From contig JAOUJW010000034.1 of the NCBI GenBank assembly GCA_029882975.1, positions 1 to 53,514 of the forward strand: 53,514 bases of DNA. Reading direction: 5' to 3'. The position numbers and the translations under genes are program-made. Each line of letters starts with the position of its first letter. Within the stretch, counting starts at the first letter, position 1. This document shows, in pieces, positions 1-53,514 of this stretch. The DNA comes from Gammaproteobacteria bacterium. GTDB taxonomy: Bacteria > Pseudomonadota > Gammaproteobacteria > SZUA-152. Under the pieces are notes generated by a model. That model did not search any database, had not been told where the DNA came from, and saw only the letters and a program-made list of their open reading frames with translations.

Positions 1-496
1 AAATCAGCACAGCGGATTCAAACGCCACATAAAACCCATGCAACAACACTATCCCAAACTGGGAAACATCCGGCATCACATACACAGGAAATCCCGCGGC
101 CTGTAAAAAGAAAAAACAAACATGATGCAGGACAATTAAGACAGCCGCACAAGCCACCGGCAGCCAGTCGCGATAATGCAGTAAAAACGCCAGAAAGACG
201 AAAATCCCGAAATGCATTTCAATCATGCCCTGGGATTGGTTGATTTGCACCGCCGCAAAAAACATAAACAGGCCGGCGACGACCACTCGGCTAAAACGTG
301 TCCCCCTGCGCAACCGGGTCACCGCAGTGATCATGACGGCAGCCGGTAGCGCCAACAAAAAAACCTGCCCCCAAGTATGGTGTATAAACGCTAAAGCCAC
401 GCACAGACCCACCATGGTCCAGGCCAACTTTTCGGAAAGCCGGTCGGCGTTATTCCGTTGTTGTTGCAAAGACGCCAGTTTGGCGCAATTCATCAT
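1..496 (-). CDS. Methyl-accepting chemotaxis protein, N-terminal membrane sensor part (partial)
   Basis: Read on the minus strand from an ATG-ATG pair at 496-491, this frame stays open to the left edge (165 codons). The translation is a run of hydrophobic helices. It contains the stretch QSQGMIEMHFGIFVFLAFLL followed by HYRDW, which I recognise from the multi-helix membrane sensor of one class of chemoreceptors (the H-F-G-I-F...YRDW signature). The first about 25 residues are polar and cytoplasmic. The HAMP and signalling domains would lie beyond position 1. The role would be chemotactic or pilus-linked signal sensing in the inner membrane. No flagellar or che genes are visible in the window. 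The partner pathway could be twitching, given the pilus genes nearby, but this is inference. Confidence 0.72.
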   Translation of the reverse strand, partial: MMNCAKLASLQQQRNNADRLSEKLAWTMVGLCVALAFIHHTWGQVFLLALPAAVMITAVTRLRRGTRFSRVVVAGLFMFFAAVQINQSQGMIEMHFGIFVFLAFLLHYRDWLPVACAAVLIVLHHVCFFFLQAAGFPVYVMPDVSQFGIVLLHGFYVAFESAVLI

Positions 497-688
497 CGTA
501 CCCTAACTTAAAATTGGACAAAGTGCCTGGATAAACCCCCAGATAATCCCTTTTCGGCTAAAAAATCCCCATACTGAACCCAACAACGTGACAAAACAGG
601 ACACAAAGCACATTTGCTGAATCCATACAGGATGGGCAAACTATATGCATTTGGAACTCAAATTGTGGGCGGATGAGCGGAGAACAAC

Positions 689-1825
689 ATGGCCAAAATT
701 ATTGTCTTGGGTGCAGGTAGGGTTGGTAGCGCCATGGCTCTGGACCTGTCGCAACGGCACCGGGTTACGGCTGCAGACATCTCTACCACCGCACTTTCGA
801 CTTTGGAAAGAAACAACCTTAGAACCTTACCATTGGATGTCACCGACCCCGTCGCCTTGGCGGGTGAAGCAAAAAACCACGACTTGGTCATAAATGCTGT
901 TCCCGGTTTTCTTGGATTCCAGACCCTAAAACAGGTTCTGGAATTAGGTTGTCATGTAGTGGATATTTCTTTTTTTCCGGAAGATCCCCTCCCCTTGGCG
1001 GAGCTGGCAAAGAAACACGCTGCTATTGCGGTGGTGGATATGGGGGTAGCCCCCGGCTTGAGCAATATTATATTGGGGCATTATGACCAACACTTACAGA
1101 TCGATCGCTTCCGCTGTCTGGTGGGAGGGCTGCCCAAACAAAGGCTGTGGCCGTTTCAGTACAAGGCACCATTTTCACCCATAGACGTTATTGAAGAATA
1201 CACACGCCCGGCTCGCCTAATGGTTAACGGGGAAATATTAATCAAACCCGCCCTCTCCGACTGCGAGTTAGTCAGCATTGAAAATATTGGAACCCTGGAA
1301 GCATTCAACACAGATGGCTTACGCAGCCTGCTTTCCACTATGCCCCACATCCCTCAAATGGAAGAAAAAACCCTGCGTTACCCAGGCCACGCAAACTTAA
1401 TTAACGCTTTGATTAAAGGAGGATTTTTCGACAGCACCCCACTCCCCGGACAAGCCATGAGTCCGTTGCAATTCACTTCGCAAATACTGGAAAAACAGTG
1501 GCAATTGGATGCGGAGGAGGTGGAATTTACGGTACTGCAAGTAGAGATGAGTGGTACCAGTAAAACCCCCACACCGGTGGCCACTCAAGTCAGCGCTTTT
1601 TTGTATGATGAATATGATCCTCAATCCGGAATTAGCTCTATGGCTCGCACCACAGGTTATACCTGTTGCGCCACTGCCGAACTCATTTTGCAAGATTACC
1701 TTACTCACCCGGGCCTTTATGCACCCGAACACATTGGGGCTCAACCACGCTGCTACGAATTTCTGTTTAAATACCTACAAGAGCGTCAGGTTACGGTAAG
1801 ATTTCAACGCCAAGTCTTGGAATAA
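689..1825 (+). CDS. Saccharopine dehydrogenase family NAD(P)-dependent oxidoreductase
   Basis: The 378-residue protein opens with the Rossmann dinucleotide-binding motif GAGRVGSAMALDL (residues 7-19). It continues with the family pattern of a hydrophobic acid strand (VINAVPGFLG), then VVDISF and VVDMGVAPGLSNI. This matches the saccharopine dehydrogenase/LYS9-like family, which includes carboxynorspermidine synthase and lysine-6-dehydrogenase-like enzymes. The substrate cannot be told from sequence. A GGAG ribosome site lies 6-9 bases before the ATG. It stands alone: the upstream receptor is divergent and the next gene lies 175 bp away. An imperfect hairpin follows the stop codon. Confidence 0.85.
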   Translation: MAKIIVLGAGRVGSAMALDLSQRHRVTAADISTTALSTLERNNLRTLPLDVTDPVALAGEAKNHDLVINAVPGFLGFQTLKQVLELGCHVVDISFFPEDPLPLAELAKKHAAIAVVDMGVAPGLSNIILGHYDQHLQIDRFRCLVGGLPKQRLWPFQYKAPFSPIDVIEEYTRPARLMVNGEILIKPALSDCELVSIENIGTLEAFNTDGLRSLLSTMPHIPQMEEKTLRYPGHANLINALIKGGFFDSTPLPGQAMSPLQFTSQILEKQWQLDAEEVEFTVLQVEMSGTSKTPTPVATQVSAFLYDEYDPQSGISSMARTTGYTCCATAELILQDYLTHPGLYAPEHIGAQPRCYEFLFKYLQERQVTVRFQRQVLE

Positions 1826-1827
1826 AT

Positions 1828-1872
1828 GCGGAAATTTCACTTAAAATTGATTTAGCTCAATTTCTTCCGCAA
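1828..1872 (+). terminator. Long stem-loop after the oxidoreductase gene, with an FNR-like core
   Basis: Directly after the stop codon, TGCGGAA pairs with TTCCGCA about 35 bases later. The inner part AAATTGA / TCAATTT forms a second stem, giving a long interrupted hairpin. There is no real T-run, so it may be a weak terminator or mRNA end. The inner stem also reads TTGATTTAGCTCAA, one base off the FNR consensus TTGATNNNNATCAA. Confidence 0.35.
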
Positions 1873-2000
1873 TTTCTAAAAATAGAGTAGGAATATGATT
1901 ACATCGTTCAGCTCTGATTAAGAAAACCCACCCTATAATCTAAAAAACACTACAACATATGTAGAAATTATTCGAAACTTAGGGTTATGGGGTAACATTT

Positions 2001-2315
2001 ATGGATCACAAAATCTGCAAGCATTGCGGATATACCGGCAAAGCACGTAACTACTATCCAAACAGCGCTTTAGGCTACATCGCTGCCATCCTCATAACCA
2101 TGCTGGCGGGCTTATATTTGGAAATGCTGTATATCACCATTGTACCCTTTCTGGCTGCTCTGCTGCATATGGCAAAATTCAAAGGAATTCAATGTCCTAA
2201 GTGCGACAGCCTGGATATGGTTTCCTTGCGCAGTGCAGAAGCCCGGCTGATATTTACCCGCGCTACCGGCCAACCGAAAGTATGGAGTGACGGCGCCGAA
2301 TTTATCAAACGCTAG
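2001..2315 (+). CDS. Small membrane protein with two zinc-ribbon-like CxxC pairs
   Basis: A 104-residue protein of no family I recognise. Residues 6-9 (CKHC) and a second pair in the last third (CPKC) could form one zinc ribbon. They are separated by two hydrophobic helices (about 26-45 and 46-62). The ribbon halves would therefore have to meet on the same side of the membrane, i.e. a helical hairpin with both ends in the cytoplasm. The gene is monocistronic and ends at a strong intrinsic terminator. A role as a small regulatory or membrane-quality protein is possible, but nothing in the sequence fixes it. Confidence 0.6.
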   Translation: MDHKICKHCGYTGKARNYYPNSALGYIAAILITMLAGLYLEMLYITIVPFLAALLHMAKFKGIQCPKCDSLDMVSLRSAEARLIFTRATGQPKVWSDGAEFIKR

Positions 2316-2353
2316 AATTTTTTACAGCTCTTTACAGTTGTTCTGTGAGTGAA

Positions 2354-2392
2354 GCCACCGCCCGGCCAGGAAGGTCGGGAGGTGGCTTTTTT
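2354..2392 (+). terminator. Rho-independent terminator
   Basis: GCCACC-G-CCCGGCC and GGTCGGG-A-GGTGGC form a long GC-rich stem around a short loop, followed by six T residues. It closes the small zinc-ribbon membrane gene. Confidence 0.85.
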
Positions 2393-2468
2393 ATTCACCC
2401 CCCGAATCTGATACACTTTTACATTCCAAAAAAGCGGTAACACCCTTACCAACAGGAATCGCAAGGGC

Positions 2469-3080
2469 ATGATTCAGCTGCTGTTTGTCACTCCCCTTTT
2501 TATTGCCGTCATTTATTTGATCACCGCACTGATCTACCGTGTGGACAATGTATTTGCCGGCACGGTGTTTTTTCATCTACCGCCGCTACTAATGCTATTC
2601 ATTCCTGCAGTCTATGTCTTACAGCGTCTGGGAATGCTGCAGCTGCGGCTACCATCCAACCTCTGGCTCTACAGTGCTTTTTTGGCCCCCTTGGCCTTGC
2701 TGTATTCCTGGGTCATGGCAGGGCAACCTTTAACCGCTCAGGGCTACCTGTTTTTCATGGACTGGTTGAGCCGCGATCCCAATGTCGGCCCACTGAACTT
2801 CCAAGTGTTATTTGCGATCAGTTGTATGCTGGGTGGCGCCTTCCTCCCTTCCTTATTTGCACTGCGGGCACTCTCCAGCATAGATATACGCGGCCTGTTA
2901 ATTCTGTTCTTTATTAACATCGTCGTGTTTATTCCCGTGTTTGTAAAAATGGATTTACTATTGTGGTACGCCGCTTTCTCATCACACCCTAACACTTCCT
3001 TGAGCCTGGCATACGGCCCCTTATTGCGAACCGGCTCACTGTTTTGCTGTGGACTGTTTATCATTGGCCGCTTGAAATAA
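2469..3080 (+). CDS. Hypothetical polytopic membrane protein
   Basis: A 203-residue, very hydrophobic protein with about five or six predicted transmembrane helices (near residues 3-22, 32-52, 65-85, 112-130, 145-165 and 185-200). No conserved motif that I can name is present. Charged residues are few and lie in loops such as RPSNL and SRDPN. The start is supported by AGGA about ten bases upstream. It stands alone between a terminator and the pilus operon, on the same strand as the pilus genes but separated from them by 244 bp. Confidence 0.55.
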   Translation: MIQLLFVTPLFIAVIYLITALIYRVDNVFAGTVFFHLPPLLMLFIPAVYVLQRLGMLQLRLPSNLWLYSAFLAPLALLYSWVMAGQPLTAQGYLFFMDWLSRDPNVGPLNFQVLFAISCMLGGAFLPSLFALRALSSIDIRGLLILFFINIVVFIPVFVKMDLLLWYAAFSSHPNTSLSLAYGPLLRTGSLFCCGLFIIGRLK

Positions 3081-3324
3081 AGCCTGAAAAACCTTTCTGA
3101 ATTCACAAACAAAACACGCACTGAATCACATTTTTTTTTCTCGCACCAGCCCCTGAAAAACCGTTCGTCGGGGAAAACAAACCCCCTGATCCTTTAAAAC
3201 CCGAGTTCCCCGGTTTCACTCTCATCTTTTTTTAGCCTCCCCCGATATAGGGCAACAGGACGACCTAATGGTTAAAACCTCAAGGACAGGAGGGCAACTA
3301 TTCAACATTACAATGCGGTAAACA

Positions 3325-3873
3325 ATGATGAAACAGTTTAAAGGCTTTACGCTGATCGAATTAATGATGACTCTCGCCATTCTGGCCATACTCATGTCTG
3401 TGGCATTGCCCAGTTTTATCAGCTTGAACAGAAGCTCCAATATCACCAGCTTATCCAACAGCATGTTGTCTTCCATGCTATTGGCCCGGGCCGAAGCCAC
3501 CAAGTTGCGCGGCACTGTGGCCGTTTGTAACGCTGCCAGCGCCACTGCTTGTGGCGGCTCCAATCAGGATTGGTCCAACGGTTGGCTGGTGTATTCCCTG
3601 GGAACCAGTAGAACCAACATGGCCTACGATGCCACCCAAAACGACAAAATCCTGGCCTTGGTGGAGGCCGAAACCGGCATTACCATTAAGACCAACTCCG
3701 CCGCCAGTCAGCTCGTCGCATTTAATCGTGACGGCAGCAGTGTATCCGGCAGCATGGCCAGCTTCGGTATTTGCGACAATCGAGGCGCTGACTATGGTCG
3801 CCAGATCCAAATTCAGGCTTCCGGCCGTCCCAGTGTCATCACTCCCCTGGATGGCGTGACCTGTGCCCCATAA
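3325..3873 (+). CDS. fimT: Type IV pilus minor pseudopilin, FimT/FimU (GspH) family
   Basis: Class III signal peptide KGFTLIELMMTLAILAIL: prepilin peptidase would cut between Gly7 and Phe8, leaving Glu at +5 and a hydrophobic alpha1 helix. The 182-residue length and the later CDNRG...GRQIQIQASGRP segment are typical of GspH/FimT pseudopilins. It would sit in the priming tip complex of type IV pili. It is the first gene of the fimT-pilV-pilW-pilX-pilY1-pilE operon. Its stop lies 20 bp before the likely pilV ATG. Two adjacent ATG codons are possible starts. Confidence 0.9.
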   Translation: MMKQFKGFTLIELMMTLAILAILMSVALPSFISLNRSSNITSLSNSMLSSMLLARAEATKLRGTVAVCNAASATACGGSNQDWSNGWLVYSLGTSRTNMAYDATQNDKILALVEAETGITIKTNSAASQLVAFNRDGSSVSGSMASFGICDNRGADYGRQIQIQASGRPSVITPLDGVTCAP

Positions 3874-3892
3874 CACCCCCAAGGATACCCCT

Positions 3893-4624
3893 ATGGCTAC
3901 TTCACTGCATAAACAAGGAAACTCCAAGTTGCATTTGAGCGGGACTTCAGCGTTGGGTACATCTGTGATGGGTACTTCTATGAGTAAACCCAAGCTCGGT
4001 ACTTCCATGCTGGGTACTTCCATGCTGGGTACTTCCATGCTGGAAGTGTTGATTGCCATTTTTATTTTTTCCATTGGCTTGATCGGCATTGCCAAACTGC
4101 AAGTGGTTGCAAAAAAATCCAACTATGACGCGGTGCAGCGCATGACGGCTACCTCCCTGACCAATGAGATTATTGAGCGCATGCGCAGCAACCCCACGGT
4201 ACTGAACTCCTATACCGGCGGTGCCACCACCACGATTGGCCGTGCCTCACTGGGAACCGAACCGACTCCCCGTTGTTTGCCCCAAAGGGTTGTCAGCGGC
4301 ACCACCGTATCCGCAGAACCCTGTACCTCAGCACAAATGGCAACTCATGATTTGTGGTACTTAGAACAGATACTGGATGGCGTTACCGAGCAGGTTGCCA
4401 GCTCCAGCACTTATGCCGGCGGGCTGAACCAACCTACGGCTTGCATCAGCGGACCGGCAGGGGGCATATCCGGCGCCTACACCGTAGCCATTGCCTGGCA
4501 CGGTAAAACGGCTCTCTCCAACCCAACCATCAACACCTGCGGCCAGGGTTTGGGCCTTTATGGCGCCAATGACGAGTTTCGCCGGGTACTGGTTGTGGAA
4601 ACCTTCATTTTCAACCAAATGTAG
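3893..4624 (+). CDS. pilV: Type IV pilus minor pilin PilV with a repeat-expanded leader
   Basis: The mature part begins TSMLEVLIAIFIFSIGLIGI, the standard PilV alpha1 helix with Glu at +5, followed by the usual RMRSN and CTSAQMATHD segments. I chose ATG 3893 because AAGGA lies 7 bases upstream. An upstream GTG at 3863 overlaps fimT and has no such site. The leader is odd: 46 residues instead of the usual 6-20. It is built of six GTS(M/A/V) units at residues 17, 22, 27, 36, 41 and 46, the last three being exact GTSML copies. Only the final Gly46-Thr47 has Glu at +5, so it should be the true prepilin peptidase site. PilV is part of the pilus tip complex with PilW, PilX and PilY1. Confidence 0.9.
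   Translation: MATSLHKQGNSKLHLSGTSALGTSVMGTSMSKPKLGTSMLGTSMLGTSMLEVLIAIFIFSIGLIGIAKLQVVAKKSNYDAVQRMTATSLTNEIIERMRSNPTVLNSYTGGATTTIGRASLGTEPTPRCLPQRVVSGTTVSAEPCTSAQMATHDLWYLEQILDGVTEQVASSSTYAGGLNQPTACISGPAGGISGAYTVAIAWHGKTALSNPTINTCGQGLGLYGANDEFRRVLVVETFIFNQM
3940..4042 (+). repeat. In-frame 15-bp tandem repeat encoding GTSML units in the pilV leader
   Basis: The word GGTACTTCCATGCTG occurs three times in exact tandem (about 3996-4042). Degenerate copies lie upstream (encoding GTSAL, GTSVM, GTSMSKPKL). Because the unit is 15 bp, gain or loss of copies would change leader length without shifting frame. Confidence 0.85.
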
Positions 4625-4636
4625 AAGATTGCCGTT

Positions 4637-5620
4637 ATGACATTGAATAAAGAATCCGGATTGTCTTTGATCGAGTTAATGGTTGCTATGGTACTGGGTT
4701 TACTGGTCACCGGCGCCATCGGCACCTTGTTTATCCAAAACAAAATCAGCTACAAGCAAAGCGACGAAATCGGCTACATCCAGGACAACGGCCGTTATGC
4801 CTTAAAGGCCCTGGTAAATGAGCTGGAAATGGTACATTTTTGGGGTGGCTACACGGACCCGGCCTTAATTAAACCCGAAGGGACGATTTCACTTCACAGC
4901 TGTCAACCGACCACGGAAGCCAGCGTCACAGGACGGGCAGACAATGGTACCGCCACCTACTCACTCATGTATTACAAGCAATTCGCCGGCGCTGAAGCCA
5001 AATTTGGCTGCGTGGCCGGTGATTACAAAGTCAGCCCGGTGGCTTCAGACTTTCTGCGTACCAAACGGGTTAAGGGTGAGGAGTTTACCGGCACACACGT
5101 GGCCGGGCAGATGTATTTCCGTACTGACTATTCCACTATTCGCCACACCTATATCGCACCACAGGATATGAGCGCTTATCCCGGTAAAGACTGGGAGTAC
5201 AAGGAACACTTGTTTTATATCGACCAAAACCATCAGCTGGTACGCCAAACTATGATACCGGGAAGCAGCAGCACTCCTTCCATGCGCCGCGATGTTTTGG
5301 TGGAGGGTATCGAATATTTTCACATTGTCTTCGGGCTGGATACGGACAAAGACGGTTTTGTCGATACCCACAAATCGGGCAATTTGACCACGGACCTGCG
5401 CTATGCCATTTCAGCCCAGGTGTATGTGTTGGCCCGATCCAAACGTGCCGTGGACGGCTACACCAATGCCAAGTCGTACCAACTGGGAGATATTTATTTT
5501 CCCAATGCCACCGACCCCAGCGTTGCAACCAACGACGGTTACTACCGTCGAGTCTTTTCCACCACAGCGGTTTTGCGCAATACCTATATTGTCTCGCGCA
5601 TGGCCGGTGGCGGTTATTAA
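4637..5620 (+). CDS. pilW: Type IV pilus minor pilin PilW
   Basis: Class III leader ESGLSLIELMVAMVLGLLVTG: cleavage after Gly8 leaves Glu at +5. At 327 residues it has the usual PilW length, and the conserved NGRYALKALVNELEMVHFWGG segment follows alpha1 (PilW proteins carry N-R-x-A-...-L-x-x-x-L-x-x-x-G-F-x-G here). It begins 12 bp after pilV. Role: minor pilin of the PilY1-capped tip complex that primes pilus assembly. No frameshift or missing part. Confidence 0.92.
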   Translation: MTLNKESGLSLIELMVAMVLGLLVTGAIGTLFIQNKISYKQSDEIGYIQDNGRYALKALVNELEMVHFWGGYTDPALIKPEGTISLHSCQPTTEASVTGRADNGTATYSLMYYKQFAGAEAKFGCVAGDYKVSPVASDFLRTKRVKGEEFTGTHVAGQMYFRTDYSTIRHTYIAPQDMSAYPGKDWEYKEHLFYIDQNHQLVRQTMIPGSSSTPSMRRDVLVEGIEYFHIVFGLDTDKDGFVDTHKSGNLTTDLRYAISAQVYVLARSKRAVDGYTNAKSYQLGDIYFPNATDPSVATNDGYYRRVFSTTAVLRNTYIVSRMAGGGY

Positions 5621-5648
5621 TGAATAAGGCAAGCAATAAGGAACCACT

Positions 5649-6128
5649 ATGAAATCAACTTCCTTCAGAACCGGTAACAAACTCGGACGCCAGCAAAAAG
5701 GCGTGGTGTTACTCACTTCTCTGTCTTTTCTGGTGATTATCACCATTATTGCCGTTGCCGCCATGCGTTCCAGTAACAATGAATTACGTATTGCCGGCAT
5801 TCATGAAGAAAACATGAGTGCACGCCAGCTGGCGCAAGCGGGAATCGACAGTATTGTGGAAAACTATACCACCGCATTCAACGTGACTGGCAATGCCGGC
5901 ACCATAACCAACAATGTTAGCCCCTCCGGATTGACTGAATTTACCAACACCACGGTTTTAACCTTAACCGAACAGGGCATCAAAAGCCCCCCGCGGGGAT
6001 TAGGCGTGAGCAAGGACAAATTTGCCACCGCCTTGTTTGACATAAAAAGCGACTATGACGGTACCGCCGGGCGTAAAGGCCGCGAGGTATTACACCAAGG
6101 CATGTTGCTGTTGATTCCACGGATTTAA
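5649..6128 (+). CDS. pilX: Type IV pilus minor pilin PilX
   Basis: Starts with QQKGVVLLTSLSFLVIITIIAVAAM, the PilX N-terminal type: a leader of about 18 residues and no Glu at +5, as is usual for PilX. NNELRIAGIHEENMSARQLAQAGID follows and matches the N-terminal PilX domain, with its M-x-A-x-x-x-A-x-x-A-x-x-x-A-like heptads. Length 159 aa. AAGGA lies 8 bases before the ATG. Sits between pilW and pilY1 as in most gammaproteobacteria. The missing Glu5 is family-normal and is not a defect. Confidence 0.88.
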   Translation: MKSTSFRTGNKLGRQQKGVVLLTSLSFLVIITIIAVAAMRSSNNELRIAGIHEENMSARQLAQAGIDSIVENYTTAFNVTGNAGTITNNVSPSGLTEFTNTTVLTLTEQGIKSPPRGLGVSKDKFATALFDIKSDYDGTAGRKGREVLHQGMLLLIPRI

Positions 6129-6211
6129 TCCAAGACAACGATGAACCAAATACGATGAACCAAATAAATACAACAAAACAATATCAGTACAACTCTATGC
6201 AATCGAGGTTG

Positions 6212-9200
6212 ATGATGTTTACCAGCAAGCAAAGCAAATTACTACCGGTACTGCTGTTCAGTATGCTGTTTTTCAGCTTACCGATCCTGGCAGATGACTC
6301 GGACATCTACATTAACAATGTCCAGGGCAGCAGCACCAAGCCCTATGTCATGTTTATGTTGGATTATCAAACCAATTTGGGCTCATCGGCCTGCACCAGT
6401 GCCGGCCAGTGCGACAGTATTGCCGCTTACTTGCCGACCCTGGCAGCCGGTCAATCCTATACCAAGTTCGACGTCTTGCGCGCAGTGTTGAAAAAAGTAC
6501 TGGAGCCCTTGGGTGGTTTGAATATCGGCCTGATGATGAGCCATGCCCATGACCAGGGTTGCACCGGCCCCCTGGATTCCGGCTGCAGTGGCGGTGGCTA
6601 TGTGGTACAGCGCTTTTTGGAAATTCAGCCGGATGTTTTTGACGCAAGCGGCAACTTGGTTTCCCGTGACACCAACAAACAAGCCTTTCATGCCAAGCTT
6701 AACAATATCCCCATCCCCGGGGGAACGATTAATCACAGCTTTCAAGCCAAGGAATTGTACTGGGAATTCTATCGTTATCTGACGGCTCAAGGCGTGTGGA
6801 GCGGTCATTTGGGGTACCGGGATTTTGGTGACCGAACCGTAAGCACCAATCTCGATGACGCAAGCATTGCCGGCGGTCTGGCACTACGGGATATGGCAGC
6901 GGAAACCAATGCAGACGGACTTTACAACACGCCGGGCACCTACATCACCCCGTTCCGCCTGGTGCGTAACGGTAATGTGGTACCCGACCATTGCGCCAAG
7001 ATTTTCACCGTTAACTTCATGTTTCAAACCACATCCCAGGATGCGGACACCGATACCCAAATTCAAGCTACCACGGGTTTGAATTTTGGGCGAACCGGTG
7101 GTGGCGGTCCCGGTGCAGCCGCTTTCAGCAGCGACGATTTTCAGGCCTATTTGAACTGGCTCTACACCACCGACCTGATCGAACCGTTGGCGGGTAAACA
7201 AAACGTCACATCCTTTTTTATTGATTCCGTACCAGCGGACAACAGCGCCGACGGTTATGCCAATGCCGGTGGTACTTCATCAGCCTATGAGTGGTCTGAC
7301 GACCCGGAACAACTGGTAAAAACCCTGAGCAATATGTTCCGTGAAATACTCAGTGTCAGTACCACCTTTACCGCAGCATCAGTGCCGGTGAGCGTATTGA
7401 ACCGGGCAGAAATCATCGACAATGTGTATATTGCACTGTTCCGCGCGGATGCCGACGGCAAACCCCGCTGGCCCGGTAACCTGAAAAAACTGCGCCTGGA
7501 CCTGGCCGATCCCAACGCCTTGCTGAAAGACGCGAACAACGTTAATGCCGTCGCTCAGGACGGTCGCATCCACTATGACGCTTTAACTTACTGGACCGAC
7601 CCAGCCACACTTCCACCCGCCAATCCGGACCGCAACGAAGTGGCTGGCCGTGACGGACGCTCTGTGGCCCGTGGTGGCGCCGGGCAGAAAATTCCGGGTT
7701 TTCTGGGTGGAGACCCGGGCACCACCAATGCGGCCGGAAGCCGCATCCTGTACTATGAGGATACCAGCGATGCCACCACGCCGGTGAAAGCACTGGATGC
7801 GGGCACAGGATCCAATGTAGCCAGTGACACCTATTTCCAAACCAATATCGGTTCATTGGTTGACAGCACCAAGTATAGCTACACTGATATTGCACTATAC
7901 ATGCGTGGTTACGACCGCTCCGATGACGACGGCGATAACCAAGTCAACGAGGCCCGTCCTTGGATGTTGGGGGACCCGCTGCACTCCCGCCCCTTGCCCA
8001 TCAACTACGGTCAAAGCAATGGCGCCACCGTCCCGGATATTCGTATCTTCATGGGCGGCAACGACGGCTTTATGCACCAGTTTAAAAACACAGACAGCAC
8101 CGGCGGCCAGCTGGGCACGGAAGTATGGGGCTATATGCCGCGCCTCACCATGGGCATCCAACAACGATTGCTCTATAACCAGGTAGGAAGTCATCTCTAC
8201 GGTGTCGATGGTCCTCCCAGCGGCTTTGTTGAGTACGGCACCAATGGGGTGCCCACCACCGCCCGCATTTACTTCGGCTTACGCCGTGGCGGTAAGGGCA
8301 TGTATGCCCTGGACGTCACCAATCCGGACAGTGCACCGACAAAACTCTGGACCATTGAAAAAACCAGCGGCGGTCAATTTGATGAACTGGGCTTGACCTT
8401 TTCAGCACCCAGAGTCAGTTCCCTGGACGGTTATATTAACGTTACTACAGACAATACCGTTGTACCCAACGTAGTGACACGCACTGCGGTGGCTGTCTTT
8501 GCCGGTGGTTATGACGTCAATAAAGACACCCGTGCCGTGGTGGGCTCCGACGATACAGAAGGCAATGCCCTGTACATCGTCAACGCGGAAACCGGCGCCT
8601 TGATTTGGAAGGCGGTTAAAGGGACGAGCATCGGCTACGACCCCACCACGAAAACGTTTACCCACCCGCAGCTAACCGACAGCATCCCCAGTACGGTAAC
8701 CACAGCCGATGCCTACTTGAATGACGGTTTACTGGATCGGATTTACTTCGGTGATACCGGTGGCAAAATTTGGCGGGTGGATCTGCACCCGGCCGGTTCC
8801 GACTATATCGCACTATGGCCGGTGGCCAGCGTAGGTCGTCATGCCGAGGCCACTCCCACCAATGCAAACGACCGTCGCTTTTTCCATCGCATTGACTTTG
8901 TCCAGTTTAAAGACAACACCAGTCCCTATGATGGCATTATCGTCGGCTCCGGTGATCGTACCGATCCTTTAAGTACGGATACCAACAATGCCATGTTTAT
9001 GATCAAAGACCGGGAGATTTATCCTTACATGTACGGAGCCCCCGGCTTGCCCACGCGGACTTACATCTATGGCCCAGCTGCGAGCAGCCCACCGGCGGCC
9101 ATCACCACAGCTCAATTGGGTGATGTAACCAATAACTGCCTGCAGGATGCCAGCTGTGGCAACAATGTTCCCAGTCTGTATTACGGCTGGAAAATGTTTC

Positions 9201-9568
9201 TGGATGCACCGGGTGAAAAAATCCTGGCCACAGCCACCACCCTGGCCGGCCATATTTATTTCACTTCCTATTTGCCTCCGGTACCGGATATCGACACCAA
9301 TCAGACCGTCATCGATTGCTCACCCAGCGAAGGTGAGGGTCGACTGTATACCGTGTCTATGGAAGACGCTACGGCGGTAATCGATTACATCGTTACTACG
9401 GACGGCATCTTGACCACGGCTGATCGGCACCGTGATTTAAGTTCCGCCGGTATTCCAGCCGAAGTCGTGTACCTGACCGGCGACAATATCATGGCACCGG
9501 ACCTGTCCAAGGCCAAGGTGAAAACCAAACTGCGCTGGAAGACCTACTGGCATCCCGAGGAACAATAA
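6212..9568 (+). CDS. pilY1: Type IV pilus tip-associated adhesin/assembly protein PilY1
   Basis: About 1118 residues with a signal peptide (KLLPVLLFSMLFFSLPILA). The C-terminal half is the PilC/PilY1 beta-propeller: GDPLHSRPLPINYG, FMGGNDGFMHQF, GGKGMYALDVTNP, NAETGALIWKA and YFGDTGGKIWRVD. An acidic loop, DRSDDDGDNQVNE, is a likely calcium site. The N-terminal region has the position of the usual von Willebrand A domain (PYVMFMLDYQTNLGSS) but lacks a DxSxS metal site. An ATG at 6155 also opens this frame. I prefer 6212 or 6215 because GAGG lies just upstream and the signal peptide is then of normal length. PilY1 caps the pilus with the minor pilins and acts in adhesion, surface sensing and retraction control. 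Confidence 0.92.
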   Translation: MMFTSKQSKLLPVLLFSMLFFSLPILADDSDIYINNVQGSSTKPYVMFMLDYQTNLGSSACTSAGQCDSIAAYLPTLAAGQSYTKFDVLRAVLKKVLEPLGGLNIGLMMSHAHDQGCTGPLDSGCSGGGYVVQRFLEIQPDVFDASGNLVSRDTNKQAFHAKLNNIPIPGGTINHSFQAKELYWEFYRYLTAQGVWSGHLGYRDFGDRTVSTNLDDASIAGGLALRDMAAETNADGLYNTPGTYITPFRLVRNGNVVPDHCAKIFTVNFMFQTTSQDADTDTQIQATTGLNFGRTGGGGPGAAAFSSDDFQAYLNWLYTTDLIEPLAGKQNVTSFFIDSVPADNSADGYANAGGTSSAYEWSDDPEQLVKTLSNMFREILSVSTTFTAASVPVSVLNRAEIIDNVYIALFRADADGKPRWPGNLKKLRLDLADPNALLKDANNVNAVAQDGRIHYDALTYWTDPATLPPANPDRNEVAGRDGRSVARGGAGQKIPGFLGGDPGTTNAAGSRILYYEDTSDATTPVKALDAGTGSNVASDTYFQTNIGSLVDSTKYSYTDIALYMRGYDRSDDDGDNQVNEARPWMLGDPLHSRPLPINYGQSNGATVPDIRIFMGGNDGFMHQFKNTDSTGGQLGTEVWGYMPRLTMGIQQRLLYNQVGSHLYGVDGPPSGFVEYGTNGVPTTARIYFGLRRGGKGMYALDVTNPDSAPTKLWTIEKTSGGQFDELGLTFSAPRVSSLDGYINVTTDNTVVPNVVTRTAVAVFAGGYDVNKDTRAVVGSDDTEGNALYIVNAETGALIWKAVKGTSIGYDPTTKTFTHPQLTDSIPSTVTTADAYLNDGLLDRIYFGDTGGKIWRVDLHPAGSDYIALWPVASVGRHAEATPTNANDRRFFHRIDFVQFKDNTSPYDGIIVGSGDRTDPLSTDTNNAMFMIKDREIYPYMYGAPGLPTRTYIYGPAASSPPAAITTAQLGDVTNNCLQDASCGNNVPSLYYGWKMFLDAPGEKILATATTLAGHIYFTSYLPPVPDIDTNQTVIDCSPSEGEGRLYTVSMEDATAVIDYIVTTDGILTTADRHRDLSSAGIPAEVVYLTGDNIMAPDLSKAKVKTKLRWKTYWHPEEQ

Positions 9569-9614
9569 CGGTGTCCCCAGCCTTTAACTAGAAACTACAG
9601 AAAAGGAAACTAAA

Positions 9615-10013
9615 GTGAACAGATCGACAAAAGGTTTTACCCTCATTGAATTAATGATTGTCATAGTGATTATTGGCATCATCTCCATGGTGGCACTACC
9701 CTCGTTCCAAAAAAGCATGATGAAGGGTAAACGCAGTGACGCCAAATCTTCTTTGATGGACGGGGCATCCAGAATGGAACAGTTCTATCTGGACAATAAA
9801 ACCTACACCACTAACTTGACCAGCATTGGTTTGGGCACCACCTCCCAAGAGGGTCATTATGCCCTTAGCGTTACGGCAGCTACAACCGCTTGCCCCATTA
9901 CGTCCTGCTACGAGATTGTGGCCACGGCTCAAGGCGGACAAACCGATGACACCGGTTGTACTCAGTTAACCTACAACTCCATCGGCGTGAAAGCACCGTC
10001 GAGCTGCTGGTAG
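9615..10013 (+). CDS. pilE: Type IV pilin, PilE/PilA-like minor pilin
   Basis: GTG start with AAAGGA 8-9 bases upstream. Leader STKGFTLIELMIVIVIIGII is cut after Gly7, with Glu at +5. 132 residues. A C-terminal pair of cysteines (CTQ...SSCW) marks a short D-loop, and a second pair (CPITSC) lies upstream. Position as last gene of the cluster and small size match PilE, the minor pilin found after pilY1 in Pseudomonas-type clusters. A major-pilin role cannot be fully excluded, but no sigma-54 promoter precedes it. Confidence 0.9.
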   Translation: MNRSTKGFTLIELMIVIVIIGIISMVALPSFQKSMMKGKRSDAKSSLMDGASRMEQFYLDNKTYTTNLTSIGLGTTSQEGHYALSVTAATTACPITSCYEIVATAQGGQTDDTGCTQLTYNSIGVKAPSSCW

Positions 10014-10164
10014 CCAAGCAGTTGTAAGCATGTCAGCGGCGTCTTATTGGACAGTTCGGTACACCCAGCCTGAGGGACAAATCAGGCGCTACGCCCCCAG
10101 TGCAAAGTGCAAGGACGCACTCTATGCACGATACTATGGAACGCGTTACCCTGGGGACACGCTG

Positions 10165-12072
10165 TCAGTTCGCCTCTAATTGCTGCAATTGCTCCATCAG
10201 GTCCAGCCATTGCGCTTCGAGATCTTGCAACTGAGTCGAAATATCACTTTGTTGCTGCAGCAGTTGTTTCAGTTGCGATTTATGATTGTCGCTGTATATT
10301 TGCGGTTGGGCCAATTCCTCCTGGATTTGCTTCTGCTCCCCTTCAAGATCCCCAATACCGACTTCCAGCTGTTTGATTTTTTTTCGCAAAGGTTCGGTAA
10401 GCGTACGCTGTGCCGCAGCCTGGCGCCGCTGCTCTTTTTTATTGACGGTTTTTGCGTCTTGAGCGGATTGGCTCATGTCGTCACAAGTCTGTGCCGTTAC
10501 CGCTTTGTGCTCCAAGGACCAACGCCGGTAGTCGTCTAAATCGCCGTCAAAAAGATTCACGCTTCTATTAGCCACCAGGTAAAACTGATCGCAGACACTT
10601 TCTAACAAATAACGATCATGGGAAACCAGCAACATGGCACCGGTATAACTTTGCAAGGCATGATTCAGGCTGTGGCGCATCTCCAGGTCCAAATGGTTGG
10701 TGGGTTCATCCAACAACAACAAATTGGGTTTTTGGTAGATTAACAAAGCCAACACCAGTCGCGCCTTCTCACCACCGGAAAACGGTGCCACCGCTTCCTG
10801 TACCCGGTCTCCGTCAAATCCAAAGCCCCCAAGAAAATCCCGCAAATTTTGTTCGGATGCACGCGGGTCCAGACGTTGTAAATGCAACAAGGGTGAAGCC
10901 TGAGCATCCAATTGCTCCAATTGATGCTGGGCAAAATAACCCAAACGCAATCCCGGCGGACGTCGCAGCTCCCCCTCAACCCCGTTCGCCAACTCCCCGG
11001 CCAATAGACGAATGAGCGTGGTTTTCCCCGCGCCATTGGGGCCGATCAAACCCAAACGATCACCGCTGCGCAGGGTAAAATCAATGTTTTCCAGCACAGT
11101 TGTTGCACCGTACTTAACACATCCCTGTTCCAACTGCAGTAACAAGGGCGGTGCTTCAACGGCAGCAAACTCAAAGCGATAGGCGCTGTCCACATGGGCT
11201 TGATCGATAAGCTGCATACGTTCCAGTGCTTTGAGGCGACTTTGAGCCTGCCGCGCTTTGCTGGCCTTGGCACGAAAGCGTTGCACAAAGGCCTCCATGT
11301 GCTTTATTTGTCGCTGTTGCTTACTGTATAAAGCCGTTTGCTGCGCCAAGCGTTGGGCTCTTTGTCCCTCGTATAGAGAATAGTTACCGCTGAACAACAG
11401 CGCCTCGCCTTGCTCCAGCGCCAACACATGATCCACCACTCCATCGAGAAAAACCCGGTCATGAGAAATCAGTAATAAAGTGCCTTGATAGGAACCCAAC
11501 CACTGTTCCAGCCAAATCACCGCATCCAGATCCAAATGGTTGGTGGGCTCGTCCAGCAACAACAAATCGGAACGACACATAAGTGCCTGAGCCAGATTCA
11601 GTCGCATCCGCCAACCACCGGAAAATTGATTCACCGGCAAACTTTGCTGAGCCTGAGTAAACCCCAGCCCATTTAATAATACGGCGGCCCTCGCATTGGC
11701 ACTGTGACCGCCTATGGACTCCAATACCCCATGCCAATGAGCCAACTGCATACCGTCTTCGCCGGCTTCCGCTAATTGCAGCTCTGCCTCCACCTGGCGC
11801 AGTTCCTTATCACCGTCCATTACATAATCCAACGCAGAGCGATTGACAGCGGGTGTCTCCTGGGCCACATGTGCGACGGTCCACGGAGCCGGCACACTGA
11901 ATTCACCCTGATCCTGTCCCAAGCGACCCAATATAAGCTCAAACAGACTGGACTTGCCGCTGCCGTTGGCACCGGTAATACCCACTTTAAATTTGGGATG
12001 AATATTCAGCGACACGTCCCGCAACAATAGCCTGGGTCCACGGCGTAGGTGTAAGCCTTTAAAATACAACAT
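10165..12072 (-). CDS. yheS: ABC-F family ATPase YheS (ribosome-associated)
   Basis: 635 residues with two soluble ABC domains and no membrane segment. Domain 1 carries Walker A GANGSGKSS (about 34-42), signature FSGGWRMRLNLAQAL and Walker B LLLLDEPTNHLD. The linker holds the charged P-site tRNA interaction motif, and domain 2 has GPNGAGKTT, FSGGEKARLVLA and a second DEPTNHLD. The GGWRMRLNLAQALMCRSD segment and the C-terminal charged coiled coil (from about residue 530) are close to E. coli YheS, which is nearly the same length. The family acts on the ribosome E site during translation stalls. Convergent with pilE, divergent from the YbhB-like gene. Confidence 0.93.
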   Translation of the reverse strand: MLYFKGLHLRRGPRLLLRDVSLNIHPKFKVGITGANGSGKSSLFELILGRLGQDQGEFSVPAPWTVAHVAQETPAVNRSALDYVMDGDKELRQVEAELQLAEAGEDGMQLAHWHGVLESIGGHSANARAAVLLNGLGFTQAQQSLPVNQFSGGWRMRLNLAQALMCRSDLLLLDEPTNHLDLDAVIWLEQWLGSYQGTLLLISHDRVFLDGVVDHVLALEQGEALLFSGNYSLYEGQRAQRLAQQTALYSKQQRQIKHMEAFVQRFRAKASKARQAQSRLKALERMQLIDQAHVDSAYRFEFAAVEAPPLLLQLEQGCVKYGATTVLENIDFTLRSGDRLGLIGPNGAGKTTLIRLLAGELANGVEGELRRPPGLRLGYFAQHQLEQLDAQASPLLHLQRLDPRASEQNLRDFLGGFGFDGDRVQEAVAPFSGGEKARLVLALLIYQKPNLLLLDEPTNHLDLEMRHSLNHALQSYTGAMLLVSHDRYLLESVCDQFYLVANRSVNLFDGDLDDYRRWSLEHKAVTAQTCDDMSQSAQDAKTVNKKEQRRQAAAQRTLTEPLRKKIKQLEVGIGDLEGEQKQIQEELAQPQIYSDNHKSQLKQLLQQQSDISTQLQDLEAQWLDLMEQLQQLEAN

Positions 12073-12123
12073 AATAATCGCTGCTTTATGAAGTTGATGA
12101 AGCCCTGAAATTTTTTACTACAC

Positions 12124-12129
12124 TATAAT
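12124..12129 (+). promoter_or_regulatory. Probable -10 element for the YbhB-like gene
   Basis: A perfect TATAAT 77 bp before the ATG, in the 134-bp divergent gap with yheS. No clear -35 at 17 bp, so support is modest. Confidence 0.35.
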
Positions 12130-12206
12130 CAGGAGTAGAAAACCGGAGCGGTTATTTTAAACCTGAAGAGCTGTGTGTCCAGTCAGCAAATCTGCACGAG
12201 GAAGCC

Positions 12207-12680
12207 ATGGTCTTTTGCATCCAATCCAGCGCCTTTAACAACAACGATGTAATCCCAGTACGCTATACCTGTCGAGGTGAAGACGTATCTCCACCGTTGC
12301 AGTGGCAGGACCCACCCAGCGGCACGAAAAGCCTGACTCTGGTGGTAGAAGATACGGACGCCGACCCCCAAACCCCGGAAGCCCCTTGGATTCACTGGGT
12401 TTTGTACAACCTGCCACCTCAGTGCCAGTCGCTACCCGAGGGAGTTCAGACCCGGTCCTTGCCGCCAGGCACCCAATTGGCTTTAAACGACTGGAAAACA
12501 TCGGATTACAACGGACCTTGCCTGGTGAACGGCAAACACCGCTATCGCCATACGCTATATGCCCTGAATACCGTATTGCCGGACCTGGGAAAAATCCCGG
12601 GGAAAAAACTCTTACAAATAGTGCGACAACACGTATTAGCCCAGTCCACGCTGACCGGTGAATTTGAGTCCAACACGTAA
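12207..12680 (+). CDS. YbhB/YbcL family (phosphatidylethanolamine-binding-like) protein
   Basis: 157 residues with the full family pattern: IPVRYTCRGEDVSPPLQW near the start, then SLTLVVEDTDAD, PWIHWVLYNLPP and the ending YNGPC...HRYRHTLYALNTVL. These build the ligand pocket of bacterial PEBP proteins (D-P-D-A, P-x-x-H-W and G-P-C-P/G-x-x-H-R-Y). No signal peptide, hence cytoplasmic like YbhB. The physiological ligand in bacteria is not known. AGGAAG lies just before the ATG. Monocistronic. Confidence 0.9.
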   Translation: MVFCIQSSAFNNNDVIPVRYTCRGEDVSPPLQWQDPPSGTKSLTLVVEDTDADPQTPEAPWIHWVLYNLPPQCQSLPEGVQTRSLPPGTQLALNDWKTSDYNGPCLVNGKHRYRHTLYALNTVLPDLGKIPGKKLLQIVRQHVLAQSTLTGEFESNT

Positions 12681-12899
12681 GCATATCGCTATTTCAGAAA
12701 CAAAAATGCTTCAAGGGAGAAACCTTAACGAAAAATGACCCACGTCAAACAATGCTATAAATCCATAGGATAGAATTTAAAACAGGATAAGAAAAAGGTA
12801 AGGCATGCTAACCGCTACACACAAAAAAACCATTCACACCAAACCCTGCACGTTCTGCAAAGACACAAGTTTTACACAATTCTATACACAATCTCCCGT

Positions 12900-12905
12900 T
12901 ATAAT
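12900..12905 (+). promoter_or_regulatory. Probable -10 element for the HPF gene
   Basis: TATAAT 53 bp upstream of the start, in an AT-rich 278-bp gap that otherwise holds no gene. Upstream TTACAC is too far for a standard -35. Confidence 0.35.
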
Positions 12906-12958
12906 TTATACACGTCAAAGACGTTTGGTGAATTCTGTACGGGATAAATGAGGTGAAT

Positions 12959-13351
12959 ATGAAATTACCCTTGCAAATTACTTATAGAAACATCGAAGCA
13001 ACCGAATCTCTAGACCAGCACATTCGAGCCAAAGCCGAAAAACTCAATAAACACTTTCCACACATCACTCAATGCCAGGTTATATTTGAGTGTTCTCACA
13101 ACCACCAACACAAAGGTAATTTGTACCACACCACCATCGATATCACTGTGCCGGGCAAGGAGATTGCGGCAAGCCGTGAATCACACGATAAACATCAGCA
13201 TGAAAATGCTTATGTAACCATCAGCGATGCCTTCGAAGCTGTGAGACGACAACTGGAAGAACATAGCCAGCGCATGAAAAAACAGGTCAAACATCACGAA
13301 AATCATCCACCCACTATTGACCAACAGGATATCGAACCTTTAGGTGACTAA
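12959..13351 (+). CDS. hpf: Ribosome hibernation factor, HPF/RaiA (YfiA) family
   Basis: 130 residues beginning LQITYRNIEATESLDQHIRAKAEKLNK, the beta-alpha start of HPF/RaiA. DAFEAVRRQLEEHSQRMKKQ forms the second helix, which binds the 30S decoding site. Most N-terminal residues match the family. The middle is unusually rich in His (SHNHQHKGN, HDKHQHEN), and the tail is charged and longer than in short HPF (about 95 aa). I use ATG 12959 with GAGG 5 bases upstream rather than GTG 12953. Not linked to rpoN/ptsN as in E. coli. Confidence 0.85.
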   Translation: MKLPLQITYRNIEATESLDQHIRAKAEKLNKHFPHITQCQVIFECSHNHQHKGNLYHTTIDITVPGKEIAASRESHDKHQHENAYVTISDAFEAVRRQLEEHSQRMKKQVKHHENHPPTIDQQDIEPLGD

Positions 13352-13383
13352 GATTTCACACTGCGTACGCCGCTGATTTTCTG

Positions 13384-13417
13384 TATAATACCGGGGGCGG
13401 TTAGGACTGCCCCCGGG
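13384..13417 (+). promoter_or_regulatory. -10 TATAAT followed at once by a GC-rich 5' hairpin
   Basis: TATAAT at 13384-13389 is followed 2 bases later by CCGGGGGCGGT-TAGG-ACTGCCCCCGG, a hairpin of 11 base pairs with one wobble or mismatch. It would lie at the very 5' end of the transcript of the PhnD-like gene. There is no T-run, so it may protect the mRNA rather than terminate. It could alternatively be the end of the hpf transcript. Confidence 0.5.
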
Positions 13418-13469
13418 AGTGAAACCGTGCCGGGACAAACCATTCAATAGACGTCAAAGGAGTGAATTA

Positions 13470-14318
13470 ATGAAAATGCGGTACGCCACTGCGTTGTACC
13501 ACATCACATTCTTATGGATTCCCTTACTGGCATGGCTTGCACCGGCGGTTAGTGCAGAGGTCGAACCACAGCAATATATTTTGTCAGCGCCTCCGAGGGA
13601 AACCCCCGATAAAGGCCGCGAAACCTATGCGCCCATCGCCGCCAAACTCAGCGACCTCTTGGGTGTAAAAGTTGTCTATGAAGCACCCGCAGGTTGGGCT
13701 GACTACAGCCAAAAAATGCGCAAAAACAAATACGACATTGTCTTTGATGGGCCTCATTTTACCGCCTGGAGAGTCAAACATTTAAATCACACCCCCATCG
13801 CAGCCTTGCCGGGTCAGATTGGCTTTTACCTGATAACGAAGAAGAACACCAACATCAAATCCACTCGATCACTGGTGGGCAAACGTATTTGCGGTATCGT
13901 TTCCCCCAACCTGGGTACCAGTCTGGTATACGAGTTTTTTCCTAACCCCTTATTACAACCCATTCTCCATGAAGTTTCCGGCGGCATGAAAGAAGTGTAT
14001 TCCAGCTTTACCAACGGCGCCTGTGTCGCCGCCATATTACGCAATACCAGTTACCGGCAGCTGCCCAAGAGTGAGCGTTTGAAAATCCGTATCCTTAAAA
14101 AAACCCGCCCCCTTCCCAACCAGACCCTGACAATCAGCCACCGTTTAAAAGAACAAACCCACAAACTTGCAGATTTTTTAGTCTCTAAAGAAGGCGCCGT
14201 GGCAGCCCAAAATCTCTTGTCCCGTTACAGCAAAAAGGCTCGGTATTTTCAACAAACCAAAACCGCTGACTACGCCGGTATCGAAAGATTGCTGGAAGGC
14301 GTGGTCTGGGGTTGGTAA
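13470..14318 (+). CDS. PhnD/SsuA-like periplasmic substrate-binding protein (orphan)
   Basis: 282 residues with a signal peptide ending near PAVSAEV. The PhnD-type order follows: APPRE...YAPIAAKLSDLLGVKVVYE, KYDIVFDGPHFTAWR, GQIGFYLITKKN, LVGKRICGI and GGMKEVYSSFTNGACVAAILRN. This is the phosphate/phosphite/phosphonate ABC-transporter binding-protein fold. ATG 13470 has AAAGGAG at the right distance; upstream frames lack one. No permease or ATPase gene is adjacent, so it may serve a sensor or a distant transporter. The ligand cannot be predicted. Its stop codon is the first TAA of a tandem array. Confidence 0.8.
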   Translation: MKMRYATALYHITFLWIPLLAWLAPAVSAEVEPQQYILSAPPRETPDKGRETYAPIAAKLSDLLGVKVVYEAPAGWADYSQKMRKNKYDIVFDGPHFTAWRVKHLNHTPIAALPGQIGFYLITKKNTNIKSTRSLVGKRICGIVSPNLGTSLVYEFFPNPLLQPILHEVSGGMKEVYSSFTNGACVAAILRNTSYRQLPKSERLKIRILKKTRPLPNQTLTISHRLKEQTHKLADFLVSKEGAVAAQNLLSRYSKKARYFQQTKTADYAGIERLLEGVVWGW

Positions 14319-14509
14319 GAGCCCTCAGCTAAGAAAGAGCCTTCAGTTGGGTAAGAGCCTTCAGCTGGGTAAGAGCCTTCAGCTGGGTAAGAGCCTTCAG
14401 TTGGGTAAGAGCCTTCAGCTGGGTAAGAGCCTTCAGCTGGGTAAGAGCCTTCAGCTGGGTAAGAGCCTTCAGCTGGGTAAAAGCCCTCAGCTAAAAAAAG
14501 CCCAGTTGG
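14315..14509 (+). repeat. 18-bp tandem array of about 10.8 units starting at the stop codon
   Basis: Unit GTAAGAGCCTTCAGCTGG. Units 3, 4 and 6-9 are identical; unit 5 differs by one base (CAGTTGG); units 1 and 10 carry the variant GCCCTCAGCTAA; unit 2 starts GAAAG; an 11th is partial. The TAA in unit 1 is the stop codon of the PhnD-like gene. The non-stop frame would encode (LGKSLQ)n, but it has only a TTG start and no ribosome site, so I do not call it a gene. Confidence 0.95.
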
Positions 14510-14548
14510 AATCGGAAACAGCCTTGCGTTAACAAAGAATCTGGTAAA

Positions 14549-15007
14549 TCAGGGGGTAACTTCATCAAGCAAATTCTGCGACTGCTTTTTTTTACCCTGA
14601 TCCCACTCCTTAATGATAGGACAAGCGCTGTTGCGCTGATCGCACAAATCAATAAGACTGCGGAACTCCTGCCGCAAAGAATCCAACACGGCAATACGTT
14701 CTTCGATTTCGGTTAGCTTGGTTGCCGTAAGATTTCGTATGTTCTCGCAAGCGCCCTCGGGGTCCTGGCGCATACTCAACAGTTCCGAAATCTCGGCCAG
14801 AGTAAATTTCATTTGCTGGGCCCTTTGGATAAAACGGATATTGGCCAGGTCCTTGTCAGTATATTCACGCAAGCCGCTCACATTACGCTGAATCCCTGGT
14901 AACAAACCAATTTTTTCGTAATACCGTAAGGTGTCTGCGCTGATTTGTAACAGTTTGGTTACATTGCCTATTTTAAAGCACTTCCCAGTCATTGTTGTTG
15001 GTTCCAT
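14549..15007 (-). CDS. MerR family heavy-metal-responsive regulator, CadR-like
   Basis: 152 residues. The MerR helix-turn-helix (FKIGNVTKLLQISADTLRYYEKIGLL) is followed by the wing, the dimer coiled coil and three cysteines at 87, 122 and 129. Their spacing (35 and 7) equals that of the Cd(II) ligands I recall for CadR (Cys77, 112, 119). ZntR uses 35 but then a longer gap. So Cd/Pb/Zn-type sensing is likely. It is preceded by its own MerR-type promoter. No efflux ATPase or metal transporter lies beside it, so the regulated target is elsewhere or lost. Confidence 0.85.
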   Translation of the reverse strand: MEPTTMTGKCFKIGNVTKLLQISADTLRYYEKIGLLPGIQRNVSGLREYTDKDLANIRFIQRAQQMKFTLAEISELLSMRQDPEGACENIRNLTATKLTEIEERIAVLDSLRQEFRSLIDLCDQRNSACPIIKEWDQGKKKQSQNLLDEVTP

Positions 15008-15028
15008 GGATTGCCCCCGAAGCGCACC

Positions 15029-15059
15029 ACCATAACACTTTGAGTCGACTCCATGTCAA
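15029..15059 (-). promoter_or_regulatory. MerR-type promoter/operator of the CadR-like gene
   Basis: On the minus strand TTGACA (15059-15054) and TATGGT (15034-15029) are separated by 19 bp, the over-long spacer that MerR proteins untwist. The spacer contains the palindrome GAGTCGACTC, very like the core of zntA/cadA operators. It lies 22 bp upstream of the ATG, so the regulator should control itself. Confidence 0.75.
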
Positions 15060-15159
15060 TACCGTTATATTTTTGTTGTTTTAATATTTCTTTATACCGG
15101 TATAAATTCCATTCTTGGTCGCAAAATTGCATTGTTTCACCAATTACCGGCTTAAACCT

Positions 15160-16251
15160 ATGTCACGACTGTTTAAAAAACTCAAATCCTATCAACCTTT
15201 TGCCAATATGGATCAGCAAAGGGAATACCGACACGCTGTGGCCCGACTCGGCATTTGTTTTGCTGTTACCTGCGCTTTGGCCATTATGGCTTATGCAGGG
15301 AAAATCGCAGGCGTTACCGTGTTACTGGGTTTAAGTTACTTCTTATTCGCGCTGGCATGGGCAGTGATCACTCGGCGTTACCCGGGTGAAATCGACATTC
15401 GCCATAACACCACATTGATCAGCGACACCGGCATGACCGCTGTGCTCATGTATTTGTTGGGAAGCACGGGAGCCGTCCTGTTTCCCGTCTATTTGTTGAT
15501 TATCTCCGGATACGGTTCCCACTTGGGAAAGAAATACTTTACCATCGCCGGCGCAGCCACATTAACAGCTTTTCTGATTACGATGACAGGCTCACCATTT
15601 TGGTGGCAATACCCTGGAGTCAGCCTGGGGCTTGCACTCAGCCTGGTTCTTATCCCGATTCTTCTTCACAAAATGACGCAAGAAAAAGAACAAACTGTAT
15701 ACAAACTGGACCGTGAACTGCAAAAAACTACATACGCTGCCACCCATGACGCCACCACCGACCTGGTCAATCGGTTTTATTTTTTCCAGCGGGTAAAAGA
15801 GGAAATTCAACGAGCCCAGCGTTATGACAAGAACTTCACCATTCTTTACATCGACCTGGATGGCTTTGAACAAATCAATAAAATATACGGTCACAAGTTT
15901 GGCGACGAGGTACTGAAAGTGGTTGCTGACCGCCTGCATGCCTTAATCCGGCGCAGTGATCTCATCGCCCGACTGGGTGGCGATGAATTCGCACTGTTAC
16001 TCTACGATTTATTCCGCACCGAAGATGTCCGTTCTTTCACCCAAAAGCTCATAGAGCATTTATCGCTGCCTATTACCATTCGGCAGTCGGAGGTCTACAT
16101 TACTGCCAGCGTAGGCATCAGCCAGTACCCCAACCACGGCAAAGACCCGGATGTTTTGATCAACAAAGCCGATCATGCCATGCATCAATCCAAGTCAAAC
16201 GGAAAAAACAGTTATACATTTTTTCTGGAAGAAGTGGGTGGTGGTCGATAA
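15160..16251 (+). CDS. Membrane diguanylate cyclase (GGDEF)
   Basis: 363 residues. A cytoplasmic start is followed by about five transmembrane helices (residues 25-185), a linker with coiled-coil character (KMTQEKEQTVYKLDRELQKT) and a GGDEF domain. The active site reads RLGGDEFALLL (near residue 272), with the product-inhibition site RRSD five residues before it. The helix after the linker has THDATTDLVNR, the usual D-x-L-T-x-L-x-N-R. So it should make c-di-GMP and be feedback-inhibited. I chose ATG 15160; a TTG at 15115 would add 15 residues. Neither has a good ribosome site. Adjacent to, but divergent from, the metal regulator. Confidence 0.88.
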   Translation: MSRLFKKLKSYQPFANMDQQREYRHAVARLGICFAVTCALAIMAYAGKIAGVTVLLGLSYFLFALAWAVITRRYPGEIDIRHNTTLISDTGMTAVLMYLLGSTGAVLFPVYLLIISGYGSHLGKKYFTIAGAATLTAFLITMTGSPFWWQYPGVSLGLALSLVLIPILLHKMTQEKEQTVYKLDRELQKTTYAATHDATTDLVNRFYFFQRVKEEIQRAQRYDKNFTILYIDLDGFEQINKIYGHKFGDEVLKVVADRLHALIRRSDLIARLGGDEFALLLYDLFRTEDVRSFTQKLIEHLSLPITIRQSEVYITASVGISQYPNHGKDPDVLINKADHAMHQSKSNGKNSYTFFLEEVGGGR

Positions 16252-16332
16252 GCCCCTTTTCCCGTAACGCTGCGTCCGTTAAACTTGGCACCTACAGTAT
16301 AAATACTATAAATAATAAAAAAGGTGTCTACT

Positions 16333-16683
16333 ATGCAAGCCCTGAGACTGATTCAAATCCTTTTCGTCTGCCTGTACGCTATCATTCTATTGGCCTGCGG
16401 ATCAGCCACAATCCAAACCAACGATCGAGCCACCAGCAAACCAATCCAGTTGCGCGTTCACAACAACTCCAGCAACATCATTGACAGCATCGATGCCAAA
16501 CCCTGCGGCAGTGGCCCAGAACAGTATAAAACCCAAATGACAGGCATTAAGCCACAACAAAAAATAATGTTGGAAATCTACATGTCCTGCGTGGACCTGG
16601 TGGCGACCGACGGATTTGGGACCCCTTTGGCTGAACTGACACAGTTGCGTCTCAACACAAACACTATTTGGAGTATCCGTTAG
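16333..16683 (+). CDS. Small lipoprotein of unknown function
   Basis: 116 residues with signal peptide and lipobox IILLACGS (Cys at about 19). The mature part is about 97 residues, with two further cysteines (KPCGS and MSCVD) that could pair. AAGGTG lies 6-7 bases before ATG 16333. An in-frame GTG at 16324 is a less likely start. The stop TAG is immediately followed by the next start codon, so it is co-transcribed with the NUDIX gene. No family is recognised. Confidence 0.6.
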   Translation: MQALRLIQILFVCLYAIILLACGSATIQTNDRATSKPIQLRVHNNSSNIIDSIDAKPCGSGPEQYKTQMTGIKPQQKIMLEIYMSCVDLVATDGFGTPLAELTQLRLNTNTIWSIR

Positions 16684-17085
16684 TTGAATTCACAGCCCAT
16701 AGCTGCTGTGGCCGCCTTGGTGCGACGGGATGAGCGCATTTTGTTAGTCAAGCGACGTCATCCACCCAACCAAGATCTTTGGGTGCTTCCCGGCGGTAAA
16801 ATCCAATGGGGAGAAACTGCAGTGCAAGCTCTGGAGCGGGAAATCATGGAAGAATGCGGCATCTGTATCGACATTCAGCAACCTTTACAAATTCTTGATC
16901 TGATTAACACCAAAAACACCCCCCACTACCACTATGTGATCATTGACTATGACGCCCATTACGTCGAAGGCGAACTCAGAGCCGGCAGTGACGCTTTGGA
17001 GGCTGAGTGGGTAACACAAACTCAGTGGGCAGAACTGCCTCTGGAACACCACACCCGGGAACTGTTACAGCGACTGTTTTGCTGA
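16684..17085 (+). CDS. NUDIX hydrolase
   Basis: 133 residues with a complete NUDIX box, GGKIQWGETAVQALEREI followed by MEECGI, matching G-x5-E-x7-R-E-U-x-E-E-x-G-U. It hydrolyses a nucleoside diphosphate linked to some other moiety. The LVKRRHPPNQDLWVLPGG segment is typical of the ADP-ribose pyrophosphatase/MutT-like group. The exact substrate is open. The start is TTG directly after the upstream TAG, with GGAG ten bases before. Its stop TGA lies in GCTGAGG, the same word that recurs in the downstream array. Confidence 0.88.
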   Translation: MNSQPIAAVAALVRRDERILLVKRRHPPNQDLWVLPGGKIQWGETAVQALEREIMEECGICIDIQQPLQILDLINTKNTPHYHYVIIDYDAHYVEGELRAGSDALEAEWVTQTQWAELPLEHHTRELLQRLFC

Positions 17086-17103
17086 GGCCGGCCCGTCAGT
17101 CGC

Positions 17104-17159
17104 CGCTGAGGGCTCTACTATATCGCTGAGGGCTCTACTATATCGCTGAAGGCTCACTG
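17104..17159 (+). repeat. 20-bp tandem repeat, 2.8 units, related to the 14.3-kb array
   Basis: Unit cgctgagggctctactatat occurs twice exactly, followed by cgctgaaggctcactg. The complement contains GAGCCCTCAGC (twice) and GAGCCTTCAGC (once), the same two 11-bp words found in the array at 14315-14509. The remainder of the gap to 17345 is AT-rich and holds no visible gene. Confidence 0.9.
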
Positions 17160-17344
17160 TTGGAGAATACTCAACATTGGCTGCACGTATCCAGTTTTAA
17201 CAATTTAGACACATTACCCAGGCAATACAATCAGTTAACTAAGTCTACAATTAGCAAACAACACGTATAAGCCGCAAGCCGGCAACTCACCCGAGTTCGC
17301 CACAAGGTGACGCGAATAACCCAGACTGGTTTGCTGTTAAAAAA

Positions 17345-18586
17345 ATGAAAGTACTAATCGTAGACGACATACCGGAAAACCTATACATCCTTAACAGCCT
17401 GTTGCAAACCAAGGGATACCAGGTTATTGAAGCAACCGATGGACGCGACGCGCTGGCCAAGGCCCGGCTGACTCCACCGGATTTGGTAATTTCCGACATA
17501 CTAATGCCGGTCATGGACGGCTTTATTCTCTGCCATACCTGGAAAAACTCCGATACTTTGAAACAAACTCCCTTCATTTTTTACACGGCCACCTATACGG
17601 ATGATAAGGACCGATCGTTGGCGCTGGGCATGGGCGCAGACGCCTTCATTACCAAACCGTGCAGCTTCCAAAAACTGTTGGATACTATCGAAAAGGTAAC
17701 TCATGCAGATTGCCAAAAAGCCGCAAAATCCACATTGGATGAACGCGACTATTACAAAAAGTACAATACGCGCCTGATTAATAAGCTGGAACATAAACTC
17801 GCCGAGCTGGAAATCAAAAATAAAGCCTTACAGAAAAAAGAACTGGAGTTGATGGAAGTCAATCGCCATATGGATAAATCGATGGCTGAAACCACCCGGG
17901 AACTGATACGCGCCAACCAGGAATCCCAATCCTTTTCCTACACCATTTCCCATGACTTGCGTGCCCCCTTACGCAGCATTGATGGCTTTAGCGCCGCATT
18001 ACTGGAGGATTGTAGCGAACAGCTAGGAGACAATGGCAGACACTATCTGCAACGCATTCGTTTTAATGTAAACACCATGTCTGCCATGATTGATGGCCTG
18101 CTGCTGTTATCCAGGGTAAACCACACCGATCTGAGCCCGGAGCCGGTCAATCTGGCACAAATGGCTCAAGAGATAATAGCCCGCCTCTGTCAGCAGCAAC
18201 CCCACCGCAAAGTGGATATAGACATCAGCCCGGATCTGTTTGCCCAAGGCGACCGTCGTTTGATTCATATTCTATTGGAAAGCCTGATCAACAATGCCTG
18301 GAAGTACACCAAACATACCCAACAAGCCCAAATCGAGTTTAAAAAAATCGCAGATAAAGATAAAAACAAGTTAGTGTATTACATTAAAGACAACGGCATT
18401 GGCTTTGATCCTCGTTACACGCAAAAACTCTTTGACGCCTTTCAAAAAGGCCACCGCGACCGCGAATTTGACGGTACGGGTATCGGCCTGACCACCGCCC
18501 AACGTATTGTGCAACGCCATGGCGGTAATATCTGGGCCGAAGCGCAGGACGGTGAAGGTGCTACCATCTATTTCTGTTTGAATTAA
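17345..18586 (+). CDS. Receiver-histidine kinase fusion
   Basis: 413 residues. A CheY-like receiver comes first (acid pocket DD at 7-8, phospho-Asp51 in SDILMPVMDG, Lys104 in ITKP). A long coiled coil spans about 138-195. HisKA follows with His203 (SHDLRAPLRSIDGF), then HATPase with NAWKYT, DNGIGFDP and GTGIGLTTAQRIV. No membrane segment, so it is cytosolic and takes its input through the receiver. The kinase part resembles the bacteriophytochrome-type group. No output regulator is adjacent. The ATG has a poor ribosome site (AAAAAA before it). Confidence 0.88.
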   Translation: MKVLIVDDIPENLYILNSLLQTKGYQVIEATDGRDALAKARLTPPDLVISDILMPVMDGFILCHTWKNSDTLKQTPFIFYTATYTDDKDRSLALGMGADAFITKPCSFQKLLDTIEKVTHADCQKAAKSTLDERDYYKKYNTRLINKLEHKLAELEIKNKALQKKELELMEVNRHMDKSMAETTRELIRANQESQSFSYTISHDLRAPLRSIDGFSAALLEDCSEQLGDNGRHYLQRIRFNVNTMSAMIDGLLLLSRVNHTDLSPEPVNLAQMAQEIIARLCQQQPHRKVDIDISPDLFAQGDRRLIHILLESLINNAWKYTKHTQQAQIEFKKIADKDKNKLVYYIKDNGIGFDPRYTQKLFDAFQKGHRDREFDGTGIGLTTAQRIVQRHGGNIWAEAQDGEGATIYFCLN

Positions 18587-18783
18587 CCTGCATGCCGATG
18601 GTCACCGGCCTGACCTGAATCCCGATATAAATGGGTATGTGGTAAATTCGTGTATAATGATGCGGCGCCTTGACCTTAGCCAAATGAGCACTAAAATCTT
18701 GGTAACGATAGTGATGGTGGTTCCTATGAAACACGGTCAGAATCAGTAAACTTTTGCAAGCAAACTTTAGGAATGAGCAGACC

Positions 18784-19290
18784 ATGAAGCCGGTGTTTAT
18801 GTCGCCCAGCATCGAACAAACCAGGGAAGTGGAAAGTGTTTTGCGCCAGGCCGGCATTGATGTCTCTATCATCGAAAAAAAGAACCACCCCCTACCGATG
18901 GATGCACGCAGTAACTGTTGTGAACTTTGGCTGAAACGCTCTTCTGACATGGAGCGCGCCAGCAGCATCATTACTCAATACGAATTTAACACCATTAGAC
19001 TGCTCACCCGCGGCACAAACCCAAGTCAAGCTCCAGTACCCGCCGTGGCCCAACTGGCCAAGGATGATTTGCGCAAGGTCATGGAACAATCCCATTTACC
19101 CATTAACAATCAGCGAGTTTTCAAGCGCTTGGCCAAACTCCTGGGCGTTTCAGAGCAAGAGGCGGAACCCGGTGATGTAAGCAAACTGTATCGACCCTGG
19201 AACAACAAATCACTGATGGAAAGGGTCAAAATCCTTCAGGAAATGTGCATATCCACCACCCGCACCCCGCCAGACAACAAACGGCACTAA
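18784..19290 (+). CDS. DUF2007-like putative signal-transducing protein
   Basis: 168 residues. The first 70 (MSPSIEQTREVESVLRQAGIDVSIIEKK... ELWLKRSSDMERASSIITQYE) follow the DUF2007 pattern, a small alpha-beta domain often fused to zinc ribbons or receivers. The remaining 100 residues form a helical domain (RKVMEQSHLPINNQRVFKRLAKLLGV) that I do not recognise. ATG 18784 has AGGA upstream. A TTG at 18754 is possible. A TATAAT lies at 18653-18658. No partner gene in its own transcription unit. Confidence 0.6.
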   Translation: MKPVFMSPSIEQTREVESVLRQAGIDVSIIEKKNHPLPMDARSNCCELWLKRSSDMERASSIITQYEFNTIRLLTRGTNPSQAPVPAVAQLAKDDLRKVMEQSHLPINNQRVFKRLAKLLGVSEQEAEPGDVSKLYRPWNNKSLMERVKILQEMCISTTRTPPDNKRH

Positions 19291-19407
19291 AACAACTCCA
19301 CCGTCAAGAACCCGGTTGCTGTTTCCCTCGCCGCCACTGATCCCGGCTCGAATCGGTATAAGTTATGAAGCACATTGGGGTATAATAAGATTTTATTCGG
19401 CACACCA

Positions 19408-20346
19408 GTGAAACATTCAAGTAATTTCAAACGCTTAGAGCGTCGCCTGGAAAGAAACGTAGGCAAAGCCATTGGCGATTTCAATATGATTGAAGCCTCT
19501 GACGTTGTCATGGTTTGCTTGAGCGGCGGCAAGGATTCTTTTACCTTACTAAAAATTTTAACCGCGTTGCGGGCCAGAGCTCCGATAGACTTCAAAATCA
19601 TCGCCATGAACCTGGACCAGAAGCAACCGGGTTTTCCGGCTCATGTACTCCCAGAGTATCTAGAGCATATCGGAGTGGATTACCACATCGAAGAAGAAGA
19701 TACTTACTCCATAGTCAAAGAAAAAATCCCTGCAGGTAAAACTCTGTGCTCTCTTTGCTCCCGGTTGCGCCGCGGTGTGATATACAGGGTTGCCGGTGAA
19801 TTGGGTGCCACCAAAATAGCGTTGGGGCATCACCAGGATGACATTGTGGAAACCTTGTTCCTCAATATGTTTTTTGGCGCCAAACTCAAAGCCATGCCCG
19901 CTAAATTGGCCAGCGATGATGGCCGCCACATCGTCATTCGACCCTTGGCGTATTGCCGGGAGAAAGACATTGCGCGCTACGCCCGTGGCATGGATTTTCC
20001 CATCATCCCCTGCAATCTCTGCGGATCACAACAGCATTTACAAAGAAAACAGATTAAGCAAATGTTGGCGCAGTGGGAACAGGTCGCACCCGGACGTACC
20101 GAGATGATTTTCAAATCTCTGCAAACCATTGTACCTTCCCATTTACTGGACCACCGTCTCTACAGCTTCAAACATTTGGCAACCGATTCGGATACCCTGT
20201 TTGACGAACCGGAACTGGATCAAGCGGCACTGACGGAGATTTGTGAAACGAAAACTGATCACACAACTATTGATTTTCCCACTGCCCTGGATTTGTCCAC
20301 GCCGGTGCAGCTCACGCTGTCAAATCCAAAAACCAATACGGAGTAA
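19408..20346 (+). CDS. ttcA: tRNA 2-thiocytidine(32) synthetase TtcA
   Basis: About 312 residues, very close to E. coli TtcA throughout. PP-loop SGGKDS, then [10 protein letters not shown] and EENTYSIVKE-like [20 protein letters not shown] and CNLCGSQ give the cysteines that hold a [4Fe-4S] cluster. [25 protein letters not shown] is also present. It thiolates C32 of some tRNAs using ATP and IscS-derived sulfur. I prefer GTG 19408 because a TATAAT sits at 19381-19386 and would place the start of transcription just before it. A TTG at 19375 is also open. A possible operon with the EamA gene, three bases downstream. Confidence 0.94.
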
Positions 20347-20349
20347 TAC

Positions 20350-20760
20350 ATGCCACAATGGATTGTCCCTGCCACCATTGCTTTTACTGCTTGGGGTTTA
20401 TGGGCCTTTTTACCAAAATTGGCCGTAACCTATATGAGCCCCAAGAGCATTATGGTCTACGAAATTTTGGGTGCCATTATCGTGGGTATGGTTATTTTGT
20501 GGAGTATGGACTTTAGAGTAGAAACCCATCCTAAGGGTATCATTCTGGCCATAATCACCGGCGCCTTGGGTTTTGCCGGCTCTCTGGCCTTTGTCTATGC
20601 CCTGGCACGCGGACCGGTGTCTGTGGTTTCCATGTTTTCCGCCCTATACCCTATCCTTACCGTAACACTGGCTTATCTGTTCCTCAACGAGATGATTAGC
20701 TTGAAACAAGCTGTCGGAATTGCTCTGGCCTTGGTAGCGATATACTTATTGTCCAGCTAA
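20350..20760 (+). CDS. EamA-family half-transporter (DMT superfamily)
   Basis: 136 residues with about five hydrophobic helices and the EamA ending VSVVSMFSALYPILTVTLAYLFLNEMISLKQAVGIALALVAIY. This is one domain where usual DMT exporters have two, so it must dimerise, as EmrE-like or other single-domain EamA proteins do. GGAG lies 6 bases before the ATG, and ttcA ends 3 bp upstream, suggesting one transcript. Substrate unknown. Confidence 0.85.
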   Translation: MPQWIVPATIAFTAWGLWAFLPKLAVTYMSPKSIMVYEILGAIIVGMVILWSMDFRVETHPKGIILAIITGALGFAGSLAFVYALARGPVSVVSMFSALYPILTVTLAYLFLNEMISLKQAVGIALALVAIYLLSS

Positions 20761-20929
20761 ATGCTCAAACCACACACCTACACCAGCCAAAAACCACATG
20801 GCTCCAATAGCAACCGTTTATCCGCTCAAAACTACCGCCTTTTGCGCTAAGACCACACGTAAAAAGGGATTAAGATATACAATAAAAACAAACGCTTAAA
20901 TAACATTGTTTCTACATTGTTAATAATCT

Positions 20930-20945
20930 TGTGACAGTCGTCACA
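20930..20945. promoter_or_regulatory. Consensus CRP-type site upstream of the Calx-beta gene
   Basis: TGTGACAGTCGTCACA is a perfect TGTGA-N6-TCACA palindrome. It lies 150 bp before the ATG of the secreted Calx-beta protein, in a 334-bp gap with no other visible gene. The rest of the gap is AT-rich upstream of the site and mixed downstream. Confidence 0.65.
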
Positions 20946-21094
20946 TTTTTTTATTCAAGCTCTGATGAAAACCAACGCCGGCACGATACAGCCTTTGACG
21001 AGTATGCGTTAGCGCAGTTGCCCACAGTGGAAAGTGATTCTTGCAGCAGGGGTAAGCATGAAATCGTCTTTTCAATATTTCTGTGGAGGTCAGT

Positions 21095-21880
21095 ATGAAA
21101 AAAAATCTATTCCCATGGCTTATGGCATGTAGTCTGGCGACCTTGCCGGGTCTTGCCGCAGCCGATATGTCCGAGGACTTGATGGTTCGCGGTTCCGTTG
21201 TTGGCACTGTGAATATCAGCCACACCGATACCGAATTAACCGTTAATGTTAGCGGTGACCGGTTGCGTAAGGTAAGCATTGATGTTGCAGCATCCCCTGA
21301 AGCACTAAAACTTAACAAAGCCGGCAAAGCCAAGGTGGGCCATTTTCGTCACAAACGTCATGGCAAAAGCGTGACCGTTAATCGTGCCGAATTGGGAGAT
21401 GTCGCTTACATCACTGTTTTCGCGAGAGTCAAAGGTAAAGGTAAAGCTTGGTCAAAAGTTATCACCTATGACATGGGTATGGCGACCAGTGCAGCGGCCG
21501 TAGTGGAAACTACCCCCGGTAAAGCTCAGTTTATTGCAGACACGGCTTCCGCTTTAGAAGCAAATATGTATGCTACAGTAGAAGTTCACCGCGTGGGTGG
21601 TTCTGACGGTGAACTGACCGTTAACCTTGCCACAGAAGATGGTTCTGCGTTAGCCGGTTCCGATTACAGCGAAAGAATGGCTACAGTAACCTTTGCAGAT
21701 GGTGATGCAGACCCCAAAGTTATCACTATTAGTATCAGCAACGACTGTGTGGTGGAAAACCAAGAAGACTTCTTTGTTAACCTAAGCAGTGACAATGCGG
21801 ACGCCGTTGGCAGCCCCAGCCGAATTCAAATCATCGTGGGTGATTCCGGCGACTGCGGCAATTCCTGGGGTGGTTGGTAA
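21095..21880 (+). CDS. Secreted protein with C-terminal Calx-beta domain
   Basis: 261 residues with signal peptide KKNLFPWLMACSLATLPGLAAAD. The N-terminal about 110 residues are a basic beta-rich region (KVGHFRHKRHGKSV) of no known family. Residues from about 140 form a Calx-beta-like domain: AQFIADTASALEANMYATVEVHRVGG, VNLATEDGSALAGSDYS, TVTFADGDADPKVITISI and VENQEDFFVNLSS, with acidic calcium ligands. A GGAGG ribosome site lies before ATG 21095. A possible CRP site lies upstream and a strong terminator downstream. Likely a periplasmic or surface calcium-dependent adhesive protein. Confidence 0.75.
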   Translation: MKKNLFPWLMACSLATLPGLAAADMSEDLMVRGSVVGTVNISHTDTELTVNVSGDRLRKVSIDVAASPEALKLNKAGKAKVGHFRHKRHGKSVTVNRAELGDVAYITVFARVKGKGKAWSKVITYDMGMATSAAAVVETTPGKAQFIADTASALEANMYATVEVHRVGGSDGELTVNLATEDGSALAGSDYSERMATVTFADGDADPKVITISISNDCVVENQEDFFVNLSSDNADAVGSPSRIQIIVGDSGDCGNSWGGW

Positions 21881-21904
21881 ATCGACCGCTTCTTTTCAGA
21901 AGTC

Positions 21905-21938
21905 AAAAAAGCCGGGGATCTCTCCCCGGCTTTTTTTT
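21905..21938 (+). terminator. Bidirectional rho-independent terminator
   Basis: A-run, then GCCGGGGA-TCTC-TCCCCGGC, then eight T. It works for the Calx-beta gene on plus and for the LTxxQ gene on minus, whose stop is only 8 bp away. Confidence 0.92.
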
Positions 21939-21945
21939 GCGCGGC

Positions 21946-22482
21946 TCAATGAAACCAACATTTAAAACAGTCATCAAACAGGAACTGCTGTTGCGGCTCC
22001 AAGCTATGATAAAACCGGCGGATCGGCGGCTGCAGCTGCTGTAATACTTCGGTCAAGGTCAGCATCATGGATTCCAGGAACTCCATTCCGGCCACAACGG
22101 TGGCATGGTTCTCCATTAATTCCGCTTTATCAACTGCAAAGCGCAATGCATCGGACTGTGCTTGCAGAGCCTGTAGCACTTCCTCGAACAGCACATGCTG
22201 GGCGGGCGTTAGTTCCAATTCCTCCTTGACCGCGTCAATAAAACCGTGCAAATACCAAGTACCGCGTAAACCCTTTTCGATACCACTATGGCCTCGCACA
22301 TAACCAAACAAACGGCCATACCCAATGCGTTTCTCCCAATGATGGCTTTTATGCAACTTGTGAAAGCTATGTTGCCCTGAAAATCCGCTGCGGCACTCTC
22401 TTACAAGGTGGCTCCTTCGGTGCACCCACCCTATCATCAGTAACAAAACGGTGCCCAGCAAGGCCATTGACATGCCGTTCAT
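21946..22482 (-). CDS. Membrane-anchored His-rich LTxxQ (Spy/CpxP/CnrX-like) protein
   Basis: 178 residues from ATG 22482, which has AAGGAGG six bases upstream. One N-terminal helix (residues 3-19) anchors a periplasmic part. That part starts with a His-rich stretch (HRRSH...HSFHKLHKSHH). Two LTxxQ-like motifs follow in a helical hairpin (ELTPAQHVLFEEVLQ and SLEPQQQFLFDD), and the protein ends CFKCWFH (C-x2-C-x2-H). These fit a periplasmic metal or stress sensor of the Spy/CpxP family. It is divergent from an OmpR-like response regulator, and paired GTAAC boxes lie between, suggesting control by that system. Confidence 0.7.
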   Translation of the reverse strand: MNGMSMALLGTVLLLMIGWVHRRSHLVRECRSGFSGQHSFHKLHKSHHWEKRIGYGRLFGYVRGHSGIEKGLRGTWYLHGFIDAVKEELELTPAQHVLFEEVLQALQAQSDALRFAVDKAELMENHATVVAGMEFLESMMLTLTEVLQQLQPPIRRFYHSLEPQQQFLFDDCFKCWFH

Positions 22483-22564
22483 TTCGTCCTCCTTCAACAG
22501 AATTGACCGTGAGAGACACCATAACATGACCGTTTTGCGCTATTATTGCTGCAACCCCTGAGAG

Positions 22565-22623
22565 TGTAACAATGTGTAACCCGGGCAGTTGCTCTCACAC
22601 GCTCAACGTTACACACTGTTACA
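22565..22623. promoter_or_regulatory. Inverted pair of GTAAC-N5-GTAAC boxes (response-regulator operator)
   Basis: TGTAACAATGTGTAAC (22565-22580) and GTTACACACTGTTACA (22608-22623) are inverted copies, 15 of 16 bases matching. Each is itself a direct repeat with a 10-bp period, the layout of OmpR/CpxR-family sites; the CpxR box is GTAAA-N5-GTAAA. The pair lies between the LTxxQ gene and the regulator gene. Confidence 0.75.
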
Positions 22624-22654
22624 AAGCGTTGCGAGGATTGGTAATAGCTTGACG

Positions 22655-22660
22655 TATAAT
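22655..22660 (+). promoter_or_regulatory. -10 element of the response-regulator gene
   Basis: TATAAT ends six bases before the ATG at 22667, so transcription would start at or next to the start codon and the mRNA would be leaderless. No ribosome site is visible. Confidence 0.5.
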
Positions 22661-22666
22661 CAAACC

Positions 22667-23383
22667 ATGGAAACGACCCATTCAAAAAAAATTCTGATTG
22701 TGGATGATGACAGCGAGATCTGCTCACTGCTTTCGGCATTTCTGCAAAAACAAGGCTTCAGTGTCAGCAGTGCGGCCAATACCTCAGAGGCTGACACCCG
22801 CTTCAAAGAACAAGAATACGATTTACTGGTACTGGATTTGATGATGCCCGGAGAAGACGGCCTGAGTTATTGCCGTCGACTGCGCGGACACAGCGGTATT
22901 CCCATCATTATGCTCACAGCGATGGGCGAAGAAACCGACCGTATTGTGGGGCTGGAATTGGGTGCGGATGATTATCTGCCCAAACCTTTTAACCCTAGAG
23001 AATTATTGGCCAGAATCAAAGCCGTACTAAGACGGCAACACCCACCCCAGGCAGCACAGGGTGACCAGGTGCATTTCGAGGGCTGGCACTTGGACTTAGC
23101 CAAACGCGAACTGACTCAAACGGATGGAACCTTACTTTGCCTTACCGCAGGCGAATTCGAATTACTGGCTGCTTTTGTGGAGCATCCACAACAGGTTTTG
23201 AGCCGGGATCGTTTAATGGATATGACCAAAGGGCGGGGGGCCGGCCCTTTTGACCGCAGCATTGATGTACAGCTAAGCCGGTTGCGGAAAAAAATGGAAC
23301 ACGATCCCAAAGATCCCAAGTTGTTCAAAACCGTGCGCAGCGGCGGCTATTTATTTACCGCACATATCAGCCGTTCCAAATAA
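22667..23383 (+). CDS. OmpR-family response regulator
   Basis: 238 residues. Receiver with acid pocket DDD (13-15), Asp57 (VLDLMMPGEDG) and Lys106 (YLPKPF). The winged-helix output has LTAGEFELLAAFVEHPQQVLSRDRLMD, FDRSIDVQLSRLRKKMEHDPKDP and TVRSGGYLF. The DMTKGRGAGPFDRSIDVQ stretch is the OmpR type. ATG 22667 starts the receiver directly; longer frames add only non-homologous sequence. It forms a pair with the kinase 15 bp downstream and probably binds the GTAAC boxes upstream. Confidence 0.92.
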   Translation: METTHSKKILIVDDDSEICSLLSAFLQKQGFSVSSAANTSEADTRFKEQEYDLLVLDLMMPGEDGLSYCRRLRGHSGIPIIMLTAMGEETDRIVGLELGADDYLPKPFNPRELLARIKAVLRRQHPPQAAQGDQVHFEGWHLDLAKRELTQTDGTLLCLTAGEFELLAAFVEHPQQVLSRDRLMDMTKGRGAGPFDRSIDVQLSRLRKKMEHDPKDPKLFKTVRSGGYLFTAHISRSK

Positions 23384-23398
23384 GGTTGCCTGGGTCAT

Positions 23399-24709
23399 AT
23401 GAAGTCCTTATTCCCCAAAAGTATTGTCGCCCGTACGGTCTGGGTTTTGTCCATTGGTTTTGTACTCATCATTATTGATGCAGCCATTATTTCCGCGCTG
23501 ATATTTCGGGCCGAATCCAAACCGACCAATATGTATGAAATAGGAATCAGCATAAAAACATTGGCGGCCTTAGTAAGCAATACCCCGATGGAATCTCGCG
23601 AGCAATTAATTCGTTACTATGAAAACCCCAATCTGACTATGAAGTGGCATGGCTACACGCAGCCCCAACCGCGTAATGACGAACATTGGGGCACCCAACG
23701 TTTTCAACAACATTTACTGGAGCACCTGAATAACCCCAACATCCAACAAGTGTTGATACGCCATTTCCACGATGATCAAACCAGTAATTTATTCGTCATT
23801 CTGCAACTCACGGATCAAAGCTGGCTCGAATTCGGAGCCAAAACCCCGAACCACCATACTCAATGGCTGTTTACCGCCATTCTTATACTGTTGTGTTTTT
23901 TCCTGGGGATCTACGTACTGGCCCTTCTCATTAGCCGCCAAATTGTCACCCCCATTCGCCATTTTACCGAGGCGGCCATGCAATTCAGTACGGACATAAA
24001 CGCACCACCGCTGCAGTCGTGCGGCGCCAGCGAAGTCAATCAAGCGGTCAACGCCTTTAATGTGATGCAGGAAAGAATTCGTCGGTTCGTCACGGAGCGC
24101 CTGGAAATCAGTGCCGCCATCTCCCACGATTTGCGTACCCCGCTCACTCGTCTGCGCCTGCGCCTGGAAACACTGGATGACCCGGTGCAACAAAAAAAAT
24201 GTTTACAAGACATTGATGAAATGCAATCCATGCTCCAGTCCACCCTGGCATTTGCGCGTGATGACACGGACAAAGAACCCAAAACCCTCGTTGACTTTGC
24301 CTCCCTGTTACAAAGCATTTGTAACGATTTTGCCGATAGCGGTGCTGAAGTGAGCTACACCGGACCGGAACATTTAAAAATTCAATGCCGACCCGCAGCG
24401 ATAAAACGTGCTATCAACAACCTCATTGATAACGCAATCAAGTACGGCCAAATGGCGCGGTTGTCCTTACAACCCACGCCCCAACAAATCGAAATACGGG
24501 TGTGCGACGCCGGACCGGGTATTCCGGAACAGGAGTGGGAAAATGTGTTTACCCCATTCTACCGCCTGGAAAAATCCCGAAACCGTGAAACCGGTGGCAC
24601 CGGTTTGGGCTTAACCGTCACACGAACCATCATTAGCAGCCACGGTGGCCATATGAAATTTTGCCAAGAGCGTCAGCAATTCTGTGTATTGATAACCTTA
24701 CCTCTTTAG
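23399..24709 (+). CDS. EnvZ-like sensor histidine kinase
   Basis: 436 residues. Helix 1 about 13-35, a periplasmic sensor of about 120 residues, helix 2 about 156-178, HAMP 179-232, HisKA with His243 (AISHDLRTPLTRLRLRLE) and HATPase with NNLIDNAIKYG, DAGPGIP and GGTGLGLTVTRTII. The HisKA sequence and overall plan match EnvZ. The periplasmic part is rich in His, Asn and Gln and has no family that I know. Cognate to the OmpR-like regulator 15 bp upstream; together with the LTxxQ protein this resembles a Cpx/CnrX-type envelope or metal-stress circuit. Confidence 0.9.
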   Translation: MKSLFPKSIVARTVWVLSIGFVLIIIDAAIISALIFRAESKPTNMYEIGISIKTLAALVSNTPMESREQLIRYYENPNLTMKWHGYTQPQPRNDEHWGTQRFQQHLLEHLNNPNIQQVLIRHFHDDQTSNLFVILQLTDQSWLEFGAKTPNHHTQWLFTAILILLCFFLGIYVLALLISRQIVTPIRHFTEAAMQFSTDINAPPLQSCGASEVNQAVNAFNVMQERIRRFVTERLEISAAISHDLRTPLTRLRLRLETLDDPVQQKKCLQDIDEMQSMLQSTLAFARDDTDKEPKTLVDFASLLQSICNDFADSGAEVSYTGPEHLKIQCRPAAIKRAINNLIDNAIKYGQMARLSLQPTPQQIEIRVCDAGPGIPEQEWENVFTPFYRLEKSRNRETGGTGLGLTVTRTIISSHGGHMKFCQERQQFCVLITLPL

Positions 24710-24768
24710 AAATTAAAAGTTTTTCGCACACTTTCCGATAAGTAGTTGTAAAATGCGAAAAATACTCT

Positions 24769-25956
24769 ATGGAAACTGCTCCCTGGAACAAAACAGCCTG
24801 GAATCAAGGCAACATCTATGCAGATAGAACCGGCACGTCCTGGTCCTATGTTGCTATGTCACTGATATGGAATGTTTTTTCCTTCCCTTTTTTCTATTTA
24901 ATGATTTACCGACACTACCAAGGAGGCTGGGACCCTGTCCTGTTGCTGGCATTTTTTCCCCTGGTGGGGCTCTTGTTGGCGTGGTTTTCCGTGATGCAAG
25001 TTGCGCATTGGCGCCAGTTAAAAAATCCCATGCTAAAACTCAATCCCTTTCCCGGCTCTTTAGGGGGTGATTTTGGCGGAAATGTTTATCTGCCGGTAGA
25101 CTATGCTGCCAACCATCAATTTACCCTAAAGCTGCAATGCCTGCGCAACGAGGGAGATACAACCACTGTGTTGTGGGAAGAAAGGGGAATGGTTGTCGCT
25201 GAAGCCGGTGACACGGGTAGCATGATCCGGTTTCGCTTCGCCATACCCGACAACTTACCGGAGTCCAGTGACCAGGACCAGTGGAAGTTAACCCTCAGTT
25301 GTGACTTACCGGGCTTGAAACTGCAATGCCACTATACCGTACCGGTATACCTCACCCCGGAGATGTTCCACACCACCGGCGTGGTGCGATACACACCGGC
25401 CAAGCTCAACCGCGCCACCATCCCCCAGTCTGTGGTGGAAATGAGTCAGCTAAAAAACGCACGCCGTCTCTACTACCCCGGCAGTCGTAACTTGAAGCTG
25501 GGCTTGGCTCTATTGTTTAGCGCCGCTCTGTTATTCGGCCTTACGGCCTTTCCCTCGGTTTTGGCCGTATTAAACACTTCGCTGGGATATGGGGAACAAA
25601 AGCTGATGTATCTACTGGTATCCCCGGCATTGCTTTTAACCGCGTTCGCGATCTATGCGCTGGGTAATAGCCTGGAAATATTCTTCACCTTCGACAAAAT
25701 CATCAGCATCCGTCGCGTATTAGGCATACCGTTCGTGCGCAGCATCCAGGTACAGGATATATGTGCCCTGATCTCAAAAAGCCAAAACCGCAGCAGATCC
25801 AAAGGCCAAACCTTTTCCCTGCAGGCCCAAACCACTGACGGACACAATATTGTGCTGGGAGACGGCATACATGGACAGCGTATAGCTAAGCGCATCAAGC
25901 AATTAATCCGGGAAACCTTGAACACGTCTTTGGAGTGGGTCGAACCCAAACCATAA
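24769..25956 (+). CDS. Hypothetical membrane protein with large soluble beta-rich domain
   Basis: 395 residues. Two N-terminal helices (about 27-47 and 55-76), a soluble region of about 150 residues that looks beta-rich (LKLQCLRNEGDTTTVLWEERG, WKLTLSCDLPGLKLQCHYTVPV), then two more helices (about 241-262 and 280-303) and a cytoplasmic tail. I do not recognise the family. The layout (2 helices, beta domain, 2 helices) suggests an inner-membrane protein with a periplasmic beta-sandwich. Same strand as the two-component genes, 59 bp downstream; it may share their transcript. Confidence 0.6.
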   Translation: METAPWNKTAWNQGNIYADRTGTSWSYVAMSLIWNVFSFPFFYLMIYRHYQGGWDPVLLLAFFPLVGLLLAWFSVMQVAHWRQLKNPMLKLNPFPGSLGGDFGGNVYLPVDYAANHQFTLKLQCLRNEGDTTTVLWEERGMVVAEAGDTGSMIRFRFAIPDNLPESSDQDQWKLTLSCDLPGLKLQCHYTVPVYLTPEMFHTTGVVRYTPAKLNRATIPQSVVEMSQLKNARRLYYPGSRNLKLGLALLFSAALLFGLTAFPSVLAVLNTSLGYGEQKLMYLLVSPALLLTAFAIYALGNSLEIFFTFDKIISIRRVLGIPFVRSIQVQDICALISKSQNRSRSKGQTFSLQAQTTDGHNIVLGDGIHGQRIAKRIKQLIRETLNTSLEWVEPKP

Positions 25957-25964
25957 GCCCCGGC

Positions 25965-26273
25965 TTATTCTCTAACCAACAGCCAGATCCCTTTCGATGG
26001 ACCGGGTAACACCCGGTTTGAATTGACGATTTGCCCACAGGAAACCCCCAGATGATGCAGCGTACGCTCCATAAAGCCTCTGTGTTTTTGTAAGGTAGGG
26101 CCAATGATAATTACTTTACGTTCCGGTTTGGTCTTCACCAAATCCGAACACTGGCGCAAAGTCTGAAGGTCTTCATAGGTCGCCAAGACTTCGTCCTTAA
26201 CCTGGATAAAGAAACTGAGACCATCGTCTTTAAAAACGCGTGATTCAATAATATCTGCCTGTTTTGCCGCCAT
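25965..26273 (-). CDS. Small hypothetical protein
   Basis: 102 residues, no signal peptide, no recognised family. It looks like a compact alpha-beta domain (ADIIESRVFKDDGLSFFIQVKDEVLATYEDLQTLRQC ... RKVIIIGPTLQKHRGFMERTLHHLGV), possibly a degraded receiver-like or NTF-like fold. AGGAG lies eight bases before ATG 26273, which supports it as real. Convergent with the membrane protein to its left, with an 8-bp gap. Confidence 0.55.
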   Translation of the reverse strand: MAAKQADIIESRVFKDDGLSFFIQVKDEVLATYEDLQTLRQCSDLVKTKPERKVIIIGPTLQKHRGFMERTLHHLGVSCGQIVNSNRVLPGPSKGIWLLVRE

Positions 26274-26612
26274 ACTCAATACTCCTAAGCCTGAACCTTT
26301 ACCGAAACCACAGTTAACTTCTACCGCTTAATTACACGCCATTAAAGGGGAGGGGTGCTGGCAAAAAAATGATGAATTCTGACAATCCAGCCGGGAACAA
26401 CAGGGAAATGCACGGCCCATGCCGGATTTCTCCACGAAAACCTCTTCAGCCGCTCGTGGAGCGCTACAGGCCAATTGCAAACTTTTGTTTTAAACTGTTG
26501 TAAAACCTATGTTAATTCCCGAAATATCGTTAATCCACAGCCAAGCGGAGTCGATAACCTCAGGAAGCAACTATCGCTGATGACATTTTCTTGAGACAAC
26601 ACAGGTGACCCC
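26274..26612. other. Intergenic region between two divergent unknown genes
   Basis: About 340 bp. It holds a hairpin CTCCACGA...TCGTGGAG near 26430-26462 and AT-rich patches (for example around 26480-26530) that could serve as promoters. I see no convincing gene or known RNA. Confidence 0.4.
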
Positions 26613-27074
26613 ATGGCAGCACGCAATATTTTGGATTTCAGTCAACCCCTACGCATAGCCGCATTTGGATTGGATGACTATCCGCGCAAATCACTGGAAA
26701 AAGCATTGCGCAATTCCAAGCATTGCGCCACTTTGGTTGACCAAAAAACAGCCGAAGCGGGATTGTTTGACTACGACAATTCCGATACCTGCCTGTGTTG
26801 GAACAGCTACCGTAAACGTTGCCCGGATTTACCCACCATCGTGATTGGCTCCACCGACCCAAAATTGCCCAATACTTTTTATGTGTCCAAACCGGTACGA
26901 ATCAGCAAACTTAAGGAAGCCATACACGCGATCAAACAATCGCAACCCAACCATTCCACCCATTATCAACCGCCACAAGCCAGTGTCAGCCATATCGATA
27001 GCGCCCGCAAAGCAGTAGAGCGTATCCCCGTGTTGGATGCGGAGCACAGTGCCACCGTGCTGCAGTGGAAATAG
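26613..27074 (+). CDS. Degenerate receiver-like protein
   Basis: 153 residues. The first 110 follow the alternating strand-helix rhythm of a response-regulator receiver (LRIAAFGLDDYPRKSLEKALRNS, LPTIVIGST, FYVSKPVRISKLKEAIHAI), including the Ser/Thr and Lys-Pro positions. The phospho-acceptor Asp is not evident; the corresponding strand reads DTCLCWN. The last 40 residues are polar and disordered. It could be a pseudo-receiver or an effector of the c-di-GMP/pilus signalling genes in this region, but this is only inference. GGTGACCCC before the ATG is a modest ribosome site. Confidence 0.55.
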   Translation: MAARNILDFSQPLRIAAFGLDDYPRKSLEKALRNSKHCATLVDQKTAEAGLFDYDNSDTCLCWNSYRKRCPDLPTIVIGSTDPKLPNTFYVSKPVRISKLKEAIHAIKQSQPNHSTHYQPPQASVSHIDSARKAVERIPVLDAEHSATVLQWK

Positions 27075-27122
27075 CTTAAGGTTAAGGTTGGTAAGTGGCG
27101 GGGAAACAGAACCGCCGCGTGC

Positions 27123-27476
27123 TTACAATTTTCTGATTTTTTGAGTCGCCTGAAATCGATTTTTGGGCGGCGCATGATCCTTCATGGAAAACTTCAAGCG
27201 AGTGTTTCCTACCCGAATAATGTCCCCGTCCTTCAAAGTATGTTTAGTGATCTCGCGACTATTGACGAAAGTCTGATTGGTACTGTCCAAATCTTCTAAT
27301 ATGTATTCAAACTCGTTTTTGTTGCTGGCAGTGGGGCGAATGGTGATCAAGGCATGATAACCACTGACCGTATCGTCATGGATAACGATTTCATTGTCTT
27401 CCTCACGCCCGATCCCCATTTGGCTTTGATTTAGAGCGCAGTAGTTGTCCTCACCCAGAATTTGCAGCGTTGCCAC
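27123..27476 (-). CDS. FHA-domain protein
   Basis: 117 residues from GTG 27476, with GAGG seven bases upstream; the longer frame adds a non-homologous start. The FHA fold is nearly the whole protein: MGIGREEDNEIVIHDDTVSGYHALI (GR and S-x-x-H phosphothreonine contacts), LEDLDSTNQTFVNSREI (usual D-S-x-N-G-T, with Gly replaced by Gln) and LKDGDIIRVGNTRLKF. It would bind a phosphothreonine partner. No Ser/Thr kinase or type VI secretion gene is nearby. Basic tail NRFQATQKIRKL. Confidence 0.85.
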   Translation of the reverse strand: MATLQILGEDNYCALNQSQMGIGREEDNEIVIHDDTVSGYHALITIRPTASNKNEFEYILEDLDSTNQTFVNSREITKHTLKDGDIIRVGNTRLKFSMKDHAPPKNRFQATQKIRKL

Positions 27477-27747
27477 GACTTTTCCTCTATATTTACAAAG
27501 AGTTACAACAGAATTGTGTATAAACTGAAATTGCCATACGCGTGTCGAGTTTACAACGATCAAGTACCAAATACCATAATTACGCGGCTACCTCAGGAAC
27601 TTACCGTTCCAGAATTGTCCCATTGCTGAACACGCCCGAGAAGACCTCATTATGAGATCACGGTACCATTGTGCTATAAAGAGTGCTTTAGCCCGTGAAA
27701 ATCCACAAATCCGAAATGGACTGTCGCTGACTCCAAGGAGTGATATT

Positions 27748-28860
27748 TTGCACATTAAGTCTGTTAATTCGCACGGCTGCGGATTGGTCATTTTTTTGTT
27801 TGTCACCCAAATTTCTTTAAGCGCTTGTGTCAGCACGCCGAAATCCGGCAAGTTTGAAAAGCCCCTGTCTCGTCTGCAAGTTGCCCGCGCCATCATTGCC
27901 AAACCCAAAACCCAAGCCCTGGACATGGAGGGGAAAAATCTCAGTGATTTAAATTTAACCCATATGGATTTTCAGGGCGCTAAAATGAATCACGTGTATT
28001 TAAAAGGCTCCAATTTAGAAAACGCCAATATGAAAGGCGCACAACTACAGGGAGCCGTGCTCAGCGGCACCGATTTGACCAAGGTTAATTTAAGCGGCGC
28101 CAATCTCAGAGATGCGGACCTGCGCAACACCGAATTGAACGGCACCCTACTGGACGGAGCCGATCTCAACGGCGCCGATTTAAGCGGTGCCACATTAAAA
28201 CAAGTAAGCTTCCATAACGCCAATGTGTTTGCCACTCAGTTTGTAAATACCAACATCGATGAAACCGATTTCTCCGGTGCGGTTCTGCGCGGCGTCAGTT
28301 TTGAAAAATCCACCATCAACAACAGTCGTTTTATACGCTCAGATCTCAGCGAAACCAACTTTTCCTACGCCACGCTGCGTAAAGTGGAGTTTGAGCAAGC
28401 TCAGGTCACCCGGTCTCATTTCAAAAAAACAGCATTTCTCCGCTGCAATCTACAAAACACGAATTTTCATCAATCCATATTTAATGAAAGCAGTTTGCAA
28501 AACGCCAATTTCCAGGGGGCTACTCTCGACGATGTCAATTTCACCGAAGCCAATATGAGCCAAAGCAATCTGGACCAGGTCAGCGCCATCCGGGCAAACT
28601 TCACCTGGGCCATACTGGAAAACGCCACTATCACCAATGCCAACATGAGTCATGGAATTTTCACCAACTCTTCACTGCGTCAAACAGACCTTTCCGGGAC
28701 TAACTTTAGTTTCGCAAATCTCAATAAAGCGGATTTGTATCGCGCCAACGCCGATCGTACTGATTTCACCGAAACCAATCTGGCCGATACCAATTTGGAT
28801 GGCACTCAACTGCAAAACGCTAAGAATTTGGAGCTATCCCGAGGAATTAAAGGTAAATAA
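27748..28860 (+). CDS. Pentapeptide-repeat lipoprotein
   Basis: 370 residues. The TTG start at 27748 has AAGGAG seven bases upstream and gives a short lipoprotein signal ending ISLSACVS. Upstream frames lack this. After a 50-residue linker the rest is about 55 pentapeptides of A(D/N)LXX type (NLENANMKGAQLQGAVLSG and so on), predicted to form a right-handed quadrilateral beta-helix about 14 coils long. The helix would sit in the periplasm, tethered to a membrane (Val/Ser at +2/+3 favours the outer membrane). Most such proteins are cytoplasmic, so an exported one is less common. Partner unknown. Confidence 0.85.
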   Translation: MHIKSVNSHGCGLVIFLFVTQISLSACVSTPKSGKFEKPLSRLQVARAIIAKPKTQALDMEGKNLSDLNLTHMDFQGAKMNHVYLKGSNLENANMKGAQLQGAVLSGTDLTKVNLSGANLRDADLRNTELNGTLLDGADLNGADLSGATLKQVSFHNANVFATQFVNTNIDETDFSGAVLRGVSFEKSTINNSRFIRSDLSETNFSYATLRKVEFEQAQVTRSHFKKTAFLRCNLQNTNFHQSIFNESSLQNANFQGATLDDVNFTEANMSQSNLDQVSAIRANFTWAILENATITNANMSHGIFTNSSLRQTDLSGTNFSFANLNKADLYRANADRTDFTETNLADTNLDGTQLQNAKNLELSRGIKGK

Positions 28861-29048
28861 CCCAATAACGCCGCTATGACCCGCCAACCATTGTCTCGTT
28901 AGAGTAAATAATATATAAAGGAAACTCTAATAAATGCCTGGAAATCCCGAAAGCAATGGGATTATTCCACTTCCCGGTTTTGTGGCCATTCAGTAACGAT
29001 CCGGCCCTTAGGTAATTTAAGCCACGATTCTATACAGGCGCAACCACT

Positions 29049-30860
29049 ATGCTTACTAATGAAGCCGTAGTTCCCATTCAATCTTCTCAGCCGCCAAGCG
29101 ATCACGAACTGATCTACCACGAACAGGTGAAACTGGCATACACACAATTTCACGTATGCAGCCTATCCTCGATTAGCGGCTTGATCATCATCCCCCTGCT
29201 GTTGTGGAACCATGTTCCTCACTTCAATTTATTCTTATGGCTGGGTTTGACCGTTTTCGGCCTGCTGATTCCACCTCATATTCTCATTTACAAATACAAA
29301 AAAGCGGATGAGGAAACTCGCAAAAAGAAATATTGGGGTCAATGGCTGGTAGGGATTGCTCTGCTGGGCAGCACCGCATGGGGCACCCAGGGAGTATTGC
29401 TGTACACACCGGAATCCACAGTACATTTATTTGTAGTTTTGGTGTTCCTCAGTTCCGGGGCCGCTATTTCCACCATTGTTGCCACGCCCTATCCCGCCCT
29501 GTTCTGGACCAAAACACTACCTATTTTGGCCCCATTTTCCATTTATGCCCTTTTTCAGGACGATCTGATCCAGATAGTCCTGGGTACGGGAATGCTGTTC
29601 TTTTACGGCGGCACCTTAGCTGTCATGTACTCCAATCTGCATCGAAACGTCCTGGATTCGCTTAAGCTGCGGTTGGAAAACACCCACTTGGTCAAACAAT
29701 TACAAATAAAAAACCAGATCGCAGAAAAAGCCAGTGACGACAAATCCCGATTTCTGGCAGCCGCCAGTCATGACCTGCGCCAGCCCTTACATGCACAAGC
29801 GTTGCTCCTGCATGAACTTAAAGATCAACTACCTGAAGCGGACAATATCCAAGCCTTAATAAAGCTGGAAGCTTCCATGAATGCGATGAATGGCTTATTT
29901 AATGAGTTACTGGACATTTCCAAACTGGATGCCGGCGTGGTGACCCCTCGCTATACCCATGTGTCGGTCGCAGACATGTTTGCGGAATTAAAAACGGATT
30001 TTGCCGTTCTGGCCAAGGAAAAAAGCCTGCAATTACGAGTTCGCAGTTGTGATTGTTATGTACACAGCGATTACCAGTTGCTATCCCGCATACTGCGCAA
30101 CCTCATCAGTAACGCCATAAAATACACCAGCAGCGGCGGGGTTCTACTGAGTTGCAGAAAACAAAACAGCCGGCTGCTGTTCCAGGTGTGGGATACGGGA
30201 CCGGGTATCCCCAGTGAACAACGACAACTAATATTCGACGAGTTTTACCAACTCCACAATCCGGAACGTGATCGCAACAAAGGATTAGGTCTGGGTTTGG
30301 CCATCGCCCATCGCCTGTCAACTCTGTTGCAACACCCGCTACGGGTTCACAGCCGTGTGGACCAAGGCTCTGTGTTCACCATCTGTTGCCCTATTGCACC
30401 CAATGTTCTCAACATCCGCACACAACCGCCTGTCCGCAGTAATGAGGATCTGTCCCTAATTAAAATTTTACTGGTGGAAGACGATGAACTCATCCTCAGT
30501 AGCACACGGGAACTGTTATTGAAATGGCAATGTAAATTATTCGCTGCCGGCTCCCTGCAAGGGGCCATCAACCATGTGGGCAACCTGACCGGCAACGGCC
30601 CCAAGCTGATCATCGCCGATTATCGTTTGAGAAATAACACCACGGGCATGCAAGTTGTGGATAAGTTGGAGCGTATCCTAAAAACCCGGGTCCCTACTAT
30701 TATTGTCACCGGCGATACTTCACCTGAGATTCTTAAGGAGATTCATGCGAGCAAGCGATACCTGTTACATAAACCGGTGGCCCCGGACACATTACGCGCC
30801 TTCATAAACGAAGTTTTACACCTGGAACGGGAGTCTTTGCTGGAAACAGAGGCCGGCTAA
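29049..30860 (+). CDS. Membrane hybrid histidine kinase with C-terminal receiver
   Basis: 603 residues. About six transmembrane helices (residues 38-195), a coiled coil, HisKA with His241 in SHDLRQPLHAQ (the HDLRQPL type), HATPase with NLISNAIKYTSSGG, DTGPGIP and GLGLGLAIAHRL, then a receiver with EDDE (477-480), Asp524 (IIADYRL) and Lys in LLHKPV. This is the architecture of small-molecule or quorum-type hybrid kinases that pass phosphate to an Hpt or regulator elsewhere. No Hpt or output regulator is adjacent. ATG has no strong ribosome site. Confidence 0.88.
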   Translation: MLTNEAVVPIQSSQPPSDHELIYHEQVKLAYTQFHVCSLSSISGLIIIPLLLWNHVPHFNLFLWLGLTVFGLLIPPHILIYKYKKADEETRKKKYWGQWLVGIALLGSTAWGTQGVLLYTPESTVHLFVVLVFLSSGAAISTIVATPYPALFWTKTLPILAPFSIYALFQDDLIQIVLGTGMLFFYGGTLAVMYSNLHRNVLDSLKLRLENTHLVKQLQIKNQIAEKASDDKSRFLAAASHDLRQPLHAQALLLHELKDQLPEADNIQALIKLEASMNAMNGLFNELLDISKLDAGVVTPRYTHVSVADMFAELKTDFAVLAKEKSLQLRVRSCDCYVHSDYQLLSRILRNLISNAIKYTSSGGVLLSCRKQNSRLLFQVWDTGPGIPSEQRQLIFDEFYQLHNPERDRNKGLGLGLAIAHRLSTLLQHPLRVHSRVDQGSVFTICCPIAPNVLNIRTQPPVRSNEDLSLIKILLVEDDELILSSTRELLLKWQCKLFAAGSLQGAINHVGNLTGNGPKLIIADYRLRNNTTGMQVVDKLERILKTRVPTIIVTGDTSPEILKEIHASKRYLLHKPVAPDTLRAFINEVLHLERESLLETEAG

Positions 30861-30966
30861 TGCCCCATAGCCAGCTTACGTTTACATTAAACCACCTAAA
30901 GCAATGATTAAGATAGACGATAAATGGGTATACGCAACTCACCTGTAACACTGTGGAATATCAACA

Positions 30967-31362
30967 ATGAAAACTCTTTTGAATCCAATGTTGAAAACAA
31001 CCAGAAAAACTTTACTGACAGCAGCAGCGGTTATTTTCAGCGGCAGCCTGCACGCCAACACCCTGACCTTACAAGTCGTTGATGACGGCGAACCCTTACC
31101 CATGGCTGAGGTCATTTTGATCGATTCCGAAACCAATCAAATATTGGATTCCCAGTTCACCGACACCAATGGTCTCTATGCATATGCCAAAATGCATGAA
31201 CGGGTGAACATTCTGGTAACCAAAGACGAGTACGCTAAAAAAGTCGTAAAAAATGTTGCCCTGAACCAGGCACCGATAAACAAGAAATTAAATATGGTTC
31301 TTCAAGCATTTGCCGACAATAACCCAGGTTATGGCGACAACGGCGAAGGTTGTGATGACTGA
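30967..31362 (+). CDS. Small secreted protein with transthyretin/carboxypeptidase-regulatory-like domain
   Basis: 131 residues with signal peptide TTRKTLLTAAAVIFSGSLHAN. The mature part LTLQVVDDGEPLPMAEVILIDSETNQILDSQFTDTNGLYAYAKM has the beta-sandwich pattern of carboxypeptidase-regulatory-like (CarboxypepD_reg/Cna-B) domains, including T-D-x-N-G. The tail NNPGYGDNGEGCDD is acidic with one Cys. GGAAT lies 8 bases before the ATG. Possibly a periplasmic or surface accessory protein; partner unknown. Confidence 0.6.
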   Translation: MKTLLNPMLKTTRKTLLTAAAVIFSGSLHANTLTLQVVDDGEPLPMAEVILIDSETNQILDSQFTDTNGLYAYAKMHERVNILVTKDEYAKKVVKNVALNQAPINKKLNMVLQAFADNNPGYGDNGEGCDD

Positions 31363-31363
31363 T

Positions 31364-31422
31364 TGGTTCGCGGGCAACGCCACCCGTCGTATGTCGGGTT
31401 GCGCTGCGCACCCTACACAACG
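31364..31422. repeat. Dispersed intergenic GC-rich repeat (cgggttgcgctgcgcaccc type)
   Basis: The 58 bp between two convergent genes are far more GC-rich than their surroundings. They contain the word gggttgcgctgcgcaccctac, which I recognise as a type of dispersed intergenic repeat common in many gammaproteobacterial genomes. Only one copy is visible here. Confidence 0.5.
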
Positions 31423-32010
31423 CTAAAGAAACGCAGCATTTACAAATTCCAAGACGCTCTTTTCGCCGCTATGGCGAATGCGGCTGAGACCGGCGTTCTC
31501 CACTTTGATGCGATACATCCCGGCACCCGACGCCCCCAGGACTCCGGCAATGATGGCGCGCATCACACCCGCATGACTGACCAATAACACGTGCTTCCCG
31601 GCATGTTGTTGCAACAACTCAGCAAAGGCCGTTTCCACTCGCGTGCGAAATTGATCCAATGGCTCCGCCCCCGGTGGTCGGCAATTTACCGGATCGGCAT
31701 AAAAATCTTGGTATTGCTGCGGGTTTTCTGCCTGAATTTGCTCGGGGGTACGCCCTTCCCAGTCACCAAAACCCACTTTGAAACGCGCCTCGGTTTGCAT
31801 GGGTAAGCCCTGGTTCTGAGCCAGCTCCTGCGCAAATTCGCAACAGCGACGCATGGGTGAGGTCACAATGTGCTGCCAAGGTGCCGCCCCCGCCACCGCC
31901 TGACGCATTTGTTCCCAACCTTTTTCACTCAAAGGGTCGTCCACCCCATGGCCGCGGTAAGCCCGCCCCCCCTGAGGTTCGCCATGGCGGATTAAATCGA
32001 TAATCGTCAT
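31423..32010 (-). CDS. Histidine phosphatase family protein (phosphoglycerate-mutase-like, CobC/GpmB type)
   Basis: 195 residues from ATG 32010. LIRHGEP (catalytic His), VDDPLSEKGWEQM, SPMRRC (Arg), FGDWEGRTPEQI (catalytic acid) and VSHAGVMRA (second His) give the full histidine-phosphatase active site. The Y-R-G-H-G-V-D-D-P-L-S-x-x-G pattern resembles CobC-type alpha-ribazole phosphatases and GpmB-like enzymes. The true substrate cannot be assigned: no cobalamin genes are in the window. The longer upstream frame is non-homologous. Confidence 0.87.
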   Translation of the reverse strand: MTIIDLIRHGEPQGGRAYRGHGVDDPLSEKGWEQMRQAVAGAAPWQHIVTSPMRRCCEFAQELAQNQGLPMQTEARFKVGFGDWEGRTPEQIQAENPQQYQDFYADPVNCRPPGAEPLDQFRTRVETAFAELLQQHAGKHVLLVSHAGVMRAIIAGVLGASGAGMYRIKVENAGLSRIRHSGEKSVLEFVNAAFL

Positions 32011-32169
32011 AGGCAAATCATACCATAAGCGTTTGATTTTGCTTTTTATCCGAAAAAAATGACCGCCGGTCAAACTGAAGGCTTTTTTTGTAAAGGATTT
32101 GTGAAATCAGACGTTATAAACAGTAGAAATTTCACACAATTATTACAGTTTACACCTCGGGTAGAAACG

Positions 32170-32787
32170 ATGAAAAAAGTAGTAACTGCAAGTCTTTTGA
32201 GTGCGCTGGCATTTTTACCGCAACAACTTTTGGCCAGTCAGGCCACTTGTTCCGGACCTATAGCCTGTAGCGCAGGTGCTAGCGCCAACCTGACCTTGAA
32301 TGTGGTAATCCCGGCATACATCCGTTTCCAATTGGGTGACTCCGGGTTAGTACCGGCCATTAATTTTGATTACTCGGCTGCACCCGCAACAGTTGGTGAC
32401 GGCACGACCACGGGTCCCAGCGGCAGTACAGACACCGCTCTGGCAGGAGGCGCCACTGCCACGCACAGCGTAGAAATCGCCGTGGAATCCAATACAGTGG
32501 GCGTTAACAACGCCGGCTCTCTCACCATCACAGTGAATCTTACCGATGGCGGTATTCTGACCGGTGTCAGTACCACAAACCCAACGTGGGCTGAATTTTC
32601 TGTAGCTTCTGTGGGTGGTACCATCTCACCTCCACTGGTTCTTGATGGCGATACCAGTTTAATCACTGTACCTGGAACCGGGTTCACCAATGTTACCGAT
32701 AACTGGGCATTCAGTTATGCAAACACCAAAGTGTTAGCCAGCGGCACCTACACCGGCACGCTCACTTATACTGTTGCCGCTTTTTAA
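32170..32787 (+). CDS. Putative pilin/fimbrial-type secreted beta-protein (first subunit)
   Basis: 205 residues with signal peptide KKVVTASLLSALAFLPQQLLAS. The mature part has two Cys near the start (CSGPIAC) and is Thr/Gly/Ser-rich and beta-rich. It ends VLASGTYTGTLTYTVAAF, a terminal strand of alternating hydrophobic residues, as in subunits that are capped by PapD-like chaperones. The closest impression is of SCPU/Csu-type or other non-classical fimbrial subunits, but similarity is weak. Start of a chaperone-containing gene row (32.2-34.8 kb). A hairpin follows the stop. Confidence 0.6.
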   Translation: MKKVVTASLLSALAFLPQQLLASQATCSGPIACSAGASANLTLNVVIPAYIRFQLGDSGLVPAINFDYSAAPATVGDGTTTGPSGSTDTALAGGATATHSVEIAVESNTVGVNNAGSLTITVNLTDGGILTGVSTTNPTWAEFSVASVGGTISPPLVLDGDTSLITVPGTGFTNVTDNWAFSYANTKVLASGTYTGTLTYTVAAF

Positions 32788-32812
32788 AACAGCCGTTGTG
32801 ATCTAAACTTTC

Positions 32813-32845
32813 TACAAGCTCCCTGATGCAAATCGAGGGAGCTTG
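32813..32845 (+). terminator. Intra-operon hairpin between the two subunit genes
   Basis: ACAAGCTCCCT-gatgcaaatcg-AGGGAGCTTGT gives an 11-bp perfect stem just 25 bp after the first subunit stop. No T-run follows, so partial termination or 3'-end protection of the first subunit mRNA is more likely than full termination. Confidence 0.6.
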
Positions 32846-32883
32846 TGCTGTTTAGGGCCTCGAAAAAAGGAGTAGTGCCTGGA

Positions 32884-33471
32884 GTGCGGATTCGAAAAAC
32901 AACGCGTTTCATGACAATAAGTTTCCTGACGGTATTGAGTCTGATTCCGTTTGGCAGTCACAGTGACCATATCGGTATCGCCCCAGCTGGACAGCGACCC
33001 TCCATTTCCCTGGTGGTGGGACCGGTGGGCAACGAAACCGCTGCCGCCGTGATCACTTACGATTTTTCTCTCACTCCCAATTTGTTGAATACGGGCATTG
33101 TTGCCGGTACCCCCAATATTTTGGTGGAAGTGGGGTTTCGTAAAGCCCAGGGCGGTGGTGCCCCTCCCACACAAACCGTGTACCTGGACATCAGCGCACC
33201 GACCGGTCTGGAACAAACCCCACCCAACGGTAATACCATCCCCATCAGTGAGTTCAGTTGGACGGTAACCGCACCGGTGGGTAGCATCCATGATGTTACC
33301 TTGCCTGCGGGCAGTTTCAGCAGTGGCACCACACCATTTCATTTTGGTGACGCTGGAGCCAACCAGGTGTTCTGGATGGGTGGGGAACTCACCATTAATT
33401 ACTCCAACAATTCTATTTATGCCAGCGGCAGTTACAGCGGCACTATTACTTACACCGCGTATATTTTGTAA
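32884..33471 (+). CDS. Second fimbrial-type secreted beta-protein
   Basis: 195 residues. GTG 32884 is the best start: GGAG lies 11 bases upstream and it yields a basic leader (RIRKTTRFM) before the hydrophobic stretch TISFLTVLSLIPFGS. Other GTG and ATG starts are possible. Like the first subunit it ends in an alternating strand, ASGSYSGTITYTAYIL, and shares the W-x-x-x-x-x-x-x-x-x-N-x-x-x-x-A-S-G-x-Y-x-G-T-(L/I)-T-Y-T pattern, so the two are paralogous at the C-terminus. It is five bases from the next gene. Role inferred: minor or adaptor subunit. Confidence 0.55.
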   Translation: MRIRKTTRFMTISFLTVLSLIPFGSHSDHIGIAPAGQRPSISLVVGPVGNETAAAVITYDFSLTPNLLNTGIVAGTPNILVEVGFRKAQGGGAPPTQTVYLDISAPTGLEQTPPNGNTIPISEFSWTVTAPVGSIHDVTLPAGSFSSGTTPFHFGDAGANQVFWMGGELTINYSNNSIYASGSYSGTITYTAYIL

Positions 33472-33476
33472 CGAGA

Positions 33477-33959
33477 ATGAGTGTGCCTCTCATACGATTG
33501 TTGCTGCTTAGCTTTCTCTTCCTTTACCAGCCCGCCTCGGCCTTGGAAGTCCTCAGCGCGCGCTTTTATCCGCAGGAACATTTACAGCTGGAAGCCCAAT
33601 GGTTGGAACCGCAGTTACGCAGCTCAAAAGACCGGCGGCAGGAGAACCTAATCATTGCCACTTCTTCACTGAACGAGCTGCGCTTGACCATACCCGCTCA
33701 ATACCTGGGTTCCATCCACAAGATTTATCTGGTGCTACCCAAACAATTTGAAGGCGTTCGGGATCAGGGCGTGGACATTCACTGGGAAACCCGGGGGCGC
33801 TTTTTAGCGGGCAGCGCCAAACCAGGGCAACGGGTGCTGCTGTTTCAAGGGCTGATTGACACGGAGTTATTGTGGGACGAAATCGTCTTCACTTTCACCA
33901 TTGACGCCCGATACATTTATGGCCCTATGGCCTTTCATCCCCAATACGAAATCGAATAA
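33477..33959 (+). CDS. Small secreted protein of the fimbrial-like locus
   Basis: 160 residues with signal peptide VPLIRLLLLSFLFLYQPASA. The mature part (LEVLSARFYPQEHLQLEAQWLE ... LVLPKQFEGV ... IDARYIYGPMAF) is beta-rich with no Cys and no family that I can name. Five bases after the second subunit and 25 before the chaperone, so clearly co-transcribed. It may be a tip protein or assembly factor. The start overlaps the end of the preceding gene region closely (AACGAGAATG). Confidence 0.55.
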   Translation: MSVPLIRLLLLSFLFLYQPASALEVLSARFYPQEHLQLEAQWLEPQLRSSKDRRQENLIIATSSLNELRLTIPAQYLGSIHKIYLVLPKQFEGVRDQGVDIHWETRGRFLAGSAKPGQRVLLFQGLIDTELLWDEIVFTFTIDARYIYGPMAFHPQYEIE

Positions 33960-33984
33960 AGTAATCTGCAGGCATGATAAGCTA

Positions 33985-34788
33985 ATGAGAATAACCACCG
34001 TTTTTTTGTTCGCTATTTTTAGCCCGACTTTATGGGCCGGTTCTTTTGACGCCACCGTGAGTCCGCCCAAATTTGAAGTTAAAGCTGAGCCCGGCGAAGT
34101 CGTTCGCCAGGTCATTCAAATTACCAACATGTCCTCCGAACTCATGAAATTTCGAGTTAACACCGAGGATTGGGATTTTGTGGACAATGGCAAAGTGAAA
34201 TATCACGCGGGGACACCGGTGGCCGGTTCCTGCCGTCCCTGGACGCGTATCGAACGGCATTTGCTCGCCATTCCCGGCAAACGCCAACGCCCCTACCGCT
34301 TTGAAATCCATATTCCCAAAAACACAGCACCCACATCCTGTCATTTCGCCTTAGTCATAGGACCGGACCCCAAGTCTGTACAACCGGCTAGTATGGGTAA
34401 TGTGAGTATGCCCTTTGTGGGACGTATTGCCGTCATTATTTATGTGACCATCGGTTCGGCGCAACCGGTGCTGAACGTCAAAAGCATCAGCATGCAATCC
34501 TTTCAGAACAATCAAATACCGGTAGCGGTTATCAGCAACACGGGGAATGCACACGCTCGCCCCAGCGGCATTTTGAAAGCCAAGGATGCATCCGGCCGCC
34601 AAGTGGAACTGTGGGTAGGCGCCATGCCCATTTTGCCTCAGCAAAGCCGAAAAATCCCCTTACATCCCATGGATTGGTCATCCGGCAGTGCCCAAAAAGC
34701 ATCCTTCACCTTAACGCCGCCCATTCATGTTCAAGGAGAACTGGAATGGGGAGACAACAAGACCAAGCTGGACCAACTTGTTCATTAA
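33985..34788 (+). CDS. PapD-like periplasmic fimbrial chaperone
   Basis: 267 residues with signal peptide ITTVFLFAIFSPTLWAGS. The first Ig-like domain has the chaperone pattern FDATVSPPKFEVKAEPGEVVRQVIQITNMSSELMKFRVNTEDWDF, with ...WTRIERHLLAIPGKRQRPYRFEIHIPKN at the place of the conserved Arg/Lys-rich strand. A second sandwich follows (VLNVKSISMQSFQNNQIPVAVISNTGNAHARP). It differs enough from FimC/PapD to be a non-classical member. I use ATG 33985; the in-frame upstream extension overlaps the previous gene and lacks a signal peptide. Convergent with the barrel gene. Confidence 0.7.
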   Translation: MRITTVFLFAIFSPTLWAGSFDATVSPPKFEVKAEPGEVVRQVIQITNMSSELMKFRVNTEDWDFVDNGKVKYHAGTPVAGSCRPWTRIERHLLAIPGKRQRPYRFEIHIPKNTAPTSCHFALVIGPDPKSVQPASMGNVSMPFVGRIAVIIYVTIGSAQPVLNVKSISMQSFQNNQIPVAVISNTGNAHARPSGILKAKDASGRQVELWVGAMPILPQQSRKIPLHPMDWSSGSAQKASFTLTPPIHVQGELEWGDNKTKLDQLVH

Positions 34789-34790
34789 AC

Positions 34791-34819
34791 GCCTGCTTAA
34801 AATGCGGCAGAAAGTAGGC
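34791..34819. terminator. Hairpin between convergent chaperone and barrel genes
   Basis: GCCTGCTT pairs with AAGTAGGC (one wobble) around a 13-base loop. No T-run, so a weak terminator only. Confidence 0.35.
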
Positions 34820-34826
34820 TTGGGAA

Positions 34827-36860
34827 TTAATTGGTATTCAGATCCACCCAACTAATATCATGCAGCCCAAAATCCACACTATGAGTCTCCCGAGTTTCCA
34901 CCACAATCACCTCCGGCTCTTCATTGTCCAGCCCCCACGGTAAAGGAACATCCGCAATATTAATGGAGACTTGATGAGCACCACAGCTCACCGGTGAAAA
35001 CTCATAGCGACCGTCGGCATCGGTTTTTGCCGAGTAAGACGCATCCAGATGCACAGTCACTCCCGCCAGGGGTTTCTCCGTAGAATCCCGTACAGCGTCA
35101 TTGTTGCTGTCAGCAAACACATAGCCCTGAATCGCGCCAAAGCCGTTACAGGCCCCGGGACCGGCAAAAACAGCGCTGCGCCGCCCCCAATCCTGATTGT
35201 ATTTCAGCGAGACCATGATGAACTGATTATTACTCACACTGTCCAGTACACTACTGTCCAGCGCATTTTTTTCCCATACCAATTCCGCATTCATAAGGAA
35301 GTTGCTGTCTATAAACCAATTGATATTAGAGTTAAGCGAGTAGTTACGCCCGTCATAAGCACTGCCCTGACGATATCCCAGCCCCGCTTTGCCACCTACC
35401 GAAAAATCCTGATAATGTCTGGATATAGCGATATTTACACTGGTATCGGATTCGGTTTCACCATTACGGGAACGTCGCTCCGCCAGCAACCCGACATTGG
35501 CTTGCATATCCAGTAAACCGGAAAACCCGTGATCCCAACTGAAGCGGACATCACTCACGTCACCACTATTGAGAGACCGGGTAATCGCCGTATTCCAGGA
35601 GCTGCGCCCCAGGGAAAACTTATGCCCCAAACCCATATTCAGGCCCAACAAACGGGTCCGGCGTTGATCCAAAACAAGCGACACACGCCCCTGTCCTTGG
35701 GTAATACGGGAAAACCGATAAAACCCGTGGCTGGAGAACTGCATTCGCCCCAAATCCGGGTCTGTTAAACTGCGATCCGCATCCAGTCCGAAGCCCAAAC
35801 CATAACTGCTCCGATTGTATCCTGCCTGCCAATAGGCACCACCGGAATCCGTGCGAACCGGTGCACTGTGGTCCACCCAGCGAAGCTCCGGGTCAAACCG
35901 AAAAACCCCATATTGATGAATCCAGCCTCGCAACAACGAGCGATTATCCAACCACAAACCCAGCCCCCCCCCCGGATTAGCCAACAGATGCACCTGACCC
36001 GAATAGCCGTACTCAGGTTTGCGGTAACGCAAACCACTGAGGACAGCCTGATGATCACTGGTGTTGTTGTTATAGCGAACATCGTTCAGTTGCCACCATA
36101 AGAGACCTCCTTCCAACCCCTCTCCCAGATGACCCGTCACGGAAACACCGGCAACCTCTCCCTGAGTCCGTTCAAACGTCGGGAACGTACTGCCTTTTAA
36201 GGTGCCCAGTTTCCCCCCCAAGAGGTGAATTTGGGCCTGTTCAGCGCTTAGTTGACTGCTGACCCCCTCAATCACGGGCAAGGACAAACGAAACCGGGGG
36301 GAATTGAGCAACATACCCGGATAACTCAGAAAATGCTGTCCCACACTGTTATCCATAGCCCAAGAACGATTCAAAGCAAAATCTTTTTGCTTTAGCCAAA
36401 AAGACGTATCACTGGCATATGGGTCTTGGGACACCGTGGTCTGCACCAATAATTTGCCGTAGCCCAAGCTTTCCTGCTGTAGTGTCAGACTCAGACCCTC
36501 ATCCTGTCTGGAACTTGAAACAGCTTGAGACTGACTCACTTTTCGATTGATATAACGCAAGTCCACATCAACGGCACCGGGTAACCACTGAGGCATAAGC
36601 TGCGGACCCGCCTCATATGCATAGTCATCCGCCACAGCCGTGGGATCGATGAGAGTGTCTGTATATTCCGGTTCAGGCTCTTGACCGGGAAGGGGTGTTT
36701 GCAGATTGACCCCGGTGCTGTTCACATCGATGAGCGCCAACTCTTTATCCGACAGCGTGTCTGATAGCTCCAATGCCCGAGTCGAAATCGTGAATAGCAG
36801 ACACACCAAACCCGGTACCAAAACCGTCGATAGCAATACTGTTAATTTTTTGCTCTCCAC
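34827..36860 (-). CDS. Outer-membrane beta-barrel with C-terminal SdrD/Cna-B-like domain (candidate alternative usher)
   Basis: 677 residues. GTG start, hydrophobic signal (KKLTVLLSTVLVPGLVCLLFTISTRA), an acidic linker, then about 450 residues of amphipathic strands typical of a beta-barrel (for example YNRSSYGLGFGLDADRSLTD, WNTAITRSLNSGDVSDVRFSW). It ends with an about 90-residue domain, GAIQGYVFADSNNDAVRDSTEKPLAGVTVHLD ... TDADGRYEFSPV, of SdrD-B/Cna-B type. Classical usher motifs (PapC N-domain, plug, two C-domains) are not recognisable. Placed opposite a chaperone and subunits, it may be the secretion pore of this locus, a role like that of ushers; this is inference. Confidence 0.65.
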   Translation of the reverse strand: MESKKLTVLLSTVLVPGLVCLLFTISTRALELSDTLSDKELALIDVNSTGVNLQTPLPGQEPEPEYTDTLIDPTAVADDYAYEAGPQLMPQWLPGAVDVDLRYINRKVSQSQAVSSSRQDEGLSLTLQQESLGYGKLLVQTTVSQDPYASDTSFWLKQKDFALNRSWAMDNSVGQHFLSYPGMLLNSPRFRLSLPVIEGVSSQLSAEQAQIHLLGGKLGTLKGSTFPTFERTQGEVAGVSVTGHLGEGLEGGLLWWQLNDVRYNNNTSDHQAVLSGLRYRKPEYGYSGQVHLLANPGGGLGLWLDNRSLLRGWIHQYGVFRFDPELRWVDHSAPVRTDSGGAYWQAGYNRSSYGLGFGLDADRSLTDPDLGRMQFSSHGFYRFSRITQGQGRVSLVLDQRRTRLLGLNMGLGHKFSLGRSSWNTAITRSLNSGDVSDVRFSWDHGFSGLLDMQANVGLLAERRSRNGETESDTSVNIAISRHYQDFSVGGKAGLGYRQGSAYDGRNYSLNSNINWFIDSNFLMNAELVWEKNALDSSVLDSVSNNQFIMVSLKYNQDWGRRSAVFAGPGACNGFGAIQGYVFADSNNDAVRDSTEKPLAGVTVHLDASYSAKTDADGRYEFSPVSCGAHQVSINIADVPLPWGLDNEEPEVIVVETRETHSVDFGLHDISWVDLNTN

Positions 36861-37118
36861 CCGGAGTTATTCCCTTCACCCAGGAGCCCCTTAAACTCCT
36901 GAAATCACTCAAATAAATAAGGATATTGGTATTGCTGCCGTGACCACCTCTCAGATTCGCCGACAAGGTACGGCTCTGCTGCGAATTAGGGCCTTTTGTT
37001 AACTAGATCGGGCAGTCGCTGGTATTTTTTAGGGTAAAAACAAAGATCTGCCTTTGGGCATTCACAAACTGCACCAGAGGAGCTAAAAGGGACAAACCGC
37101 AGAGGTAAATGAAAAAGT
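36861..37118. other. Gap upstream of the barrel gene
   Basis: About 258 bp without a visible gene. I looked for a c-di-GMP or other riboswitch pattern and found none I could support. Mixed AT/GC, no strong terminator. Confidence 0.4.
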
Positions 37119-37406
37119 CTAGGATGGCTTCCCCTGCCGGGCTTTGCGAATCAGGCGCCGGGCACGTTGCACCTTGACCACACAATTTCGATATTTTCCA
37201 AACTGTTTTTGTACGGCTGCACCGGTCAACAAGCCGGCAGCTTTTGCAAAGGCAATGGAACCACCAAAACCTTGCACTTTCGCTGCAGCCAGTTCCTTAT
37301 CAGCCTTCACCAGGCCCTGGGCGCATTGTGACTCCTGAGAGGCAATGGCACCGGCACAATAAAAGGTAAACAACAACGCTAATAAAACACTTCCAGCTTG
37401 CTTCAT
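37119..37406 (-). CDS. Small secreted protein downstream of bacteriohemerythrin
   Basis: 95 residues with signal peptide KQAGSVLLALLFTFYCAGAIAS. The mature part is basic and helical (GLVKADKELAAAKVQGFGG ... QRARRLIRKARQGK) with two cysteines (SQCAQ and RNCVV). Its ATG overlaps the stop of the bacteriohemerythrin gene by one base (TAATG), with AAGGAG seven bases before, so the two are translated together. No family recognised. Confidence 0.6.
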   Translation of the reverse strand: MKQAGSVLLALLFTFYCAGAIASQESQCAQGLVKADKELAAAKVQGFGGSIAFAKAAGLLTGAAVQKQFGKYRNCVVKVQRARRLIRKARQGKPS

Positions 37407-37813
37407 TAAGCCGCTCCTTGCTGCTTCATATGGGGAACATAGGCTTTATCGATTTCCAGGATATGGTGCCTAAGCCAGTTTTTTAGGAATTCCAGCGCCT
37501 CTTGGGCCACCACTTGACCTTGCTCGTAGTGATCCAACAGCTGCATGGCTTTCACATTAAAAGCATCATGTTCCTGCTTGTGTTCTGCGGTTTCGGGGTA
37601 GCTGAAGCGCTGAAACATCTCCTCTTCCATAATAAAATGGTTCATGGCGTATTCCACCAGTCCTGCCAAGATATCTCCGACCACACCGTTGTCCGGTTGA
37701 TCTTTACTGATTTCATCGTGCAGTTTATTGGTTGCATCCACCAACCAATGATGTTGCGTATCAACCTCGTTGATTTCGAGAATAAATTCGTCGTTCCAAG
37801 GCATAAAAGTCAT
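37406..37813 (-). CDS. Bacteriohemerythrin
   Basis: 135 residues. The non-haem di-iron ligands are all present: His21 (TQHHWL), His59 and Glu63 (MNHFIMEEE), His78 and His82 (EHKQEH), His117 and Asp122 (RHHILEIDK). It binds O2 reversibly, as in Methylococcus McHr and others, and may deliver oxygen or sense it. GGGAGAG lies 7 bases before the ATG. It forms an operon with the small secreted protein downstream. A consensus CRP-type site lies 116 bp upstream. Confidence 0.93.
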   Translation of the reverse strand: MTFMPWNDEFILEINEVDTQHHWLVDATNKLHDEISKDQPDNGVVGDILAGLVEYAMNHFIMEEEMFQRFSYPETAEHKQEHDAFNVKAMQLLDHYEQGQVVAQEALEFLKNWLRHHILEIDKAYVPHMKQQGAA

Positions 37814-37928
37814 CTTGCTCTCCCGTTAGGGCAGTTGGGGCTGCCATTGTCAATTGGAAAAGAGGGTTTGTTGTTTACCGTTTTATCACCCCTTATTTAT
37901 GCTAAGTCGGACAGGACTTAAGGAATTT

Positions 37929-37944
37929 TGTGACCGCGATCACA
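37929..37944. promoter_or_regulatory. Consensus CRP-type site upstream of bacteriohemerythrin
   Basis: TGTGACCGCGATCACA, a perfect TGTGA-N6-TCACA. It lies upstream of the bacteriohemerythrin start on the minus strand; the AT-rich CATAAATA about 40 bp downstream could be the -10. The gene on the other side transcribes towards it, so it most likely serves bacteriohemerythrin. Confidence 0.65.
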
Positions 37945-38038
37945 CTATAGGGTTCAGGGAGACAGATTTTGTGAGTATGAGGGACACGGAGTAAGAATCG
38001 ACCGGTGATAAGTAAATCACCGGATTGGATATTTAGTT

Positions 38039-38578
38039 TTATTCCGAAATATGAGTCACTTTGCCGCCTTCAAAGTGTAATAAAATGGTGTTGGTGCGGC
38101 TGGTCCAATAGCGCCACTGATCCACTTCCGGTGACGGGGTTTCGTGTGCCGGAGGATAGCCCAGAGCCAGAATAACCTGCTTCTTGGTCATGCCGGGTTC
38201 CACAATCCCCTGACGAATATTATTGGCAATGGACTCAGGATATTGATCCAAATCGGTCGGATCGGCGGAAAACATACGGTCAAAAATGGAATTGATATCC
38301 GTAACACTGTATTTTCGGATATTATCAATACGCAGCTTCCCACCGGTATCGTGACGCCGAAAGATGAGTACATGGCGATTGTATTTGAGCAAGGTCATAC
38401 GCGTATTGATAGGTAGAACCTTGCCTTTGAGATAATTGGTGGTGCGGTAACGGCGCTTTTCCACCTTAAACGTGTGGCGGGTATAAAATTCCCCACCGAT
38501 ATCACTGCGCTCCAATGCTTGGGCAAACCCGGGTGACAGCAGGCAGAACGCCAATACCAGAGTGATAAAACGATTCAT
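38039..38578 (-). CDS. BamE-like secreted protein
   Basis: 179 residues with signal peptide MNRFITLVLAFCLLSPGFAQA. The C-terminal half, IVEPGMTKKQVILALGYPPAHETPSPEVDQWRYWTSRTNTILLHFEGGKVTHI, has the BamE/SmpA pattern (pGMtkxqVxxalGxP ... W.Y.......l.F..gkv). The N-terminal half contains a hydrophobic-basic strand region of unknown fold. It is not a lipoprotein (no lipobox Cys), unlike BamE. So a BamE-domain paralogue rather than the core Bam subunit. I use ATG 38578, with AAGG about 8 bases upstream. Confidence 0.7.
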   Translation of the reverse strand: MNRFITLVLAFCLLSPGFAQALERSDIGGEFYTRHTFKVEKRRYRTTNYLKGKVLPINTRMTLLKYNRHVLIFRRHDTGGKLRIDNIRKYSVTDINSIFDRMFSADPTDLDQYPESIANNIRQGIVEPGMTKKQVILALGYPPAHETPSPEVDQWRYWTSRTNTILLHFEGGKVTHISE

Positions 38579-38694
38579 AGCAACAGCCTTTTTTCCCATA
38601 GTGATAAAATACTAATATCCGCAAGAGTCGAATTCAATAGACCGTATTTCCTAGGCGGGTCCAGCCACATGAGAATGGGCGGCAACTAAAAACA

Positions 38695-38722
38695 AAAAAG
38701 CCACAGCGAACTGTGGCTTTTC
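38695..38722. terminator. Bidirectional rho-independent terminator
   Basis: AAAAAAGCCACAG-CGAA-CTGTGGCTTTTCT: 8-bp stem with A-run on one side and T-run on the other. It ends the porin gene on the minus strand. Confidence 0.85.
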
Positions 38723-38749
38723 TGGGGAACAACACGATAACCGATGGTC

Positions 38750-39694
38750 TTAGAACGTACCCAACAGTTCCAGGCTGATGATGGCGCCATCACCCAAACC
38801 GGTTGCGTTGGTGGCGTCATCAATAGAAGCAAATTCACCATTAATGAAAATATTCTTATCCAACTCATACAAACCGGCAAAAGTGACGGAAGAAACACTA
38901 TCGGTGCCCGGAGCTTCAAAATTCAGCATATTGTAACGACCGGTAACGCTGAACTCACGGTTAACCTTGTAGTTACCCAGCACGCCCAAGCCTTGATCCA
39001 CAAACTGGCCAGGCATAATCAACTCTCCACCCACCATCAACGGTCCGTTTTTCCAGGTAGCGTTCACATTGATAATATTACCGGCAGCCGCAGCAGCAGT
39101 ATCATCCATGGTCACCAAACCGCCGGTGATCTCCAGATTGCGAACGGGCGAAGCTGTCACACCGATCAGGATAGAAATCTCTTCCGGCACATAGCCCAGA
39201 TCATTGACAATACCGCCGAAAATTTTGAAATCGCCTGCATTGTGTTCAACCAAAGTACCTTGAATGTTATTGCCATCGCGACTTGTTTGGTCATCCCAAA
39301 ACCAGGCAATCAAACCGGCGCTGATGGTATACATATCCGGAGCATCCTGCTTTTCCCAGCCAAAGGGATTATTCATGATACCGACAGACAATTTTGTTTT
39401 AGTGTCGACGGAGAAAGCTGCATAGGCTTGCTCAACAACGGCTATGTTAGTACCGCCAAAATCAGGAAAATCCACATCCAAGCGCACATTGGCTTTGGAA
39501 CCGGCATCCAGTTCGAAATCCAGTTCAGCGCTGGTGAAATAACGCATTTCCAACTGACTTGGAACACCGGCGGCCGTAGTTCCGTCGGATAAAACAAAAC
39601 CCGTATCAATAAAACCCGACATTTTGGGCCCCGCGGCAAAACTTGCCATGGGAATCAAAGTTAGCATTGCTGCTGCACAGGTTATTTTCTTCAT
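38750..39694 (-). CDS. Outer-membrane porin-like beta-barrel
   Basis: 314 residues with signal peptide KKITCAAAMLTLIPMASFAAG. The barrel is made of short amphipathic strands (GFIDTGFVLSDG, ELDFELDAGSKANVRLDVDFPDF, KLSVGIMNNPFGWEK, ...) and ends GAIISLELLGTF, with terminal Phe as required for Bam recognition. It resembles porin/OmpL-like channels with the NNPFG motif (KLxxGxxxxPFG). Clear promoter region upstream (AT-rich 39700-40080), terminator downstream; single gene. The 282-residue frame on the opposite strand is a shadow. Confidence 0.82.
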   Translation of the reverse strand: MKKITCAAAMLTLIPMASFAAGPKMSGFIDTGFVLSDGTTAAGVPSQLEMRYFTSAELDFELDAGSKANVRLDVDFPDFGGTNIAVVEQAYAAFSVDTKTKLSVGIMNNPFGWEKQDAPDMYTISAGLIAWFWDDQTSRDGNNIQGTLVEHNAGDFKIFGGIVNDLGYVPEEISILIGVTASPVRNLEITGGLVTMDDTAAAAAGNIINVNATWKNGPLMVGGELIMPGQFVDQGLGVLGNYKVNREFSVTGRYNMLNFEAPGTDSVSSVTFAGLYELDKNIFINGEFASIDDATNATGLGDGAIISLELLGTF

Positions 39695-40096
39695 CTTAAT
39701 TCCTCTCCAAATATATAGGATTCAATTAAATTCAAAGATATTGTAGACCATATCTTCACTTTGTCTCTTAAAGTTTTAATTTTTAAGCCGATTGAGTTTA
39801 TTTTGTGTGAACCACTTATTATTTTTTAGATATGAATAACACAACACCCTTTCCTTTAGTGGTTGAATTTTATTCATTTTTGACTGCTTCCAATCGATAT
39901 CCTTGAACTATTCCATCGCGTGTAAAAGCCATGGCCAGAAGCCTGGGAGCATCCTATTGGATTGCAGAACCGAAATCAACGGTATGAGATGAAGGAGAAT
40001 GCCAATCTGGTCACACGATGAACAATACGATTAATAATCAACCATAAATTTCGTGCGTTAAGATTCTTACGATGAAAAAGATCCAAGTTTATAAAG
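39695..40096. other. AT-rich intergenic region upstream of the porin gene
   Basis: About 400 bp with no visible gene. The first 150 bp are very AT-rich and probably contain the porin promoter and control sites. The next 200 bp hold nothing I can name. Confidence 0.4.
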
Positions 40097-40129
40097 TCGC
40101 GCCAATGAAAAGTTGATTCATTGGCGCGA
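40097..40129. terminator. Strong stem-loop at the end of the ligase/TPR/barrel locus
   Basis: TCGCGCCAATGAA-AAGTTGA-TTCATTGGCGCGA, a 13-bp perfect stem, 31 bp after the stop of the barrel gene. The following tract is only CTTTAT, so termination may be weaker than the stem suggests. Confidence 0.6.
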
Positions 40130-40160
40130 TTTGTTATGGTGCACGTTCAGACAAGGCGCT

Positions 40161-41339
40161 TTAAAATTCCCAGGTTCCACCTAACCACAAAATACTGCGA
40201 TCAAACTGGTAGCGCTGATCCGAGGAGTTTTCGTTCCAGTGTTGAAGCTGGGCAAAAAGCATTTTGGTATCATCCCATTGGTAATCATAATTGACTTTCA
40301 AATGAGTACCGTAGTATTTCTTTTGATTTTCGTTGGGATCGTCGTATGCAAAGGCATTGGGATAATCCCGGTGCCAAACGGCAAAATCCAGTTTCAACAT
40401 CTGGCGCGGATCGATTTCATACTTTAAGCGAGTACGCAGTTTGTTTTTGGTGTAATCGTAGTAGCCCTGGTAGGGATCCTGCCGCAACTTATACTGATAA
40501 TCCAAATGCAGCACCATCGCCTTACTAAGACGCTGACGCAGGTGAACGCCGATGTCGTGGTAACGAAATTCACGCAACACATTCACATAAGCCGCGTTGG
40601 CATCTCGCGCCGACAACTCATCGTAAGATATGGTGTAGTAGTGATAGGACATGCCCAATTTGCTTGATCGAGCCATACGAAACTTCACTTCACCGCCCAT
40701 ATTGAAATAACCGTAATCATACTCTTTTATTCCGGCGATTTTTTCATATTTGCGATTATAGAGATCCATGTCAAAAGAGTATTGGGGGCTGGTGGTACGG
40801 GATTTATAGTCAAAATTTATACCGGATTGAGTATAGCGATAGCGTTGTGAAATATCGGTTGTCCCGACGAGTTTTTCATCTCCCGTATCGCGATCCACAT
40901 ATGAATCGATATTATTGACATATTTGAAACCCACATAGAACTTTTTATCCAGGCTTCGCTTTCGGGAAATAATGTGTTCGTTGCCAAACTTCATTAAGAA
41001 CTTGGTGTTGTCCGCATTTCTGTATTTGGAATCCAGATACAAATCCTTGAGTAACAACACGGACCCTTGCAGCCGGTTGTCCTCATTGGTAGAGTGGTCC
41101 AGCTTGCCCCGTAAGCGTACCGGCAAAAACAAACCGGACTGCACTTTAGGGTCAACCGGCGCTCCCGCTGCGACATCAAAGTATGGGTCGCTGGGTGCTC
41201 GATAGATATTGCTGTCAAAAGCCAGTGCAGCTTTGGCCTCCCATCCATTTGGGGCGGAATCTTCTCCATCATCGGCACCATAGACAGGTGAAACCAATAC
41301 CGCCAGCAACCCTATCCATGCCAACTTACTTCTATTCAT
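40161..41339 (-). CDS. Outer-membrane beta-barrel of the ATP-grasp/transglutaminase locus
   Basis: 392 residues. ATG 41339 has GGAG eight bases upstream. Signal MNRSKLAWIGLLAVLVSPVYGADD, then many amphipathic strands with paired Tyr/Lys (KKFYVGFKYVNNIDSYV, RTRLKYEIDPRQMLKLDFAVWHRDY, HLKVNYDYQWDDTKMLFAQLQHW), ending LWLGGTWEF with terminal Phe. No specific porin family is recognised. It starts 34 bp after the TPR gene and is the last gene of the minus-strand locus. It is the natural outer-membrane end of the system. Confidence 0.7.
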   Translation of the reverse strand: MNRSKLAWIGLLAVLVSPVYGADDGEDSAPNGWEAKAALAFDSNIYRAPSDPYFDVAAGAPVDPKVQSGLFLPVRLRGKLDHSTNEDNRLQGSVLLLKDLYLDSKYRNADNTKFLMKFGNEHIISRKRSLDKKFYVGFKYVNNIDSYVDRDTGDEKLVGTTDISQRYRYTQSGINFDYKSRTTSPQYSFDMDLYNRKYEKIAGIKEYDYGYFNMGGEVKFRMARSSKLGMSYHYYTISYDELSARDANAAYVNVLREFRYHDIGVHLRQRLSKAMVLHLDYQYKLRQDPYQGYYDYTKNKLRTRLKYEIDPRQMLKLDFAVWHRDYPNAFAYDDPNENQKKYYGTHLKVNYDYQWDDTKMLFAQLQHWNENSSDQRYQFDRSILWLGGTWEF

Positions 41340-41373
41340 GACAATATCTCCACGTTTAACGACACTAGTGCCT

Positions 41374-43290
41374 TTATTGCAATTCACTTAATTGTTGATT
41401 GATTTCTTTGTTGTCCGGATCCAGTTTCTTTGCCTTCAACAATTCTTTACGTGCCTGCGCCTTGTCACCGGAATCCAATAAAGCCATCGATAAGCTGAAG
41501 CGAAGATCCGCTCGATTAGCATCGAGACTTACAGCTTCGCGCAATACCGCCACCGCCCTATTGGGCTGTTTTGCCCCCTGATAAACTGCAGCCAAAGCGC
41601 TGCGCGCCTTGACGCTTTCACTATCAAGAGTCAGTAGTTGCAAAAAGGCCTCTTCGGCTTTCTCCCATTGTTTTTGCCTGTACAGGACACTGCCCAGGTT
41701 ATTCCAAGCCTGAGCATAGCTGGGATCTTTTGCCAAAATTGCTTCATAGGCGGTAATGGCCTTGTTCTCCTGGTTTTTTCGTGAATACTGAACCGCCAGG
41801 TTCAGCATGGCCTTCAAATAGTTGGGCCGAATGCTGACGGCTTTCTCGTAAGCCGTAATGGCTTCGTCAACTCTTTCCTGACGACTGAATACCAGCCCCC
41901 GGTTAAACCAGGCTTGTGCATATTGCGGCTTAATCTCAATTGCCTTTGCAAAAGCGGCATCCGCTTTAGAATAGTTTTTGTTTTTCAGATAGAGCTGCCC
42001 CAGGTTGTACCAGGCTTGCGGATAAGCTTTTTTAGCTTCAATTGCTTTTTTATAGTAGATTATGGCCTTGTCATATTGCCGCATGGCTTTATACGCCAAA
42101 CCGATGTTTAAATAAGCCTTGGGATAATCCCCTGACTTCATTGCTACTGCTTTTTCGTATTCCGCAATAGCTAGCTTATAATCTTTTATACCGTATGCCA
42201 CACGTCCCAGATTAAAGCGGGCCGTCGCGTTATTCGGCTCTTCGCTCAGAGCCTTCTCAAACCGAATCCGGGCATCCGACCAACGCTTCTGCTCCAGGAA
42301 AACCAATCCTAAGTTTATGCGTGCTTTTGTGTATTGGGGATTGAACTGCAAGGCTTTTTCATAATACTGCAAAGCATTATCCAAATCCGCAGCGTCAAAG
42401 TACACCGTTGCAATTCGAAAATACGCCGGAGGATAATTGGGTACCAAATCCAGAACTTTATGGTATTGCGCTATACGTTCCTTGCGCCCTTCAGCGGTCT
42501 CTGGCTCCAGCGCTGCCAGAGCAAAACGCGCTTTTATGTAGTCTGGCCGGATACGAACGGCTTGATTGAACACCTTACGCGCAATCGACCACTGCTTTTT
42601 ACCTATAGCCTTATAGGCAAGCCCAAGGTTGTACAGCGCCTTGGCCTTGCGTTTGCCGCCGGCCATGCTTTTGGCTTTTTCCAAGGTGGTAACCGCCTTG
42701 GCGTACAACTTCATCTTTAAGTAAGTCACGCCCATATTCAGGTGGGCTTCAAAGTGATGTGGTACCGCACGGATCAGGCTCTCATAGTCCTGCAGCGCCC
42801 GCTCATAATCCCCACGCTTCAGGTAAACCAAGCCCCGATTTAAATATGCCGAGACATCCACCGGCTTGGTTTTCAGGGCTCGATTGAATTGTGACAAGGC
42901 CTGTTTGCGATCCCCCTTGCGATAATAAAACAGCCCCAGATCATTGTAGGCAGCTGAGCTCTTGTGTTTCTGCAGTAACTGCTGATAGATGGACTCCGCC
43001 TCATCCCAGTGAGATTGGACGATCAACGCTTCGGCCTTTTGCAATTGAACACGATCATCCGAAGGTCGCGCCGGTTGCAGATCTATCGTATTGCCCGCAT
43101 CGGCTATATCGCCCGCGTCATCTTCATCATCGTTTTGGGCATCTGTACTGCTGATTTCTATGACAACCACTTTATCGGCATTACTTCTGCTTTCAAACTC
43201 CACATAGCCCAACAACACAAACAAAGCTAACAACACCAATAACACAGGCACGAAGCTTTCACGCCAGATTTTTAATTGCAGGCTATTCAC
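41374..43290 (-). CDS. Membrane-anchored TPR protein of the ATP-grasp/transglutaminase locus
   Basis: 638 residues from GTG 43290, which overlaps the ligase stop (GTGACCGTGAATAG) and has GGAAGGTGG before it. A short cytoplasmic start (MNSLQLKIWRE) and one helix (FVPVLLVLLALFVLLGYVEF) are followed by an acidic linker (NDDEDDAGDIADAGN). About 15 TPR units follow in tandem, with the usual W/L/G/Y/A/P spacing (KAYLNIGLAYKAMRQYDKAIIYYKKAIEAKK and so on). The whole repeat region should be periplasmic. TPR rods of this sort recruit peptides or proteins; here they could bridge the inner-membrane pair (TG-7TM and ligase) and the barrel. Confidence 0.85.
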   Translation of the reverse strand: MNSLQLKIWRESFVPVLLVLLALFVLLGYVEFESRSNADKVVVIEISSTDAQNDDEDDAGDIADAGNTIDLQPARPSDDRVQLQKAEALIVQSHWDEAESIYQQLLQKHKSSAAYNDLGLFYYRKGDRKQALSQFNRALKTKPVDVSAYLNRGLVYLKRGDYERALQDYESLIRAVPHHFEAHLNMGVTYLKMKLYAKAVTTLEKAKSMAGGKRKAKALYNLGLAYKAIGKKQWSIARKVFNQAVRIRPDYIKARFALAALEPETAEGRKERIAQYHKVLDLVPNYPPAYFRIATVYFDAADLDNALQYYEKALQFNPQYTKARINLGLVFLEQKRWSDARIRFEKALSEEPNNATARFNLGRVAYGIKDYKLAIAEYEKAVAMKSGDYPKAYLNIGLAYKAMRQYDKAIIYYKKAIEAKKAYPQAWYNLGQLYLKNKNYSKADAAFAKAIEIKPQYAQAWFNRGLVFSRQERVDEAITAYEKAVSIRPNYLKAMLNLAVQYSRKNQENKAITAYEAILAKDPSYAQAWNNLGSVLYRQKQWEKAEEAFLQLLTLDSESVKARSALAAVYQGAKQPNRAVAVLREAVSLDANRADLRFSLSMALLDSGDKAQARKELLKAKKLDPDNKEINQQLSELQ

Positions 43291-44206
43291 GGTCACCACC
43301 TTCCGCACCCAATGGCGACAAATCCTCCAATAAACCACGCAGGCCCAGCATATTGGCATTTTGTATTTCTATTCCGGGACGCACGTTGATCTCCAATACT
43401 TTGGGTCCCGATGACTCCAGAGCAATGTCAATGCCCAAGTATTTCAAAGGTACGGTGTGCGCCACGGTTTGCGCTATTTCTAGAATGTTGTCCCAATAGG
43501 GTATTTGTGCGCCAATCAACGACTGGCCGGAATCGGGATGTTGCTGTATCGCGCGTCCGTCATGGATGGCATGGCGGGTAATGCCCGTCTCCATATCAAC
43601 CCCCATTCCCACTGCACCCTGGTGTAAATTGGCAGTACCGCGGGACGCCTGAGTCGCCAGACGAATCATGGATAACACCGGCTGATGATCACATACAACC
43701 ACCCGCACGTCCGCCAAACCGTAGGGACTAAGCCGGGTTATCTGATCGTGCTGTTTTAAGCGCTCCTCCACTATTGCTTGATCGTTTAGATCAAAACTGT
43801 AAACACCAAACAATATATCCGAAATGTGTTTGCGCAACTGCTCTTCGCTGTATTGCGTACCACCGACACTGATCCAACGATCGCCCCGGCGTTGTGCAAT
43901 TACAATGATTCCGCCCCCACCCCGGCCTGATGCCGGCTTGATCACAAACTCGTTGTGAGGTGCCAAATCCTGTGACAATTGACTCATGCCGTAGAAGGAG
44001 TCATAAACCAAATACGTTTTAGGTACCGGGACACCGTGTTGCGCCAACACGCCTTTTGTTTTGAGCTTGTTATCCGCCAAAGGGAAATGACGACGTTGAT
44101 TGCGCGGATAAATATAGGACAGATTACGCTGATTGATGCTCAGTACGTCACCCCATGCTTCGCCGGCTTCGCGCATACGTTTAAAGACTTGCTTCAAACC
44201 AAACAT
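43283..44206 (-). CDS. RimK-like ATP-grasp ligase (alpha-L-glutamate ligase-like family)
   Basis: 307 residues from ATG 44206, which shares one base with the upstream stop (TGATG). ATP-grasp motifs are in order: NEFVIKPASGRGGGGIIVI (ATP Lys and Gly-rich loop), QAIVEERL, LADVRVVVCDHQPVLSMIRLAT, and LKYLGIDIALESSGPKVLEINVRPG (Mg ligands Asp, Glu, Asn). The family is the RimK-related ligase found in Vibrio and Pseudomonas, of unknown function. It should join an amino acid or amine to a carboxylate, forming an amide bond. No signal or membrane segment, hence cytosolic. Confidence 0.88.
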   Translation of the reverse strand: MFGLKQVFKRMREAGEAWGDVLSINQRNLSYIYPRNQRRHFPLADNKLKTKGVLAQHGVPVPKTYLVYDSFYGMSQLSQDLAPHNEFVIKPASGRGGGGIIVIAQRRGDRWISVGGTQYSEEQLRKHISDILFGVYSFDLNDQAIVEERLKQHDQITRLSPYGLADVRVVVCDHQPVLSMIRLATQASRGTANLHQGAVGMGVDMETGITRHAIHDGRAIQQHPDSGQSLIGAQIPYWDNILEIAQTVAHTVPLKYLGIDIALESSGPKVLEINVRPGIEIQNANMLGLRGLLEDLSPLGAEGGDRE

Positions 44207-45795
44207 CAAGCACTCGCCTTGTTGAATATCAGGCCGCGAAAACGGTAGAACTCTGACAAACGCATGCCGACCCATTTACCCAGCCACAGATTCAGTGCCA
44301 CAATGACCAACAGCAGTTCGGGAAACGCCAATATCATGCTTTGCAAGAATAGTGAATCCATCACAACATAGGCAGCTGCGATGACCATCAAGGTGGAGGC
44401 GGTGATTTTAAACGCCTTGCGCCATCCCTGCTCAGTTTCTATGATCGCAAAGCGCTCTGCTGTTATGGCTAAAATGGCAATAGGAAACAAGGTAATATGC
44501 GCCAGTTCAAACAAACCAAACTGCACCCCTAATACGGTCATAATTAACATGACAATCACAACAGTGGTCAACATAATCGCCATCTTGGGAGAATGCAGTA
44601 ATTGCATCGAATCCAAAACCCGCCGAACCAGAGAGGAAATCAGGATAATCAAGGTAAACCCGATTGCACCCCACAACAACCCGGTTTCCCGCGAAGCGGC
44701 TGCAATCAAGGCGGGTAAAAATGTACCGAAAGTCTCTACTCCGATCACGTTTCTGAATATCACCACCACAAAAGCACCCAGGGGAATCATGAGCAAAATC
44801 TTAAGTAAATTTTGCGAGATGCCCACGCGCTCGAACACCGAATAGATATTTAAAATATTAAACGATGACTTACTCAGAGACTGTTGTACCTCCGCCTGGG
44901 GCACAAGACGTTTTAGAATTTTAAAATTGTATTGAAAGTTCACATTGGTCGTGTGCTTAAACAATACCTGATCACCATAATACAAACTGACAAAATTGGC
45001 CGGGATTTCTGCGAAGTGATCGTTGATGGTGTCGAAGGGTACCCAGTGACCATTAACATAGACCTCAACCCATTGGTGGCTGGTACGCTTGGAGCCGGGA
45101 TTGAGAATCAACCCTCCCACCAGACGCGCAGGTAAATTGAGCTTTCTGGCCATGGCCACAAACAATCGGCCCTTGCCGTTGCAACTGGCCTCCCCCAGCT
45201 TTAAGGCGGTGAGGGCATCGGTAAAACCGGAGAAATTACGATTGGCAAACTTATCCTGTAAATGCCGATGAATGGCTGTTAAGGCCGGTTTAATATTGGG
45301 CTCCGACCCCAGAATTTTTGCCAACTCCAGCTCAATCAAAGGATCATTAACCGGTACGCCCGGCTCTGAGAGCAGATACTTTTGCAGCAATTGGGGGTAG
45401 CTGTTTGGAATGGGTGCATTTTCCGGCAATACATAACGTACATGTCGCCCCAATACAGAATAGTTGTAGCGCACGGTCTGATTCCCTGAAACCGAATCCG
45501 CTGTCCATTGCGCCATGCGATTTAGTGCGTCAGACTGCAAGCCCAGGGAAAACAAACCCGGTGAACTTTGCTCGTCCATAATTTTTTGCCGCGCATCAGA
45601 CCGGGGTAAAAAAGTCCCCAGCTGAATATCATCACCATGACCATCCACCTGCAGCGTGATGTCCACATTATAACTCACGGCAGGAATCAACCCGGAAACG
45701 GTATAGTCCAGTATGTATAACTTGTAGATCATTAAAGAGGCGGGCAGCAACAGCGATACCAGCAATAGAATGGAATACCCAAGATTTTTATTCAT
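44206..45795 (-). CDS. Transglutaminase-like protein fused to seven transmembrane helices
   Basis: 529 residues. A signal-anchor helix (7-27) leads into a periplasmic part of about 290 residues and then about seven helices (331-505). The periplasmic part contains a transglutaminase core with Cys205 (GEASCNGKGR), His240 (SHQWVEVYVNGHW) and Asp255 (PFDTINDHF). This architecture is the known transglutaminase-7TM family often called inactive; here all three catalytic residues are present. Translationally coupled (TGATG) to the ATP-grasp ligase, the usual partner of this family. Possibly a peptide-processing or cross-linking sensor in the periplasm. The usual third partner, a retropepsin-like zinc protease, is not in the window. 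Confidence 0.88.
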   Translation of the reverse strand: MNKNLGYSILLLVSLLLPASLMIYKLYILDYTVSGLIPAVSYNVDITLQVDGHGDDIQLGTFLPRSDARQKIMDEQSSPGLFSLGLQSDALNRMAQWTADSVSGNQTVRYNYSVLGRHVRYVLPENAPIPNSYPQLLQKYLLSEPGVPVNDPLIELELAKILGSEPNIKPALTAIHRHLQDKFANRNFSGFTDALTALKLGEASCNGKGRLFVAMARKLNLPARLVGGLILNPGSKRTSHQWVEVYVNGHWVPFDTINDHFAEIPANFVSLYYGDQVLFKHTTNVNFQYNFKILKRLVPQAEVQQSLSKSSFNILNIYSVFERVGISQNLLKILLMIPLGAFVVVIFRNVIGVETFGTFLPALIAAASRETGLLWGAIGFTLIILISSLVRRVLDSMQLLHSPKMAIMLTTVVIVMLIMTVLGVQFGLFELAHITLFPIAILAITAERFAIIETEQGWRKAFKITASTLMVIAAAYVVMDSLFLQSMILAFPELLLVIVALNLWLGKWVGMRLSEFYRFRGLIFNKASA

Positions 45796-45943
45796 ATAAG
45801 AAATTACTAAAAGAACAATGTGTTAAATTCGAAAAGAAATGTAACACTTATAATAGCTTAATCTCTGTGGGATTGAATTAAGCTGTCATTAAGAACGTAA
45901 AAACCGCCGACCGTTTCGCACAATAGCTATAATTGCCAACCAC

Positions 45944-46471
45944 TTAGAGAACAGCCGTTTGCAACGCCGCGGGAAAACTGGAACTGTCGAGAGGGTCGGT
46001 GCCGGAACGCACCTCAACCAGATTGGAAAACCCGTCTATATCGGCGTCATAATCGCGGTTTAAGTCGTTATCCGTCAGGATTATCTCGGATATTTGACCA
46101 TCCGCCACTGTTACGTCCGTAACAACAGTTGCCAACAGCAGATCCGTGTCCGCCAAAACAATAAAATAGCGCACTATCAAGACATGGTCGCCGGGAGCCA
46201 CATTATCCATGCGGCCACTAATACTGTTATCGATGTCACTGACGCTGAGCTCCACCACGCGCTGCCCGTCGAGAATCAATTGTGCCCGCAAACCGGCAAT
46301 TAAAGGGTCCCCCAGAGCCGCCGGCGCCATAAAACTCAAGATCATACGGTCTCCGTCATACTCCACACTATCCTGGCTACAGGCGAATAAGGGCAAACAC
46401 AAACAAGCCACGCAAAATCGCAAAACGCCACGAAGCGATGTTATCCCCGGTCGGTGAGCACCAAACATCAT
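45944..46471 (-). CDS. Lipoprotein with thrombospondin type-3-like calcium repeat
   Basis: 175 residues from ATG 46471, which overlaps the upstream stop (TGATG). Signal with lipobox CLPLFACSQD. The mature part has a beta-rich region (RMILSFMAPAALGDPLIAGLRAQLILDGQRVVELSVSDIDNS). It ends in DNDLNRDYDADIDGFSNLVEVRSGTDPLD, an acidic calcium loop of type-3 repeat/dockerin-like form (DxNxDxDxDG...E...GTDP). Function unknown; it forms a pair with the next gene and precedes the transglutaminase locus by 148 bp. Confidence 0.7.
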   Translation of the reverse strand: MMFGAHRPGITSLRGVLRFCVACLCLPLFACSQDSVEYDGDRMILSFMAPAALGDPLIAGLRAQLILDGQRVVELSVSDIDNSISGRMDNVAPGDHVLIVRYFIVLADTDLLLATVVTDVTVADGQISEIILTDNDLNRDYDADIDGFSNLVEVRSGTDPLDSSSFPAALQTAVL

Positions 46472-47094
46472 CAAAAAAACCGCCACGGACTGGGCCCCGA
46501 AATTACAATGGTCCCACCATCACTGCTCTCATCATCTTTATTGGCTGCCGCAACAATGGCGCCCGTGACCAGCACCCCCACGGCCACCCAGACCCAGGTG
46601 CTGGTCGCCGCCGGCTTCTTGGAGCCGGCTGTAACAGCTGCGGTTGGCGGTGGGCTATCCAACGCCACGGCACCTCGCACGGGAACGGACAAGGGTGAAA
46701 AAGGATTGCCGTGCTGCACCGTATTGCCTGCCTGATCCACCGCCTGAATATAGTACTCCAATCCCGGGACGATTAATTCCAGTTCATCCACCACGGCAGT
46801 GTAAAGGGCGGAATCGGCTACGGGGTTCATGGTACGAACTCTAAAAGTCTCCGTGCCCTTTACCCGATAGTACAGTTCCACAGTTTTTACGCCGCCGGAG
46901 TCCGTCACCGTCGCCGATATAGCCAGCGGCCCGGTTTTTTCCGCCATATCAACAGGAAGATGGTGTTGAACTTGTGGAGCCTGAGTATCCTCATCCGCCG
47001 CCACAGAAAAATGCATGGGCACCAGAGTCAACAGGCTGCACAACAACCGGATGGCTCCCCCCATCAACTGCTTCCGTTTCATTAACTTATTCAA
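46471..47094 (-). CDS. Ig-like domain protein with C-terminal transmembrane helix
   Basis: 207 residues. Signal peptide GGAIRLLCSLLTLVPMHFSVAAD, then an Ig/fibronectin-like domain about 33-145 (PLAISATVTDSGGVKTVELYYRVKGTETFRVRTM ... YYIQAVDQAGNTVQHG). A Pro/Ser linker and a helix (STWVWVAVGVLVTGAIVAAAN) follow, and a short acidic tail ends in GPSPWRFF. The V-x-x-V-x-L-Y-Y-R ... D-x-x-G-N motif is typical of FlgD-type Ig domains. TTG start with AAGGTG six bases upstream; ATG 47082 is an alternative. First gene of the coupled pair upstream of the transglutaminase locus. Confidence 0.7.
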   Translation of the reverse strand: MNKLMKRKQLMGGAIRLLCSLLTLVPMHFSVAADEDTQAPQVQHHLPVDMAEKTGPLAISATVTDSGGVKTVELYYRVKGTETFRVRTMNPVADSALYTAVVDELELIVPGLEYYIQAVDQAGNTVQHGNPFSPLSVPVRGAVALDSPPPTAAVTAGSKKPAATSTWVWVAVGVLVTGAIVAAANKDDESSDGGTIVISGPSPWRFF

Positions 47095-47190
47095 GTTTGC
47101 ACCTTACTGGTTTTGCTATGCATTATAACGCTACTGGCGTCAACGCGCAAAAGACCACCCTGAGCGTCATATTCACGAATTAAACCGCCT

Positions 47191-47811
47191 TTACGATCTC
47201 TCCAATTGTTTCTGCATCAATCGGGCGATGGCAACAGACCCGGCATCCCCTTGTTTGGAGAGCTGCTCAGCCACACGCCGCCTGTCCTTTGGACTGCGAT
47301 TTTGACTCAACTTTTCTTTGAAACGAATATCCTCAATATCGACTGCAAACGCAGCCAACATATTCAGCATGGATTGGCGCGGGGCAGCATCCAATTGGGA
47401 GAGTGTCCAGGCTTGCCCAAACGGCGATTCGTGGAATTGCGTCAAATCTTGAAGCGTCTCCGGTAGTTGAGAATCATCCAGAACCTGCACCGTCCCGCGT
47501 ATCTGCAATGTCTGAAAATTCCAGGTCGGCACCATATTCCGGCTTGCATACCACTGAGGCGACACATAAGCACCCGGCCCGGAGAAAATTAGCAAAACAT
47601 TTGCCGCTCCCGCCTGCAAGTGTTCCAGTTGCGGATTCCTGCGACCCACATGACCGAACAATCGTTTTTGTTCACGATTTAAAAACAGGGGATACTTATT
47701 GCTCAGCATTACGCCGTCAAAACAAGTCACCACATCAGCAAAATTGACGCTTTCAATAAAGTCGAGGGCTTCGTTTTCATTGGTATTTTGGAACGACGGT
47801 AGGATGTACAT
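47191..47811 (-). CDS. PaiB-family FMN-binding negative transcriptional regulator
   Basis: 206 residues. MYILPSFQNTNENEALDFIESVNFADVVT and LNREQKRLFGHVGRRNPQLEHLQAGAANVLLIFSGPGAYVSPQWYASRNMVPTWNFQTLQIRG are the PaiB signature (Y-x-P-x-x-F, G-H-x-A-R-x-N, G-P-x-x-Y-V-S-P-x-W-Y, V-P-T-W-N). In Bacillus PaiB represses sporulation/protease genes and the family binds FMN. Here a flavin enzyme or redox regulator is as likely. Good GGAG site before the ATG. Divergent from the Mo-hydroxylase genes by 127 bp. Confidence 0.9.
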   Translation of the reverse strand: MYILPSFQNTNENEALDFIESVNFADVVTCFDGVMLSNKYPLFLNREQKRLFGHVGRRNPQLEHLQAGAANVLLIFSGPGAYVSPQWYASRNMVPTWNFQTLQIRGTVQVLDDSQLPETLQDLTQFHESPFGQAWTLSQLDAAPRQSMLNMLAAFAVDIEDIRFKEKLSQNRSPKDRRRVAEQLSKQGDAGSVAIARLMQKQLERS

Positions 47812-47938
47812 ATTCTCTCCTTCAACAACGACCGGCTCCGGTCAGTATACACACAATAATCCCTATACGAACAAACTCAAGCAGTTATTGAGTTACTGAA
47901 ACAACAGAGGTAGACTGCTGGTTCACGGAGGTCCGCGC

Positions 47939-48430
47939 ATGGCAAAATTGAACATTAACGGCAAAGAGGTCGATATTGATGTGTCCGGATCAACCCCTCT
48001 GCTCTGGGCAATTCGCGAGCAATTGGGCCTGACGGGCACAAAATACAGTTGCGGCATCGGTGTATGCGGCGCTTGCACCGTCCATATCGACGGCAAAGCC
48101 GTGCGATCCTGCAGCATCAAGGTTGATTCCATTGGCGCATCGCAAAAAATCACCACCATAGAAGGACTTTCAGAGAACAACAATCATCCCCTGCAGCAGG
48201 CCTGGGCTGAATTGGATGTACCTCAATGCGGCTATTGCCAACCCGGCATGATCATGGCCGCCGCTGCCCTGCTTAAGGATAATCCCAATCCCAGTGACGC
48301 AGACATAGATGCAAATATAAGCAATATTTGCCGCTGCGGCACCTTTAACCGGGTACGTCGTGGTATTCACTTAGCTGCCGGTAAAGCCCAGGGACGAACC
48401 CAGGAACAAACCCAGGGAGAGCCCAAGTGA
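47939..48430 (+). CDS. iorA: Isoquinoline 1-oxidoreductase-type 2Fe-2S subunit
   Basis: 163 residues with two [2Fe-2S] centres: CGIGVCGACTVHIDGKAVRSC (plant type) and QCGYCQPGMIM...NICRCGTFNRVRRGI. It is the electron-transfer small subunit of the molybdenum hydroxylase encoded next. GGAGG lies seven bases before the ATG. The end is a small 12-bp tandem repeat (CCCAGG words) that encodes a Gln/Thr-rich tail. Stop overlaps the next start (GTGA). Confidence 0.92.
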   Translation: MAKLNINGKEVDIDVSGSTPLLWAIREQLGLTGTKYSCGIGVCGACTVHIDGKAVRSCSIKVDSIGASQKITTIEGLSENNNHPLQQAWAELDVPQCGYCQPGMIMAAAALLKDNPNPSDADIDANISNICRCGTFNRVRRGIHLAAGKAQGRTQEQTQGEPK

Positions 48431-50643
48431 AACCGGATGATCAGCCTATACCAATTTCCCGACGGGAGTTTCTCGTTCGCAGCAGTGCCGTAGGCGCGGG
48501 ACTGGCCGGTTTTTCTCTGGGGCTGTATATACCTTTTCACAGTTCCCAACTGGCAGCCGCCGCCGGCGTAAAAGTGGAAGCGATGGTCCCTCCGGAAGTG
48601 AACGCATGGGTGGTTATCCAGCCCGATGATACGGTTATTATTCGCATCGCCCGCTCCGAAATGGGCCAAGGCAGCCTGACCGGCTTGGCGCAGTTAGTGG
48701 CAGAAGAACTGGAATGCGACTGGTCTAAAGTGAAAACCGAATACCCCACCCCGGGACAAAACCTGGCTCGGGACAAAGTCTGGCGCAGTTTTTCCACCGG
48801 CGGCAGTCGCGGCATTCGCGACAGCCATCTATACGTTCGTAAAGGCGGCGCTGCTGCCCGGCATATGTTGATGGAAGCGGCCGCCGAACAATGGGAAGTA
48901 CCGATGGACGAATGCCAAGCCGTCAACAGCGTTATTACCCATATACCCAGTGGACGCCACACCACCTATGGACAGGTAGCCGCAGCGGCAGCCCAGTTAT
49001 TCCCACCGGAACATGTCACGTTAAAAGAACCCAAAGACTGGAAACTCATCGGTAAACCGGTCAAACGCCTGGATACCGTTGATAAACTCAATGGAAAGCA
49101 AATATTTGGAGCGGACGTTAGCTTGCCCGGCATGCTCAATGCGGCCATTAAAGCCTGCCCGGTGTTTGGCGGCAAACTGAAATCTTTCGACGCAAAAATC
49201 GTGAGTAACATGGCGGGAGTGCGACATATCCTGCCTGTAGAAGATAATGCAGTCGCGGTCATTGCTGACACCTGGTGGCAGGCACATACCGCATTACAAG
49301 CCCTGCCCATCAACTGGAGCAAAGGCCGTAACTCCAAAGTCAGTAGCGCCTCTATCAGTAAATGGCTCGACAAAGGCTTGAAACGAGGCAAAGCCTTTGT
49401 GGGCAACAAAAACGGAAACGCCAAAAAAGCTCTAAAACGCGCCTCCAACCACATAGAAGCCACCTACTCCTATCCCTACCAGAACCACGCCACCATGGAA
49501 CCCATGAACGCCACGGCTTTATGGAATGAAGACCGATGCGAAGTTTGGTGCCCTACCCAAAATGGCGAGGCGGCGCTGGAGGCCACAGCAAAAGCAGCCG
49601 GCCTGCCCATAGAAAAATGCGAAGTCTATAAAATTCATTTGGGTGGAGGCTTTGGGCGCCGTGGCGCTTTTCACGATTTTGTCACCCAGGCCGTTTCCAT
49701 TGCCAAACAAATACCCGGCACTCCCGTTAAATTATTGTGGAGCCGTGAGGAAGACATGCAACACGGTCACTACCACCCGATTACCAAGTGCAAACTGAGC
49801 GGCGGTTTTGACAAAAAAGGTAACTTGACCAGCTTACGCGTGCGCATATCCGGACAATCCATACTGGCCTCAGTGTTCCCGCATATGCTCGCCAAAGGCG
49901 CCGATATGATCACTTTCCAGGGCTTATTGCCGGACGGGGATCACGCCATCAGCTATAGTATCCCCCACTTACTGGTGGAACACGCTATGCGCAATCCGCC
50001 GGTACCACCGGGGTTCTGGCGCGCGGTCAACATGAATCAGAACGCCATATACATGGAATGTTTTATGGACGAACTGGCTCATGCCGCCGGCAAAGACCCT
50101 TTGGAGTTTCGCCGTCAATTAATGACCAAACATCCCAAAAGCCTGGCAGTACTCAATGCCGTCGCGGAAAAAGCCGGTTGGGGCACACCCGCCGGTGAAG
50201 GTATTTTCCGTGGCCTGGCCGTATGTAATACCTTCGGCAGCTTTGTGGCCGCCTGCGCGGAAGTTTCGGTGGACCCGGAAGGTAAACTGAAAATTCATCG
50301 CATTGTTGCCGCCACCGATCCGGGTTACGCGGTAAACCCGCAGCAAATTGAAGCCCAAGTCGAAGGATCCTTTGTCTACGGATTGTCTGCTCTGCTCTAT
50401 GGCGAATGCACTATTAACAGTGGCGCGGTGGAGCAAAGCAACTTTAATGATTACCCTTCCTTGTTAATGGCAGAGATGCCCAAGGTGGAAACCATTGTCA
50501 TGCCTTCCGGGGGATTCTGGGGCGGAATCGGCGAACCCACCATTGCGGTTGCGGCTCCGGCGGTGCTTAATGCCATTTTTGCGGCCACCGGCAAACGGAT
50601 ACGTGAAATACCGTTGAAACACGCAAACTTAAGCCATAGCTGA
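48427..50643 (+). CDS. iorB: Isoquinoline 1-oxidoreductase-type molybdopterin-binding subunit
   Basis: 738 residues with a twin-arginine signal SRREFLVRSSAVGAGLAGF (11-29), so it is exported folded with its cofactor. RSEMGQGSLTGLAQLVAEELECDW, FSTGGSRGI, LGGGFGRRGAFHDFVTQA (about 404) and GGFWGGIGEPTIAVAAPA (near 700, Glu in GEP is the catalytic base) place it in the IorB/aldehyde oxidase group with cytosine-dinucleotide Mo cofactor. Substrate unknown: N-heterocycle or aldehyde. It overlaps iorA by four bases. No cytochrome partner or XdhC/MocA-type maturation gene is in the window. Confidence 0.92.
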   Translation: MKPDDQPIPISRREFLVRSSAVGAGLAGFSLGLYIPFHSSQLAAAAGVKVEAMVPPEVNAWVVIQPDDTVIIRIARSEMGQGSLTGLAQLVAEELECDWSKVKTEYPTPGQNLARDKVWRSFSTGGSRGIRDSHLYVRKGGAAARHMLMEAAAEQWEVPMDECQAVNSVITHIPSGRHTTYGQVAAAAAQLFPPEHVTLKEPKDWKLIGKPVKRLDTVDKLNGKQIFGADVSLPGMLNAAIKACPVFGGKLKSFDAKIVSNMAGVRHILPVEDNAVAVIADTWWQAHTALQALPINWSKGRNSKVSSASISKWLDKGLKRGKAFVGNKNGNAKKALKRASNHIEATYSYPYQNHATMEPMNATALWNEDRCEVWCPTQNGEAALEATAKAAGLPIEKCEVYKIHLGGGFGRRGAFHDFVTQAVSIAKQIPGTPVKLLWSREEDMQHGHYHPITKCKLSGGFDKKGNLTSLRVRISGQSILASVFPHMLAKGADMITFQGLLPDGDHAISYSIPHLLVEHAMRNPPVPPGFWRAVNMNQNAIYMECFMDELAHAAGKDPLEFRRQLMTKHPKSLAVLNAVAEKAGWGTPAGEGIFRGLAVCNTFGSFVAACAEVSVDPEGKLKIHRIVAATDPGYAVNPQQIEAQVEGSFVYGLSALLYGECTINSGAVEQSNFNDYPSLLMAEMPKVETIVMPSGGFWGGIGEPTIAVAAPAVLNAIFAATGKRIREIPLKHANLSHS

Positions 50644-50794
50644 GCCTGTGACGGCACGATTTTTTAACCGCAATTAGGCACTAAAAAAAACACCAAAACA
50701 TATTCCCTTCGAACTTAAATTTTGAAATAATCTTCATACGTAACCCGCCCCGGAATACTTACCACCAACTTAAATTTCATCTGGATTTACCATT

Positions 50795-52528
50795 ATGCGC
50801 AGTGTTCGCTACTCACTCCTTTTTCTTACAGTACTGATAACTATCATGTCAATTGGCTGTGGCTACGAACCGGAATATACCGAATCCGATAGTTTACTTT
50901 ACCAACAAGCATTGGCGAACTACCAAGCCGACAACTACGAACCGGCCAAGACCCAATTTTTGGCGCTTATAGATCAATACCCTCAAAGTATTTATATCGA
51001 CAATGCCAATTACTACATAGCACGTTGCTATCATGAACTGCAGGATTTTGCGACAGCGAGAAATTTATACACAGCCTATCCCGGCCTTTTCCCCGCCAGT
51101 GTCTATGTAGACAATGCCGTATTCTACCATGCCAAGTCTTTTTATGACGAAGCAAAACTACAAATCCAACCCCAAGCCGAGTTCGATTTGTTGCAAAACG
51201 CGGCGAACGGATTCCTGGACTACATTACCACTTTCAGCCTGGAATCCTTATTGGATGACGCTCAGTATTACCTGGGCCGCAGCCTGCACACACAGGCAGA
51301 GATGCTACAAACCAATCCTTCCCTATCCATCACCCTGGCATCTGACCTGTTTATCAACGCAAGACACTATTACGACACGCTGATCGCCGACCCACTGAGC
51401 GTTTATAACGACAACGCCCAATACTTTAAAGGACAGAGCTTCCACGAAGAAGGGCTTTATGCGGATGCCAGATTGGAATACATAAAACTGGTCACCACAG
51501 GCACCAGCAACTGGTCGGATGATGCACAATACCAGATAGGGAAAACATTCTATGATGAAGCATCGAGCACCGCGGATGCCAATACGGCAACCTCATTGTA
51601 TGACAGCGCAATTGTTGAATTCACCGCTTTGATCACCTCTATTAACCCAATCTTCAATAACAGCAACCGTCTGGACAGCGCTTACTACTTCGAAGGACGT
51701 AGCCTGCAACAACAAGCCGAGCTGATCACTGCAGGGAACGTTAACGGAGATTTTACCAGTAAGTATGTACAAGCACGTACAGCATTCCAAGAATTGGTTA
51801 GCCGGTTTCCACTGAGTATTTGGGCTGATAATGCCCTGTATCAATCAGGTTCCAGCTATTACGATGAGGCAACTCTGGCACAGAACAACCAGGATTTTGC
51901 CGTGATGAAAGACCGAATCAGTTTGGCTGTCTTACAATTTTCCACTTTATTATCCAATACAGTATATTCGCGCTCCAATAGCGCTGATAACGCCCGCTAT
52001 TATCTGGGCAAAAGCTACCAAATGATCTATAGCCTGCCGACCGTGGAACGCAGCGGTATTTACAACAATCTGGATTTGGCCCAAGTGACCCTGGACTGGG
52101 CCCGGGACACATTCATCACATTAGCTCAGGATTTTCCCCAAAGTAACTGGGTTGATAACGCCTATTATGAAATTGGCACGATTTACCAATTGGAAGCACC
52201 CACTGCAATTGACCCGGTCGCAGGCTTTAATCAAGCCTTGCATTACTATAACCTGGTCGTCCGCAACTATGCCGGCAGCATCCGTGAGGACAACGCTGTC
52301 TACAATATGGGTGAAATCTATCACTACACCGGTTACTGCGCTGCAGAAAAAGCGACACTGGACTATGCCCTTACCTTACCCACATTGAGTCAGACCCTGG
52401 CAGATGATATCAATACCAATCACTTTGCGGAACTAACCACCGCATTGGCCACGGCACCACCAACACCTAACGGTTCACACCTGTGTGATAACACCAATTT
52501 TGCTGGAATAGACACCACATATTTCTAA
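50795..52528 (+). CDS. Lipoprotein with tandem TPR/outer-membrane-like periodic repeats
   Basis: 577 residues with lipobox IMSIGCGY. The mature part is a chain of about ten units of roughly 45-60 residues, each with the phrase S(I/V)(Y/W)xDNAxYYxA(R/K)SYxxE...AxxxYxxLxxxxP. Examples are SIYIDNANYYIARCYHE, SVYVDNAVFYHAKSFYDE, SLLDDAQYYLGRS and SNWVDNAYYEIGTIY. This is the TPR-like alpha-solenoid of the BamD/YbgF (tol-pal) type, but much longer than either. Probably an outer-membrane lipoprotein that scaffolds proteins at the envelope. Monocistronic; two palindromes lie downstream. Confidence 0.75.
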   Translation: MRSVRYSLLFLTVLITIMSIGCGYEPEYTESDSLLYQQALANYQADNYEPAKTQFLALIDQYPQSIYIDNANYYIARCYHELQDFATARNLYTAYPGLFPASVYVDNAVFYHAKSFYDEAKLQIQPQAEFDLLQNAANGFLDYITTFSLESLLDDAQYYLGRSLHTQAEMLQTNPSLSITLASDLFINARHYYDTLIADPLSVYNDNAQYFKGQSFHEEGLYADARLEYIKLVTTGTSNWSDDAQYQIGKTFYDEASSTADANTATSLYDSAIVEFTALITSINPIFNNSNRLDSAYYFEGRSLQQQAELITAGNVNGDFTSKYVQARTAFQELVSRFPLSIWADNALYQSGSSYYDEATLAQNNQDFAVMKDRISLAVLQFSTLLSNTVYSRSNSADNARYYLGKSYQMIYSLPTVERSGIYNNLDLAQVTLDWARDTFITLAQDFPQSNWVDNAYYEIGTIYQLEAPTAIDPVAGFNQALHYYNLVVRNYAGSIREDNAVYNMGEIYHYTGYCAAEKATLDYALTLPTLSQTLADDINTNHFAELTTALATAPPTPNGSHLCDNTNFAGIDTTYF

Positions 52529-52547
52529 ATCAGAATAACCAGCCAGA

Positions 52548-52627
52548 ACAAAACCGGTTTTGTGATTAGCTGCATAGACGCGAAACCCAGCACCTGACAA
52601 AGATTACATACAACGAAACCGGTTTTG
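52548..52627. repeat. Two palindromic ACCGGT sites
   Basis: ACAAAACCGGTTTTGT (52548-52563) is a 16-bp perfect palindrome. AAACCGGTTT (52616-52625), with near-matching flanks, is a second one about 65 bp on. A small hairpin ATGCCA/TGGCAT follows at 52632-52650. The 334-bp gap holds no convincing gene. Confidence 0.6.
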
Positions 52628-52862
52628 ACTAATGCCATAAAGTGTGGCATAACCTTACTAATCGACTGAGTATGTTAAATATAAACCTAAATACTCAGCG
52701 CGCTCTCTTAAATAAGTATCACTTTAAACTTTTTGCAACCATCGACAACAACCGTTTAAGCAGTATGACCCAGGGTACTGGAAGCTTTCCGATGTTACCC
52801 AGTGCCAATCTTTTTCGTAGAGGAACCGACTAACAACTTGTATACGGAGTTATAAGAAAATC

Positions 52863-53514
52863 ATGAACATCCTGCACACTCTATTTGTTATTATTTTGGC
52901 TGTTTTCATCAGTGGCTGTGGCGGAGGCGGAGACAGCGGCAACGGCGGCGGCGACGCAAACCAAAACCCTGTTGCCGTGGACGACAGCGCCAACACAGAA
53001 TTCGATTCGCCCGTGACCGTTGATGTATTAGCCAACGACTCCGATGCCGATGGAGATACTCTTACCATCACCGAAGTTTCTGTGACACCAAACAACGGCA
53101 ATGCTGTCATCAATGGCGGCACCACCATCACCTACACTCCCAATACCGGGTTCAGCGGATCGGACAGTTTTCAATATTCCATCTCGGACGGCAATGGCGG
53201 CACCGGCACCGCTACGGTAACTGTCACCGTAGCTACAGAGGGAAACAACAACCCGATGGCAATCGATGACAGCGCCACCACAGCTTTCAATACCGCTGTA
53301 ACCGTCAACGTCCTGACCAACGACAGCGACGCTGACGGGGATAGCCTTAGCGTTACCGCTATTGCAGTAGCACCGGGCAACGGCACCGCGGTCATTAATG
53401 GCGGCGCCACCATCACCTACACTCCCAACACCGGGTTCAGCGGATCGGACAGTTTTCAATATTCCATCTCGGACGGCAATGGCGGCACCGGCACCGCTAC
53501 TGTCACCGTCACTG
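52863..53514 (+). CDS. Tandem-95-repeat lipoprotein, N-terminal part (runs off the right edge)
   Basis: 217 complete codons, open at the edge. Lipobox FISGCGG then a Gly-rich linker. Two Ig/cadherin-like (Big_9/VCBS-like) units follow: NPVAVDDSANTEFDSPVTVDVLANDSDADGDTLTIT ... ITYTPNTGFSGSDSFQYSISDGNGGTGTATVTVT, then a second unit, NPMAIDDSATTAF.... The period is 95 residues (285 bp), and about 100 bp are nearly identical between units. The D-S-D-A-D-G-D loops bind calcium. Such proteins are large surface adhesins or biofilm proteins; the full length cannot be seen. Confidence 0.85.
   Translation, partial: MNILHTLFVIILAVFISGCGGGGDSGNGGGDANQNPVAVDDSANTEFDSPVTVDVLANDSDADGDTLTITEVSVTPNNGNAVINGGTTITYTPNTGFSGSDSFQYSISDGNGGTGTATVTVTVATEGNNNPMAIDDSATTAFNTAVTVNVLTNDSDADGDSLSVTAIAVAPGNGTAVINGGATITYTPNTGFSGSDSFQYSISDGNGGTGTATVTVT

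Follow-up and report, generated by a model that had tools for sequence, protein, structure and literature searches.

A widespread relative of the RloB–RloC pair with an intact transglutaminase-like Cys-His site, accompanied by TPR and outer-membrane barrel genes

The closest described relative of the locus studied here is the rloABC system of Pseudomonas aeruginosa, which comprises a secreted retropepsin (RloA), an inactive transglutaminase-7TM protein (RloB) and an ATP-grasp protein (RloC). In the available part of the published account, RloA cleaves poly-glutamate of at least eight residues in vitro, and deletion of rloB or rloC rescues rloA mutants, whose growth at low salt recovers fully and whose other defects are relieved in part; rlo mutants show effects on cell shape, β-lactam sensitivity and hypoosmotic survival, and 96% of RloB hits were assigned to Proteobacteria (PMC12239564). 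The initial annotation of our locus had called the transglutaminase-7TM and ligase pair a known association of unknown function; the association holds, but given the rescue by these deletions the second half of the statement is no longer wholly correct. Two further envelope systems provide partial parallels. Synthase-dependent exopolysaccharide exporters (AlgK/AlgE, PgaA, BcsC, PelB) consist of a periplasmic TPR scaffold and an outer-membrane barrel. In the PgsBCA/CapBCA poly-γ-glutamate synthase, a cytosolic amide ligase of the Mur type is found with a polytopic membrane protein, PgsC being the poly-glutamate exporter.

The window, by which we mean the whole stretch of 53,514 nt that was analysed, is contig JAOUJW010000034.1 of assembly GCA_029882975.1, from a Gammaproteobacteria bacterium (SZUA-152). 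The features of interest are as follows:

46471-47094, minus strand: Ig-like protein (open reading frame)
45944-46486, minus strand: TSP3-type lipoprotein (open reading frame)
44206-45795, minus strand: transglutaminase-7TM protein (TG7), RloB-related (Pfam PF14402, PF01841, PF14400)
43283-44206, minus strand: ATP-grasp peptide ligase, RloC/RimK-related (Pfam PF14397, RimK)
41374-43290, minus strand: TPR protein, GTG start (many TPR families in Pfam)
40161-41339, minus strand: outer-membrane β-barrel, ATG start (no Pfam or curated family; AF2 prediction)
40097-40129, minus strand: hairpin with a 13-pair stem, 3′ of the barrel gene (fold of 40060-40165, z −3.5)

All six reading frames are open on the minus strand, and their positions and junctions agree with those first proposed. 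The TG7 and ligase genes have one base in common within TGATG (44208-44204), the ligase and TPR genes overlap by eight bases (43290-43283), and 34 bases separate the TPR and barrel genes. The hairpin is probably the transcript end; it is missing from the terminator-scan list, and counts of promoter-like and terminator-like sites were not above those of shuffled sequence. A Pfam scan of the contig gave no match to the retropepsin family PF05618, as expected from the claim that this usual partner is absent from the window; two PF05618 retropepsins are encoded in the same genome, on contigs C43 and C5.

The initial annotation had also counted the Ig-like protein and the lipoprotein as part of the envelope locus, and here it did not stand up. 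A gap of 148 bases lies between the lipoprotein gene and TG7, and a BLAST comparison with the genes surrounding 85 other loci, 73 of which are loci of the four-gene unit described below, gave no match for either protein. Homologues of the Ig-like protein occur in 8 of 185 genomes of the class, the window's own included; among the other seven, G101 alone has the unit, on a different contig. The two genes are best regarded as an operon of their own, upstream of the unit.

To establish how TG7 compares with RloB, we examined its domains and active site. An N-terminal TM helix is followed by a periplasmic β-sandwich and transglutaminase-like domain and then by the 7TM domain. PF14402, the RloB-type 7TM domain, scored 189 bits against a cut-off of 25 and is present in 68 of 68 members of our alignment of the unit's TG7 proteins (A2); the RloB model NF052267 gave 171.9 bits, far below its cut-off of 900. 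C205, H240 and D255 are intact in the transglutaminase domain, together with N258, and judged by these residues the domain is not of the usual inactive kind. C205 and H240, a papain-like Cys-His site, occur in every one of the 68 A2 sequences. Except for the window, these sequences were collected by a two-pattern scan in which the His falls in one pattern and the Asp in the other, so these letters are not independent in this alignment. At the third catalytic position, 56 of 74 named loci (from the best 80 of 110 relatives) have Asp, 10 have Cys and 8 have Gly, and N258, three residues past that position, is invariant in the 68 rows. The transglutaminase domain is the most conserved part of TG7 in the unit (mean conservation 0.73; 7TM domain, 0.62) and among the least conserved parts of other TG7 proteins (0.47; 7TM domain, 0.65), the figure of 0.73 and the Cys-His counts being inflated because most rows were found via patterns inside this domain.

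The AF2 model of TG7 has a pLDDT of 93.5. Its best PDB match, 3isr, is annotated as a putative cysteine protease and spans the entire periplasmic part (residues 39-301, Z 24.7, rmsd 3.1, 255 aligned residues), while transglutaminases match with Z of about 10 to 11. These fold matches are compatible with a domain that either cuts or links. By helix count (the N-terminal helix plus seven TM helices) the C-terminus of TG7 would be cytosolic, in agreement with the ligase being fused there in some loci. No match was obtained for TG7 when the PDB was searched by sequence, nor was a relative found by tblastn of viral contigs. Residues 354-481 of the 7TM domain weakly resemble 8a1t_D, a chain from the sodium-pumping NADH:quinone oxidoreductase, but the score (Z 8.2) is at the noise level for helical folds, and an internal repeat inside the 7TM domain was unsupported.

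We then asked how the Cys-His site is distributed in relation to RloA. A class-wide search gave TG7 matches in 79 of 369 genomes, 78 of which were examined (G363 was left out), two of them carrying two TG7 loci. The top group consisted of seven places at 60-100% identity, the window included. G181 followed at 36% identity with a score far over the rest, and the remaining matches lay at 25-38%, save for a 46% fragment of the split gene of G318. With L197 and L198 left out, where the transglutaminase domain alone matches, the class sample comprised 78 loci; L044, whose TG7 is truncated at the contig end, was left out or used in a limited way. Cys and His are both kept in 8 of these loci and not in the other 70. 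RloA lies within 3 kb of none of the 8 Cys-His loci, as against 65 of the 70 others (Fisher 5e-8), and 64 of these 65 neighbours are within 300 bp; the RloA-less loci among the 70 are L154, L156, L170, L176 and L183. A barrel gene adjoins 7 of the 8 Cys-His loci and 0 of the 70 others (Fisher 3e-9), and a TPR gene all 8 and 0 of the 70, respectively (Fisher 4e-11). A second set (S2) was obtained by scanning a genome collection with the two patterns inside the transglutaminase domain, which derive from the close clade. The best 80 of 110 relatives became named loci, and 74 remained after removal of duplicates on the same contigs as class-sample loci (L060, L063, L065, L078, L087, L092). RloA was not found within 3 kb in any of these 74 loci (from the best 80 of 110), 62 of which have at least 1 kb upstream. 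In a tree built by a quick method without the transglutaminase columns, a single branch divides one group from the other (SH-aLRT 98.6; L042, L194 and L196 left out). This comparison suggests that the loss of Cys-His catalysis is linked to partnership with RloA.

By sequence, the TG7 and ligase of the unit are relatives of RloB and RloC in a separate subfamily. As in RloABC, a 7TM protein with a periplasmic transglutaminase-like domain is adjacent to an RloC-type ATP-grasp ligase, and the unit shares with the sampled RloA-linked loci both the ligase site residues and the 7TM landmarks R348, G352, G357, P361, P438, E447 and R448. It differs in that its transglutaminase domain has Cys and His and is not catalytically dead, in that RloA was not found beside it, in its additional TPR and barrel genes, and in extending well past Proteobacteria. 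Because the transglutaminase domain has catalytic residues, the absent retropepsin would mark a separate subfamily and not a missing part. The window's genome contains both systems: besides the unit, it has an RloB-like gene on C5 next to genes for RloA and RimK. G033 likewise has a TG7 of either kind, the second accompanied by RloA, and the unit and rlo are therefore not simply interchangeable.

The window ligase scored 262 bits with TIGR02291, under the cut-off of 314.2, and a PDB sequence search gave just weak matches, to RimK entries. It has a RimK-type ligase fold, although RimK and RimB modify the ribosome in the cytosol and are not known to have membrane or barrel partners (PMC12239564). 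K90, E147, D260, E272, N274 and R276 are found in more than 90% of rows in both subfamilies (78 and 59 rows); since the site residues are identical across the subfamilies, the unit and rlo ligases probably perform the same chemistry, and it would be the fate of the product that differs.

To determine whether the four genes belong together, neighbourhoods were searched by profiles over all open frames, a TPR gene being counted at 45 bits or more, within 2.5 kb and on the same strand. TPR matches under this threshold were seen in L155 (31 bits) and L165 (29 bits), and a 95-bit match in L180 lies about 3.5 kb off, outside the count. In eight named loci the greedy ORF call contained no TG7; these are absent from the context clusters and were recovered by a frame-free profile search. 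Similarly, TG7 of L042 (G318) is split over two frames and was misread by the ORF caller, and the frame-free search found all four parts. The majority of S2 records are metagenome-assembled genomes.

Of the 74 S2 loci (from the best 80 of 110), 50 extend 5 kb or more downstream, and in these we observed the ligase in 50, a same-strand TPR gene in 50 and the barrel in 47. L043, L084, L124 and L138 have room for a barrel gene, yet none was detected there. All four parts are present in 52 of the 74 loci (from the best 80 of 110), spanning eight phyla. By phylum, 73 of the 74 TG7 proteins (from the best 80 of 110; L123 was omitted, its TG7 being too short) belong to Pseudomonadota (34), Myxococcota (18), Bacteroidota (8), Nitrospirota (5), Spirochaetota (3), Campylobacterota (2), Calditrichota (1), Bdellovibrionota (1) and an unassigned record (1); among Campylobacterota the full set occurs in L089 only, where the barrel gene leaves the contig end. 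Pairwise distance matrices of the four proteins are correlated (rho 0.56-0.90, n = 53), with 0 of 200 permutations equally high. The barrel profile matched 8 of 339 class genomes, 7 of them with the unit, and in G167 the barrel is present without the other unit genes. A second, weak barrel match was seen in G197 on C61 (E 3e-9). Within the order the unit occurs patchily, in 3 of 24 genomes, and genes farther from it are little conserved.

The set also survives rearrangement. TG7 and ligase are fused as one gene in 14 loci, and TPR and barrel in one, the spirochaete L112, in which the barrel lies directly upstream of TG7 behind a fused TPR-like stretch whose Pfam scores are weak and below threshold, and the ligase is followed by a second TPR gene. 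L129 also has its barrel upstream; L121 has its TPR gene ahead of TG7 and its barrel after the ligase. Extra TPR lipoproteins with YfiO-type matches are encoded upstream in L039, L040 and L073, and between TPR and barrel in L101 (six proteins were scanned, the lipobox being judged by eye). Survival of the set through changes of order is better evidence for joint function than one frozen operon. As far as gene sequences can speak, TG7, ligase, TPR protein and barrel are confirmed as one conserved unit. The single-system idea, which would fail if TPR and barrel genes adjoined the pair in one genome only, is partly supported and right in outline: both genes recur across many genomes, and the correlated divergence and two kinds of fusion provide further evidence. 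The accompanying suggestion of a short substrate peptide nearby fared less well, since among ORFs of 18-110 aa lying up to 1.5 kb away none was common to more than three loci.

The window TPR protein has an N-terminal membrane anchor, an acidic linker and a basic rod with 10 TPR_2 stretches (Pfam), the rod carrying a net charge of +34 from residue 81 onward. A simple test found a hydrophobic N-terminal segment in 49 of 68 TPR frames, although these frames may begin too early. The window barrel has a signal peptide and 16 predicted strands (AF2 pLDDT 92.3), and its predicted inward-facing residues sum to a net +12. Basic charge as a sign of an acidic substrate holds for the window proteins but does not extend to the other loci in general: among 59 TPR frames the net charge of the whole frame runs from −40 to +93, and among 57 barrel frames it runs from −29 to +85. 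These extremes are perhaps due to over-long reading frames. Structural matches of the barrel model are porin-type, with many 16-strand porins, both general and substrate-specific. We rejected an identification with AlgE, which was within the Foldseek best ten without standing out and was not among the 50 matches listed in a second search.

Comparison with the exopolysaccharide exporters shows in both a TPR scaffold and an outer-membrane barrel of 16-18 strands (16 predicted in the unit), fused in L112, and accessory TPR lipoproteins in the four loci named above. However, no glycosyltransferase synthase was found by Pfam among the four window proteins, the cytosolic enzyme of the unit being a peptide ligase, and the barrel is not assignable to the AlgE, PgaA, BcsC or PelB families. 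With PgsBCA/CapBCA the unit shares the coupling of a cytosolic amide ligase to a polytopic membrane protein, although its ligase is of the ATP-grasp and not the Mur type. Profile comparison of the 7TM domain with PgsC/CapC gave 22.8, with block-shuffled controls reaching 24.9 and a PgsC profile drawn from only 8 domains. The 'inactive transglutaminase' of polymorphic toxins, as presented in the available part of PMC3482391, has a different architecture, and PMC12419801, in the part available, has no bearing on the unit.

The reading we favour, one that may well be correct but that we hold tentatively, is that the four genes form one envelope-spanning machine, a sister of RloB–RloC, that makes and secretes a peptide product. 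We infer a product and its export because rlo has a published poly-glutamate link and the unit resembles exopolysaccharide exporters. By analogy, the cytosolic RloC-type ligase would build or extend a short acidic peptide by a non-ribosomal route, most likely one rich in glutamate; the 7TM domain would hand it to the periplasm, where the Cys-His domain may cut or trans-amidate (link) it; and the membrane-anchored TPR rod would lead it to the 16-strand barrel, through which it could leave the cell. In canonical rlo the product would be retained in the periplasm and trimmed by RloA; in the unit it would be secreted. The proposal starts from a gene set kept across phyla, intact catalytic residues, no RloA beside the unit and components predicted for both the inner and the outer membrane. 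We count in its favour the basic TPR rod and barrel interior of the window and the lack of a conserved small ORF nearby; against it stand the charge ranges elsewhere, the generic-porin matches of the barrel, the proportion of TPR frames with a hydrophobic segment (49 of 68), the lack of 7TM–PgsC support, the four loci without a detected barrel and the barrel of G167 without the other genes. It is possible but doubtful that the unit amounts to a trans-envelope system dedicated to secreting a non-ribosomal peptide polymer in diderms, with an ATP-grasp synthase, a 7TM carrier and a TPR-barrel exit. The carrier, coupled or fused to the ligase, would then have a built-in periplasmic cysteine peptidase or cross-linker.

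Alternatively, the unit may modify the envelope, which we consider unlikely: the ligase peptide would be flipped by the 7TM domain and attached by the Cys-His domain to an envelope target (peptidoglycan, TPR rod or barrel), tuning the envelope under osmotic stress, with the TPR protein and barrel as scaffold and target. The altered cell shape, β-lactam sensitivity and hypoosmotic survival of rlo mutants (PMC12239564, available part) would fit, as would the increased vesicle formation upon disruption of a Shewanella inactive-transglutaminase gene (PMC12096838, available part) and the inclusion of transglutaminases in the fold group of TG7. However, the dedicated barrel and the TPR-barrel fusion resemble transport, and the top fold match is annotated as a putative cysteine protease.

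It is improbable that the Cys-His domain simply replaces RloA, trimming the same periplasmic product in cis as a cysteine peptidase, with TPR and barrel added later. RloA is indeed beside no intact Cys-His locus in either sample, but both kinds of TG7 coexist in the window's genome and in G033, and the TPR protein is as constant as the ligase, the barrel almost so. Still more improbable is uptake, in which the barrel and TPR rod would import acidic peptides, the Cys-His domain would cut them and the 7TM domain would import the pieces; the likeness of the barrel to general and substrate-specific porins agrees with this, yet the ATP-consuming ligase, the very gene fused to TG7, would have no clear role, and Pfam gave no TonB-type match in the four window proteins. 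It is scarcely credible that the genes lie together by chance, or as a locally transferred cluster lacking a joint function, as the little-conserved flanks and patchy occurrence might imply; this reading is refuted by retention of the set in eight phyla, correlated divergence, changed orders and fusions.

We found no earlier description of the unit in the open-access papers searched, and one may still exist elsewhere in print; a survey of amidoligases by Iyer and colleagues (2009) may mention related neighbourhoods. What is new here, as read from conserved residues, is that a catalytically intact transglutaminase domain defines a distinct, widely spread subfamily. RloB and RloC matter in Pseudomonas for stress tolerance and antibiotic response, and the added barrel and intact Cys-His domain of the sister system point to a transported product; they therefore offer a direct way to find the product of the system, through a barrel comparison of secreted peptides. 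If the proposed secretion system is real, it would be the peptide counterpart of synthase-dependent exopolysaccharide secretion.

The window carries further genes at three places, the first two assigned by eye and the third from a Pfam match.

47939-50643, + strand: putative molybdenum hydroxylase, with the gene for a small 2Fe-2S-like subunit overlapping the large gene
37406-37813, - strand: short putative bacteriohemerythrin
34827-36860, - strand: protein of 677 residues that looks secreted and whose C-terminal domain is SdrD-B-like/carboxypeptidase-regulatory-like

Elsewhere in the window's genome, another transglutaminase-7TM protein (TG7) is encoded at L045 10108-13289 (G000:C5, about 80108-83289) and is catalytically dead. 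Its gene is flanked by two genes on the opposite strand, one of RimK and one of RloA type; in 59 of the 65 RloA-linked loci of the class sample, RloA lies upstream of TG7 on the same strand.

Genome G380 may hold two units or mixed strains, since the C-terminal part of TG7 is present on two of its contigs, C195 (L213) and C106 (L217/L044). A barrel of the unit's barrel family was located in G167, with no TG7, ligase or TPR gene found adjoining it; the sole TG7 match in this genome (L156) is inactive and lacks RloA.

L236 7559-8659 (G167:C19), - strand: barrel

At three loci, a single chain of 1073-1079 residues contains two CapC domains (PF14102), and a second large open reading frame follows the gene. 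Beyond CapC, the scanned parts of two of these three proteins gave no Pfam match.

L207 2093-5332: double-CapC protein
L208 2769-6002: double-CapC protein
L209 2787-6008: double-CapC protein

Among the 74 non-duplicate named loci, the third catalytic residue of the transglutaminase domain is Cys or Gly in 18 (L095, L097, L098, L100, L103, L105, L106, L109, L111, L115, L125-L128, L130-L132 and L134). Many of these are from Myxococcota, and they include most loci with fused TG7 and ligase. Because the asparagine corresponding to N258 of the window protein is kept in these domains, their sequences suggest a Cys-His-Asn arrangement.
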